Below, one piece after another: positions 1 to 41,239 of a stretch of 41,239 bases of DNA. Position 1 is the stretch's first letter, and each line of letters starts with the position of its first letter. The stretch spans positions 1-41,239 of IMG/VR virus record IMGVR_UViG_3300032322_001625; one strand, written 5' to 3'. Position numbers and translations under genes: made by a program. The notes beneath the pieces were generated by a model. The model was not told the origin of the DNA. It searched no databases and saw only the letters and a list, made by a program, of their open reading frames with translations. The DNA is from a virus.

Positions 1-123
1 CTGCCGCACTGCTGCCAAGCGGGCCTCCTCGACCATGGCCCCGTCCAGCGCGGACAGGCTCAGGATCTTGTCGCTGACGCCAGACAGGCGCATCACCGAC
101 TTGGAGTAGGTATCCGCGATGGC
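1..123. repeat. Terminal direct repeat, left copy
   Basis: Bases 1-123 are identical to 41117-41239. The repeat falls inside the coding sequence of the 1,293-residue internal protein, and the reading frame is preserved when the two ends are joined. A true fixed terminal repeat inside an essential gene would split that gene, so the likelier explanation is an assembly overlap of a circular or circularly permuted (headful-packaged) genome. Confidence 0.97.
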
Positions 124-2580
124 ATCCAGCGTGGCCCCTTTCCCACCCAGCACCCGGCTGAACATGTCGATGTTGATCGTGCTGGGGATGTCCAGCGCTC
201 GGGCCATCGACTCGTCGATCTCTGCCGTGCGGATGAAGTTCACCCACTCGTCGAAGGACTTCTGGCCAAAGCCCATCGACTGCTTGGCCGCTTCCAGCCC
301 ACGCCGTGCCCCGGCCAGCCCAGCGGCGAACTCATCGCGGGTGGGCGCAGCAACCGACCGGAACTTGGCGGCGTCCCCGCCCAGCTTCTTGGCCACCTGC
401 GCCGACAGGAGGATGTCAGCGGCGGCAGCGGGGTACCGCTGCAGGATCGTCGAGGCGTAGTTGGCGCTCGTCGAGATGAAGTCGCGCAGGCGTCCGGGGA
501 TGGCGGTGAGCAAGCCTGCGGCCCGCAGCTGGGCGATCTGCTCCGGGATCGACACGCGCTGCAGGCCTGCCATGTACTTGAGCAGCGCGTCCGGATCTCC
601 GGCCCGCGACAGCTTGTCGATCGTGGCCTTCTCCGCGTCCGACAGAAGCTCGCCGCCCTTGGCCCGCGTCCCCTTCACATACCAGTAGGTCGGGTCGGTG
701 ATCTTCGCCGCCGCATACCGACGCGACTGCAGGGACCGGCCCGCCTCCGTGTCAAAGCGAAGGATCTGCTGGAGCAGCCGGTCGGACGTGGCATCGAGGG
801 AGTCGATCTGCTGGGCGATCCGGGCGATCTCGTCCGGGTCGGTGGTCTTCTTCGCCGCGTCGACCAGACGGGAGATCTCCGCTCGGAAGTCGCGATGCAC
901 GGACAGGACGGCCCCGGCCTCCGCCGCCGACGCCTTCTTCGGGTCGATGGAGAGGAGCGACCGCACGTCGTTCTCCCCTGCCGCCTTCTCCACCTCGGTG
1001 TAGAACTCCTTCTCCGTGCGCGGACGCTGGATCATCGGCTCCAGTCGGCTGATGCGGTCGCCCATCATCGTCCGCACGCCGGGGTCGAACCCGTCCGTCA
1101 GCCGGTCGAGCAGCGGCACCCGGTTCTCCGGCATCGGACCCGCCTCTGCGGCCATCTTCGGGCGCTTGATCTCGCCCTGCTTCACGACGCCTCGCAGCAC
1201 CTCCTGCTGCGCCTCGCGCATCGTGGCACCCGTCGGATCCGGGGTGGTCGAGGTCACCCCCCTACCGAAAAAACGGGTGGCCCCCATGCCAAGGCCCGCG
1301 CCGATCCCAGCCCCGGCGAGTGCCCGTGCCATCCGACTCTCCGGCGTGTCACCCGTCGCGGCCCCCACGCCAGCGCCCACGCCAGCGCCACCCAGCGTGG
1401 CGAGCAGCTGGGCGTCGGCTCCGCCGCGCCGGTTGGGACGGGCCATGGAGGGGCGCACCCCTCGCGACCCTCGCAGCGCTGCCGCCTCCTCGGGCTGCAG
1501 CGGGAGGCGTGTGGTGCCGCGTCCAGCCTTCACAGGCAGGCCTTCGGTGATCAGCTGGAGCAGTTCCTCTTCGGTGGCATCCGGCATGTTGAACGCGATC
1601 CAGCGCCGCTTGTCGGCTTCCGACAATCCTTCCAGCTGCTCGCGGGCCGCTTGGATCTCCGCTGACACTTCCTCGGCAGCTTCCCGTGCGCCCCGGACTG
1701 GGAGGGCCGGGTTCTGCTGGTACGGCACCACGGCCACCCCACGCTCGGCAGCAGACGCGACCCGCCCTCCCATGGGGATGGCAGGCTCCTGCACCGCCCC
1801 TGCCGTCAGCAGGCGACGGGGCGTGAACGGGGAGGCCGGGTACGGGCCGACGAGGTCCGCGTCTTCGTAGGCGGTGCGCTTGGCAGTCTTCGCCTCAGCC
1901 GCGTCCTTGGCCCGCTTGGCCTGTGCCGCCTTCCGGGCGTCTGCGATGGCAGACAGGCCACCGCCAGCGCCAGAGAACAGGACGTTCTCTGCCACCGCGC
2001 CTGCCATGCCGGGAAGGACCATGCCTTCCCCTTGGCCGACGCCCTGCACCACATCAACCGGCGCACTGATGGCGGCGGTCTTCAGCGCCCGCTGGAGCTT
2101 GGTGCCTGTCTCCACGCCACGGCCCAGCTGACGCGCCCGCACCGCCAGACGCGGCGCAGCCTTGGCGATGAGAGGAGCGCCCTTGAGCAGCACGTTCTTG
2201 GCCACCCCTGCCCCGCCCATGGCCGAGGCCACTTCGAACCCCGCCCGCCCTGCGAACCGTCCCACGTTCGCTCCGACGCTGGTTGGGTCGTCCATGGCCC
2301 CGACATCATAGGCGTCCGCCAGCTTCTCCATGTCGGACCCGCCGGAGCGGAGGGTCCGGGAGCCGGTGAGTTCCCCGATCGCCCGCACCGTAGACCCCAG
2401 CCCACGGAACCCACCGCTGACCACGCCGCGACCGGCATCCCGAACCTGCGAGATGCCGCGCTCCATCAGCGTCGGGGTGGTGTCCTCCTCGTATCGCGCC
2501 TTGTACTCGTCGAAGGTCTCGCCGTCGCGAGGGGGGTTCTTCGCCGCCCACGCCTTCTGACTCACCCGTGGAGGGGCCAT
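1..2580 (-). CDS. Large internal virion/ejection protein (polyvalent type), N-terminal 860 residues; gene continues at 41116-39815
   Basis: The frame is open from the ATG at 2580 to base 1 and continues in phase at 41116, ending at 39815: 1,293 residues in all. The N-terminal third has Ala/Gly-rich hydrophobic stretches, including one at about residues 135-230 and a Gly-rich one at about 390-430, typical of proteins ejected into or across membranes. Residues about 500-860 are helical and charged, with a segment near residue 710 (AGLLTAIPGRLRDF) that resembles the AGLLT...LRN region of large phage polyvalent proteins. The gene starts 3 bases after the stop of the gene at 2584-3558 and is co-transcribed with the other internal proteins. 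Family assignment is by recall of motif style; the role as a DNA-ejection protein is inferred from size, composition and position after the tail genes. No transglycosylase catalytic motif was recognised. Confidence 0.85.
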   Translation of the reverse strand, partial: MAPPRVSQKAWAAKNPPRDGETFDEYKARYEEDTTPTLMERGISQVRDAGRGVVSGGFRGLGSTVRAIGELTGSRTLRSGGSDMEKLADAYDVGAMDDPTSVGANVGRFAGRAGFEVASAMGGAGVAKNVLLKGAPLIAKAAPRLAVRARQLGRGVETGTKLQRALKTAAISAPVDVVQGVGQGEGMVLPGMAGAVAENVLFSGAGGGLSAIADARKAAQAKRAKDAAEAKTAKRTAYEDADLVGPYPASPFTPRRLLTAGAVQEPAIPMGGRVASAAERGVAVVPYQQNPALPVRGAREAAEEVSAEIQAAREQLEGLSEADKRRWIAFNMPDATEEELLQLITEGLPVKAGRGTTRLPLQPEEAAALRGSRGVRPSMARPNRRGGADAQLLATLGGAGVGAGVGAATGDTPESRMARALAGAGIGAGLGMGATRFFGRGVTSTTPDPTGATMREAQQEVLRGVVKQGEIKRPKMAAEAGPMPENRVPLLDRLTDGFDPGVRTMMGDRISRLEPMIQRPRTEKEFYTEVEKAAGENDVRSLLSIDPKKASAAEAGAVLSVHRDFRAEISRLVDAAKKTTDPDEIARIAQQIDSLDATSDRLLQQILRFDTEAGRSLQSRRYAAAKITDPTYWYVKGTRAKGGELLSDAEKATIDKLSRAGDPDALLKYMAGLQRVSIPEQIAQLRAAGLLTAIPGRLRDFISTSANYASTILQRYPAAAADILLSAQVAKKLGGDAAKFRSVAAPTRDEFAAGLAGARRGLEAAKQSMGFGQKSFDEWVNFIRTAEIDESMARALDIPSTINIDMFSRVLGGKGATLDAIADTYSKSVMRLSGVSDKILSLSALDGAMVEEARLAAVRQ

Positions 2581-2583
2581 CGG

Positions 2584-3558
2584 TTACCTCTTCTGGTTGA
2601 AGGCAGCGTGCAGATCGTCGTAGTTCTGCGCCGGAGCCGTGGGCTTGGCAGCGGCGGGAGCCTTGGTCGAATCCCCCGGCCCCCGCATCCCCGGCGGGGT
2701 GCGCGTCGGCTTCCGGTTGCGCGTGGCAACCGTCCGCGCCTGTACGTTCTCGGTCTTCGCCTGACTCTGGTATGCATCGTAGATGGATTCGATGATGTCC
2801 AGCGGGGCGGCTGTTGGGTTGGCCTTGCGGAGGGCGCGGAAGGAGTCGTTCACCCACCGTGCCACGGCAATCGGCATCTCGGAGTTGTACCACACCTCCG
2901 CCTCCCGCTGTCGCAGCGCCCGCTTCTCATCTTCCAGTTCCCTCCGGAAGTCGAGGTTGGCGAACCCGGAGCTGGGCGCGTACTCGCGGGGGAACGCCGC
3001 CTGATAGGCGTCCGGGTCACGGGCCAGCAACTCCCCTGCCGCCGCAGACTTCCTCCCCCCGGCCAGCGCCCGCGAGGAGATGTTGGCAAGCTCGCCACGC
3101 TCCCGTGCCACCGTGGCCTCCTTGGTCATCCGCTCGGTCGTGCCCAGCCGCCGCTTCTGCTCCTCCGCCGTTTCCGGCAGCACCATCTCCTGTCCGCCGA
3201 AGCGCACCCGGCGGTTGGTGTTGTAGGTCGCAGCGCCCTGCGAAGCGTCTTCCAGACCACGCCGATCGATGGACAGGGCTGGGCCTCCAGAGGCCTGTGA
3301 CAGCGCCGACCCGATGGCACTGCCAATGGCAGAGCGAGCGCCCTGCTGGGTGGACACGGCGTCCGGGACCGTCATCCACCCCCGCTCCGTCGCGTCCATC
3401 AGGTCGCCTTCCAGCTTCAGCTGATCCAGCTGTCGCTGCCGTTCCGTCTGCTGCCGCAGCTGCTCGTCCCGCTGCAGCCGTGCCTGCTTTGCCCCGTAGC
3501 CGGATGCGGCCCCGGAACCCGCTGCGAGAGCGGCGCGGAGAATGTTGCGGAGTGCCAT
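2584..3558 (-). CDS. Putative internal virion protein
   Basis: Encodes 324 residues from the ATG at 3558, which overlaps the TGA of the preceding gene (TGATG), a coupling seen many times in this operon. An in-frame ATG at 3573 would add 5 residues. After a short Ala/Gly-rich hydrophobic N-terminus (about residues 5-20) comes a Gln/Arg/Glu-rich coiled-coil-like stretch (about 25-55), then a mostly helical, charged body, and a basic, Pro/Ala-rich C-terminus. No enzyme motif is visible. Position between a large Gly/Pro-rich protein and the 1,293-residue protein suggests a virion component delivered with the DNA, as for the P22 gp7/gp16/gp20 set; this is inference from gene order. Confidence 0.75.
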   Translation of the reverse strand: MALRNILRAALAAGSGAASGYGAKQARLQRDEQLRQQTERQRQLDQLKLEGDLMDATERGWMTVPDAVSTQQGARSAIGSAIGSALSQASGGPALSIDRRGLEDASQGAATYNTNRRVRFGGQEMVLPETAEEQKRRLGTTERMTKEATVARERGELANISSRALAGGRKSAAAGELLARDPDAYQAAFPREYAPSSGFANLDFRRELEDEKRALRQREAEVWYNSEMPIAVARWVNDSFRALRKANPTAAPLDIIESIYDAYQSQAKTENVQARTVATRNRKPTRTPPGMRGPGDSTKAPAAAKPTAPAQNYDDLHAAFNQKR

Positions 3559-5927
3559 CAGACGGGTACCCATGAGCCGTTAGAGACGCTGCCAGACGAC
3601 GAGGCCACCACCCACCGATACTGCCGCCCGTTGACCGGGTCGGTCTTGATCTGCCCCGGATACAGCCCGACGCCAAGGTTCGGCTGGTTCGGGGGAGCCG
3701 AGGTATTGTTGGTCGTGCTGCCGGGACCGCCCCCAGTGTTGCCACCCGTCGGGCCGGTCTGGCCCGTCGGCGTGGGCGTGGTCGTGGGACGGGAGGGCAG
3801 GTTGATGTTGATCCCCGCCCCTTGGAAGATGGCTTGCAGTTCTTCCGGGGTCAGCCCCGAAAGATCGAGGCTCCCCAGCAGCGCCTGCAGGATGCCAGAC
3901 CGCTCCCCACTGGTCCCCAGATCCCGACGCAGCTTGTCTTCCATCTGCGCGATGGTCATCTGCTGAGAGCGCTCGGCTCCGGCGATGCCTTCGCGGGACA
4001 CGATCTCCTTCAGCTGGAGGTCCAGCTGCCCCTGCTGGTACCTCGCCAGCGCCGCATCCCGTGCCGCCTGCAGGGACAGTTCCTGCCCGGAGATCTGCGC
4101 CTCCTGCTGAAGCCGACGCGCATCGAGTTCGAACTGGGTGCTGGCCTTGTAGCGGTCGAGGTCGGCGTTGAACGCCCGGATCTCCTGATCGGACAGCATG
4201 GACGCCGCCGCGTTCATGTTGGTCAACATCACCTGCTGGCGCTCGGCCATCTGGTTCGCGGCCTCCCGCAGCAACTCCGACCGCAGCCCTGCCATCGCTC
4301 GCGCCTGCCGCCCGCGAAGTTCGCCCATCTCCCCGCCCGCGATCGACGAAGAGAAGATGCCACGTCGTGCCATCTCTTCGTCCAGCTTCTCGGCTTCGCT
4401 GGCGAACTGCGACGTGAGTTCGGCTTCGCCGCTGGCCAGCGCCTGCCGGTACGCCTCGCTGTCAAACGGGGACGGCGCAGCCCGCAGGTCGCGGAGCGCG
4501 GCCAGCAGTTCGTTCTGGAACGAGACGGCACGATCGGACAGGCCAAACGCGCCGGGGAGAGGGACGCTCCCGGCAAACCCACCACCACCGCCGACAGGAA
4601 GACCGCCTCCCACGCCACTGGGAAGCCCGCCTCCGGGCACTCCACCTCCGGGGAAGCCCCCGATATCCCCCGGTGTCGGACCACCCGTGGCGGGGCCACC
4701 GGGGCCAACGCCGCCCAAGTTTCCGGGGGTCGGGCCTCCGGTCGCCGGGCCGCGCTCGGACACCGGAGGGAGGTTGTTGTTCAGATCCCATGGGCGGGTG
4801 CCGCCGGTGGTGCCCCCTCCGCCGAAGTCCCGATCCTTGCCCGGACCTCCCGTGGGACCACCCGTCTGCCCACCGCCAGTATCGCCCGTTCCTGCGCCGA
4901 TCCCCCAGCGACTCCAGAGATCAGCCATGCCCGTGTTGCGCCGGAGCAGCTGGCGATTCTCCTCGCTGTTGTAGAGCGTCTCTCCCCCATAGGGCTGGTA
5001 GCCCGAGGAGACCGCTTCCGCGTAGGTCTTGTAGCGCAGTCCCGGACCACCCTGACTGGCCGGGACGTACACCATGTCCCACGGGATGCGGTCGATCCCA
5101 TTCTCTGCCATCCACCCCCGCTCTTCCTCGACATCGCGCAGCCCCTGCTGGGTACGGTAGCGCCCGTCGGTGGCCAGCTTCTTGAGCGCCTCGATACTCA
5201 TGCCGGTGTTCGCGGCCAGCAACTGCCACTCGCTGTCGTTGGCAGGGATGCCAAAGCGCTGGAAGAACCCACCGATGTCTGACAGCCTGCTGCTCGCCCC
5301 GGTGGGGAGACCGCTCTGCGTCTGCTCCATCAGGTCGAGGGGCTGCAGCCCCTGATAGCCAGTCATCCGCTCCGACTGTCCAGCCTCGGCCCCCCACACG
5401 CCACCACGGCGCGTCCAGACAAACCCGTTCGCGTCCGTGAACGTGGATCCGTTCGGGGCGTTCGGGGGCGGCGGATTGCGGGTGTCGTAGGTGTAGCGAT
5501 CGATGTCTGACGGGATGGTCTCCACCACACCGGGGCCAGCGGGAGCGTTGGCCGGTGGCGGGGGAGGAGCGCCAGTCCTCAGCGTCTGGTTGACGGAATC
5601 CAAGAACGACGACGTGGTCTTCGGGGTCGTCGACGGAGCCTGTACCCCCAGCGTCTGGGCCACGTTCTGCACCAGCGCAGGCTGCGCCGGGGCAGGCTGG
5701 GCCACCATGCTGGGGGCGGGCCGTGCCTGTCCAGCCTCCTGCATCTGGGCGAACGTCTGCGGCGGCTGCGCGTCCTTGGACTCCGCCGCCTGCTGGTTCT
5801 TGGTCTGCTGCCAGAAGTCCCGCTTCCGGTTCTCCTCGTCGTCGTCGTACCCGTCGAAGGACGACCCGTTGGTGAGCGTCGACTTCGGCGTGGGCAGCGA
5901 CCCGAACGCCGTGTTGTAGGTCGCCAT
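3558..5927 (-). CDS. Large structural protein with Gly/Pro-rich linker and coiled coil
   Basis: Encodes 789 residues from the ATG at 5927. The N-terminal 110 residues are acidic and Gln/Pro-rich. A folded-looking Trp/Tyr-rich part follows (about 110-350), then a long low-complexity Gly/Pro/Thr linker (about 350-470) with GGPTPG repeats. A long helical region (about 480-690) is rich in Ala, Glu, Gln and Arg and looks like a coiled coil. A second Gly/Thr/Pro linker precedes a small C-terminal patch with YRWV. The product is unrecognised. Flexible linkers joined to a long coiled coil, and the position among internal protein genes, fit a virion or ejection protein. The linker region has repeated short GC-rich words in DNA that could be prone to slippage. 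Confidence 0.8.
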   Translation of the reverse strand: MATYNTAFGSLPTPKSTLTNGSSFDGYDDDEENRKRDFWQQTKNQQAAESKDAQPPQTFAQMQEAGQARPAPSMVAQPAPAQPALVQNVAQTLGVQAPSTTPKTTSSFLDSVNQTLRTGAPPPPPANAPAGPGVVETIPSDIDRYTYDTRNPPPPNAPNGSTFTDANGFVWTRRGGVWGAEAGQSERMTGYQGLQPLDLMEQTQSGLPTGASSRLSDIGGFFQRFGIPANDSEWQLLAANTGMSIEALKKLATDGRYRTQQGLRDVEEERGWMAENGIDRIPWDMVYVPASQGGPGLRYKTYAEAVSSGYQPYGGETLYNSEENRQLLRRNTGMADLWSRWGIGAGTGDTGGGQTGGPTGGPGKDRDFGGGGTTGGTRPWDLNNNLPPVSERGPATGGPTPGNLGGVGPGGPATGGPTPGDIGGFPGGGVPGGGLPSGVGGGLPVGGGGGFAGSVPLPGAFGLSDRAVSFQNELLAALRDLRAAPSPFDSEAYRQALASGEAELTSQFASEAEKLDEEMARRGIFSSSIAGGEMGELRGRQARAMAGLRSELLREAANQMAERQQVMLTNMNAAASMLSDQEIRAFNADLDRYKASTQFELDARRLQQEAQISGQELSLQAARDAALARYQQGQLDLQLKEIVSREGIAGAERSQQMTIAQMEDKLRRDLGTSGERSGILQALLGSLDLSGLTPEELQAIFQGAGININLPSRPTTTPTPTGQTGPTGGNTGGGPGSTTNNTSAPPNQPNLGVGLYPGQIKTDPVNGRQYRWVVASSSGSVSNGSWVPV

Positions 5928-5930
5928 GGG

Positions 5931-6584
5931 TTACCCCGTCGTGGCAGAAGGCGTGAAGGGAGCAACCGGGGGCAGGGTGCCACCCAGCTGCTGCTGGAGC
6001 AGCGGCAACAGCATCATGCTGATCCGACGCCGGTTCTCGCGCTGCTGTTCGAAGCGGCGGCGCTCCTCTTCGAACTGCTCACGCTGGACCCGGATGCTCT
6101 CGGCTCGCGTCTCGTTCTCCATGCGGCGGAGGGCGTTCTGTTCGTTGTCATCCATCACCCCACCGACTGCGCCTCCGATGTCGCGCACCATCTCCCAGTT
6201 GTTCTTCGCGCCCGTGAGGATGCCCTTCAGCTTGCCACCCGACGCGGCGGCCTTGGGGACCGTGGCTCCCACCTGTGCCATCGAGGGCATGAGGTTGAAG
6301 CCGGTGCCCCCCAGTGTGTTTGCGCCGGTTGCCAGCGACGTGGCACCGGGCGCACCGGGCGCGGCTCCTGCCGTGAACATCCCCTTCAGCCCGCCGGTCG
6401 CCTTCCCGATCCCAGCGCCCAGCTTCCCCAGTGCCCACGGCGTGGCCATGGCAGCGCCCGCGTAGCCTGCCACATCGAGGGCCGTGCCAGCCCAAGGGTT
6501 GCGCTCCATCCAGTCGTCATACTTCCGGACGCCCTTGCTTCCCTGCACCCGGCCTGACACCCACCGTCCGACTTTCTTCAGCAT
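5931..6584 (-). CDS. Putative internal virion protein, Gly/Ala-rich with C-terminal coiled coil
   Basis: Encodes 217 residues. After a basic, Trp-containing N-terminus (about 1-30) comes a long Gly/Ala-rich hydrophobic region (about 32-130) with small-residue patterns such as GAAMATPW and KLGAGIGKATGG, like membrane-inserting segments of ejected phage proteins. Residues about 145-185 form a strongly charged Glu/Arg/Gln coiled coil, and the tail is Leu/Pro-rich. It sits between a small DUF3008-like gene and the 789-residue protein, 3 bases from the latter. No catalytic motif is seen. Role as an ejection protein is inferred from composition and position. Confidence 0.75.
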   Translation of the reverse strand: MLKKVGRWVSGRVQGSKGVRKYDDWMERNPWAGTALDVAGYAGAAMATPWALGKLGAGIGKATGGLKGMFTAGAAPGAPGATSLATGANTLGGTGFNLMPSMAQVGATVPKAAASGGKLKGILTGAKNNWEMVRDIGGAVGGVMDDNEQNALRRMENETRAESIRVQREQFEEERRRFEQQRENRRRISMMLLPLLQQQLGGTLPPVAPFTPSATTG

Positions 6585-6586
6585 GG

Positions 6587-6763
6587 CTACTTCCTCCCCT
6601 TCCGCTTGAGGGCGACCTTCTTCTTGGCTGGCAGCGAAGCATACGCCCCCTTCGGCGTAGCCTCAATGAACTCCTTGGCAACCGTGGCAGGGATGCCACC
6701 ATTCCCCTTACCGGAAGCGGCAGCGTACATGGCCCGCTGCTGGGCCTTGCTGGTGATGGGCAT
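6587..6763 (-). CDS. Small SKAQQRAM-type protein (DUF3008-like)
   Basis: A 58-residue product beginning MPITSKAQQRAMYAAASGKG from the ATG at 6763, 2 bases after the stop of the upstream fibre gene. The N-terminal SKAQQRxM..A...G pattern followed by a VAKEFIEATPKG segment and a Lys/Arg-rich end is characteristic of a small protein family common in tailed phages (similar to DUF3008). Its function is unknown to me; in other phages it lies near virion genes. A longer in-frame reading up to 7285 overlaps the fibre gene and is rejected. Confidence 0.8.
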   Translation of the reverse strand: MPITSKAQQRAMYAAASGKGNGGIPATVAKEFIEATPKGAYASLPAKKKVALKRKGRK

Positions 6764-6765
6764 GG

Positions 6766-7488
6766 TCAGATCCGGGTGATGACCGCAGAGAATGAGGGCG
6801 CGGCAGAGCGGTTGGTTCCAGCGGCGAGCGCCTGCAGGGAGACATCGAGGTCTTCGGTCTCCCACCAGAACGTCAGGACATCGCCTGCCGCCACCGTGAC
6901 CGAGAAGAACCCGACGCTGACGGTCTTCCCGTCCGTGCCACCGTGGCGCTGCACTGCCGATACGCGCCGCCCTGCATAAGGGATGGCGGTCCCGTTCAGC
7001 CGCGCCCAGACCCAGACCGCATGGGCCTGCGAGTCGGTGTTCACCAGCTGGTGCTTCACCTCGACCTTGTACGTCCCCGCGTAGGCGAACGTCAGGGCGT
7101 TCGATGCCTGCGTGATCCCGCGAGCGAACGCGGTGGTGTTCATCGTGGTCTGCACCGCCGTGTTCACCGTGCCCGCCGTCTGGCTTGCCGTGCTGTAGAA
7201 CGCGCCATCCCACGGGGCGATAGCGGCGAGGAGCCACTGCCCGCCCCAGTACACATACCGATCCATCGTGGCACTGTCTGTCCACGTCGCGCCTTCGCCT
7301 GCCGTGGCAGGGCGCTCAAGCAGCGTCCCGGCTTGATTGTGGATCGTGTCATCCGCGTCATGCGCGTTGAAGCGCGTCCGCAGGACAGCGTCGTTCCCTC
7401 GCACTTCGTTGGCGTCCACCATGCCATTCGACCGCACCACTGGCGTGGTGAACGGGCGGACTTCGTTGCGCCCGACGAGAACGGCCAT
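6766..7488 (-). CDS. Tail fibre/receptor-binding-like protein with jelly-roll-like C-terminus
   Basis: Encodes 240 residues. Residues about 10-85 match, at the level of spaced identities, the N-terminus of the protein at 9287-9931: FTTP, VRGN...LRT, AHDAD..IH and L..RPA are shared. This looks like a common virion-attachment or assembly module. Residues about 90-240 are beta-rich with Thr/Ala/Val alternation and end in FSAVITRI, a C1q/TNF-like or other beta-sandwich style typical of trimeric receptor-binding tips. No Cys or enzyme motif is present. The gene lies at the 3' end of the fibre cluster. Fibre role is inference from the shared module and position. Confidence 0.75.
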   Translation of the reverse strand: MAVLVGRNEVRPFTTPVVRSNGMVDANEVRGNDAVLRTRFNAHDADDTIHNQAGTLLERPATAGEGATWTDSATMDRYVYWGGQWLLAAIAPWDGAFYSTASQTAGTVNTAVQTTMNTTAFARGITQASNALTFAYAGTYKVEVKHQLVNTDSQAHAVWVWARLNGTAIPYAGRRVSAVQRHGGTDGKTVSVGFFSVTVAAGDVLTFWWETEDLDVSLQALAAGTNRSAAPSFSAVITRI

Positions 7489-7500
7489 GGCAACGCCTCC

Positions 7501-7869
7501 TTACGGTTCGATCGGTTCAGCCAGCTTGATGGCGTCCCGCGCCTCCTGCAGTGGCGTGGTGGTGACCCCAGCGGGGCGTCCTTCCACGAACCGCTCCCAC
7601 AGAGCCACGGTCAACAGTTCGGCGTCCAGCCCAGCCTCGCGATACCGCAGCAGGCGGGCCGCACGACGCGCCGCCTGCCTCTGGGCCTTGATCGGGGAGG
7701 CCAAGCGAATCGGGAACACGTTGCCGGTGAACTGGAGGTCGAAGTCGTCGGCCACCGCCACGATGCACGAACTGTCATCGCCACCCAACGTCGGCTGTTC
7801 CAAGTTGGCGGCGGGAGAGTCGAACACCTGACAGGCGGTGTTGTTCTGGACCAGCAAGTAGCGCGGCAT
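7501..7869 (-). CDS. Hypothetical tail-region protein
   Basis: Encodes 122 residues from the ATG at 7869, which shares a base with the TGA of the upstream gene (TGATG). The N-terminal half is beta-like with two Cys residues; the C-terminal half is helical and Arg/Ala-rich. I do not recognise the family. It is sandwiched between two fibre-type genes and may be a fibre assembly chaperone or small tail component, but nothing in the sequence proves this. Confidence 0.65.
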   Translation of the reverse strand: MPRYLLVQNNTACQVFDSPAANLEQPTLGGDDSSCIVAVADDFDLQFTGNVFPIRLASPIKAQRQAARRAARLLRYREAGLDAELLTVALWERFVEGRPAGVTTTPLQEARDAIKLAEPIEP

Positions 7870-8882
7870 CAGATGTCCTCCCACTCGAAAATCAGCACAC
7901 ACGACCCCGGATAATCCGCAAAGGCTGGCGGGACCGGGCCGCTGCCGCCAGAAGTGCGAGGCCGGGCACCGCACCCCCACACGCCGGGAACCGGGACGTG
8001 CCCGTAGTCCACCGTGGCGATCCCCGCGTCAAACCGAAGCGACAGGGCGCTGGGGGCGACATCCACCGGGGTGAAATACGGGGCGCCAGCGGCGAACGCC
8101 TGCGAGCCGACAGCCCCGGCGGCGACGGCGCCAGACGCAAGGTTCGCCACACCGCGCTGCCCGCCACCGGGTCCACCGAACACACCAGAGCCGAAGATTT
8201 GCCCCGGAAACTGCGCCTGCGGGAGCGCGGTGAACGTGCCATTCCCGGCAGGAATCGCCCCGGTCTGCTGGGCGCCCGCCCCGCCCGTGGCAAGCGCCTG
8301 CTGCACGTTGTCGATGTAGACGGCGGCGTTCCCCCCGGCCCCGCCAACGCCGGTGGATCCGGAGGCGTTGGCTACGGTCGCGCCGCCGAAGGCCGTCATG
8401 TACAGACCGTTCGACCCAGCCAGTGACGACCTGTTGGAGCCAAAGCGGGCCAGCCCATCCGGCCCGCGACGGTAGATCAAGACGTGGGTTTGCCGCTGGA
8501 TGGTTGCGTTGGTCTGGTCGATGAACCGAGGGAACCCGACCACGAATGACGCCACCATGTCGGGCGCCCACAGCACGGGCACGCGCACAAACGCCCCGGC
8601 GCCGCCTCCAAGGGAGGTAGCCGACGTGCCAACGTCCCAGCACGACAACCCCCCGCCGCCACACCCGGACACCCACACCCGACTCACTCCGCGAGGGGGA
8701 CGCCATTCCCCAACATGGGCTGGCGAATAGGCGGACGGGATGCCGGACTGATGGATCGAGAACGACGGGGCTTCCAGTACGTCGGCAACCAAGCGGCGAC
8801 CCAGCCCCGAAGGCCCAAGCGGGGAGGGCAGCGCGTTGGTCGAATCAGGGCGCAGAGCGCCCACGCGCAGACCGTTGTTCAC
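7869..8882 (-). CDS. Glycine-rich tail fibre/adhesin-like protein
   Basis: Encodes 337 residues from a GTG at 8882 that shares a base with the TAG of the preceding gene (TAGTG). After about 70 residues there is a WVSGCGGGG motif, then long Gly/Ala-rich stretches (about 160-285) with GGAGG-type repeats, and a final segment (YPGSCVLIFEWEDI) like the hydrophobic-acidic C-terminal strand that closes glycine-rich phage adhesin domains. Such polyglycine-rich domains form receptor-binding tips in several phage fibres. Role as a host-range determinant is inferred. The GTG start is supported by the stop-start coupling; no better ATG is nearby. Confidence 0.75.
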   Translation of the reverse strand: MNNGLRVGALRPDSTNALPSPLGPSGLGRRLVADVLEAPSFSIHQSGIPSAYSPAHVGEWRPPRGVSRVWVSGCGGGGLSCWDVGTSATSLGGGAGAFVRVPVLWAPDMVASFVVGFPRFIDQTNATIQRQTHVLIYRRGPDGLARFGSNRSSLAGSNGLYMTAFGGATVANASGSTGVGGAGGNAAVYIDNVQQALATGGAGAQQTGAIPAGNGTFTALPQAQFPGQIFGSGVFGGPGGGQRGVANLASGAVAAGAVGSQAFAAGAPYFTPVDVAPSALSLRFDAGIATVDYGHVPVPGVWGCGARPRTSGGSGPVPPAFADYPGSCVLIFEWEDI

Positions 8883-9271
8883 TAGAAGCTCCCGCCGAAC
8901 GCCACGACGTGAAACGTCTCGGCGTTGTTGGTCGAGGCCCGGAGAGAGAACAGGTTCGGAAGCAGGAGCGGACGATTGTCACCGAAGGTCACGTCCACCT
9001 GAAACGCCGGAACCGTGCCAGACGGCGTAATGGCCGGGACCGGAACCTCGTCGATGAGACGGGCGTTCGTGCCATCATGCACGAATAGGCGAATCATGCC
9101 CGCCGTGGTGGTGCCGGTGGCGCGGATCGTCACGCGCTCGACACGCGAGCCAGAGGCGCCCGCCGTCAGCACCGTGCCGAGAGTGCCGCTGCCATCGCGG
9201 GCCGTGTTGGCGGTGGAGATAACGGCGATGCCGCACTGGGCGGTCGCAGAGAAGTTCGGGGTTGCTGCCAT
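8882..9271 (-). CDS. Small beta-rich virion protein
   Basis: Encodes 129 residues, starting MAATPNFSATAQ. Nearly the whole sequence alternates small/polar and hydrophobic residues (VERVTIRATGTTTAGMIRLFVHD), as in a single beta-sandwich domain. The pattern resembles small phage proteins found beside fibre genes, but I cannot assign a named family. The gene lies 15 bases after the fibre gene at 9287-9931 and is coupled to the glycine-rich adhesin. It may be a fibre base, a fibre tip or a decoration protein. Confidence 0.7.
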   Translation of the reverse strand: MAATPNFSATAQCGIAVISTANTARDGSGTLGTVLTAGASGSRVERVTIRATGTTTAGMIRLFVHDGTNARLIDEVPVPAITPSGTVPAFQVDVTFGDNRPLLLPNLFSLRASTNNAETFHVVAFGGSF

Positions 9272-9286
9272 GGGTATGCCCTCGGT

Positions 9287-9931
9287 CTACCGGAAAGTGG
9301 AACGATTGTACAGGACCGACCCGACATCTGATACCGACGCTGACCATGAGAGATTGCCGCTGCCGTCGTTGATCAGCATGGTCCCTGCGGCTCCCTGCGA
9401 GGCAGGCCAGAGGTACGACACCGTGCGGAGAATGGTGTTGCCGCTGATCACCGAAAGGTTCTGGAGCGTGGCGAGGCCAGCGAGCCAGAGATCCTTGAAG
9501 CGGTTGGCGGTGCTGCCGAGGTCACGGGTGTTCGACGTGGAGGGCACCACATCCGAAGCCACCAGTGCGTTCAGCACCACGGTGTCGGTGGCCGCGTTGC
9601 CCAGCACGGTGTTGCCGGTCACCGTCAAGTCGGTGAACTGCACGGGGCCGTCTTCTCGGGCGTAGTCGATCTCTTCCCACGACGAACCGTTGTCGGACCA
9701 GAGCCGCACCGCGCCGATGTCCGTGGTCATCCACTTGCGGCCAGCCAACCCCGGAGCCGGTCGATCGATCAGCAGAGAGGACTGGACGTGGATGCCCGTG
9801 TCCGCGTCGTGCGCGACGTAGGCCGTCCGAAGCGTGTTGATGTTGCCGCGCACCACCGTCGCGTCCAGAGCCGCACCGTTGATTGGTGTGGTGAACGTGA
9901 CGACTGCATGAGAGCCAACGGTCGTCGACAT
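9287..9931 (-). CDS. Tail fibre protein
   Basis: Encodes 214 residues. Residues about 5-85 carry the module shared with the protein at 6766-7488 (VRGN...LRT, AHDAD..IH.Q, RPA). Residues about 90-170 contain the repeated beta-helix-like pattern seen in many phage fibres, with TRDLGSTANRFKDLWLAGLA followed by NLSV. The end (VLYNRSTFR) is polar. It is coupled by a TGATG-type overlap to the beta-propeller nozzle gene upstream. A fibre attached to the nozzle, as in P22-type tails, is the natural reading. Confidence 0.8.
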   Translation of the reverse strand: MSTTVGSHAVVTFTTPINGAALDATVVRGNINTLRTAYVAHDADTGIHVQSSLLIDRPAPGLAGRKWMTTDIGAVRLWSDNGSSWEEIDYAREDGPVQFTDLTVTGNTVLGNAATDTVVLNALVASDVVPSTSNTRDLGSTANRFKDLWLAGLATLQNLSVISGNTILRTVSYLWPASQGAAGTMLINDGSGNLSWSASVSDVGSVLYNRSTFR

Positions 9932-11463
9932 CAGCGCCGTCCGAGTGAGAAGGTTTCCATCTGGAAGCGGGACAGGACGGGGAGACCCTCGCCGCTGTCC
10001 ACCACGCGCACATCAACGAAATATCCCAGCCCGCCCATCGGAATGCGATAGCTGCGGCTGGACCCAGAGGACCACACGCCAGACCCCCATGATCCGAAGC
10101 CCCACAGCCCGAACGAGGACACCGGCAGTTCGAACGTCCCAGCGGTCGTGTCCGTCTCCCACGACACGGCGCACTGGTCTGAGCCGCGCAGGTTGGCGGT
10201 GAGGTAGCCCCAGCGCAGCGACTTGGCCAGCGCATCGTCTCCGAAGTACAGCCGGTGGAACTGCACCGTCATGGTGTAGCGTGTCCCGCCGGTGCCATCC
10301 GCTGCCACGTTGTCCAGATTGGCCTCAGGCGAGTCGCAGAGGCTGACCCATCCGCTGTCATCGCCACGCAGGAGGATCGGCAGGCCGTCGGCGTCGAGTG
10401 CTTCGAACAACGCCGTCGTGTCCGGACTGACGTAGCCCTCGTCGAACGGGCCAGCCCACGCATCGAGGATCGTGTGGTAGAGGTAGACGCCAACCTGCGG
10501 GATGGTGATCCAGAGTTCGCGGGTGGCCCGGTTGAATGCCGCCCGGATGTTCCCGAACTCCGCCTCACCCAGCGAGCGGATGATCGGGAGCAGGGGGTCC
10601 GGGGTTTGAACGGTGCCAACCGCTGCCACCTCCGCTTCGTTGCAGCGGTAGAGGCCGCGCTCTGACAGGAAGTACGCCACGTTGCGGACGTTGACGATCG
10701 ACTTCGCGGCGATGATCCCCACGTCCTGCGTAACTGCCGCCGGATCGACTTCGATGTCGTCCTGCCCGTAGCCGGTCAGGCGCGAGATGCCGCGCTTGTG
10801 GAAGATCAGGAGCGACGTGCCCACGCTGGCCAGCCCGACGGTGCGCTCATCTCCGAAGGTGCGGACGACGATCTGCCCGCCGCCGATCGACCCGTTCCCC
10901 AGCCCGTTGCCGTTGTTGATGGGCGAGTAGAAGATCGAGTCCGGGAAGGCCGGGTTGCCGCAGCCCCAGAGCCGCTCGTTATGCACGACGATATCCGTGA
11001 CATCCACCGTGCCTGCGATGTTCGTGGCCAGCGTCGTGCCATCCCAACGGTTCAAGAGACCCCCGTCTGCGATGTACACCACGTCGTTGGTGCCATCGCG
11101 GAACTGGGCGAACGACGGAGGGACCGTGGTGGACAGCCCAATCCCCTGATCGGTGGGGGTGAGCGGGAACCCGCCATACACCATCGTGAACAGCCTGCCA
11201 TTGCAGACCGCCATGATCTGGGGACTGCCAACGTCCTTGCGCCACAGGAAGCCATTGAGGATGGCTCCCCCGGCCAGTGGCGACGTGGTCGTGCGCTGCA
11301 GCCCCTGCCGTTTCGTGACCGCCCCGTACTCCGTGAGACGAGCGTTGGTGGCCACCCGAAGCTGCGATGGTGTCAGCGCCGTGTCATCGGAGATCGTGTT
11401 CAGCCCGCCACTCATGGCAGGCTGCTGATCCATCAGCTTGGTGCCGCCGGGTTCAGCGGCCAT
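9931..11463 (-). CDS. Tail nozzle/hub protein, beta-propeller type (P22 gp10 / T7 gp12 analogue)
   Basis: Encodes 510 residues from the ATG at 11463, which shares a base with the upstream TGA (TGATG); an ATG at 11475 would add 4 residues. It has repeated beta-blade-like units with motifs such as YGAVTKRQGL, LWRKDVGSP, VVYIADGG, NRWDGT and ERLWGCG, then a region with GYVSPDTTALFEA and SSGSSRSYRIP. This blade pattern, with an N-terminal GGLNTI segment, is typical of the tail tubular/nozzle proteins of short-tailed phages (P22 gp10, T7 gp12 class). About 470-800 residues is usual, so it looks complete. It follows the adaptor gene and precedes the fibres, as expected for a tail nozzle. Confidence 0.85.
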   Translation of the reverse strand: MAAEPGGTKLMDQQPAMSGGLNTISDDTALTPSQLRVATNARLTEYGAVTKRQGLQRTTTSPLAGGAILNGFLWRKDVGSPQIMAVCNGRLFTMVYGGFPLTPTDQGIGLSTTVPPSFAQFRDGTNDVVYIADGGLLNRWDGTTLATNIAGTVDVTDIVVHNERLWGCGNPAFPDSIFYSPINNGNGLGNGSIGGGQIVVRTFGDERTVGLASVGTSLLIFHKRGISRLTGYGQDDIEVDPAAVTQDVGIIAAKSIVNVRNVAYFLSERGLYRCNEAEVAAVGTVQTPDPLLPIIRSLGEAEFGNIRAAFNRATRELWITIPQVGVYLYHTILDAWAGPFDEGYVSPDTTALFEALDADGLPILLRGDDSGWVSLCDSPEANLDNVAADGTGGTRYTMTVQFHRLYFGDDALAKSLRWGYLTANLRGSDQCAVSWETDTTAGTFELPVSSFGLWGFGSWGSGVWSSGSSRSYRIPMGGLGYFVDVRVVDSGEGLPVLSRFQMETFSLGRR

Positions 11464-12146
11464 CAGCCACCCCACTCAGTGCGGCTGTCCGGATAGGCCA
11501 TCAGGCGCGGCTTGATCGTGCGGCGAGCGAGGTCGCTGAGGAGGTCCGCCCGCTCCTCGTCGGCCAGCCGCTTGTAGGCCATCGCGGCCTGCATTTCTGC
11601 GCCACCCTTGATCAGCAGCTTGTAGGCCGCGTTGTAGGCCAGCAGCGGTTCGGAGTTCTGTGGGAAGTCGATCACCGAGTTGTTGTTGGCCAGATCGCTG
11701 AGGGCCGTGGGCTTGTAGTTCACGGCGACGTACAGCGCCTGCTGGGCCACGGGCAGGATCTGCAGCTGCTCCCCGGCGAAGTAGAAGAGCCGGTGGTAGG
11801 CCTGCGGCGTCCAGTTCGTCAGCGCCCCCATGGGCACGTCCTGAAACTCCGTCTGCTCGTACAGGGTGACGCCATCCGAGACAGAGAGGATGCGGTACCA
11901 GTTCCGCTGGGTGTCCCCCGTCCCGGTGTTGAGCGCGGACGACGGGATGACACCATTCGCGTCCGTCTGCAGCGTGAGCATCTGCATCCGGTACGTCGGC
12001 TGGGCCTGCAGGATGTTCGACCACTCCTCGTCGTAGACGTTGGCGAGGATGGTCATGATGATGCTGTCGCTCCAGCGCGTAGAGTCGACAGCATCCATGA
12101 ACTCCCGCGTCATGTCCATCAACTGCTGTCGCGTCTGCTGGGCCAT
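11463..12146 (-). CDS. Head-to-tail adaptor protein (P22 gp4 / T7 gp11 class)
   Basis: Encodes 227 residues, mostly helical. The N-terminus (QQLMDMTREFMDAVDSTRWS) and the centre (NWYRILSVSDGVTLYEQTEF; YVAVNYKPTALSD; NSEPLLAYNAAYKLLIKGG) match the style of phage tail tubular/adaptor proteins that plug the portal ring. Its position, between capsid-associated genes and the beta-propeller nozzle, is the standard one. The length is within the family range (about 160-230). The C-terminus is helical and Arg-rich. Assignment rests on motif recall and gene order. Confidence 0.8.
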   Translation of the reverse strand: MAQQTRQQLMDMTREFMDAVDSTRWSDSIIMTILANVYDEEWSNILQAQPTYRMQMLTLQTDANGVIPSSALNTGTGDTQRNWYRILSVSDGVTLYEQTEFQDVPMGALTNWTPQAYHRLFYFAGEQLQILPVAQQALYVAVNYKPTALSDLANNNSVIDFPQNSEPLLAYNAAYKLLIKGGAEMQAAMAYKRLADEERADLLSDLARRTIKPRLMAYPDSRTEWGG

Positions 12147-12164
12147 CGGTCGCGGGGCGAGAGG

Positions 12165-12602
12165 TTAGGTCTTGCGAGTGCGCCGCGTCTTGGTCGTACC
12201 AGAGGGATCGGGGCGGTCCAGCACTTCGGCCAGCGCGGCTTCCACCTGTGGGCGCAGCGCGTCGTGTTCGTTGAAGTCCACCACATGGTCTGCGATGCGC
12301 TGGACCTCTTCCTTCGGGAACTGCCGGAGACAGCGCTGCAGGTGCGACGGCGCGTCCTCCAGCGAGCAGTCCGCCGGGAGGTAGCCCACAATGTCGATGG
12401 CACGATTCGGGTCGATCTCCTGCGACTGGATGTGCTTCCAGCGCTCGTCCCGTTCGTCCCACCGCAGGCAGATCGCCCAGTGGGTGGTCATGCCTTGGAG
12501 GAACCGGAGTTCCAGTCGGGGGTGAACCGCCCGAAGCCGCCGCTGGATCTCCGGCGACGGCTCCGGGTTGCCCCGGTGGTTGAGCAGGGCCACGCTCGCC
12601 AT
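12165..12602 (-). CDS. Hypothetical protein between decoration and adaptor genes
   Basis: Encodes 145 residues starting at the ATG at 12602, coupled (TGATG) to the preceding gene. The centre has a Trp-rich patch (THWAICLRWDERDERWKHIQ), then helices and a basic, Lys/Arg/Thr-rich C-terminus. I recognise no family. Conservation of this slot in short-tailed phages suggests a small head-completion or capsid-associated protein; this is inference. Confidence 0.65.
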   Translation of the reverse strand: MASVALLNHRGNPEPSPEIQRRLRAVHPRLELRFLQGMTTHWAICLRWDERDERWKHIQSQEIDPNRAIDIVGYLPADCSLEDAPSHLQRCLRQFPKEEVQRIADHVVDFNEHDALRPQVEAALAEVLDRPDPSGTTKTRRTRKT

Positions 12603-13042
12603 CAGGCCTGCACCAGCAGTTCGGTGTTCACGACGAGGAACGTCGGCTGCGTGTCCACGGTGCCAGACGCTGTCACCGCGAACTCCAGCGTGTCACCGGG
12701 GCGCAGCGTGCGCTGGGCTTCGGTGGTAGTGGCGAGGAAGACGAGCGCCGACCCCTCGCGGGTGGTCAGCGTTTCGAGATCGATCGCTGCCGTGAGGACC
12801 ACGGGGGTGTTGGTCACCGCATCGTACTTCTGCAGAACGCCCGTGATCGTGCCGCCCGCCGACGCGGCGAGGACCGTGGATGACACGGTGGCACGGTTGA
12901 TATACGACACGGCGGGGACACCGCCGAAGTTGTACGTCGTGGTGGCCGAGTTGGCGATGTTGGAGAACACCTGACCCTTCGTGAAGACCGGGTGCGTCCC
13001 GAATCGGCCCGGAGGCGGAGCGAACATGTTGCCAGCGGACAT
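12602..13042 (-). CDS. Beta-rich capsid decoration-like protein
   Basis: Encodes 146 residues from the ATG at 13042, preceded by AGAGGTGA 4 bases upstream, a good Shine-Dalgarno site. The sequence is rich in Thr, Val, Ala and Gly with beta-alternation (SYINRATVSSTVLAASAGGT; LRPGDTLEFAVTASG) and has no charged helices. Immediately downstream of the major capsid gene, such a single beta-sandwich protein is commonly a decoration or head fibre protein. A stable hairpin separates it from the capsid gene. Function is inferred. Confidence 0.7.
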   Translation of the reverse strand: MSAGNMFAPPPGRFGTHPVFTKGQVFSNIANSATTTYNFGGVPAVSYINRATVSSTVLAASAGGTITGVLQKYDAVTNTPVVLTAAIDLETLTTREGSALVFLATTTEAQRTLRPGDTLEFAVTASGTVDTQPTFLVVNTELLVQA

Positions 13043-13067
13043 GGATCACCTCTGAAAGAAGGGGAAT

Positions 13068-13091
13068 GGGGGGAGGCCGAAGCCTCCCCCC
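13068..13091 (-). terminator. Stable C(UUCG)G hairpin after the major capsid gene
   Basis: Read leftward, GGGGGGAGGC-TTCG-GCCTCCCCCC is a perfect 10-bp stem with a UUCG tetraloop closed by C-G, starting 8 bases after the capsid stop at 13100. The downstream stretch is pyrimidine-rich (ATTCCCCTTCTTTC) but has no clean T run. It may be a partial terminator or an mRNA 3'-end protector that lets capsid mRNA exceed downstream mRNA. Confidence 0.75.
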
Positions 13092-13099
13092 GACGATCA

Positions 13100-14419
13100 T
13101 CAGGCAACGTGCGTGTAGCGCACGGTGTCCGTGTACCCCGTGATCATGCCCATCGCGTTACGCGCAAGGCAGGCGAGGTTGCCGTACCAGCCGTAGGTCG
13201 TTTCGAAGGCGTCACGACCCTGCAGCCAGCGCCACGGACCCGCCCCTTCGAACTCGATGAAGCCCCAGTCCTTGGCATCCACCCACGCGAGCGAGGGGAT
13301 GTGGAGGAGGTAGATCGTGCCCGCAGGGACGTAGTAGTCGAGGAAGCACTTGATGCCGCAGATGCTGACCCCCTTGTACCCGCCCTTGATCTCCGTCGCG
13401 AACGAGCCGTTGCCGTCGAAGCGGCGCTGGGCGACCATCGACTCCATGAGACGCTTGCCCACGCCGGGGGTCGTCATCATGAAGAAGTCCTGCGGGCGGG
13501 TCATGGCATCCTTGCCAGAACGCCCGTTGAGGCGCTGGATCAGATCCCACACGTCCGACTCCGTCGGCTGGTTCACGTCCGGGGTGTCGGTGCCCGCGAC
13601 GAGGCGCACCGCATCCCAGATGGGATAGGTCGACGCCGACTGGCCGTGCAGCGTGGCGTAGCTGCCGCCACGGTTGGTGATGTTCACCAGCCCGTTCATG
13701 GCCGCGTTGAACGAGTCGTCGTTCACCGTGGCCTTGACGATGATGTCGCCCGCCACCACCGACGCCGTGCCGGGAGACGCGATGGTGATCGTGGCGTTGT
13801 CGCCGCTGACCGCGATGGCGGTGATCGCCGCCTTGCCCGAACGGAGGGTGACACCGTTGGAGCTACGGAAGGCGATGTAGTCGCCCACCGAGAGGAGGAG
13901 CGACCCCTGACCAGCACCCGCGAGACCGTAGGGGCTGCTGATGACGTACACCGTGTCCGACGTGCGCGAGGCGACGAGCGCCACCACACCGTCCGACTTG
14001 TTGTGCAGCGCCTGCTGCATGAGGAGACGGGAGGCGTCCTTGATTTCCTCCATCGTCTTGGTGGCGATGGTGGTGAAGGCCGCTTCCTTGTTCTGGGTGC
14101 CGACGAAGGCGAGGCCGTCGATCTGCCGCGTGGTGTAGGCGCGGACGACGCCGACGTTGCCCTGCACTTCCTGCGCCGTCGTGTCAGGCGGGAAGAAGCC
14201 CGCCTGCGAGAACGTCGACCCAGCGGGGCGACCGACGACGATGTCGAAGAAGACGTTGCTGCCGCCCCACCGCATGTTGCGAGCGCCGCCTGCGCGGCCC
14301 TTCTCCAGCTGGGCGAGGAACGGGGTGACGAGGTTCTGCACCTTCTCGCGGAACTGACTGTAGACGTTCTTCAGCAGACCCGTGAGTTCGGCATCGGTAA
14401 TGACTGTGGGATTCGGCAT
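13100..14419 (-). CDS. Major capsid protein (HK97 fold, P22 gp5-like)
   Basis: Encodes 439 residues (P22 gp5 is about 430). The N-terminal helix region (TGLLKNVYSQFREKVQN) is followed by a beta/alpha core with VFFDIVVGRPAG, TRQIDGLAF and KTMEEIKDASRLLMQQALHN. A Thr/Val-rich inserted domain (about 170-235; ITAIAVSGDNATITIASPG) resembles the I-domain-like insertion of P22-type capsids. The C-terminal half has DFFMMTTPGVGKRLMESM and a Trp/Gly-rich end. It follows the scaffold gene and precedes a decoration-like gene. Fold assignment is by gene order, length and sequence style. The start is the ATG at 14419. Confidence 0.9.
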   Translation of the reverse strand: MPNPTVITDAELTGLLKNVYSQFREKVQNLVTPFLAQLEKGRAGGARNMRWGGSNVFFDIVVGRPAGSTFSQAGFFPPDTTAQEVQGNVGVVRAYTTRQIDGLAFVGTQNKEAAFTTIATKTMEEIKDASRLLMQQALHNKSDGVVALVASRTSDTVYVISSPYGLAGAGQGSLLLSVGDYIAFRSSNGVTLRSGKAAITAIAVSGDNATITIASPGTASVVAGDIIVKATVNDDSFNAAMNGLVNITNRGGSYATLHGQSASTYPIWDAVRLVAGTDTPDVNQPTESDVWDLIQRLNGRSGKDAMTRPQDFFMMTTPGVGKRLMESMVAQRRFDGNGSFATEIKGGYKGVSICGIKCFLDYYVPAGTIYLLHIPSLAWVDAKDWGFIEFEGAGPWRWLQGRDAFETTYGWYGNLACLARNAMGMITGYTDTVRYTHVA

Positions 14420-14437
14420 GATGGTTCCTGCTAGGGG

Positions 14438-15529
14438 TTAGCTACGAAAGTTGGCAAGGGCACTCGACAGTGCCGATGACACCGCATCATCGACCGTGGC
14501 AGGCTTGGGGGAGGGCTTGGCCCCAGCAGGGACGGCTCCCGCCTTCCCACTGCTGGGCTTCAGCTTCTGCCCCACCAGCCGCTTGGCCTTCTGCGCCTCG
14601 GCTCGCGCCCGCTCCAGTTCAGCAGTGGCCTTTTCGGTCTTGGCCACGACTGGCTGACGACGGCGTCCGTGGACGGCTTGCGCCCACAACGCGAGATCCT
14701 CGACGATGTACTTGCGGATAGCTTCGTAGCGTGAAGCCGGGACATAGGGCACCCCGTTGGGGGCCGTCACAGCTTGCGCCATCATCGCCATCTCCAGCTT
14801 CTCTTCCAGTTCCTCGATGGTGACGGTCGGCAGTGCAGTCGCGATGAGGCGAATGGCTGGCTCGACTTCCGTCGCGAAGAACGCTTCACCGACTTCCTCA
14901 ATCTTCTGGAGTTGCTGGGCCAGCTGCAAGTCCGTGACTTGCTGTTCGGCCCGCTCCGCCCGCTTTTCCGGGGAGTTCTCCTCCAGATAGGCGGCATGGA
15001 CCCGCTCCCGGAAGTCGTCGTCCGTGAGGAGGCGCTCCATCTCCTGCTCCCGCTGGGCGACCAGCGCCTCGTACTCCTTGATCCGCCCTTCGGTCTCCTG
15101 CTTCAGCTTTGTCTCCCGCTCCTGCGAGTAGACGCCCCACTGTGCCAACTTGACGACCTGATCGAGGCGATCGGTTCGCACCTTCCCGTTCGCCTTGTAC
15201 TCGACCATCAGGGCAGGGACTTCGACTTCTCCTTCGGCGTCGAGGAGTCGGAACTCGGTGGCGAGATCACCTTCCACAGAGGGGACAGCCACGAATCCTT
15301 CGGGGAGGGTTGCCGGTTCATCAGCGCCAGCGTCTTCGCCTCCCTCTTCCCGATCGCCTTCGTCAGCAGCTTCCTCTGCGTTCGGTTCACTCGGTTCCTC
15401 CTCGGTGGTGTCCTCGCCGTCCGACGCGCTGGCGGTGTCTTCGACCCTGTCATCCACGGGGATGGCAGCGATTGAAGAGGACACGGCATCGGCAATGGCG
15501 TCCTTGATGTCAAACACGGGAGCAGTCAT
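14438..15529 (-). CDS. Scaffolding protein
   Basis: Encodes 363 residues. Residues about 30-75 are extremely acidic (Glu/Asp/Ala), residues about 120-260 are a long charged coiled coil (EQEMERLLTDDDFRERV; EQQVTDLQLAQQLQKIEEV), and the C-terminus (about 290-363) is basic and Lys/Ala/Pro-rich. An acidic start, helical rod and basic capsid-binding tail are the standard features of podovirus scaffolds, and the gene sits between portal and major capsid genes. No protease motif is seen. The start is the ATG at 15529, 9 bases after the portal stop. Confidence 0.88.
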   Translation of the reverse strand: MTAPVFDIKDAIADAVSSSIAAIPVDDRVEDTASASDGEDTTEEEPSEPNAEEAADEGDREEGGEDAGADEPATLPEGFVAVPSVEGDLATEFRLLDAEGEVEVPALMVEYKANGKVRTDRLDQVVKLAQWGVYSQERETKLKQETEGRIKEYEALVAQREQEMERLLTDDDFRERVHAAYLEENSPEKRAERAEQQVTDLQLAQQLQKIEEVGEAFFATEVEPAIRLIATALPTVTIEELEEKLEMAMMAQAVTAPNGVPYVPASRYEAIRKYIVEDLALWAQAVHGRRRQPVVAKTEKATAELERARAEAQKAKRLVGQKLKPSSGKAGAVPAGAKPSPKPATVDDAVSSALSSALANFRS

Positions 15530-15538
15530 GTCTCGTCC

Positions 15539-17767
15539 TTACGGTTGGCGGGCCTGTATATCCGCGAGCCGTGCGGCGATCTCCACGTCCGGTGTGCCCG
15601 TGGCCTGCTGCTGCAGGAGCGGCGCGACACCGATCGGGGGATTCCCGGCGGCAAGGGGTAGCTGGCCCGGTGGCATGGCCGGGACAGACGCAGCCGCTGG
15701 GCCGCTCGGAGACGCACCGCCCGGACCACCCGGTGCGCCCGGTGAAGGGGGAGCCTTGCCCTGCTTGGCTCCTGCCTGATTCGCAAGCGCATTCCATCGC
15801 TGGATCGCCGCTTGGATGACAGACGGGTCGAGATCGTCCTGTGTCAGGATCTCCCGCTCCAGAATGTCCTGATGGATCGCCTCGTTGTCCGTCCACCGCA
15901 TCTCCGGAGGCTCTGCCATCATGCGGATGGCATCCGACACGCGGCGGGCACGGGCCTCCTGATCCTCGTCCGGGGTCTGCATGTCCTTGATGACCGCGAA
16001 CGGCTGGCGACGACGGTACTCCTTCATGTCCATCACGCCCGTCTGCAGCCAGTTGTCCATCAGGTACATGCGGAACGCCAGCGGCATCGGCATCATCGTC
16101 GTCGGCTCGACGCGCACATCCATCTGCCCGTCGAAGTCGCTGCTGCTGATCGCCCGTGCCAAGTCAGGGCGTCCCTTGCCCACCACGCCCAGCGAGCGCG
16201 GGAGGTCGTAGCCCCAGCCCATCGCGGCGATCGAGATCTTCGACCAGTCCGTGTAGGCCTGTGCCAACGAGACGATGACCGGCGAGAAGATGCGCTCCAG
16301 CTGTTCGCGGGTGGCAATGATGGCACGGCCCGACTCGCCGGTCACCTGCCCTCGGCTCATCCGGTTCCAGCCACTCGCGTCTTCGAACGCCGTCTTCTCC
16401 AGCGCCAGCGCCTCCTTCACGTCGGGGCCGACGGAGAAGCCGTTGATCGGCTGAATGCTCTCGCGCATGTCCCCCGCGCCCTTCACCTCGATCATCGAGG
16501 TCACGCCACCCAAGAACGTCTCCGTGACGATGGCATTGGGGCGCGTGAGGAAGCGCCCGCCGGAGTTGACCCGGATGTTCTCGGTCCACTTGGACAGCAG
16601 GGAGTTCACGCGCATCTGATGGTCGAGCCACTGCTCCATGATCGGGCGCGGGTAGTACGACGGGTCGCTGCTGCCGTCCGCCACGCGCACCACAGGGATG
16701 ACACCCCAGAGAAGCTCGGTGGGGCCGTACACCACCGTGTTGCCCACCACGATCATCTGCAGGCCTTGAGGGAGCACGTCCGGGTGCGGAGCCAAGTACA
16801 TCGTGAACCGCTCCACGGTGTCCTCGTCGCGCAGGCGCTGGCCCTCCCCGATCGTGGTCTGGGTCAGCACCCACGCGCCGATCCCCTCCGACCCGGCGTA
16901 GGACGGACTGTTTCCGGTGGACAGGTTCGCCTCGGCCCCGTCGAGGCCGGAGACGCCGTAGCGCCCAGCCGCCTCGCTGCGGGCAATGACTTCGCGGATG
17001 ATCACCCAGTTCGGGTCGATCGAGGCGGTGGCGTTGGATGACACGCGCACCTGTTCGGCCCGGAGGGTCTGACAATCCACGTCGCCCAGCGGTGCCTTCT
17101 CGCCGGGGCGGGTGCCAACCCGCTCGTCCCATGGCCCCTTGTCCGGGTTCCACCACAGGTGCCAGAACGCCACGCCGTCGGTCTGCGCCCAGAAGGCCGC
17201 TTCACGGCCAACACGGGTCATGCGCTGGCTTTCGTACTGGTACTCCAGTGCCAACTGCTGGGCCGTCGCCTTCCGCTTGTCATCCGGGTCTTGCGTCATC
17301 GGCGTGACCGAGAAGCCGGGGCGCTGATCCATCATGATCTGCAGGCGCTGGTCGAGCGCCTTGTCGACCATGTTGTACACGACACGGGCTGCGTCCTTGG
17401 GGCGGCGCGGCTCCTTCCAGCTGCCATACCCCTGCGACGAGATCCACTGCTGACCGGCCCGGAACAGCCGGTTCCGCTCCACCAGATGCAGATGCATCAG
17501 CACGGCATCGCGCCGGGACTCCCACTGCGCCCGGAGCCACGACGACCACGCCGCCTCGTCGACCTCCCCGTCCATCGCCAGCGGACACTGGTCGCCATAC
17601 ATCGCTCGGATCAGCGCCTTCTCCTCCTCGGAGTAGGGGCGCTCCTCCATCTCCGAGGGATTCGGAGCCACCTCGTCGTTCGGACCCATGGGGTTGTTGG
17701 TCAGCCCCTCCATGATCCGGGCGAACTCGTCGTCCGCCGACACCGCTTCCGCGTATGGCACGGTCAT
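15539..17767 (-). CDS. Portal protein (P22 gp1-like)
   Basis: Encodes 742 residues, close to the 725 of P22 gp1. Recognisable segments are RAQWESRRDAVLMHLHLVER (near 90), KALDQRLQIMMDQRPGFSV, ALEYQYESQRMTRVGREAAF with VAFWHLWWNP, VIREVIARSEAAGRYG and SRGQVTGESGRAIIATREQ, the kind of stem/clip motifs seen in podovirus portals. The C-terminal 100 residues are Pro/Gly/Ala-rich and probably form a flexible barrel or tail. It overlaps the upstream small membrane gene by ATGA and precedes the scaffold. It forms the dodecameric DNA channel on which the terminase packages DNA. Confidence 0.93.
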   Translation of the reverse strand: MTVPYAEAVSADDEFARIMEGLTNNPMGPNDEVAPNPSEMEERPYSEEEKALIRAMYGDQCPLAMDGEVDEAAWSSWLRAQWESRRDAVLMHLHLVERNRLFRAGQQWISSQGYGSWKEPRRPKDAARVVYNMVDKALDQRLQIMMDQRPGFSVTPMTQDPDDKRKATAQQLALEYQYESQRMTRVGREAAFWAQTDGVAFWHLWWNPDKGPWDERVGTRPGEKAPLGDVDCQTLRAEQVRVSSNATASIDPNWVIIREVIARSEAAGRYGVSGLDGAEANLSTGNSPSYAGSEGIGAWVLTQTTIGEGQRLRDEDTVERFTMYLAPHPDVLPQGLQMIVVGNTVVYGPTELLWGVIPVVRVADGSSDPSYYPRPIMEQWLDHQMRVNSLLSKWTENIRVNSGGRFLTRPNAIVTETFLGGVTSMIEVKGAGDMRESIQPINGFSVGPDVKEALALEKTAFEDASGWNRMSRGQVTGESGRAIIATREQLERIFSPVIVSLAQAYTDWSKISIAAMGWGYDLPRSLGVVGKGRPDLARAISSSDFDGQMDVRVEPTTMMPMPLAFRMYLMDNWLQTGVMDMKEYRRRQPFAVIKDMQTPDEDQEARARRVSDAIRMMAEPPEMRWTDNEAIHQDILEREILTQDDLDPSVIQAAIQRWNALANQAGAKQGKAPPSPGAPGGPGGASPSGPAAASVPAMPPGQLPLAAGNPPIGVAPLLQQQATGTPDVEIAARLADIQARQP

Positions 17768-18051
17768 CCGTCAGTCCCCCGGTCGCCAAGGCCCATCGCA
17801 AACCGCACCCGATTCCAGTCCTTGTGCGTGTCATACAACTCACGGGCCACGCGCAGCGTCTCTTCCTGCGCCCACGACTCGCTGTGGGTGAGGGCGAGCG
17901 CATGGAGATCGTCCGGAATTTCCGGCTCCGGCTCCGGCTTGACTGGCACGGGGATGAGACGATCCAGTGCGGTCATCAACACCCCCTTCGCGGTGACAAT
18001 GCCATAGACCGCGACGAGACACCACAGCGCCGTGCCGATGACCTCGGTCAC
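17764..18051 (-). CDS. Small protein with one N-terminal membrane segment
   Basis: Encodes 95 residues. Residues about 4-30 (VIGTALWCLVAVYGIVTAKG and following) form a predicted transmembrane helix. A Pro/Glu linker (VPVKPEPEPEIPDD) is followed by a soluble helix. The start overlaps the upstream stop and the end overlaps the portal start, each by 4 bases (ATGA). I do not know a family. A membrane protein in the packaging cluster could be a lysis accessory or a membrane anchor for assembly; no evidence decides. Confidence 0.7.
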   Translation of the reverse strand: MTEVIGTALWCLVAVYGIVTAKGVLMTALDRLIPVPVKPEPEPEIPDDLHALALTHSESWAQEETLRVARELYDTHKDWNRVRFAMGLGDRGTDG

Positions 18052-19589
18052 GACATCGCTTCCTGTGCGAAGAGGCTCGCCCCGACATCCGCCGCGACCG
18101 CCCCCTGCGTCGTGACCGCCACCGTCAGGATGTCCGTGCGGGTGCCACGGATGGTGTTGTACAGGGGGAAGAACGTGTTCAGGTCGACCTGCACCAGTCC
18201 CTCGCCGCCCGCCGGGGCGGGCATCGAGAAGATCACCTCGCCGCCGGTCAGGGCTGTGGCACTGACATCGCGCTCCGCGAACGAATTCGTCGCTCCCAGC
18301 GAGGCCAGCGGCGCAAAGGTCGCGCCCGTCAGAACAGTCGGAGAGGCGACCGTGGAGACGATCAGTTCGACGGTGCAGAGGGCCGACGAGGACAGGACCA
18401 TGCTCAGGGGCAGGATCAGGCCACGGTTTGGCAGGCCGATCGTGTACGGGTCACCCGCCACCGGCGTTTGCGTCCCTGCCACCCCGGTGACCGGATCGAC
18501 GAACGTCAGCGTGTTGTTCGTGTTCGCCGTGATGCGCCCGGAGAACGTGTTGCCGCCGTTCGTCCACGTCACATAGCGGTTGCGGTAGGCGTTCACCGTC
18601 CACGGGGTGCCGGTGCAGACCAGCGTCGTCGTGGTGCCAGACGTGATCGCGCCGGAGTTCAGCGCCACGCCTGCCGTATTCCCCGACTCCAGTGTGCCCA
18701 TCAGGCGCGGACGCACCGACAGGACCGGGAAGCGGGTGGACGCTGCCGCCACCGTGCGGCGCGGGGTGGCGGGGGCCATGCCGTAGCTGTAGGTGAAGCC
18801 ACGCTGCTCGTCCACGCCGCCATCCACCAGCACGGCCACGCCGTAGTGGACCACGGTGGTGCCGCTGCCCGTGGCCGCGATGTTGCGCGTCTCGTAGCGC
18901 ACCGGGAGGTTGCCCGTTCGCGCCCATGGCACCGACTGCAGGGCGAGGTTGCCGTACCCGACCTCATGCACCGGCACCGCTTCGCCGTCGATGATCACGC
19001 CGAAGCGGACCATCCCTGCGCCGTACCACGCATACTCGACGTACAGCATCTGGATCCGGGTCCAGTCGAGGCGGCTGACCACGCCGTACCCGTTCGACCA
19101 GTTGGGAAGCTCGATCCGGGTGTCGACCACCAGCCCGCTGACATCCGACCGAATCACCACGCCCATCCCCGACGGGTTCGACGTGCTGGGGTCGCTTTGC
19201 TCCCAGAACGCCCCGTTGCTGTCATCGTAGAAGCCGACACGGGTGCGGTTGTTGACCACCGGAGCGCCAAACAGCACGGCACTCGCCATGTACATCGACT
19301 TCCCCGGCTGGTAGCGGTGGTACGGGCGGGACTGGCGAATGGCAATCGCGCCGCTGGCGGTTGACACCGCCATGGACACGCCGCCGCCACCCGGCTGCGC
19401 CGTGACCGTGCCTCCCGCCGTGGTCACCGTCTCCCAGCGCAGCGGCTGGAGGCCGTATTCGAAGTCGGCGTCGAAGATGTTGACCGCATGAGAGGTCTTG
19501 AGCCGATTCTGGGTGTCACGGAACCGGATGTCGTTGCCAAAGCGACGGGTTGTGGGCGTGGTGACCGGGGCGTACAGACTCGCGGACAT
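18048..19589 (-). CDS. Beta-rich putative structural protein with RQSRPYHRYQPGKS motif
   Basis: Encodes 513 residues. Residues about 80-105 contain AIRQSRPYHRYQPGKS followed by VLFGAPVVNNRTRVGFYDDS, a pattern I recall from uncharacterised tailed-phage virion proteins. Most of the rest is beta-rich with Thr/Val/Gly, including a repeat-like region at about 320-400 (TWTNGGNTFSGRITANTNNT). No catalytic motif is seen. Its location between large terminase and portal is unusual for P22-like gene order. A head fibre, spike or tail component are all possible. It is coupled to neighbours on both sides by overlaps. Confidence 0.75.
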   Translation of the reverse strand: MSASLYAPVTTPTTRRFGNDIRFRDTQNRLKTSHAVNIFDADFEYGLQPLRWETVTTAGGTVTAQPGGGGVSMAVSTASGAIAIRQSRPYHRYQPGKSMYMASAVLFGAPVVNNRTRVGFYDDSNGAFWEQSDPSTSNPSGMGVVIRSDVSGLVVDTRIELPNWSNGYGVVSRLDWTRIQMLYVEYAWYGAGMVRFGVIIDGEAVPVHEVGYGNLALQSVPWARTGNLPVRYETRNIAATGSGTTVVHYGVAVLVDGGVDEQRGFTYSYGMAPATPRRTVAAASTRFPVLSVRPRLMGTLESGNTAGVALNSGAITSGTTTTLVCTGTPWTVNAYRNRYVTWTNGGNTFSGRITANTNNTLTFVDPVTGVAGTQTPVAGDPYTIGLPNRGLILPLSMVLSSSALCTVELIVSTVASPTVLTGATFAPLASLGATNSFAERDVSATALTGGEVIFSMPAPAGGEGLVQVDLNTFFPLYNTIRGTRTDILTVAVTTQGAVAADVGASLFAQEAMS

Positions 19590-19936
19590 CAGTCCTCCTC
19601 CTCATCGTCGTCGTCAGCGGACTCGTCCGCACCCATCTCGAAATCCTCGCCTTCCTCCTCGTCTTCGCCGCGCAGGAGCGCCAGTTCCGCCTGCAGATAG
19701 GCGATCTTCTCCTCCAGCGCCGCGATTTTCTGCGATTTCGGCATCCCGCGACCCTTGCTGGCGTCCAATTCCTCCGCCACGCCCGTGGGTTTCGGTGGTT
19801 CAGGCTTCGGCTTCCCGACGGCAATCATGATCGCCACGCCGGGACCGCCTTTCCGCTTCATCGCCGCCTTCCGGCGACCGACACCGCTGCTTTTCGCGAT
19901 CACGGCGTCCATGCCGCGCTTCGGGGGTCGTGGCAT
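19589..19936 (-). CDS. Small basic/acidic coiled-coil protein
   Basis: Encodes 115 residues from the ATG at 19936, sharing a base with the terminase TGA (TGATG). A GTG at 19939 is an alternative start. The first 55 residues are Lys/Arg/Pro-rich, residues about 65-90 form a short coiled coil (KIAALEEKIAYLQAELALLR), and the last 25 are almost all Asp/Glu. This bipolar charge suggests binding to DNA or to another charged protein during packaging or assembly. I recognise no family. Confidence 0.7.
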   Translation of the reverse strand: MPRPPKRGMDAVIAKSSGVGRRKAAMKRKGGPGVAIMIAVGKPKPEPPKPTGVAEELDASKGRGMPKSQKIAALEEKIAYLQAELALLRGEDEEEGEDFEMGADESADDDDEEED

Positions 19937-21261
19937 CACCAGTCTCCGGGGAGTTGTGTGGCGAAATCCCCGGCAAATCGGGGCATATTCGCCACGTCGC
20001 TGTCATCCAGCCCAACATTGGTGTCATCCGCACCCCTCGGCAAGGGCATCAGTGGCTCCGGGACCACCCCCTGCACCCGATCCCACCCGTGCAGGGCCAG
20101 TCCGAGGGCCATCACCCCGTCATCATGCAGTCCCTTGGGCGCTTCGTAGCGCACGCCGGTCGCGGTGTACTCGTATTCGAACGCTTCCAACTCCGCGACG
20201 AGCCATCCGTCCGGAATCGTCAACTCGCGGCCCTGAAACGCCGAGATCAGGCGCTGCATCAGGCGCAGTTTTGACGCCGCCGTGAAGGGGTGACGGGTCA
20301 CATTCACCCCGCGCACCTCCAAATCCGCCACAATCGCGTCTCCCACCCCGGTCGAGTCGGCCACCACCGGCGTGTCCCCCACCAGCGCCGCGATCCGGGT
20401 CTTCGTTTCCGCCCACGGCGCCTGCCACCGCTCCAGCGCCACCACCCGGCGGTAGGCATCTAGCCCGCACAGCACCGTGTAGTCCACCGATCGGGCCAGA
20501 TCCAGCCCGTACACGACCGGCGGCTGCACCAGATTCGCGATCGGCATGTCCTCCACCGCCTCCCGGATCGCCTCCAGCCCGAACGGGTTCATCCCATCGT
20601 CGGTCGGGATGCCTTCGAACTCCTGCAGGAACAGCTCCGGCGTCATCTCGCGGCGGGCTTCCTCGACTTCCTCCGGCGGGATGTACGGGTTGTCCAGCGT
20701 GCGCCCCCGGAAACTCTTCCAGTTCGCGTCGTCCGGGTTCTGCCCCCGGTTGAACAGGCTCACGAACCCGTGCCGCCGGTTTCGCGGCGTCCCCAACAGA
20801 TAGGCATCCCCGCGCAAGTCGACCAGCGTGGGCCGGATCGCCCGGTTCCAGATCGTCAGCAACTCCGGGACGATCCCCGCCTCGTCCAGAATCACGCGCT
20901 TGTACTTGCGCCCCAGCCCCGGATCCGGGCTGTCCATCGTCCACAACTCGATCACGCCGCCGGTCACCAACTCGATGCGGCGTTCCTGCTCGTTCGATCG
21001 GCTGATGATCGGCTGGAGGCGGCGGATCAGGCTCTGCCACACCTCCAACTGGTACTTGTACGTCGGAGCGAACCACGCCGTCGGGAACCCCTGCAGCGCC
21101 GGTTCAATCACCTCGCGCTCCCCGAACACCGTCTTCCCGAAGCGGCGCCCGCACATCAGCACGGTGAAGCGCTTCCGCTCCTCCTTGATCCGCACCTGCC
21201 CCGGATGCAGCCGAGGCAGCGTGACCGTCACCTCTCCGCCCTTCGCCGTCTTCTTTGGCAT
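19936..21261 (-). CDS. terL: Terminase large subunit
   Basis: Encodes 441 residues, the normal size. The ATPase domain has Walker A at 38-44 (GRRFGKT), a TAWFAPTY motif near 61-68 and Walker B VILDEAG at 123-129. The C-terminal nuclease domain has GLDLARSVDYT at 252-262, VADSTGVGD at 300-308 and HDDGVMALGLA at 379-389, giving the acidic triad D254, D302 and D380/D381 of the RNase H-like fold. It drives DNA packaging through the portal and cuts the concatemer. Start is the ATG at 21261. It lies 9 bases from a small gene and is coupled to the next. Confidence 0.96.
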   Translation of the reverse strand: MPKKTAKGGEVTVTLPRLHPGQVRIKEERKRFTVLMCGRRFGKTVFGEREVIEPALQGFPTAWFAPTYKYQLEVWQSLIRRLQPIISRSNEQERRIELVTGGVIELWTMDSPDPGLGRKYKRVILDEAGIVPELLTIWNRAIRPTLVDLRGDAYLLGTPRNRRHGFVSLFNRGQNPDDANWKSFRGRTLDNPYIPPEEVEEARREMTPELFLQEFEGIPTDDGMNPFGLEAIREAVEDMPIANLVQPPVVYGLDLARSVDYTVLCGLDAYRRVVALERWQAPWAETKTRIAALVGDTPVVADSTGVGDAIVADLEVRGVNVTRHPFTAASKLRLMQRLISAFQGRELTIPDGWLVAELEAFEYEYTATGVRYEAPKGLHDDGVMALGLALHGWDRVQGVVPEPLMPLPRGADDTNVGLDDSDVANMPRFAGDFATQLPGDW

Positions 21262-21270
21262 CCGGCGAAT

Positions 21271-21516
21271 CTACACCGTCACGTCGAACACCGCCGTCCG
21301 TCCACCCCACCGGAGGCTCCGATCCCCCTCCGCCATCGGCCTGAGCGCCTCCAGCAGCGGCGTCACCACCGGGAGCGCCTGCGCCGCGAACTGCAGGTAC
21401 GCCTGCTTCAACGCCCACGGCAGCGACGGCATCGGCCCGTGGGTCCGTCCCCCCGGACAGTACATCCGTGCCATTGCCTTGTACCGCCGACTCCGCCGTG
21501 CCGCCCGTGCGCTCAC
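21271..21516 (-). CDS. Small basic hypothetical protein
   Basis: Encodes 81 residues from a GTG at 21516, 1 base after the stop of the 14-residue micropeptide gene. The N-terminus is Arg/Ala-rich (SARAARRSRRYKAMARMYC), the rest is helical with LPWALKQAYLQFAAQAL and an end DRSLRWGGRTAVFDVTV. No family is recognised. Position directly before terL suggests a packaging-linked role, but this is weak evidence. The GTG start is supported by coupling; no ATG lies in the first 13 codons. Confidence 0.6.
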   Translation of the reverse strand: MSARAARRSRRYKAMARMYCPGGRTHGPMPSLPWALKQAYLQFAAQALPVVTPLLEALRPMAEGDRSLRWGGRTAVFDVTV

Positions 21517-21517
21517 C

Positions 21518-21562
21518 TCAGTACCCCTTCTTCTTCCCGCCCTTGCATCCCTTCTTCGCCAT
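21518..21562 (-). CDS. 14-residue Lys/Gly micropeptide
   Basis: Reads MAKKGCKGGKKKGY then TGA. A GGGAG sequence ends 9 bases before the ATG at 21562, a good ribosome-binding site, and the stop is 1 base before the GTG of the next gene, so the two are likely translated together. Seven of 14 residues are Lys and Gly-like spacing is regular, with one Cys and a C-terminal Tyr. Very short basic peptides of this type are known from phage genomes but usually go unannotated. Function unknown. Confidence 0.55.
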   Translation of the reverse strand: MAKKGCKGGKKKGY

Positions 21563-21593
21563 GGCCGTGGTCTCCCGTAGAGGTCATGTGCTC

Positions 21594-21611
21594 AGTGACA
21601 GGTACGTCACT
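21594..21611. repeat. Perfect dyad GTGAC-N6-GTCAC, same architecture as the origin iterons
   Basis: AGTGAC-AGGTAC-GTCACT is an 18-bp dyad with a palindromic GTAC centre. The GTGAC-N6-GTCAC frame is the same as in the iterons at 35526-35541 and 35571-35586. Two direct copies of CGTTACG follow at 21612-21618 and 21620-21626. A binding site for the replication initiator or a packaging protein is possible. Confidence 0.6.
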
Positions 21612-21770
21612 CGTTACGTCGTTACGCCCCTTCCTCCCCGAGGCTCGCTCAGGGAAGGAAAATGTGAACTGCCATTTATCCTTCCCTTCGCTCGCCCCCT
21701 CCTTCCCCCAAACCTGCCGGGGGAAGTCGGGCGCTGTCAAGTCCCTTTTCTGAAATTGTTACATAGCGCC

Positions 21771-21789
21771 TCCAATCCGTTGGATTGGA
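21771..21789. repeat. Perfect inverted repeat just after the small terminase gene
   Basis: TCCAATCC-GTT-GGATTGGA has an 8-bp stem and 3-base loop, in a locally AT-richer stretch 16 bases past the small terminase stop at 21805. No T run follows on either strand, so it is not a classic terminator. It could be an operator, an RNA-processing site or part of the packaging signal. The stretch 21563-21804 holds no convincing gene apart from these dyads. Confidence 0.6.
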
Positions 21790-21804
21790 AGACCAACTCC
21801 TCAC

Positions 21805-22305
21805 CTACTCCTCCCCTTCTCCGTAATCCACCGGCTTTGGCGTAGCCGGAAGGGATAGCACCGTTCCGGCTGCGAGTACCGCAGACTCTGTCGCGATGCG
21901 CTTGGGATAGGGTTCCCCGTTCTCTTCTAGGATCTTGACTTGTAGCACCTGACTCCCCTGATGCTCCACCGTCTGCCGCTCCCCGTACTCCCTCGGATTC
22001 GCCTTCGCCGCCGCCCACTTCAACGTCTCGATCAACAACCGATCCGTCGGGCTGCTGTGATTCGTCGCGTCTCGGGCGATCTGGATCGCCTCCTCCGCCA
22101 ACGCCTGCGCCAACGCCTGCTTCGCCACCTCGTACCGCTCCCGATACCCCTCGCCCCGCAACCGCTGCCGCACCGCCCCCGGAGACACGACAAAGGGCAA
22201 GCTCTCCGTGGCCTGCGCCACCGTCTTGCCCTCCGTCATCTCCTCCAGCACCTGTTCCAGCGCCGCTTCCCAATCCGCCTCCGTCAGCTTCCGCACACTC
22301 GGCAT
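21805..22305 (-). CDS. terS: Terminase small subunit
   Basis: Encodes 166 residues from the ATG at 22305, with GGGAG 8 bases upstream. The N-terminus is a helix-turn-helix-like segment (EADWEAALEQVLEEMTEGKT then VSPGAVRQRLRGEGY). The centre has AIQIARDATNHSSPTDRLLI followed by ETLKWAAAKANPREYGERQT, a pattern very typical of phage small terminases, and the C-terminus is Pro/Glu-rich. It binds the packaging site and recruits the large subunit. It is the first gene of the leftward late operon. The longer open frame to 22737 has no good start signal. Confidence 0.88.
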   Translation of the reverse strand: MPSVRKLTEADWEAALEQVLEEMTEGKTVAQATESLPFVVSPGAVRQRLRGEGYRERYEVAKQALAQALAEEAIQIARDATNHSSPTDRLLIETLKWAAAKANPREYGERQTVEHQGSQVLQVKILEENGEPYPKRIATESAVLAAGTVLSLPATPKPVDYGEGEE

Positions 22306-22715
22306 CGTCGTTCTCCCGTTGACATGTCGTCCTGCGTGTCCTGCTCCCTGCCACAAGATACCTCGTTGACTTGTACACCGCTCCCCTGTCGCGTGTGGGG
22401 GAGGATATACGCTGACCGCCCTCGCTGCCGGGGACACCCCCCCCCTCGCGCCCGTTCCGTGCCCCCGCCGCGCCCGCGACCCGGTCCCGTCGTCCCGCTC
22501 GGCGCGACACGGTGCGACACGCGACGGGGCGGGACAGCGAGACCGGGCGGGGCCGATGGCTATGGACTCGCGCGCGCCCGCGAGCGGCACCGGAACAGTG
22601 ATCGCGCCCCGCTCCCCAGACACGCGCCCCGATGTTTCCCATGGTGCGATTGACTCGAGACCCGAGGGAAGTGACGCCAGACTGCAGGGTTCCGGGACTG
22701 TCGCATCTACTGTAC
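22306..22715. other. Non-coding divergent intergenic region
   Basis: About 410 bases separate the leftward small terminase gene from the rightward promoter. Open frames across it have no ribosome-binding site and atypical Arg/Ser/Pro-rich translations, so I call it non-coding. It contains two rightward TTGAC hexamers (22320-22325 and 22370-22375, approximate) without a matching -10, and a paired direct repeat GCGACAC around 22502-22520. A leftward late promoter is expected here but I could not identify a convincing one. As the flank of terS it is a candidate packaging site. Confidence 0.6.
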
Positions 22716-22744
22716 TTGACACTGCCATGGCTGTCATGTAGACT
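22716..22744 (+). promoter_or_regulatory. Sigma70-type promoter P1 (TTGACA-17-TAGACT)
   Basis: TTGACA at 22716-22721, a 17-base spacer and TAGACT at 22739-22744. It matches P2 at 25716-25744 in both hexamers, in spacer length, in flanking CTTGAC and in TAGACTTG. The spacer holds a GCCATGGC palindrome (22724-22731) flanked by TGACA and TGTCA, a possible operator. The expected start is near 22751, leaving a 220-base leader before the gene at 22974. Confidence 0.8.
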
Positions 22745-22829
22745 TGATCCCCAGTAGGACGCTGATTGACAATCGATCAACACCCGCAAGCGCACCGTGA
22801 CGGCACGAACCCCGCACGTCGCAGCGGCT

Positions 22830-22911
22830 CCCTGCAGCCTGACACCCTGCAGGGTCTCACCTTCAACCCGAAACGCTGAGTCTCTCTCAGCGTCCTGCAG
22901 TCTCGCTGCAG
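22830..22911 (+). promoter_or_regulatory. 5' leader with three consecutive hairpins
   Basis: Hairpin 1: CCCTGCAG (22830-22837) with CTGCAGGG (22847-22854). Hairpin 2: ACGCTGAG (22873-22880), loop TCTCT, CTCAGCGT (22886-22893). Hairpin 3: CTGCAG (22895-22900), loop TCTCG, CTGCAG (22906-22911). CAGCG (22888-22892) can instead pair with CGCTG (22904-22908), which would exclude hairpins 2 and 3. This leader lies between promoter P1 and the (TC)14 tract, so it could control translation of the gp88-like gene. Confidence 0.65.
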
Positions 22912-22931
22912 CTGACGATGGGTCGCCACGC

Positions 22932-22965
<34 letters not shown>

Positions 22966-22973
22966 GTCCCGCC

Positions 22974-23732
22974 ATGTTCGAACTCTTCACTGCCGCCGCT
23001 GCCTCTCCCAAGCTGGCCCACGAATTGGGCCTGACGCTGGACCATGACAGCATCGTCCTGTACCTCGCTCCCCACACGTTCGCTGGCCGTGGCAACGTCT
23101 GCGCTGGGGCAACCGAAGCGTGCATCTCCGGATGCCTCGGCCTGTACGCTGGCCGTGCCGACATCGTGAAGCATGGCGAGTCGACGAACACGGTGCGGGA
23201 CGCTCGGGTCCGTCGGACGCAGTGGTTCTTCGACGACAGCGCGGCGTTCATCGCTGCCATGATCCGCGACATTGCCAAGCATGTGCAGCGCTGCGCCAAG
23301 CGTGGGAAGCGGGCGGCGGTGCGCTTGAACGGGTCCAGCGATCTGCCATGGGAGCGCATCGCTCCGGAGCTGTTCACGATGTTCCCGATGGTGACGTGGT
23401 ACGACTACACGAAGCTTCCCCCGTCGAAGCGCCGCAACCTGCCGGAGAACTACACCCTGACGTTCTCGTACTCTGGCGAGAATGCCGCGCAGTGTGCGGA
23501 AGCGCTGGCCGCTGGCTGGAACGTGGCGGCGGTGCTGAAGGTCTCGCTGTCGAGCGAGATGCCGCAATTCGTGGGCGATCTCGATCCGTCGCACCCGCTG
23601 GCCGCGCTGCCCGTGATCGATGGCGACGTGCATGACCAGCGCTTCCTCGACCCGCGTGGCGTCGTCGTCGGTCTCCGCCCGAAGGGTCGCCTCCGCAAGG
23701 CCCGCACGGCGTTCGTGATCGGTTCCCTCTGA
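22974..23732 (+). CDS. gp88/DUF7227-like phage protein
   Basis: Encodes 252 residues from the ATG at 22974, set by GGAG 7 bases upstream; the longer frame from 22797 has no such signal. The Cys cluster C43-x6-C50-x3-C54 within GNVCAGATEACISGCLGLYA, followed by a VRDARVRRTQWFF segment and VRLNGSSDLPWE near 110, matches the pattern of the mycobacteriophage gp88-type family found in many phages. The family has no proven function that I know; the Cys cluster suggests metal or Fe-S binding. It is the first gene of the rightward operon, far from virion genes, so an early host-directed role is likely but unproven. Confidence 0.8.
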   Translation: MFELFTAAAASPKLAHELGLTLDHDSIVLYLAPHTFAGRGNVCAGATEACISGCLGLYAGRADIVKHGESTNTVRDARVRRTQWFFDDSAAFIAAMIRDIAKHVQRCAKRGKRAAVRLNGSSDLPWERIAPELFTMFPMVTWYDYTKLPPSKRRNLPENYTLTFSYSGENAAQCAEALAAGWNVAAVLKVSLSSEMPQFVGDLDPSHPLAALPVIDGDVHDQRFLDPRGVVVGLRPKGRLRKARTAFVIGSL

Positions 23733-23741
23733 TGTCCCTCT

Positions 23742-23782
23742 GGGGGCGGCACTCGGTCGCCCCCTCCCTCTCTCTCTCGGAG
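23742..23782 (+). promoter_or_regulatory. Intergenic RNA element, copy A: hairpin with CACTCGG loop, CT tract, GGAG
   Basis: Stem GGGGGCGG (23742-23749) with TCGCCCCC (23757-23764), closed at the loop by G-U, around the loop CACTCGG (23750-23756). A CT tract and GGAG (23779-23782) follow, 9 bases before the ATG at 23792. The loop is identical to copy B at 24036-24042 while the stem sequences differ, which points to a conserved structure. Confidence 0.7.
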
Positions 23783-23791
23783 ATTCCCGCC

Positions 23792-24016
23792 ATGCACACG
23801 ACCTCGGCCCAGCCTGTTGCCCGCCGCCTGTTCACGACCAAGATGCCCAAGACCTACGCCACGCCGGAGAACGTCGACAAGGCGGTCGCGAAGTGCCCGC
23901 ACTTGGCAGAGTTCGACTACGTCGTCGCCGTCGACGCCACGGGACGGTACTTCGCGTGCTTCCTCGGGCAGCGTGCCATCGCTGCGCTGCACGCCGGATT
24001 CGCTGTCGCCAACTGA
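23792..24016 (+). CDS. Small hypothetical protein
   Basis: Encodes 74 residues from the ATG at 23792, with GGAG 9 bases upstream and RNA element A in front. The product starts basic (RRLFTTKMPK), then has an alpha/beta-like stretch AKCPHLAEFDYVVAVDATGR and a C-terminal helix. No family recognised. It lies in the cluster of small early genes behind the gp88-like gene, a position typical of host-takeover genes. Confidence 0.75.
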   Translation: MHTTSAQPVARRLFTTKMPKTYATPENVDKAVAKCPHLAEFDYVVAVDATGRYFACFLGQRAIAALHAGFAVAN

Positions 24017-24026
24017 CGCCCACTCA

Positions 24027-24068
24027 GAGCGCCGTCACTCGGGCGGCGCTCGCCTCTCTCTCTCGGAG
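24027..24068 (+). promoter_or_regulatory. Intergenic RNA element, copy B: hairpin with CACTCGG loop, CT tract, GGAG
   Basis: Stem GAGCGCCGT (24027-24035) with GCGGCGCTC (24043-24051), closed at the loop by U-G, around the loop CACTCGG (24036-24042). CTCTCTCTCTCGGAG follows, with GGAG at 24065-24068, 9 bases before the ATG at 24078. Compared with copy A the stem has a different sequence but the same pairing and the same loop, with the closing wobble reversed. Confidence 0.7.
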
Positions 24069-24077
24069 CCTCCTGTC

Positions 24078-24446
24078 ATGTCCCTGCCGTCCCTGTCCAC
24101 GGAGCGCTCGCGCTTCGACGCGATGATCCGCACCCTGCAGCACCATCTGACGCTGTCCACCGCTGACAGCTGCTACGTCATGGCGACCCAGCTGCGGGAG
24201 ATCGCCGGGTACCCGACGCGCCTGTTCTTCGAACCGATGATCGTCGACGGCGTGATCAGTGTGAACGATGCCCCTGCGTGGCAGATCTACCCGCGCCCCC
24301 TCGACGTGGTGCAGTCCTGCTGTGACCTGTACAACGCCCAGCGTCCGCGTCACACGCCGACGGAGCCTGTCCTCCTCCGGGAAGCGCTGCAGGAGACGCT
24401 CGACCGGACCCGCGAGGCGATGTCCTACGTCGGCTGGTCCCGCTGA
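24078..24446 (+). CDS. Hypothetical protein
   Basis: Encodes 122 residues starting MSLPSLSTERS from the ATG at 24078, chosen because GGAG of RNA element B lies 9 bases upstream. The sequence is mostly helical with two Cys pairs (SCCDLYN and a C in ADSCYVM). No motif or family recognised. Its stop is shared with the start of the next tiny gene (TGATG), so the two are translationally coupled. Confidence 0.75.
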   Translation: MSLPSLSTERSRFDAMIRTLQHHLTLSTADSCYVMATQLREIAGYPTRLFFEPMIVDGVISVNDAPAWQIYPRPLDVVQSCCDLYNAQRPRHTPTEPVLLREALQETLDRTREAMSYVGWSR

Positions 24447-24529
24447 TGCGCTCCCGCCTGTCGGACCTCATCGGCATCGCCATCGCTGGATTCACCGCAC
24501 TGCTCCCCCTGCTGTTCTCCCTCGCCTGA
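24446..24529 (+). CDS. 27-residue single-span membrane peptide
   Basis: Encodes 27 residues: an N-terminal MRSRLSD then a continuous hydrophobic segment (LIGIAIAGFTALLPLLFSLA). The ATG shares a base with the TGA of the gene at 24078-24446, the same TGATG coupling used across this genome. Two positive residues at the N-terminus suggest an N-in orientation. Such peptides can modulate membrane proteins or permeability, but here the function is unknown and the gene is too short for standard calling. Confidence 0.55.
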   Translation: MRSRLSDLIGIAIAGFTALLPLLFSLA

Positions 24530-24549
24530 CCTCTCACCCGGATCCTGCC

Positions 24550-24735
24550 ATGCGCCTCACCCTCTCCCGCTCGACCCTCGGACACACCCGCTGGGGTGTG
24601 TTCACGAACCTCACCAGCTGGACAGACCTGCGAACCCTGCGGGTCTGGTACGTCACCCTGCACACCCCGTGGCGCATCGTCGACGCTACGGGCCTGATCC
24701 CGGCGCGGCTCTGCCGCCTGTTCCCCTCGGAGTAA
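24550..24735 (+). CDS. Small hypothetical protein
   Basis: Encodes 61 residues from the ATG at 24550; the upstream CACCCGGATCCTGCC carries a weak GGA signal. The product is basic and Leu/Trp-rich (WYVTLHTPWRIVDATGLIP). No family recognised. It lies 20 bases after the membrane peptide gene and 6 bases before the next, consistent with one operon. Confidence 0.6.
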   Translation: MRLTLSRSTLGHTRWGVFTNLTSWTDLRTLRVWYVTLHTPWRIVDATGLIPARLCRLFPSE

Positions 24736-24741
24736 CTGCCC

Positions 24742-25119
24742 ATGCCCCGCTCCCGTGAACGCTCCCGCACCGTCCCATGCCCATGCGGCGGGGGATCGGT
24801 GACGTATCAGTGGCGCGAGGTTGGCCCGATCCTCCGGGCGCCGTGCGATAGCGTCGAGGGGTATGACGTGGACGGCCCGACGATCCCGTGCCCCGCGTGC
24901 GGATGCGACGACCCGACGACGTGTGACCATGCGATACCGGAGGATGGGATATGGGACTGCCCGTGCTGTGGTCGACATACGGCCACACGGTGGACGACTA
25001 GCGCCACCCCGATACACACGCCGGGGAAGCCTACGCAGTGGGTGTACGGAATCCCCACCGCCACGGCGCCAGAAAAACCGCACTGTCCGTTATGCCTCGT
25101 GGCTTTCGAGGACGAATGA
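24742..25119 (+). CDS. Cys-rich putative zinc-ribbon protein
   Basis: Encodes 125 residues from the ATG at 24742, with CTCGGAG 9 bases upstream. It contains CPC (13-15), CPACGC (50-55), CDH (61-63), CPCCGRH (73-79) and CPLC near 115, enough ligands for two or more zinc ribbons. The first and last CxxC pairs could form separate knuckles. Small zinc-ribbon phage proteins often bind nucleic acids or host transcription proteins. No specific family is recognised. The stop overlaps the next gene by ATGA. Confidence 0.75.
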   Translation: MPRSRERSRTVPCPCGGGSVTYQWREVGPILRAPCDSVEGYDVDGPTIPCPACGCDDPTTCDHAIPEDGIWDCPCCGRHTATRWTTSATPIHTPGKPTQWVYGIPTATAPEKPHCPLCLVAFEDE

Positions 25120-25418
25120 CCCTCACCCTCTCTCACCACACTGCCATGCCCCGCCTGTTCGCTGCTGGTCGCTGGCCCCTCGACGCGGCGCTCCCGTCGA
25201 CGCCGCTGCGTGAGTACACCGTCGCGTTCTCTTCGCTGCGTCCTGCCATCACGCTGCATCACCCATCCTGCGAGCGGCCCCATCAGGCTCGCCTGATCTG
25301 CTGGACGGTGGAGGCTGACAGCCTCACCACTGCCATCGCTGTCGTGAAGCGCGACGAGGACGCAGTCGCTCGCGGCCTCAGCGTCACTGCCTGTGCCTGC
25401 GTTCGGTCGCAGGCCTGA
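25116..25418 (+). CDS. Small hypothetical protein
   Basis: Encodes 100 residues from the ATG at 25116, which overlaps the stop of the Cys-rich gene (ATGA) and has GAGG 4 bases upstream. A second in-frame ATG at 25146 gives 90 residues (MPRLFAAGRW) but has no GGAG. The product has alpha/beta character with EYTVAFSSLRPAITLHH and a Cys-rich end (TACACVRSQA). No family recognised. Confidence 0.6.
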   Translation: MTLTLSHHTAMPRLFAAGRWPLDAALPSTPLREYTVAFSSLRPAITLHHPSCERPHQARLICWTVEADSLTTAIAVVKRDEDAVARGLSVTACACVRSQA

Positions 25419-25450
25419 TCCCCTCACCCCTCTCTCACCCGGAGCCTGTC

Positions 25451-25678
25451 ATGCCGTGGAATTACCGCTTGGTCCGCACTGCGGACACCGTCGAGATCCG
25501 CACCGTGTACTACGCCGCCGATGGCACTGTCATTGCCATGAGCGAGACCCCGCCCGATGCGCTGTCCCTCCCGCTCGACTGGCTGGAGGGCGAGCAGACA
25601 CCCGCCGACCTGATGCGGGAGGAGATCCGCAAGCTGTCGTTCGCCCTCGACCTGCCCGTGCTGGACGAGATCGTCTGA
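25451..25678 (+). CDS. Small acidic hypothetical protein
   Basis: Encodes 75 residues from the ATG at 25451, with GGAG at 25441-25444. The N-terminal half is beta-like (YRLVRTADTVEIRTVYYAA), the C-terminal half helical and acidic (DLMREEIRKLSFALDLPVLD). It is the last gene before promoter P2, about 38 bases from its -35 box. Small acidic proteins expressed early are common inhibitors of host proteins, but nothing specific supports that here. Confidence 0.7.
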   Translation: MPWNYRLVRTADTVEIRTVYYAADGTVIAMSETPPDALSLPLDWLEGEQTPADLMREEIRKLSFALDLPVLDEIV

Positions 25679-25715
25679 CCCTCACCTGATCCCCGCTCGC
25701 ATGGCAGTGCTGCCC

Positions 25716-25744
25716 TTGACTCTGTCATGCCCCTGACGTAGACT
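25716..25744 (+). promoter_or_regulatory. Sigma70-type promoter P2 (TTGACT-17-TAGACT)
   Basis: TTGACT at 25716-25721, 17-base spacer, TAGACT at 25739-25744. It is clearly related to P1 (shared CTTGAC, CTG.CATG in the spacer, GTAGACTTG at the -10). The expected start is near 25751. It lies in the only intergenic gap of the rightward cluster and gives the AAA+/VWA pair its own promoter. Confidence 0.8.
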
Positions 25745-25750
25745 TGTGGT

Positions 25751-25770
25751 CCGCCCCACTTCCGGGGCGG
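25751..25770 (+). promoter_or_regulatory. Hairpin at the 5' end of the AAA+/VWA transcript
   Basis: CCGCCCC (25751-25757), loop ACTTCC, GGGGCGG (25764-25770) is a perfect 7-bp stem at the predicted transcript start of P2. A 5'-end hairpin of this kind commonly stabilises mRNA; GGAGG for the next gene lies at 25794-25798, outside the stem. Confidence 0.6.
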
Positions 25771-25805
25771 GCCGCTCTCCCCTCACGATCCCCGGAGGAT
25801 CGACC

Positions 25806-27287
25806 ATGCCGTTCATCCCGACGCAGTACCCGCTTGGCACCGTGTTCGCCACTGGCCGCCGCATCAAGCTCGATGGGCGCAAGAAGCTGGGCCTCGCCGC
25901 CCCTGACGCTACGCGGGCCGCGCTGTTCGCCTCATCCTACCGGGGCGAGAAGACCGCCGTGATCCCGACGAACATCAACATCCGGGTCTTCGACGGGGAC
26001 TGCTGCCTCGTCGTTGAAAGCACCAGCGAGCATTCGTCGGTGCTGTTCTTCTGGCGCGACGAGTCCGATGACAGCGTCATCCGCTGCGGTCTCGCAGAGA
26101 AGTGCCCGTCGAACCTGTTCGTGTCCATGCGGGGCGCTCCCCGCTTCGCTGGTGAGCCGCGCCTCGACGTGGACGCCGACGAGGCGGAGGCGCCGGTGGC
26201 TGGCAGCGTGAAGCTGCCGCCCCGCACGGTGGCCGCGACCTCGGTCGAGGAGGCGCTGGAGACCCTGCGCTCGGCGCTCCAGCCGAAGGCCACGGTGGAC
26301 GAGGATCTGGTGCGCTCGCTGGTCGACGCTGCCGTGAAGCCGCTGCGGGACGAGATCGAGCGGCTCTCGGAACCGGGAGCCGTGAAGGTCCGCGCTCGGG
26401 CCGCGGTTGCCCGTGCCGTTGCCACCGGCAGCAGCCCGATCTTGACTGCACTGGCGAGCCGCTACTCGCTGGGGCAGGACGCCCCCGCCATCGCGCTGCT
26501 GGCCGCGCCGCCGTCCCTCGGCAAGACGTACTCGATCCGCCAGTTCGCGGAGAGCTACGACCTGTTCTTGGAGCATGGCTGCAGCGAGGACATCGAAGAG
26601 ATCGCCACGCTGCTCGGTGGCCCCGTGCCGGATGGCGACGGTGGGTTCATCACCGTCGACGGTGTCCTGACACAGGCGGTGCGGGCGGCATCGGAGGGGC
26701 AGAAGGTCATGCTCCTGCTCGACGAAGTCCTGCGCTGGGGCGAGGCAGTGCAGGAGTGGTTCCTCCCCTTCGCGACCGGCGTGAAGACGGCAGCGGGGCG
26801 GAAGTACCGTCTCCGCACCCGGCGTGTCATCGACGGGGCGCTGGAGGTGCTGGAGTGTGACGCGGAGAACCTGCATCTGGTCGCCGCTGCCAACCTCGGG
26901 GCGCGTCAGCCGCAGGATGCGTTCTGGTCCCGCTTCGATGTGGTCCGGTTCGGGTTCGACGCCGCGACGGTGCAGGGTGTCGCCACGGCAGTCGCCTCCA
27001 GCTACGGCATCAAGGACACCCCGAAGCTGGCCCTCAACTTCACCAAGGCACTCACGGCAACCCGCCGCGCTGTGTCGGAGGGGCATCTCCGCTACCCGCT
27101 CGACGTGCGAGTGCTGGAGCGGGCCTGTCAGCTGGCCTCGGGTGACACAGCGAAGGACGTGCTGACCTACCTCGCCACCCGCGTCTCCGACGTGTGCGCT
27201 CACTGGTCCGTCGATCTGGGCGAGACCGATCCCGCCTCGACCACTGCGGTCGAAGCGGTCACCAAGATCCTCACGGAGGGCATCTAA
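25806..27287 (+). CDS. MoxR-type AAA+ ATPase
   Basis: Encodes 493 residues from the ATG at 25806, with GGAGG 7 bases upstream. The N-terminal 140 residues are beta-rich and unassigned, then a helical linker (about 145-205). The ATPase core has Walker A APPSLGKT at 234-241 (Ala instead of the first Gly), Walker B VMLLLDEV at 301-308, sensor 1 AAANLG at 360-365 and an arginine-finger region FWSRFD at 373-378. This order is that of MoxR/dynein-type ATPases (as in CobS, NorQ and MoxR), which remodel partners together with a VWA protein. The next gene, 2 bases on, encodes such a VWA protein. Partnership is strongly suggested by the pairing; the target is unknown. Confidence 0.85.
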   Translation: MPFIPTQYPLGTVFATGRRIKLDGRKKLGLAAPDATRAALFASSYRGEKTAVIPTNINIRVFDGDCCLVVESTSEHSSVLFFWRDESDDSVIRCGLAEKCPSNLFVSMRGAPRFAGEPRLDVDADEAEAPVAGSVKLPPRTVAATSVEEALETLRSALQPKATVDEDLVRSLVDAAVKPLRDEIERLSEPGAVKVRARAAVARAVATGSSPILTALASRYSLGQDAPAIALLAAPPSLGKTYSIRQFAESYDLFLEHGCSEDIEEIATLLGGPVPDGDGGFITVDGVLTQAVRAASEGQKVMLLLDEVLRWGEAVQEWFLPFATGVKTAAGRKYRLRTRRVIDGALEVLECDAENLHLVAAANLGARQPQDAFWSRFDVVRFGFDAATVQGVATAVASSYGIKDTPKLALNFTKALTATRRAVSEGHLRYPLDVRVLERACQLASGDTAKDVLTYLATRVSDVCAHWSVDLGETDPASTTAVEAVTKILTEGI

Positions 27288-27289
27288 CC

Positions 27290-28969
27290 ATGTCGACCAC
27301 TCTCTCTCCCGCCACCGCTCCTGCCACCACTCCTGCCCCCGCCCCGATGGCCACGCCGGTCGCCACCCCGCACACCATCGGCTACCCTGCTGCCAACACG
27401 GCTGTCCGCCGCTCCCTCGGGTCGGCGGGCACCCGCCAGCCCAAGGGGGGCGTCGTCACCCAGCTGGCGACGGAGAAGGGTGAAGCGGTGAACGTCGAGG
27501 TCGAGGTTGGCGGTGTCACCGGAACGTGGCGCTGGGACGCGAAGAAGAAGCGCCATGAGATCCGCTTGGGCGATCGGTTCATCGAGGCTCTGATTCCGGG
27601 GGCTGTCGGAACGCGCAGCGCCTCGGGGCGCGAGCGAGTCGGTGCCATCTTCGGGGAGCAGATCCTGCGCCATGAGGCATGGCATGGGCGCGTCACCGAC
27701 AAGGATCTCAAGGGCATCGCGGACTACGCTCGGATGCGCGTCGTGCCCTTCCTGCTGGTGAACCTGTTCGAAGACATGCGGCTGGAGGAACTGGCCCGCA
27801 AGATCGAGGGGCAGAACTTCAACTGGTGGCGGTTCATGCGGCGCGAGCATGTTCACTGCCCGCTCTCTGCCATCGTTGCCATGGTTCACTCGGAGTGGAG
27901 CGAGTCCTGCTCGTTCTCTCCGGCGGGCGTCGTCGGGTTCGACCCTGCCAAGGTGAAGGCAGCGCGAGACAAGGTGACGGAGTTCGCCAATCGGGTGAAG
28001 GCCGCGCCCAACACGAAGGCAGTGGTCGACATTGCCGCAGAGTGGGTCGACTACTGGCGGCACAGCGCCGACTTCCCGCTGGAGAATCACGGGACGGGCA
28101 ACAAGGGCGGCGTGCATGGCGGCGACGGCATCGGTGGGGAGTCGGATGGCAGTCTCACCAAGGCGCAGGAGGAGGCGAAGAAGCGGGACGCCGTCGTGCA
28201 TGGGCGCTCGATGGGCGCGAAGTGGGATGACACCAAGGACCGCACTCGGGTCCGGGTCGTGCCCTTCCTGACCAGCTTCGCGATGCATGGATCCCGATTC
28301 AACTCCCGCGATGCCGACGAAATGGCGAATGCCCTGCGTGGCATCATCGCCCGCTCGGCCTCGCCCCGCTCCGCCCGCGCCTCGACCAGCGGCTCCCGCC
28401 TGTACATCCCCGGCATCGCGGCGCAGCGGGATCAGGCCTTCCGCGCTCGGGGAAAGACGGGAGGCAAGCCGCACCTCACGATGCTGATCGACTACTCGGG
28501 CAGCATGAGCGGAGACTGGCACCAGCACGGGCTGCTCTTCACGGCGGCGCTGCTGCGACTGCTCCGGCAGGGTGTGGTGACGGGCAAGCTGTACGCCACG
28601 GGCGGCGGGTTCTTGGCAGAGATCCCGGCCTCGACGACCGACGCGCAGCTGGCCTCGACCTGTCCGTCGAAGTCCTGCGAGAACGTCCGCGACTCGCTGC
28701 TGCACCTGAGCCGCGAGTGTGAGGCGAGCGATGCGGTCGTGATCTACACCGACGGGGAGTTGACCGACGGGCACGTTGACGCCGGAGAGTGGCGGCGGCG
28801 CGGCGTGAACCTCCTCGGCGCGTGTGTCATCCCGGAGACGTGGCCGGAGTACATGCGGGAGGAGAAGACCACAGAGATGACGCGCCTCTTCGGGCGCTCG
28901 GTCCTCGGGGAGAACGGCAAGGTGCTGGCCAAGAAGCTGGCGCAGAAGCTTGGCGAAGCGATGCGCTGA
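27290..28969 (+). CDS. VWA protein with N-terminal HExxH metallopeptidase-like domain
   Basis: Encodes 559 residues from the ATG at 27290, 2 bases after the ATPase stop. After an Ala/Pro/Thr-rich tail (1-35), residues about 60-260 carry HEAWH at 128-132 (an exact HExxH) and NLFEDMRLE at 158-166, a pair of motifs seen in DUF2201/CobT-like metallopeptidase domains. The C-terminal VWA domain has the MIDAS start DYSGSMS at 401-407 and YTDGELTDG at 486-494. A Gly-rich linker lies between (about 268-290). Such VWA proteins act with MoxR ATPases. Whether the HExxH domain is a working protease is not shown. The operon ends at the terminator 62 bases downstream. Confidence 0.85.
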   Translation: MSTTLSPATAPATTPAPAPMATPVATPHTIGYPAANTAVRRSLGSAGTRQPKGGVVTQLATEKGEAVNVEVEVGGVTGTWRWDAKKKRHEIRLGDRFIEALIPGAVGTRSASGRERVGAIFGEQILRHEAWHGRVTDKDLKGIADYARMRVVPFLLVNLFEDMRLEELARKIEGQNFNWWRFMRREHVHCPLSAIVAMVHSEWSESCSFSPAGVVGFDPAKVKAARDKVTEFANRVKAAPNTKAVVDIAAEWVDYWRHSADFPLENHGTGNKGGVHGGDGIGGESDGSLTKAQEEAKKRDAVVHGRSMGAKWDDTKDRTRVRVVPFLTSFAMHGSRFNSRDADEMANALRGIIARSASPRSARASTSGSRLYIPGIAAQRDQAFRARGKTGGKPHLTMLIDYSGSMSGDWHQHGLLFTAALLRLLRQGVVTGKLYATGGGFLAEIPASTTDAQLASTCPSKSCENVRDSLLHLSRECEASDAVVIYTDGELTDGHVDAGEWRRRGVNLLGACVIPETWPEYMREEKTTEMTRLFGRSVLGENGKVLAKKLAQKLGEAMR

Positions 28970-29030
28970 GGTTACCTTGTGGGTGTGCGGCCTCTGGCGG
29001 GGCACACACTCTTGTGAGAGAGAGCAGAAG

Positions 29031-29063
29031 CCCCCGGCACCGAAAGGTGACCGGGGGTCTTTT
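29031..29063 (+). terminator. Convergent terminator between the rightward and early leftward operons
   Basis: CCCCCGGCACC, GAAA loop, GGTGACCGGGGG followed by TCTTTT. The stem is strong with one bulge. Read leftward the same hairpin is followed by a pyrimidine run, so it may act in both directions. An upstream smaller hairpin (GTGTGC at 28983-28988 with GCACAC at 29002-29007) may assist. Confidence 0.85.
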
Positions 29064-29068
29064 GCGTT

Positions 29069-29629
29069 TCAGGGCAATCGTCGGCGGTGGTCAGCGTCCT
29101 TCCGCACGAAGACGATGGTCTCGTTGCTCATCAGTGGGTCACGCACAAGGCGGAACCCATGCAGGGTGATCTCTCCGCCGGGGGCGAAGGTGTGGTGCAT
29201 CGAAATACACTCCTGCACCACCTGACGCATGACCGACGGGTGGGCGTGGATCTCGTAGTCACGGGCGTCCGCCCCGGTGGCCCGCTGGATCGAGAGCCAC
29301 ATCTGCCACACCCCCTCCTCGATGGACATCGCTGCCGCTTTCATCGTGCGCTCCTCCCTCTGACGGTTCCTCTCATCGTTGGCCCCTCGCACTCGCCCGT
29401 GTTTGTAGCCCAGCGCGTACCACTTCTCCCGCCACCGATCCATCGCGGTGCTGGGAGACCCGATGCGGAGGGCGTAGTACCTGTCACGCAGCCAGCCGAA
29501 CAGGACGTTGAAGGGGATGGGCAGGAAGACGGTGGTGTCCCGGTCCCAGTTCGGCCATGCCGCGCCAAGCCAGCGATGCGGGATGCCGCCACCGGGGATG
29601 ACCTCCGCGTAGAACCACGTCCGCTTCAT
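29069..29629 (-). CDS. Hypothetical protein
   Basis: Encodes 186 residues from the ATG at 29629, with GGAGG 2 bases upstream and ATGA overlap with the preceding stop. The N-terminus (WFYAEVIPGGGIPHRWLGAA then TTVFLPIPFN) is Trp/Pro-rich with a possible membrane-associated stretch around residues 30-50. The centre is basic and helical, and the end has ITLHGFRLVRDP. I recall similar proteins in other phages of GC-rich hosts but know no function. It is the last gene of the early leftward operon. Confidence 0.7.
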   Translation of the reverse strand: MKRTWFYAEVIPGGGIPHRWLGAAWPNWDRDTTVFLPIPFNVLFGWLRDRYYALRIGSPSTAMDRWREKWYALGYKHGRVRGANDERNRQREERTMKAAAMSIEEGVWQMWLSIQRATGADARDYEIHAHPSVMRQVVQECISMHHTFAPGGEITLHGFRLVRDPLMSNETIVFVRKDADHRRRLP

Positions 29630-29916
29630 GCCTCCTCCAGTGAAGCCCGAATGTGAGACTGCTCCCATGCATCGACCTCGCTGGCGTTCACGGCACTCGT
29701 CCTGCCACCGTGCCATCCCTCCGCATGGGCATCCCGCACCAGCCCCTCGTAGTGCGCCACCAGCAGCAGCCCCTCCCCTGCCTGCAGGGTGCCACCCTTC
29801 CGTGCCATCCGCCGCGCCCAGTACAACGGGGCGGAGTACCCAGCGCGGTGGTTGTGTGTCTTCCCGCCGAAGGCTCCGTCTGCGGTGGCATCGAGGATAG
29901 TCTCGTCACTCTTCAC
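29626..29916 (-). CDS. Hypothetical protein
   Basis: Encodes 96 residues from a GTG at 29916 with GGAG 5 bases upstream; it overlaps the upstream gene by 11 bases and the next by 4. The product is polar with SAPLYWARRMARKGGTL and HYEGLVRDAHAEGWHGG. No family recognised. Confidence 0.6.
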   Translation of the reverse strand: MKSDETILDATADGAFGGKTHNHRAGYSAPLYWARRMARKGGTLQAGEGLLLVAHYEGLVRDAHAEGWHGGRTSAVNASEVDAWEQSHIRASLEEA

Positions 29917-30097
29917 GGGCGCTCCGGTCGGCCAGATCCTTCTCCAGTTCCCGCGCCTTCACCCGGTAGCGGGCGCACTCCCGGCGGAGACGGGCGATCT
30001 CATCTCGCGCCGCCTTGAGCAGGGCCACGTCGACGGGGATCCGCCAACGGTTCCCGTAGCTGGCCATGCCGATAACTGAGTCCAGTCGCTCGATCAT
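29906..30097 (-). CDS. Small coiled-coil hypothetical protein
   Basis: Encodes 63 residues. The second half (LLKAARDEIARLRRECARYR then VKARELEKDLADRS) is a charged coiled coil. The start overlaps the previous stop (ATGA). No family recognised. Confidence 0.6.
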   Translation of the reverse strand: MIERLDSVIGMASYGNRWRIPVDVALLKAARDEIARLRRECARYRVKARELEKDLADRSAREE

Positions 30098-30378
30098 GCG
30101 CCCCCCTGTTTGGTCATGGCGTTCTGCAGGGCGCTCTGCAGCTGACTGATCTGCCGCATCAGCGCCTGCCGCTCCGATGGCAGGATGCCAATCGTGTCTG
30201 CCGCTTCCTGCATCCGGGCCTCGATGCGATGCACCGCCCGATCCAGCTTCTCCTGATCGACGGACGCGCCCAGTTCTCCGGACAGCACCAGCTTTTCGTA
30301 GGCGTCGATGGCCAGCGCCACCGTTCCTACATGGTTTCGCAGCACCCGCAGCGGGCGCGGCAATGGATCACGCTGCAT
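30094..30378 (-). CDS. Helical hypothetical protein
   Basis: Encodes 94 residues from the ATG at 30378 (the open frame extends to 30519 but that part lies inside the preceding gene). The product is basic at the N-terminus, then almost entirely helical with a long coiled coil (KLDRAVHRIEARMQEAADTI and LMRQISQLQSALQNAM). No family recognised. It overlaps the membrane gene upstream by 11 bases. Confidence 0.6.
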   Translation of the reverse strand: MQRDPLPRPLRVLRNHVGTVALAIDAYEKLVLSGELGASVDQEKLDRAVHRIEARMQEAADTIGILPSERQALMRQISQLQSALQNAMTKQGGA

Positions 30379-30613
30379 CTGGCCCTCCCGTGCGCTGCTC
30401 TGGCAGGGTGAAGCGGGAGAGGGTGCTGGCATGGCGGTGGTGGTCTGCCAGCGGTGGCATGGGGTGCAGCTGCGCGGCGCGGCGTTCGCAGTCCATCCGA
30501 TGCAGCTGCTGCTGGACACGGTGCTGCCGGAGGATGCTGCGGATCAGGGCCACCGCTGCCACGAACAGCAGAGAGAACAGGCTGAGGAGGGCACCGTCTG
30601 CGGTCAGCTTCAT
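30368..30613 (-). CDS. Small single-span membrane protein
   Basis: Encodes 81 residues from the ATG at 30613, which shares a base with the previous TGA (TGATG). Residues about 8-30 (ALLSLFSLLFVAAVALIRSI) are one membrane helix; the rest is a His/Arg/Gln-rich soluble tail. The topology is like an inner-membrane spanin or a signal-anchor protein. Lying next to another single-span protein it could be part of a lysis pair, but the location in the early operon argues against it. Confidence 0.6.
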   Translation of the reverse strand: MKLTADGALLSLFSLLFVAAVALIRSILRQHRVQQQLHRMDCERRAAQLHPMPPLADHHRHASTLSRFTLPEQRTGGPDAA

Positions 30614-30783
30614 CACAGCCACCTCCGCACAGCGGCCATGCCATCCTGTGCCATCCAGTGGAGACCCAGCACGGCCCATGCTGCGCCGGCAATTGTGAAG
30701 ATCCCAACGAACCACGCCACCCCGGTGGTGAGGGTGATGGTCACATGCTCGGGGCGGGAGACGATCATCAGCGTGTCGATCAT
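30613..30783 (-). CDS. Small membrane protein
   Basis: Encodes 56 residues from the ATG at 30783, absent from simple long-ORF listing. Residues about 15-42 (TITLTTGVAWFVGIFTIAGA then AWAVLGLHW) form one membrane helix. It is coupled to the next gene by TGATG and starts 1 base after the previous stop. No family recognised; a small holin-like or host-membrane modifier is possible. Confidence 0.6.
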   Translation of the reverse strand: MIDTLMIVSRPEHVTITLTTGVAWFVGIFTIAGAAWAVLGLHWMAQDGMAAVRRWL

Positions 30784-30784
30784 G

Positions 30785-31126
30785 TCAGCGTCCCTCCTCC
30801 AGCGCTTCGCACATCAGCCACAGGGCGTACAGGGTCCGCGCCTCTCTGTGCCGCTCGACGTACCGGGAAGCGGCGTCCCCCTTCCACAAAGCCCGTGGCG
30901 TCCGGTACGCCACACGAACGTGACTTCTGGGGAACAGCTGGTGTCCGTCGCGGTCGAGATAGCGCGAGAGGCGCTCCTGCATCTGGGCTTTGATCTGCCA
31001 GTCGGCGTCAATCTCGTTGATCAGCGGGCACGATCCCAGCGGGGCTTCGTTGGCAGGGATCTCCTGCCACCGCTCGGCAACCGCCAGCCAGCCCTGCGAT
31101 TCCTTCGTGATGAGAGTGTGTGTCAT
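30785..31126 (-). CDS. Hypothetical protein
   Basis: Encodes 113 residues. Mostly helical and basic (AQMQERLSRYLDRDGHQLFP) with no Cys-rich or enzyme motif. Placed 2 bases after the preceding stop. No family recognised. Confidence 0.65.
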   Translation of the reverse strand: MTHTLITKESQGWLAVAERWQEIPANEAPLGSCPLINEIDADWQIKAQMQERLSRYLDRDGHQLFPRSHVRVAYRTPRALWKGDAASRYVERHREARTLYALWLMCEALEEGR

Positions 31127-31128
31127 GG

Positions 31129-31350
31129 TCAGGTGGGGAGAAAGAGGGGGGAGGTGGAGACCAGCGCCTGATAGCAGGGGACGTTGAACCCCCGCGCCTC
31201 GTTCATGGTCTGCTCGTCGGTGAGGTCCGCGACAAGCTCACGGGTGACACCGGCAGACTCCCGCACGATGACACGGCGGAACGCTCCCCGCCGTGCCAGT
31301 TCGTGGACGAGGGCGACGGTGGTGACAGACATCAACTCATCGTCGGTCAT
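31129..31350 (-). CDS. Small hypothetical protein
   Basis: Encodes 73 residues from the ATG at 31350, overlapping the previous stop by ATGA. Starts MTDDELMSVTTVALVHELAR, then RRVIVRESAGVTRELVADL, a compact alpha/beta-like pattern. No family recognised; a longer frame to 31479 is rejected because it overlaps the preceding gene. Confidence 0.6.
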   Translation of the reverse strand: MTDDELMSVTTVALVHELARRGAFRRVIVRESAGVTRELVADLTDEQTMNEARGFNVPCYQALVSTSPLFLPT

Positions 31351-31664
31351 CCCCCCTCCCCGCCCGCCGTGGGCGCGGTGAGGGCGCGGACGGCGGCAGA
31401 CAACGATTGCATCTCTGCCGCGCACCGTTCCAAAGGCGATGGCCCGTGCCCCTCGTCTACCACCGACGCGACGTACCATGCAGCGTCAAGCCGTTCAGCC
31501 GCCTCGATCACCGCCGCCATCGCGGGCGTGAGCAGCGGGAGGCGCTTCACTGTCGCGGGCATCCCCGTGATCGCTTCGATCTCGTCCGCGTCCGCCTTGT
31601 CGATGAACACGCCGTCATGGACTTCGTTGGTGCAGCGCCACACCTCCGTCAGTTCACGCGGCAT
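31347..31664 (-). CDS. Hypothetical protein
   Basis: Encodes 105 residues from the ATG at 31664. It has an acidic centre (VFIDKADADEIEAITG) and a helical C-terminus ending TAPTAGGEGG. No family recognised. It overlaps the preceding gene by 11 bases. Confidence 0.6.
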   Translation of the reverse strand: MPRELTEVWRCTNEVHDGVFIDKADADEIEAITGMPATVKRLPLLTPAMAAVIEAAERLDAAWYVASVVDEGHGPSPLERCAAEMQSLSAAVRALTAPTAGGEGG

Positions 31665-32073
31665 CGGCGCCTCCGGGGTGGCGGGCGGCGTCGATGGCGG
31701 CGCGGAGCGTGGTGCCACTGAACCCAAACGGAGGCGGGCGCACCCCATCGACGGGCGGCTGCGGCAGCGTCAGTGTCCAGCCGCCGCCTTGCCACTGGTG
31801 AGCGAGAAATGAGGATCGCGCCTCCAGCCAATCCAACCGCGCCACATCCTCCCGCACCCGCGCCAGTTGGGCGCGGAGGGTGTCGTTGCTGTCGCACTCG
31901 GACTTCGCGAGAGCAAGCGCCGCGTCGCGTTCGGCGATGGCGCGGTCGATGAACTCGGCCACGGCGCGATACGTCCCCTCGTTCACAATGGGGACGCACT
32001 GCTGGTCCGCCATCGCGGGGTTGCGCGCCGTGATTCGCAGAGACTCCAACCACATCGGATCGTTCGCACTCAT
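31654..32073 (-). CDS. Conserved phage hypothetical protein with coiled coil
   Basis: Encodes 139 residues from the ATG at 32073 (ATGA overlap). A helical region (EFIDRAIAERDAALALAKSE then TLRAQLARVREDVARLDWLE) leads to a C-terminal TLRAAIDAARHP. The LDWLEAR...LRAAIDAA pattern is common in phage proteins of unknown function. No role can be assigned. Confidence 0.7.
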   Translation of the reverse strand: MSANDPMWLESLRITARNPAMADQQCVPIVNEGTYRAVAEFIDRAIAERDAALALAKSECDSNDTLRAQLARVREDVARLDWLEARSSFLAHQWQGGGWTLTLPQPPVDGVRPPPFGFSGTTLRAAIDAARHPGGADAA

Positions 32074-32657
32074 GTGGACGCCTCCGGGTGGAGGATGAGG
32101 CAATCACGAAAGTCCGCACGACAATCAATGCGAGCCGTGTTCAGCGTTGCACGCACCGCCCCCTTCTTCACCAACGCCGCAACCAACTCGTCCACCGTCG
32201 CCGCTGCGTCCACCTCCGACAGCACGATGGCGCGGAGTTCGGCGGCTGCATCGTCGGCCTTGCGGATGTCGCGATTGACGTCCCACTGGCGGCGCATATC
32301 GCGGATGTACTCCACCACCGCGTCGGGGGCGGGTTCGGTTGGGTTGTCGCGCAAAGCTGCCACCGAGTCTAGAAAATCCGTGCGGACGTGCGTTTGCTTC
32401 TTCCAGTACGGCGGGTTGCCTACCTTCACTTCCAGCGTTCCGTTGTTCCAGCGGTACAGATCGTCGTACCCATTCAGCTTCACCTCGCGCAACCGCGTCG
32501 GGCGCGGGGTGGGGGGGACGGGGGGCACAACGTCGTCCGCGTACCTCTCGGCAATGGCGTGAAGGCCCCGAACCCACGCTTGTATCGCCTTCACACACAA
32601 CGCCACCACCGCCTCCCGCTCGCGCTCGGTGCGCGGGGTCCACGTCGCGGCGCTCAT
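32070..32657 (-). CDS. Hypothetical protein
   Basis: Encodes 195 residues from the ATG at 32657 (ATGA overlap). The N-terminus is helical (TEREREAVVALCVKAIQAWV), the centre has LNGYDDLYRWNNGTLEVKVG, and the C-terminus is helical with two Cys (RIDCRADFRDCLI). No family recognised. Confidence 0.65.
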   Translation of the reverse strand: MSAATWTPRTEREREAVVALCVKAIQAWVRGLHAIAERYADDVVPPVPPTPRPTRLREVKLNGYDDLYRWNNGTLEVKVGNPPYWKKQTHVRTDFLDSVAALRDNPTEPAPDAVVEYIRDMRRQWDVNRDIRKADDAAAELRAIVLSEVDAAATVDELVAALVKKGAVRATLNTARIDCRADFRDCLILHPEAST

Positions 32658-33025
32658 GACACCAGCCCTCGCGTGTACTCGCCGCGCTCCGTCCGATGCA
32701 CCAGCCCCTTGATGTGCAAGCGGGACAGGTGCGACTGCGCGGCACTCCGGGTACACCCGATGCGGCGAACGACGTAGTCGATGTCCACGATGCGGTCGAC
32801 GGGGATAACGTCCCACACGTCGGCTTCGCGTGCGATACGGCGGCGCTTCTTCACACGCGGCTTCCGCTCGCGGGTGGGCGCAGGGTCGAACGGGATCGCC
32901 TCCGGCTCGGGACTGTTCCCTTTCAGGATGGCAAGCGCCGCTTCAAGCGCGGCGACGTTTTCTCGCAGGGTCGCGAGTTCCGTCTCCAGTACGGCGACGG
33001 CGGGACTGCTGGCGGGGTGGGACAT
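32654..33025 (-). CDS. Coiled-coil and winged-helix putative DNA-binding protein
   Basis: Encodes 123 residues from the ATG at 33025 (a GTG at 33034 would add 3). Residues about 10-40 form a coiled coil (LETELATLRENVAALEAALA). After a basic linker, residues about 70-123 contain VDYVVRRIG-type and SAAQSHLSRLHIKGLVHRTE segments, a winged helix-turn-helix. A regulator of phage or host transcription is likely. The gene overlaps the RusA-like gene by 83 bases in a different frame. Confidence 0.65.
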   Translation of the reverse strand: MSHPASSPAVAVLETELATLRENVAALEAALAILKGNSPEPEAIPFDPAPTRERKPRVKKRRRIAREADVWDVIPVDRIVDIDYVVRRIGCTRSAAQSHLSRLHIKGLVHRTERGEYTRGLVS

Positions 33026-33410
33026 ACTGATCACTCAGTGGGAGAATCCAGACCGTGACGTGGGCACCGGCTGTCGCAGGGTCTGGGGCAGCGAACAGCC
33101 AGTGTTCGTTCCGCACTTGAGCGTCATCCTTCCACACGCTCCCGGCGTCGGAGATACCGTCCTTGAGGTTCTTGCTCCAGTTGAGGTCACGCTTCCGGCT
33201 GTCCGGTTCGGTGACCACCACACGGAGTCCTACGCTCTGGGTGGTGCAGCACCACCCGACCAGTGCCGCCGCATCCGTCGCAGCGGCACCGACCTGTAGC
33301 TTACTGTTCTTGTATCTCTTCGTCAAGAAGAAACTTCTGCCGCCGAACTTCCGGTTGTCGCTGCAGAGCGCTCCCCATGGGACGAAGAACGTCAGTTTCG
33401 CTCCTTCCAC
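32943..33410 (-). CDS. rusA: RusA-like Holliday junction resolvase
   Basis: Encodes 155 residues from the GTG at 33410, which overlaps the primase-helicase stop by 19 bases; no ATG is available and the start is uncertain. After the N-terminal FFVPWGALCSDNRKF comes KRDLNWSKNLKDGISDAG then SVWKDDAQV, the RusA signature in which the nuclease acidic residues lie. Using this start, D75 and D95/D96 match the first and last active-site Asp of E. coli RusA, but the second Asp is Asn (N77). RusA resolves branched DNA in replication or packaging. The C-terminus (about 120-155) is Arg-rich. It overlaps the next gene. Confidence 0.75.
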   Translation of the reverse strand: MEGAKLTFFVPWGALCSDNRKFGGRSFFLTKRYKNSKLQVGAAATDAAALVGWCCTTQSVGLRVVVTEPDSRKRDLNWSKNLKDGISDAGSVWKDDAQVRNEHWLFAAPDPATAGAHVTVWILPLSDQYVPPRQQSRRRRTGDGTRDPARKRRRA

Positions 33411-35140
33411 TTGGGCAACATCGGGCCGTGCTTCTTCTCCATGTCTGCTATCGATGGAATTGACTGTGTCAACCGAAGCGTCCGGTAGTCCCACTGCACC
33501 GGGATGTCCAACACCGGGCCGTGCCGGTTCTTGTCGATGATCACCCATGTGTCCCCGAAGTTTCCGGTGCGCGTGTAGCGTGAGTGGTCGAGCAGCACCA
33601 CCTGATGGCTGTCGTTCTCAATACTACTGCTGCCCATCAACCCTTGGGCCTGAGGGCGTTGCTCTCGATCCTTACTCGTCTCGCGGTTGAACTGTGACAG
33701 GGCGATGCCTGCCACCCGGAGATCGTCGATCAGGCGGCGATACCCGTTGCTGGTCGCCTCAATCGCCTCCTCCTTCTTGCGGGCGTTCTCGACATGGGCC
33801 AGCTGCAGGTAGTCCATGATCACCATCTCGGCCCCTTCGTACTCGACCAGATACCGGATGGCAGAATCCACGTCGTGCCATCGGTGCAGCGGACGGCGGT
33901 TCACCAGCACATGCCCACCCATCGTGCGGCGGGTGTCGTCCATGAACGCTGCCGCCCGCTTGTAGGCGTCCCTGTCAAAGCTCTCGCCCTGCTCCAGCAT
34001 CGCCACCGTCTCGCCGCTCGCGATGGCCATGAGCGACGTGCCCAGATCAGAGCGCCCCATCTCCAGTGACACGAACGCCACGGTCTTGCCATAGGTGATG
34101 GCACTCGCGGCCACGTTCAGCGCTGTCTGGGTCTTCCCGTATCCCGGACGCCCACCGATGGTGATCATCCAGCCCTTGGCCAACCCCACGCCACCGCCGC
34201 GCCCTTTGCAGGACTCGTTCCACTTTGGCAGCATCGTGGGGATCGCCACCACCGGCTCCAGCTTCTCGGTGAGCATGACCTCCAGTGTGGCCCCGCTGAT
34301 CGAGTCGAAGGCGACGACCGGAGGAGACGCCCCGATGGGCATCGCCACCTCCAGTACCTCGGCCCACACCGTGGCCCATGTGTCCCCGCTCGCCTGCACC
34401 GCCTGATGCAGATCGCACAGGTCTTTGACCGGGCGACCCTTGTACTGGACGTTCTGCAGGATCTTCGCCTTGGGGAGATCGATGGCGACCTTGGCCACCA
34501 TCGTGGCCCCGCCCTCGTCTGGTTCCTGCCATGCGATGACATCCCGGCCAGCCAGCAGGGCTGCGAACTCGGGCTTCCACATGCTGGCCCCCGGCAGACC
34601 GACCGCACACACGCCACGCTGCCATGCGGCGTGACAGTCCGACTCCCCCTCCACGATCACCACCGGCCCCGGCAAGGACGCCAGCATCCAGATGCCATAC
34701 AGCGGGGTGCCCTCTCCGTCAGGCAACCAGAACGTGCCCTTCAGGGTGCGGCACTTCGTCCGGATGACCTCCCCGGTGGCAGAGTAGTAGGGCATCAGCA
34801 CCAGCTGATCGCCGTACCGCCCGACTCCGTCCTTCACCCCCGCCTTCACCAGCCCGTCGAGCGCGAGTCCCTTCCGCTCGGCGTACTGCTGCACCGTCAG
34901 CCCCTTGGCACTGGCAGGCGTCTCATCCGGGATCTCGACCCCCAGCGTCTCGGCCAGTGAGGAGAGCGGCTCGGTGAAGTCACACGCCATGCAGCCCCAC
35001 GCATGGTCCCCCAGCCACGCGCTGGCCTTGCTGTCCGCGTGACGCGGGCAGCGGAAGTGCAGCACCTTCCCGGACTTCTTGGTGCCCGTCTGCCGCAGCA
35101 GATGGGCGCGGAGGATGCCATGGGCGTCGAGGCTGTTCAT
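33392..35140 (-). CDS. Primase-helicase (T7 gp4-like)
   Basis: Encodes 582 residues from the ATG at 35140 (ATGA overlap with the initiator gene). A zinc-binding primase start has C31, H34, C50 and C53. The Toprim region has VVIVEGESDCH near 160-170 and QEPDEGG at 205-211. The C-terminal DnaB/RecA-like helicase has Walker A GGRPGYGKT at 329-337, Walker B MDYLQL at 442-447 and a later SQFNRE. The layout, zinc ribbon plus Toprim plus hexameric helicase, is that of T7 gp4. It unwinds the fork and lays primers. With no phage DNA polymerase found, host polymerase must extend them. Confidence 0.92.
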   Translation of the reverse strand: MNSLDAHGILRAHLLRQTGTKKSGKVLHFRCPRHADSKASAWLGDHAWGCMACDFTEPLSSLAETLGVEIPDETPASAKGLTVQQYAERKGLALDGLVKAGVKDGVGRYGDQLVLMPYYSATGEVIRTKCRTLKGTFWLPDGEGTPLYGIWMLASLPGPVVIVEGESDCHAAWQRGVCAVGLPGASMWKPEFAALLAGRDVIAWQEPDEGGATMVAKVAIDLPKAKILQNVQYKGRPVKDLCDLHQAVQASGDTWATVWAEVLEVAMPIGASPPVVAFDSISGATLEVMLTEKLEPVVAIPTMLPKWNESCKGRGGGVGLAKGWMITIGGRPGYGKTQTALNVAASAITYGKTVAFVSLEMGRSDLGTSLMAIASGETVAMLEQGESFDRDAYKRAAAFMDDTRRTMGGHVLVNRRPLHRWHDVDSAIRYLVEYEGAEMVIMDYLQLAHVENARKKEEAIEATSNGYRRLIDDLRVAGIALSQFNRETSKDREQRPQAQGLMGSSSIENDSHQVVLLDHSRYTRTGNFGDTWVIIDKNRHGPVLDIPVQWDYRTLRLTQSIPSIADMEKKHGPMLPKWKERN

Positions 35141-35853
35141 CGCCCCGCACCCGCCAGTCGGTCGAACTCGGCCACGTCCTGCCCTGACCGCGCCCACTCC
35201 TCCCGCGTTCGACCGTAGACCCGCGTCACTGGCGTGAACCCCTCCCATGCGCCATCGGCGTAGAACTTGGAGATCGTCTTGATGTACCTCGGTGTGGTGC
35301 CCTGCGCCGCCGCATACGCCGCGTACTCCCCTGCCGCGCCGATCAGCTGGGCGGGGGTCGCGCCTGACCGGAGCAGGACCATCACGGCCTTCAGCGCCGG
35401 AGGATAGAGATGGGGAACGTCGCGCTTCGGGAAGACCTTCCACACCTCAACCAACACCGCACTGGCGTCCTTCCTGATCTGCGCCTCCCTATCGTTGATC
35501 TTATCGTTAAGCCTTGGTCGTTTGGGTGACTCCAGTGTCACCCCTCCCCCGACTCCAGTGTCACCCCCCGGTGACTCCAGTGTCACCCCCTGCTGCAGGA
35601 TGATCTCGTAGATCGAGGTCTTGCCGGGGCGCTCCAGCTTCCGCAGGTAGCCCCGTTCGATCAGGGCGGGGAGCGCCCGCTGCACGCTCCGTTCGTTCAG
35701 GTTCGCGGCTTTCGCCATCGTGGCCACGCTGGCCCACACGTTGCCGCCCAGCTTGTTGGCGAACGTGCCGATGGCACACAACACGCGGAGATGCGCGTCG
35801 GTGACCGCTGCGTCAGCAACCGCAGCGGCGGGGATGATGGACAGGTGCGGCAT
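35137..35853 (-). CDS. Replication initiator-like protein containing the origin
   Basis: Encodes 238 residues. Residues about 15-90 form a winged helix (LRVLCAIGTFANKLGGNVWA then TMAKAANLNERSVQRALPAL), like DnaT/O-type initiators. Residues about 90-115 repeat GVTLESP because of the iterons in the DNA. The C-terminal half is helical (WKVFPKRDVPHLYPPALKAV) and may bind the helicase. It is overlapped by the primase-helicase gene. Like lambda O it carries the origin repeats inside its own gene; that it binds them is inference. Confidence 0.8.
   Translation of the reverse strand: MPHLSIIPAAAVADAAVTDAHLRVLCAIGTFANKLGGNVWASVATMAKAANLNERSVQRALPALIERGYLRKLERPGKTSIYEIILQQGVTLESPGGDTGVGGGVTLESPKRPRLNDKINDREAQIRKDASAVLVEVWKVFPKRDVPHLYPPALKAVMVLLRSGATPAQLIGAAGEYAAYAAAQGTTPRYIKTISKFYADGAWEGFTPVTRVYGRTREEWARSGQDVAEFDRLAGAGR
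35490..35589. repeat. Three iterons and an AT-richer segment: candidate replication origin
   Basis: GACTCCAGTGTCACCCC occurs exactly at 35528-35544, 35551-35567 and 35573-35589, spaced 23 and 22 bases, about two helical turns. Copies 1 and 3 sit in a GTGAC-N6-GTCAC dyad. Beside them, 35490-35522 is AT-richer and has TATCGTT twice (35490-35496 and 35502-35508). Iterons with a neighbouring melting region inside an initiator gene is the lambda ori layout. Confidence 0.8.
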
Positions 35854-35870
35854 GGTGGCGGGGCTGAGGG

Positions 35871-36125
35871 TTACTTCCGTCGGCGCGAATGCGCTCCTTG
35901 ATTCCCGCCGCGCCCTCGGAGATCCACCCCGGCCCGCTTGAGCAGGGAGTGTACCGCCTGATAGGTGACGCCCATGCGGGTGGCCACGTCGCGCAGGGAC
36001 AGCCCCTTGTCGACGTACAGCATCTTGGCCACGTCCCGCTTCTCGTCGTTCGGCTGGTTGCCGGTGTGCGGGAAGAAGTAGTACCGCTCCGCGACCGGCT
36101 GCTCGTCAGGCTTCTTCACTGGCAT
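35871..36125 (-). CDS. HTH DNA-binding protein
   Basis: Encodes 84 residues from the ATG at 36125, with GAGGAGG 6 bases upstream. A C-terminal helix-turn-helix (LSLRDVATRMGVTYQAVHSL) lies at about residues 41-60, followed by a basic tail. The N-terminus is polar with YYFFPHTGNQ. It overlaps the nuclease gene by 20 bases. Likely a regulator of the operon or of host genes; the target is unknown. Confidence 0.75.
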   Translation of the reverse strand: MPVKKPDEQPVAERYYFFPHTGNQPNDEKRDVAKMLYVDKGLSLRDVATRMGVTYQAVHSLLKRAGVDLRGRGGNQGAHSRRRK

Positions 36126-36963
36126 GGGAGCCTCCTCCCCACTGAGGGCAGAACGGGGCGACCTCACAGTAATGGGCGCACCGCTTGTACTCGCCTTCCC
36201 GCTTCTCGACGACGTAGCCAGCGGGCACATCCCCCTCGTCGGGGATGTTGTCCGTGACCTTCAGGGCACGGGCGGCTCCCGGCTTCTTGATGGCAAAGGT
36301 CGTGCCATCGTACCACCGATCCTCGTCGGTGCAGTCCACCCGACCTCCCAGCGCCGCGTGCTGGTGCAGCGCCACCCGCTCCTCGATGTACTGCTCTGTC
36401 TCCTCCATCGTCCACACCGGCACGACGATCGTCTGGATGGCAGCGACCGGGTAGTCCGACTTGCGCTGGGCGTCCGTCTTTCGCCAGTCCCGGAAGACGG
36501 CCACGATCTCCAGTTCGCGGATGTCATAGCCGTTCTTGACAGCGAGCCAGCGCAAGATGTTGAGTTGCTGGGTCCATCGGTCGTTGCCGTGCCGCTTGTA
36601 GACCGTGGTCACCTTGTAGTCAGTGATCTTCCCGGTGGTCAGGTCCATGACATCGAACTGGCCTGACAGGATCCACCCGGACACGGCGAAGAACAGCCGC
36701 TTCTCCGCGATGACCATCTCGTTCTCGTCGTTGGCGGCTCGCTCCAGTACGGAGTGGACCCCCTGCCCCAGCAGCGACCAGATGCGCTCGCTGACATCGA
36801 TCGTGATGTCATCCTTGTGCTTGCGCTGGAGGCGCACGATCTGCGGGGCGTCGATCAGCTTGGTCACGCTGATGTCCCCGCCTCCACGGTAGGGGTCGTT
36901 CTTCACGGCTTCCACGATGCTCTGTGGAAGACCGTGAATGTTGGTGAACGTCGGGCCGGTCAT
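36106..36963 (-). CDS. PD-(D/E)XK nuclease (RecB/Cas4-like)
   Basis: Encodes 285 residues. The nuclease core has LGQGVH near 65-70, an EKRL at 87-90, GQFD at 101-104, TDYK at 114-117 and QQLN at 132-135: the H...D...DxK...Q order of RecB-family nucleases. The C-terminus has CAHYCEVAPFC, and with an earlier DCTDE Cys this gives four Cys as in Fe-S cluster forms (Cas4, AddB). It could process DNA ends for recombination or replication. The gene lies between two small unknown genes and the HTH gene in the replication operon. Confidence 0.88.
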   Translation of the reverse strand: MTGPTFTNIHGLPQSIVEAVKNDPYRGGGDISVTKLIDAPQIVRLQRKHKDDITIDVSERIWSLLGQGVHSVLERAANDENEMVIAEKRLFFAVSGWILSGQFDVMDLTTGKITDYKVTTVYKRHGNDRWTQQLNILRWLAVKNGYDIRELEIVAVFRDWRKTDAQRKSDYPVAAIQTIVVPVWTMEETEQYIEERVALHQHAALGGRVDCTDEDRWYDGTTFAIKKPGAARALKVTDNIPDEGDVPAGYVVEKREGEYKRCAHYCEVAPFCPQWGGGSHASEEA

Positions 36964-37211
36964 ACGATCTCCGCGTTCAGTCGCTCGACCAGCGACTTGG
37001 CAATCGGCTCAATCCCTTCCTGTGACAGGGTGGCGATGAACGCCCGCCCGTTCTCCTCGTCGTTCTTCATCACGGATACCGCCAGCCCCACCATGGCCAA
37101 CAGCACGGCTCGATCCAGCGCGTTCAGGCGCAGGGTCAGCAGCCCCTCGGGGAGGTGGGGACTCGGGGTGTGCTCCGTGGAGCGGGCCACGCCGTTCTCG
37201 TCAAACAGCAT
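36960..37211 (-). CDS. Small hypothetical protein
   Basis: Encodes 83 residues. A hydrophobic helix (LDRAVLLAMVGLAVSVMK) lies at about 32-49 and is followed by a charged helix. It overlaps the upstream gene by 11 bases and the nuclease gene by 4. No family recognised. Confidence 0.65.
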   Translation of the reverse strand: MLFDENGVARSTEHTPSPHLPEGLLTLRLNALDRAVLLAMVGLAVSVMKNDEENGRAFIATLSQEGIEPIAKSLVERLNAEIV

Positions 37212-37461
37212 GGGGATTCCCCTCCGCTTCGCGCATCGCCTGTGCCGCCATCAGGATGGTACCCTTGAGCTTCTCCAGCGCCGTCTGCGCCTCGCTCGGC
37301 TTGACATCAAGCTCGGCCAGATGCCGCATGGCCGCTTCGAAGAGTGCAGCCTTGCCCGTCATCGTTGCCGCCCCAAGCAGCGCCAGCGAATGGATGGCAA
37401 CCAACTCGTCGCCGGTCAGGTCCGCCGTGACCGTCAGGACGTTCTTGCTCTCGCCGTTCAT
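37201..37461 (-). CDS. Small helical hypothetical protein
   Basis: Encodes 86 residues, mostly helical with GDELVAIHSLALLGAATMTG and TALEKLKGTILMAAQAMREA. Coupled to the OB-fold-like gene by ATGA. No family recognised. Confidence 0.65.
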   Translation of the reverse strand: MNGESKNVLTVTADLTGDELVAIHSLALLGAATMTGKAALFEAAMRHLAELDVKPSEAQTALEKLKGTILMAAQAMREAEGNPHAV

Positions 37462-37937
37462 CGGGTCACCTTGATGAACAGGGTGGCCGCTGCCGACTGG
37501 ATCGCCGCCGCGTCGATGGGGATCGACATCGCTTCACACTTCATACCCAGCGTCCCGATGGCCGCGTCCACGCACTTGCTGTAGAGCGCCGTCGCGTCTT
37601 CCAGCGACATCTTCGGGCCGCTCGCTGCCGGAGCCGCACCGCCACCGCTCGACGCTGCCGGGGCGCTCACGCCCACCGTGCTGGGGTCCGCCTTGTACAG
37701 GTTGGTGTAGGTGGTGCCGTTCTTCTTGACCTGTTCGAAGCGCAGCGTCTCGCCCACCATGCTGGCCAAGTCGAGCTTGAGGCGATCCAGCTGGCGCACC
37801 GCCGTCTTCTCCGAAATGAAGACGCACACGTCCCCTTCGCCGTCGATCCGCACCGACGGGCCATACTCCCCTTCCATGATGTCGTAGCCCACGACCGTCA
37901 TCGTGATCGGGCCATCCGCCAACTTGTGCCGCGCCAT
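37458..37937 (-). CDS. OB-fold-like putative ssDNA-binding protein
   Basis: Encodes 159 residues from the ATG at 37937, chosen because AAGGAG lies 6 bases upstream; a longer frame to 37976 is rejected. The first 80 residues are beta-rich with PITMTVVGYDIMEGEYGPSV, VCVFISEKTAVRQL and LRFEQVKKNGTTYTNLYK, a pattern I associate with phage OB-fold proteins. An Ser/Gly/Ala linker (about 88-108) leads to a helical C-terminus. It heads the replication operon, as single-strand binding proteins often do. The fold is inferred. Confidence 0.65.
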   Translation of the reverse strand: MARHKLADGPITMTVVGYDIMEGEYGPSVRIDGEGDVCVFISEKTAVRQLDRLKLDLASMVGETLRFEQVKKNGTTYTNLYKADPSTVGVSAPAASSGGGAAPAASGPKMSLEDATALYSKCVDAAIGTLGMKCEAMSIPIDAAAIQSAAATLFIKVTR

Positions 37938-37948
37938 ACCCACTCCTT

Positions 37949-37988
37949 GAGAAAGAGAACCCGCCCCAGCCACCATGGCCGGGACGGG
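37949..37988 (-). terminator. Terminator-like hairpin before the replication operon
   Basis: Read leftward, CCCGTCCCGGCC (37988-37977), loop ATGGT, GGCTGGGGCGGG (37971-37960), then TTCTCTTTCTC. The 12-bp stem has two wobble pairs. It fits the end of the late operon. It overlaps the predicted start of a leftward promoter (37992-38020). Confidence 0.65.
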
Positions 37989-37991
37989 TGT

Positions 37992-38020
37992 ATGGTACGC
38001 TGTTCTTGCCTACAGCGCAA
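37992..38020 (-). promoter_or_regulatory. Candidate leftward early promoter (TTGCGC-17-TACCAT)
   Basis: On the leftward strand TTGCGC (38020-38015), a 17-base spacer and TACCAT (37997-37992). The predicted start near 37985 is inside the hairpin at 37988-37960, so transcripts from here would lack its 5' arm end and should not terminate there, while late read-through would. Confidence 0.5.
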
Positions 38021-38030
38021 GCCCTGTCGT

Positions 38031-38336
38031 TTACTTTGTCGGCTTCCGGACGGCGTGGATCCCGAACGCCAGCGCGGCCCCGACCGCCGCCTTGAGGGCG
38101 TCCTGATCGAGGGTGGCCAGACAGGCCGACAGGCTCGACCCATCGCAGTCCGACCCGATGCCGGAGATGGCGGCGAGTTCTGTGATCACGGAGACGAGGA
38201 CCAGCACGATGGCCCGCTTGGGGAGTGGTGGCAGCGCGTCGACCTTCCCCGACACCGACTTCAGCCACTGCATCAGAAAGTACGAGAGGGGTCCGACAAT
38301 CACCGGGACCATGACTTTGATCAGCATCGCGTTCAT
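38031..38336 (-). CDS. Holin candidate
   Basis: Encodes 101 residues from the ATG at 38336. Two or three membrane segments are seen: LIKVMVPVIVGPLSYFLMQW at about 5-24, AIVLVLVSVITELAAISGIG at about 42-61, and a weaker AAVGAALAFGIHAV near 82-95. A basic C-terminus (RKPTK) follows. Small size, multiple helices and position at the end of the late operon fit a holin, but no endolysin gene is recognised beside it. Confidence 0.6.
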   Translation of the reverse strand: MNAMLIKVMVPVIVGPLSYFLMQWLKSVSGKVDALPPLPKRAIVLVLVSVITELAAISGIGSDCDGSSLSACLATLDQDALKAAVGAALAFGIHAVRKPTK

Positions 38337-38338
38337 GA

Positions 38339-39487
38339 CTACATCTCCTGCTGCTGGGGAGGACGACCACGCATGGCAGCGGCACCCCCGCCTGCCATCC
38401 CTGCTATGCCAAGCGCCCGGAGGATGGCGATCCGATCCGGGTTGAACACCGAGACGTTCAGTGGCTTGCTCCCCGGCTCGCCGTAGATCGCACTGCGGGC
38501 CAGCACCCCCTGCACTCCGGCATCCTCCAACCGCTTCGTGACCTCCGGTTCGTAGAGGCGGTTCACTGTCTGGCTGAACTTGATCTGCTGGTTCGGGCTG
38601 TGTGGGATGATCCGGCCCTGTATGCCCAAGACGCTGCGAAGCGCGTCCTGCACCGGCCCCGGCTGGTCGCCCAAGTCCTTGTCGTAGCGCAGCAGGTAGT
38701 CCGGGTCCACGTCGGCCCGCGTGTTCAGCAGCGCACCGGGCCGCACGATCTCTGCCACCCCTTGGTCCCTCGCGGTGAGCAGGCCGAACAGACTCTCCCG
38801 TGCTTCGTCGGCCCGGTTCGCCGCCGCCCGCTGGAGAAAGACAGCGCGGGTGGGGTTCGCTGCCCGCTTCATGGCAGCTTCCACTTCCTGCTCCTGTCTG
38901 GCGATGAGGTCGTCGAGGGTGACCTCTCCAGACCGCAGGCGCGTGGCGTCCTCGGCTGAGAGGGCAACGCGAGTGCCACGCCCGGTGACCAGCCCAGAGC
39001 GAAGCCCCTTCTCTTTCAGCGCTTGGTCGAGGTAGTGGATCCCCTCCCCTTGCGCCTCGGTCTGATAGCCCCCGATCCCCAGCCTGTTTCCGCCAGAGCC
39101 GCCCCGTCCGAACTTCTCCCGCAGGAACTTGGGGAACGCCTCGCTGCCCGTGCCGTGCCACATGTTCTGCAGGATGTCCGGGAGGGACGGCGCGACGGCC
39201 TTCGCCGCCTTCGCTCCCTTCCGGATGACACCACCCATCGGCAGCGCCCCTGCCAAGGCGAGGCCGGTCCCCATCTTGTCCCCCTTCACCGCCGCGACTC
39301 CGGCGTCGAGCAGGGACATGGGGGTGCTGGTGATCGGGGCCGTGCGGAGGACTTCCGGGATGGCCGTGGTGGCCATCTGGGTCATCGCCTCGATGTCCCC
39401 GATCCCCTGCCCCTGCCGCGCCGTCTGCGTGGCATCCAGCGGGGCAGCAGACCGGCGACGGAGGGCGGGTCGGCGCGGGGGGATCAT
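38339..39487 (-). CDS. Putative ADP-ribosyltransferase-like protein
   Basis: Encodes 382 residues. An N-terminal Arg/Gln-rich tail and hydrophobic region (about 70-100) are followed by MWHGTGSEAFPKF at 109-121, GGYQTE at 139-144 and HYLDQALKEKGL at 151-162, which recalls the HGT...Y...A..Y order of ADP-ribosyltransferase-like domains in phage polyvalent proteins. The end PLNVSVFNPDRIAIL resembles their closing segment. The catalytic Glu is not confidently placed. Lying among internal virion genes, it could be injected with the DNA. Low-to-moderate confidence by motif only. Confidence 0.5.
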   Translation of the reverse strand: MIPPRRPALRRRSAAPLDATQTARQGQGIGDIEAMTQMATTAIPEVLRTAPITSTPMSLLDAGVAAVKGDKMGTGLALAGALPMGGVIRKGAKAAKAVAPSLPDILQNMWHGTGSEAFPKFLREKFGRGGSGGNRLGIGGYQTEAQGEGIHYLDQALKEKGLRSGLVTGRGTRVALSAEDATRLRSGEVTLDDLIARQEQEVEAAMKRAANPTRAVFLQRAAANRADEARESLFGLLTARDQGVAEIVRPGALLNTRADVDPDYLLRYDKDLGDQPGPVQDALRSVLGIQGRIIPHSPNQQIKFSQTVNRLYEPEVTKRLEDAGVQGVLARSAIYGEPGSKPLNVSVFNPDRIAILRALGIAGMAGGGAAAMRGRPPQQQEM

Positions 39488-39789
39488 GGCTTTTGGGCGT
39501 CCATGCGCCCCTCCAAGTGCCCCAGTTTCACCAGCACATCGCGGAAGGCGAGGTTGATCTCATGCATGTTCCGGTTGATGTCGAGCACGTCCTTCTCCAT
39601 CCGGTTCACGGTGTTCCGCAGCACCGCATACGACATGAGGCCTCCGATGACGGCAGAGACGACGGGGATGATGAACGCGCCGACAGAGATAGCCGGAGGC
39701 GTCGGGGCGACCGGCGCCACGGCAGCGACCTGCAAGACTGCGGAGGCAATGCCGATCGCTCCGCCCATTGCCGAGGAGTACACTTCCAT
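39484..39789 (-). CDS. Membrane protein with C-terminal coiled coil
   Basis: Encodes 101 residues from the ATG at 39789. Two hydrophobic segments (about 7-28, GGAIGIASAVLQVAAVAPVA; about 33-56, AISVGAFIIPVVSAVIGGLM) are followed by a soluble helical tail (NRMEKDVLDINRNMHEINLA). Topology is like a holin, antiholin or spanin-type protein. It lies 25 bases after the stop of the 1,293-residue protein and overlaps the next gene by ATGA. Function uncertain. Confidence 0.65.
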   Translation of the reverse strand: MEVYSSAMGGAIGIASAVLQVAAVAPVAPTPPAISVGAFIIPVVSAVIGGLMSYAVLRNTVNRMEKDVLDINRNMHEINLAFRDVLVKLGHLEGRMDAQKP

Positions 39790-39814
39790 GGAGAACTCGC
39801 TGAGAAGAAAGGGG

Positions 39815-41239
39815 TCAGCCTTCGTCCTGCGAAGGCGGCACGGAGAAGTTCTCCTTGAGGTACGTCTCCAGATCCTGTCGAGCTTGCCGGATAGTAGCAT
39901 TGATCATCCTCCGGCGCTCCTCCGGCGGCGTCTGCGCCCAGTCCGGGCCAGACACAAGAGCCGTCAGGTCTTCCCTGACGAACCTCCCGGCCTCGCGCTG
40001 ACGATACTGGTACATGTCAAGATCCTCCCCCTTCTTCCGCCGGAGAGGGGCGATGTTCATCCCAAGGTCCGCGATCTCCTTGATGAGGGGGTCGCGCTGA
40101 CGCTGATCCGGGGTGCCGGTCAACGGGTTGACCATGGTGTTCAGCAGCCCTTCGGCCTTCTGCACCGGCTCCCCGAAGATGTTCAGCCGCTCGGGCGCGG
40201 TGTCCTGCAGTCCGGGGATGCGCGACGTGATCGCCTCCATCGGACCCTGCGGCATCCGCTGCTTCCCTTCTGCTCGCGCCGCCTGTGCGATGAACGAGGG
40301 GACGAACGAGCCTGCCACGTTGGTGGCGAACCTCGACCCCACGCCCTGCCCTGACCCCTGCGAACGGTTGGTCAGCGCCTCCAGTGCCTCCTTCGGCCCT
40401 GTCACCATCGGCTGGTTCAACACGGAACGGGCCGTGGTCAGCCCCAGTTCCGCCAGCTGGTCCGAAGCCGACATCCCCGCGTTGTCCTCCTGCTCCTTCA
40501 TGACAGACGCCGCGAGTGTCATCACGCCGCCGTAGGGCGAAATTCTCGAGATTGGCACCCACTGCCCGTTGACCAGCAGCGACTCCGGCTGCTTCCCCTC
40601 CAAGCGCCACTGCTCCTGCTCGGCAGGATCTGCCGGGTATTCGCCGGTCAGCAGACCGTCCTGATAGAACTTGGCCCCCAGCGCGAACAGACCCATCCCT
40701 GTCATCTGCTTGGTGGTCAGGTCGATCAAACGGCGCTGCCGCTTGGCCAACTCCGGCGGCAGGCTCCCACTCGCCGCCTTCAGCAACTCCCGGTGCCACT
40801 CGACCGCCGCCTTCGGGATCGTGGCCAGTCCTGTCCCCGGCGTGTACTCCAGCGCCCGCGACAGGATGTTGGCAGGCGTCCGACGGAACGGCATCAGGAA
40901 GCGGGCACCGGCCCGGACCAGCGCCTCCGTCCCCGTTCCCTTTCTTCCCGCTGCCGCTGCCATCCGTTCGATGGCCCCGGCAATCCCTTCCGCCAGCCGC
41001 CCGTCGTTGGTGAAGGTGACGTACTTCGCCGTGAGGATGGCGTTCAGCTTCATCTCGTCCGTCGGGTTGTCGAGCAGCTGCTTGACGAAGGTGTCGGCCT
41101 CGGCCCCCTTCAGCCCCTGCCGCACTGCTGCCAAGCGGGCCTCCTCGACCATGGCCCCGTCCAGCGCGGACAGGCTCAGGATCTTGTCGCTGACGCCAGA
41201 CAGGCGCATCACCGACTTGGAGTAGGTATCCGCGATGGC
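39815..41239 (-). CDS. Large internal virion/ejection protein (polyvalent type), C-terminal part; joins the gene at 1-2580
   Basis: The frame enters from the window edge; bases 41117-41239 duplicate 1-123, so the non-redundant part is 41116-39815 (433 codons plus stop). The sequence includes LMPFRRTPANILSRALEYTP, GLFALGAKFYQDGLLTGEYP and NGQWVPISRISPYGGVMTLA, a pattern I recall from the C-terminal domain (LPD38-like) of large phage polyvalent proteins. A further segment contains SRFATNVAGSFVPSFIAQAA, and the C-terminus is helical and charged. This confirms one continuous gene across the junction. Confidence 0.88.
   Translation of the reverse strand, partial: AIADTYSKSVMRLSGVSDKILSLSALDGAMVEEARLAAVRQGLKGAEADTFVKQLLDNPTDEMKLNAILTAKYVTFTNDGRLAEGIAGAIERMAAAAGRKGTGTEALVRAGARFLMPFRRTPANILSRALEYTPGTGLATIPKAAVEWHRELLKAASGSLPPELAKRQRRLIDLTTKQMTGMGLFALGAKFYQDGLLTGEYPADPAEQEQWRLEGKQPESLLVNGQWVPISRISPYGGVMTLAASVMKEQEDNAGMSASDQLAELGLTTARSVLNQPMVTGPKEALEALTNRSQGSGQGVGSRFATNVAGSFVPSFIAQAARAEGKQRMPQGPMEAITSRIPGLQDTAPERLNIFGEPVQKAEGLLNTMVNPLTGTPDQRQRDPLIKEIADLGMNIAPLRRKKGEDLDMYQYRQREAGRFVREDLTALVSGPDWAQTPPEERRRMINATIRQARQDLETYLKENFSVPPSQDEG
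41117..41239. repeat. Terminal direct repeat, right copy
   Basis: Exact copy of 1-123. Removing it leaves 41,116 bp and restores an uninterrupted 1,293-codon gene. Confidence 0.97.

Follow-up and report, generated by a model that had tools for sequence, protein, structure and literature searches.

A phage gene pair of a MoxR-type ATPase and a VWA protein with a conserved putative zincin site

In phages, 'cobST' genes are commonly regarded as auxiliary metabolic genes for vitamin B12. The 41,239 bases of an IMG/VR virus record analysed here (the window) raise the question whether such a label suits a pair of neighbouring genes, encoding an AAA+ ATPase and a VWA protein with an HExxH motif, or whether the two proteins act on other proteins instead. 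A sequence-only reading of the window had described them as a MoxR-type ATPase and a VWA protein fused to a metallopeptidase-like domain, and had regarded a phage machine of this kind as new. The description is backed by conservation, structure prediction and co-occurrence of the partners; the novelty had to be given up. The architecture is already known from jumbo phages, in which Iyer et al. 2021 (PMC7824862) reported a MoxR-vWA-metallopeptidase pair (ASV44729.1/ASV44728.2), and under the names cobS/cobT or 'porphyrin biosynthesis' from many phages and plasmids. The window pair is a divergent addition to this widespread, already known phage pair.

The gene pair and its predicted proteins

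Both open reading frames and the two motifs of the VWA protein lie where they had been placed before (Table 1). The ATPase stop codon and the ATG of the VWA gene are separated by a gap of 2 nt, and therefore translational coupling is suggested. The pair had been credited with its own promoter and terminator. A promoter-like site was indeed found upstream, once compared with 0.1 times expected on average in shuffles. The downstream hairpin is strong (folding energy -29.8 kcal/mol, z -6.0), but it is missing from the list of the consensus terminator scan because its T run is short.

Table 1. Features of the ATPase/VWA locus in the window
Feature	Position	Strand	Remarks
Sigma70-type promoter-like site, TTGACT-17-TAGACT	25716..25744	+	62 nt upstream of the ATPase start
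MoxR/NorQ/CbbQ-type AAA+ ATPase (by profile and predicted fold)	25806..27287	+	ATG 25806, stop 27287; 493 aa
Walker A APPSLGKT (aa 234-241)	26505..26528	+	clade variant [AST]PPSxGK[ST]
Walker B Asp-Glu (D306, E307)	26721..26726	+	invariant in 25 ATPases
VWA protein with N-terminal zincin-like metallopeptidase domain (putative)	27290..28969	+	ATG 27290, stop 28969; 559 aa
N-terminal domain (aa 58-262)	27461..28075	+	three strands and helices with HExxH and NxFEDxRxE; AlphaFold2
HEAWH (aa 128-132)	27671..27685	+	putative zinc ligands H128, H132; putative catalytic E129
NLFEDMRLE (aa 158-166)	27761..27787	+	putative third zinc ligand E161
MIDAS motif DYSGSM (aa 401-406) of the VWA domain	28490..28507	+	alignment
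TDG (aa 487-489), downstream MIDAS residues of the VWA domain	28748..28756	+	alignment
Terminator-like hairpin, TCTTTT on its 3' side	29025..29064	+	downstream of the ATPase/VWA pair

Among the genes of the window are those for terminase, portal, head and primase-helicase; further to the right follow genes for an exonuclease and for replication initiation. The plus-strand pair is flanked by the packaging and replication blocks, which both run on the minus strand, and is thereby directed opposite to the terminase and also to the helicase. The replication-initiation-like protein (phrog_270) is encoded at 35140-35853 (-) and the exonuclease (phrog_2139), which also weakly matched a CRISPR/Cas-associated family, at 36109-36963 (-).

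Profile searches with the ATPase matched Midasin, CbbQ and NorQ, and Foldseek with its model, which is confident from about residue 210, returned NorQ of NorQ-NorD complexes and CbbQ as best matches; the N-terminal ~144 residues are modelled with low confidence and are variable. Library matches were weak (PF00004, E 0.016; the phrog_249 'porphyrin biosynthesis' family, E 0.024). By profile and predicted fold the protein is a MoxR-type AAA+ ATPase of the NorQ/CbbQ group. The Walker A motif, previously noted as divergent, does read APPSLGKT, but this is a trait of the whole clade and the GK[ST] core is retained. N363, R376 and R435 are intact alongside the Walker B residues, and the alignment of relatives shows Walker B, sensor 1, Arg finger and sensor 2 all kept. 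We considered the unusual Walker A as a mark of a dead ATPase and rejected this: GK[ST] is still there, as are the other catalytic residues.

The VWA protein was far harder to place. Nothing useful was found in Pfam, NCBIfam, PADLOC, PHROGs, PDB sequences, the INPHARED tblastn search or single-protein viral scans, and its best PDB profile match, Midasin, was weak (E 0.019); the window pair has diverged too far to be picked up by Pfam, PHROGs or an INPHARED tblastn search. Membership in a defence system was considered and rejected, as PADLOC gave no match. The MIDAS residues D401, S403, S405, T487 and D488 are invariant in the alignment of 27 full-length members. From an input of 27 sequences AlphaFold2 gave a model of the N-terminal domain with pLDDT 90.6 and pTM 0.87, in which HExxH lies on one long helix and E161 on a second long helix, next to three strands. 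A fold search of BFVD returned matches including phage VWFA/CobT proteins (prob 1.00), and none of the PDB folds matched significantly; SprT (6mdw), MMP-11 and CapP were partial, non-significant hits.

Conservation of the putative zinc site and of the partner

Relatives were collected by scanning 2.9 million viral contigs with a degenerate DNA pattern for N-x-F-E-D-x-R-x-E, which yielded 115 contigs. The second motif was thus the scan criterion and its invariance is partly given by construction, while HExxH lies outside the pattern and its presence is an independent test. Most of the scan ORFs had HExxH about 20-45 residues upstream of the second motif, and those of sufficient length usually had a DxSGSM VWA motif downstream. 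With phmmer, the window VWA protein was tied to more than 50 scan ORFs, down to E 1.8e-57 and at about 22-30% identity.

All 59 non-redundant members that reach the region (60 aligned) have H128, E129 and H132, a result repeated in a separate alignment, and E161, which belongs to the scan criterion, is kept in 60/60. In the full-length members the HExxH residues are likewise invariant (27/27), at a mean column identity of 29%. Because H128, E129 and H132 are invariant in all 27 of these members of 21-30% identity, the two motifs are, judged from the alignments, not a product of chance, and the putative zinc ligands around residues 128-166 appear conserved. We know of no member for which peptidase activity or zinc has been demonstrated.

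The scan also returned short ORFs (~214-235 aa) with N[LIM]FEDPRLE, which we take to be of a 2OG-Fe oxygenase-type family and discarded as unrelated. They lack HExxH, except for one misplaced HEVYH, and served as an informal negative control for this motif. L022, L024, L055 (incomplete), L056, L080 and L094 are such phage proteins with N[LI]FEDPRLE, in which the motif is a coincidence.

The partner is conserved as well. In 45/45 loci of the window clade where an ATPase was found it is adjacent, on the same strand and at a gap of at most 271 nt, and in 40 of them it lies upstream of the VWA gene; each of the nine loci without an ATPase is cut short, with less than 450 nt of upstream DNA. Variation of HExxH or regular absence of the ATPase had been named as signs against the proposal, and neither was seen in the clade; one remote homologue, in Pseudomonas phage nickie, has lost the HExxH motif.

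Relatives with HExxH were also found in metagenome-assembled genomes (MAGs) and one single-cell genome (L119-L128), with the source labels Verrucomicrobia, Akkermansia, Sulfurimonas, Agitococcus and Mucispirillum. These may be prophages or contaminating phage contigs.

Comparison with CobS/CobT and other known pairs

Liu et al. 2021 (PMC8651126) called such pairs of archaeal tailed viruses and other phages cobST, and considered that cyanophage cobT had been mistakenly annotated as a peptidase. In their proposal the viral CobS and CobT borrow the CobN of the host to insert cobalt into the corrin ring, so that more B12 is available for nucleotide synthesis. Divergent relatives indeed match Pfam CobT_C (E 3e-41) and CobT (1e-8), ATPase relatives match phrog_249 'porphyrin biosynthesis', and relatives in SSU5, ICP2, Rhizobium phages and Pseudomonas phage nickie are annotated as 'cobT' or porphyrin biosynthesis. 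Against this, 0/27 members of the window clade match Pfam CobT or CobT_C at E 0.01, and the phage HExxH and NxFED are kept, whereas HExxH is absent from 30/30 cellular CobT proteins, drawn from the phylum of an Agitococcus MAG (G038, Pseudomonadota). In the alignment, 29/30 CobT proteins have Asp or Asn in place of the first His and the position of the catalytic Glu is variable, while the second His and the later Glu are each kept in 28/30. Cellular CobT, which works with CobN, shares with the phage protein the combination of AAA+ and VWA partners, a remote homology of the N-terminal domain and the Glu, Arg and Glu of the second motif, but not the N and D of NxFED. Thus, by sequence comparison, the phage proteins keep a complete putative zincin site of which CobT seems to hold only a remnant.

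CobN was found in 0/37 virus records and ribonucleotide reductase exceeded the cut-off in only 2/37, neither of them in the window clade; these counts are soft because many of the records are fragments, and a host CobN may still serve. A metabolic linkage through B12 and ribonucleotide reductase was rejected on the latter count. Since the putative zinc site of the phage pair is conserved, the comparison argues that the label 'cobalt chelatase CobS/CobT' is probably wrong for it, and we consider a cobaltochelatase role quite improbable. For the phage proteins tested, a set that lies outside the cyanophage sequences, the HExxH comparison points in the direction opposite to the view of Liu et al. 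An intact putative protease site in the phage proteins, lost in the 30 CobT proteins, could shift the viral pair from metabolism to protein remodelling.

Like the window pair, the 'cobST' pairs (SSU5, ICP2, RHph, CRP-810; Liu et al. 2021) consist of adjacent ATPase and VWA genes. HExxH is common to SSU5, ICP2, CRP-810 and RHph_Y2_11, and an NxxED motif is present in SSU5, CRP-810 and RHph. Unlike the window clade, they match a CobT query, and in most of them the VWA gene precedes that of the ATPase. The pair of the group 2.2 jumbo phages likewise consists of neighbouring genes for a MoxR AAA+ ATPase and a vWA protein with N-terminal metallopeptidase domain, a likeness in described architecture, and the window pair differs in that it lies in a 41-kb phage contig. 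NorQ/NorD and CbbQ/CbbO are the closest to the window ATPase in predicted fold and also have a VWA partner, but their targets differ from that of the window pair. To our knowledge, neither NorD nor CbbO has an HExxH peptidase domain.

Possible function and phase of action

On balance we think it probable that the pair is an ATP-driven, two-component protease or remodeller, a distant homologue of phage 'cobS/cobT' and not a cobaltochelatase. From fold and sequence, the ATPase would assemble as a NorQ/CbbQ-type MoxR AAA+ hexamer, on which the VWA domain may dock the partner protein via its MIDAS, as NorD docks on NorQ. Given the full conservation of the site, we infer that H128, H132 and E161 of the N-terminal domain hold zinc; E129 would be the catalytic base with which the domain could then cut or locally process a protein pulled by the ring. 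The target might be not the virion but a nucleoprotein or host complex of the early or replication phase, as the gene position faintly hints. Tentatively, and with clearly less confidence, this could be extended to the phage 'cobS/cobT' class as a whole, as an ATP-fuelled two-component metalloprotease of the replication phase that, for example, clears or dismantles DNA-bound or host protein complexes, with cellular CobT as its degenerate relative.

The proposed protease/remodeller has to be weighed against a role in virion assembly, which Iyer et al. 2021 (PMC7824862), taking ATV p618/p892 as the analogue, proposed for the group 2.2 jumbo phages: a chaperone and processing protease that remodels and cleaves structural proteins. 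Both virion proteins and the VWA protein p892 do interact with ATV p618, a MoxR protein (PMC4124505), and in three records of the window clade (G023, G025, G028) the pair lies on the terminase strand. In about 16/19 window-clade records with an identified terminase, however, it lies on the opposite strand; SSU5, ICP2, nickie and RHph_Y2_11 have it in the replication module near DNA ligase, primase or polymerase genes, and a relative is found on IncC plasmids, which make no virion. In halovirus Hardycor1, too, the pair belongs to a replication/accessory module (PMC7911831). Strand and replication-module position tip the balance slightly towards early expression and away from virion maturation, a role once suggested for the window pair, and we regard this role as unlikely. 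Relative to the phage exonuclease the pair is co-directional in seven window-clade records and opposite in four; a consistent operon context in the clade was therefore rejected, as orientation varies.

It is about equally doubtful that the two proteins only remodel, in the manner of NorQ/NorD, with an HExxH domain that serves to bind metal or substrate and makes no cuts. Cellular CobT retains one His and the Glu of the site and is nevertheless a chelatase subunit. In nickie, the 'cobT' homologue (L161, 5995-8079) beside a cobS-like gene has SEISK in place of HExxH and ES in place of the ED of the second motif, and the pairing with the ATPase is kept. As far as its sequence tells, this homologue shows the putative site decaying naturally while the pair persists, so peptidase activity would not be essential everywhere. 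A non-catalytic domain is, however, hard to reconcile with the fact that E129, the presumed catalytic base, is just as unchanging as the ligands across 59 divergent sequences.

The IncC plasmid pN18S1655 (L163, 2651-5809), a conjugative plasmid, encodes a VWA protein with HEAAH and NVLEDCRIE, neighboured by a DUF3150 gene and the ssb-bet-exo recombination genes. A query from the CobT-matching branch matched 1,904 PLSDB plasmid records.
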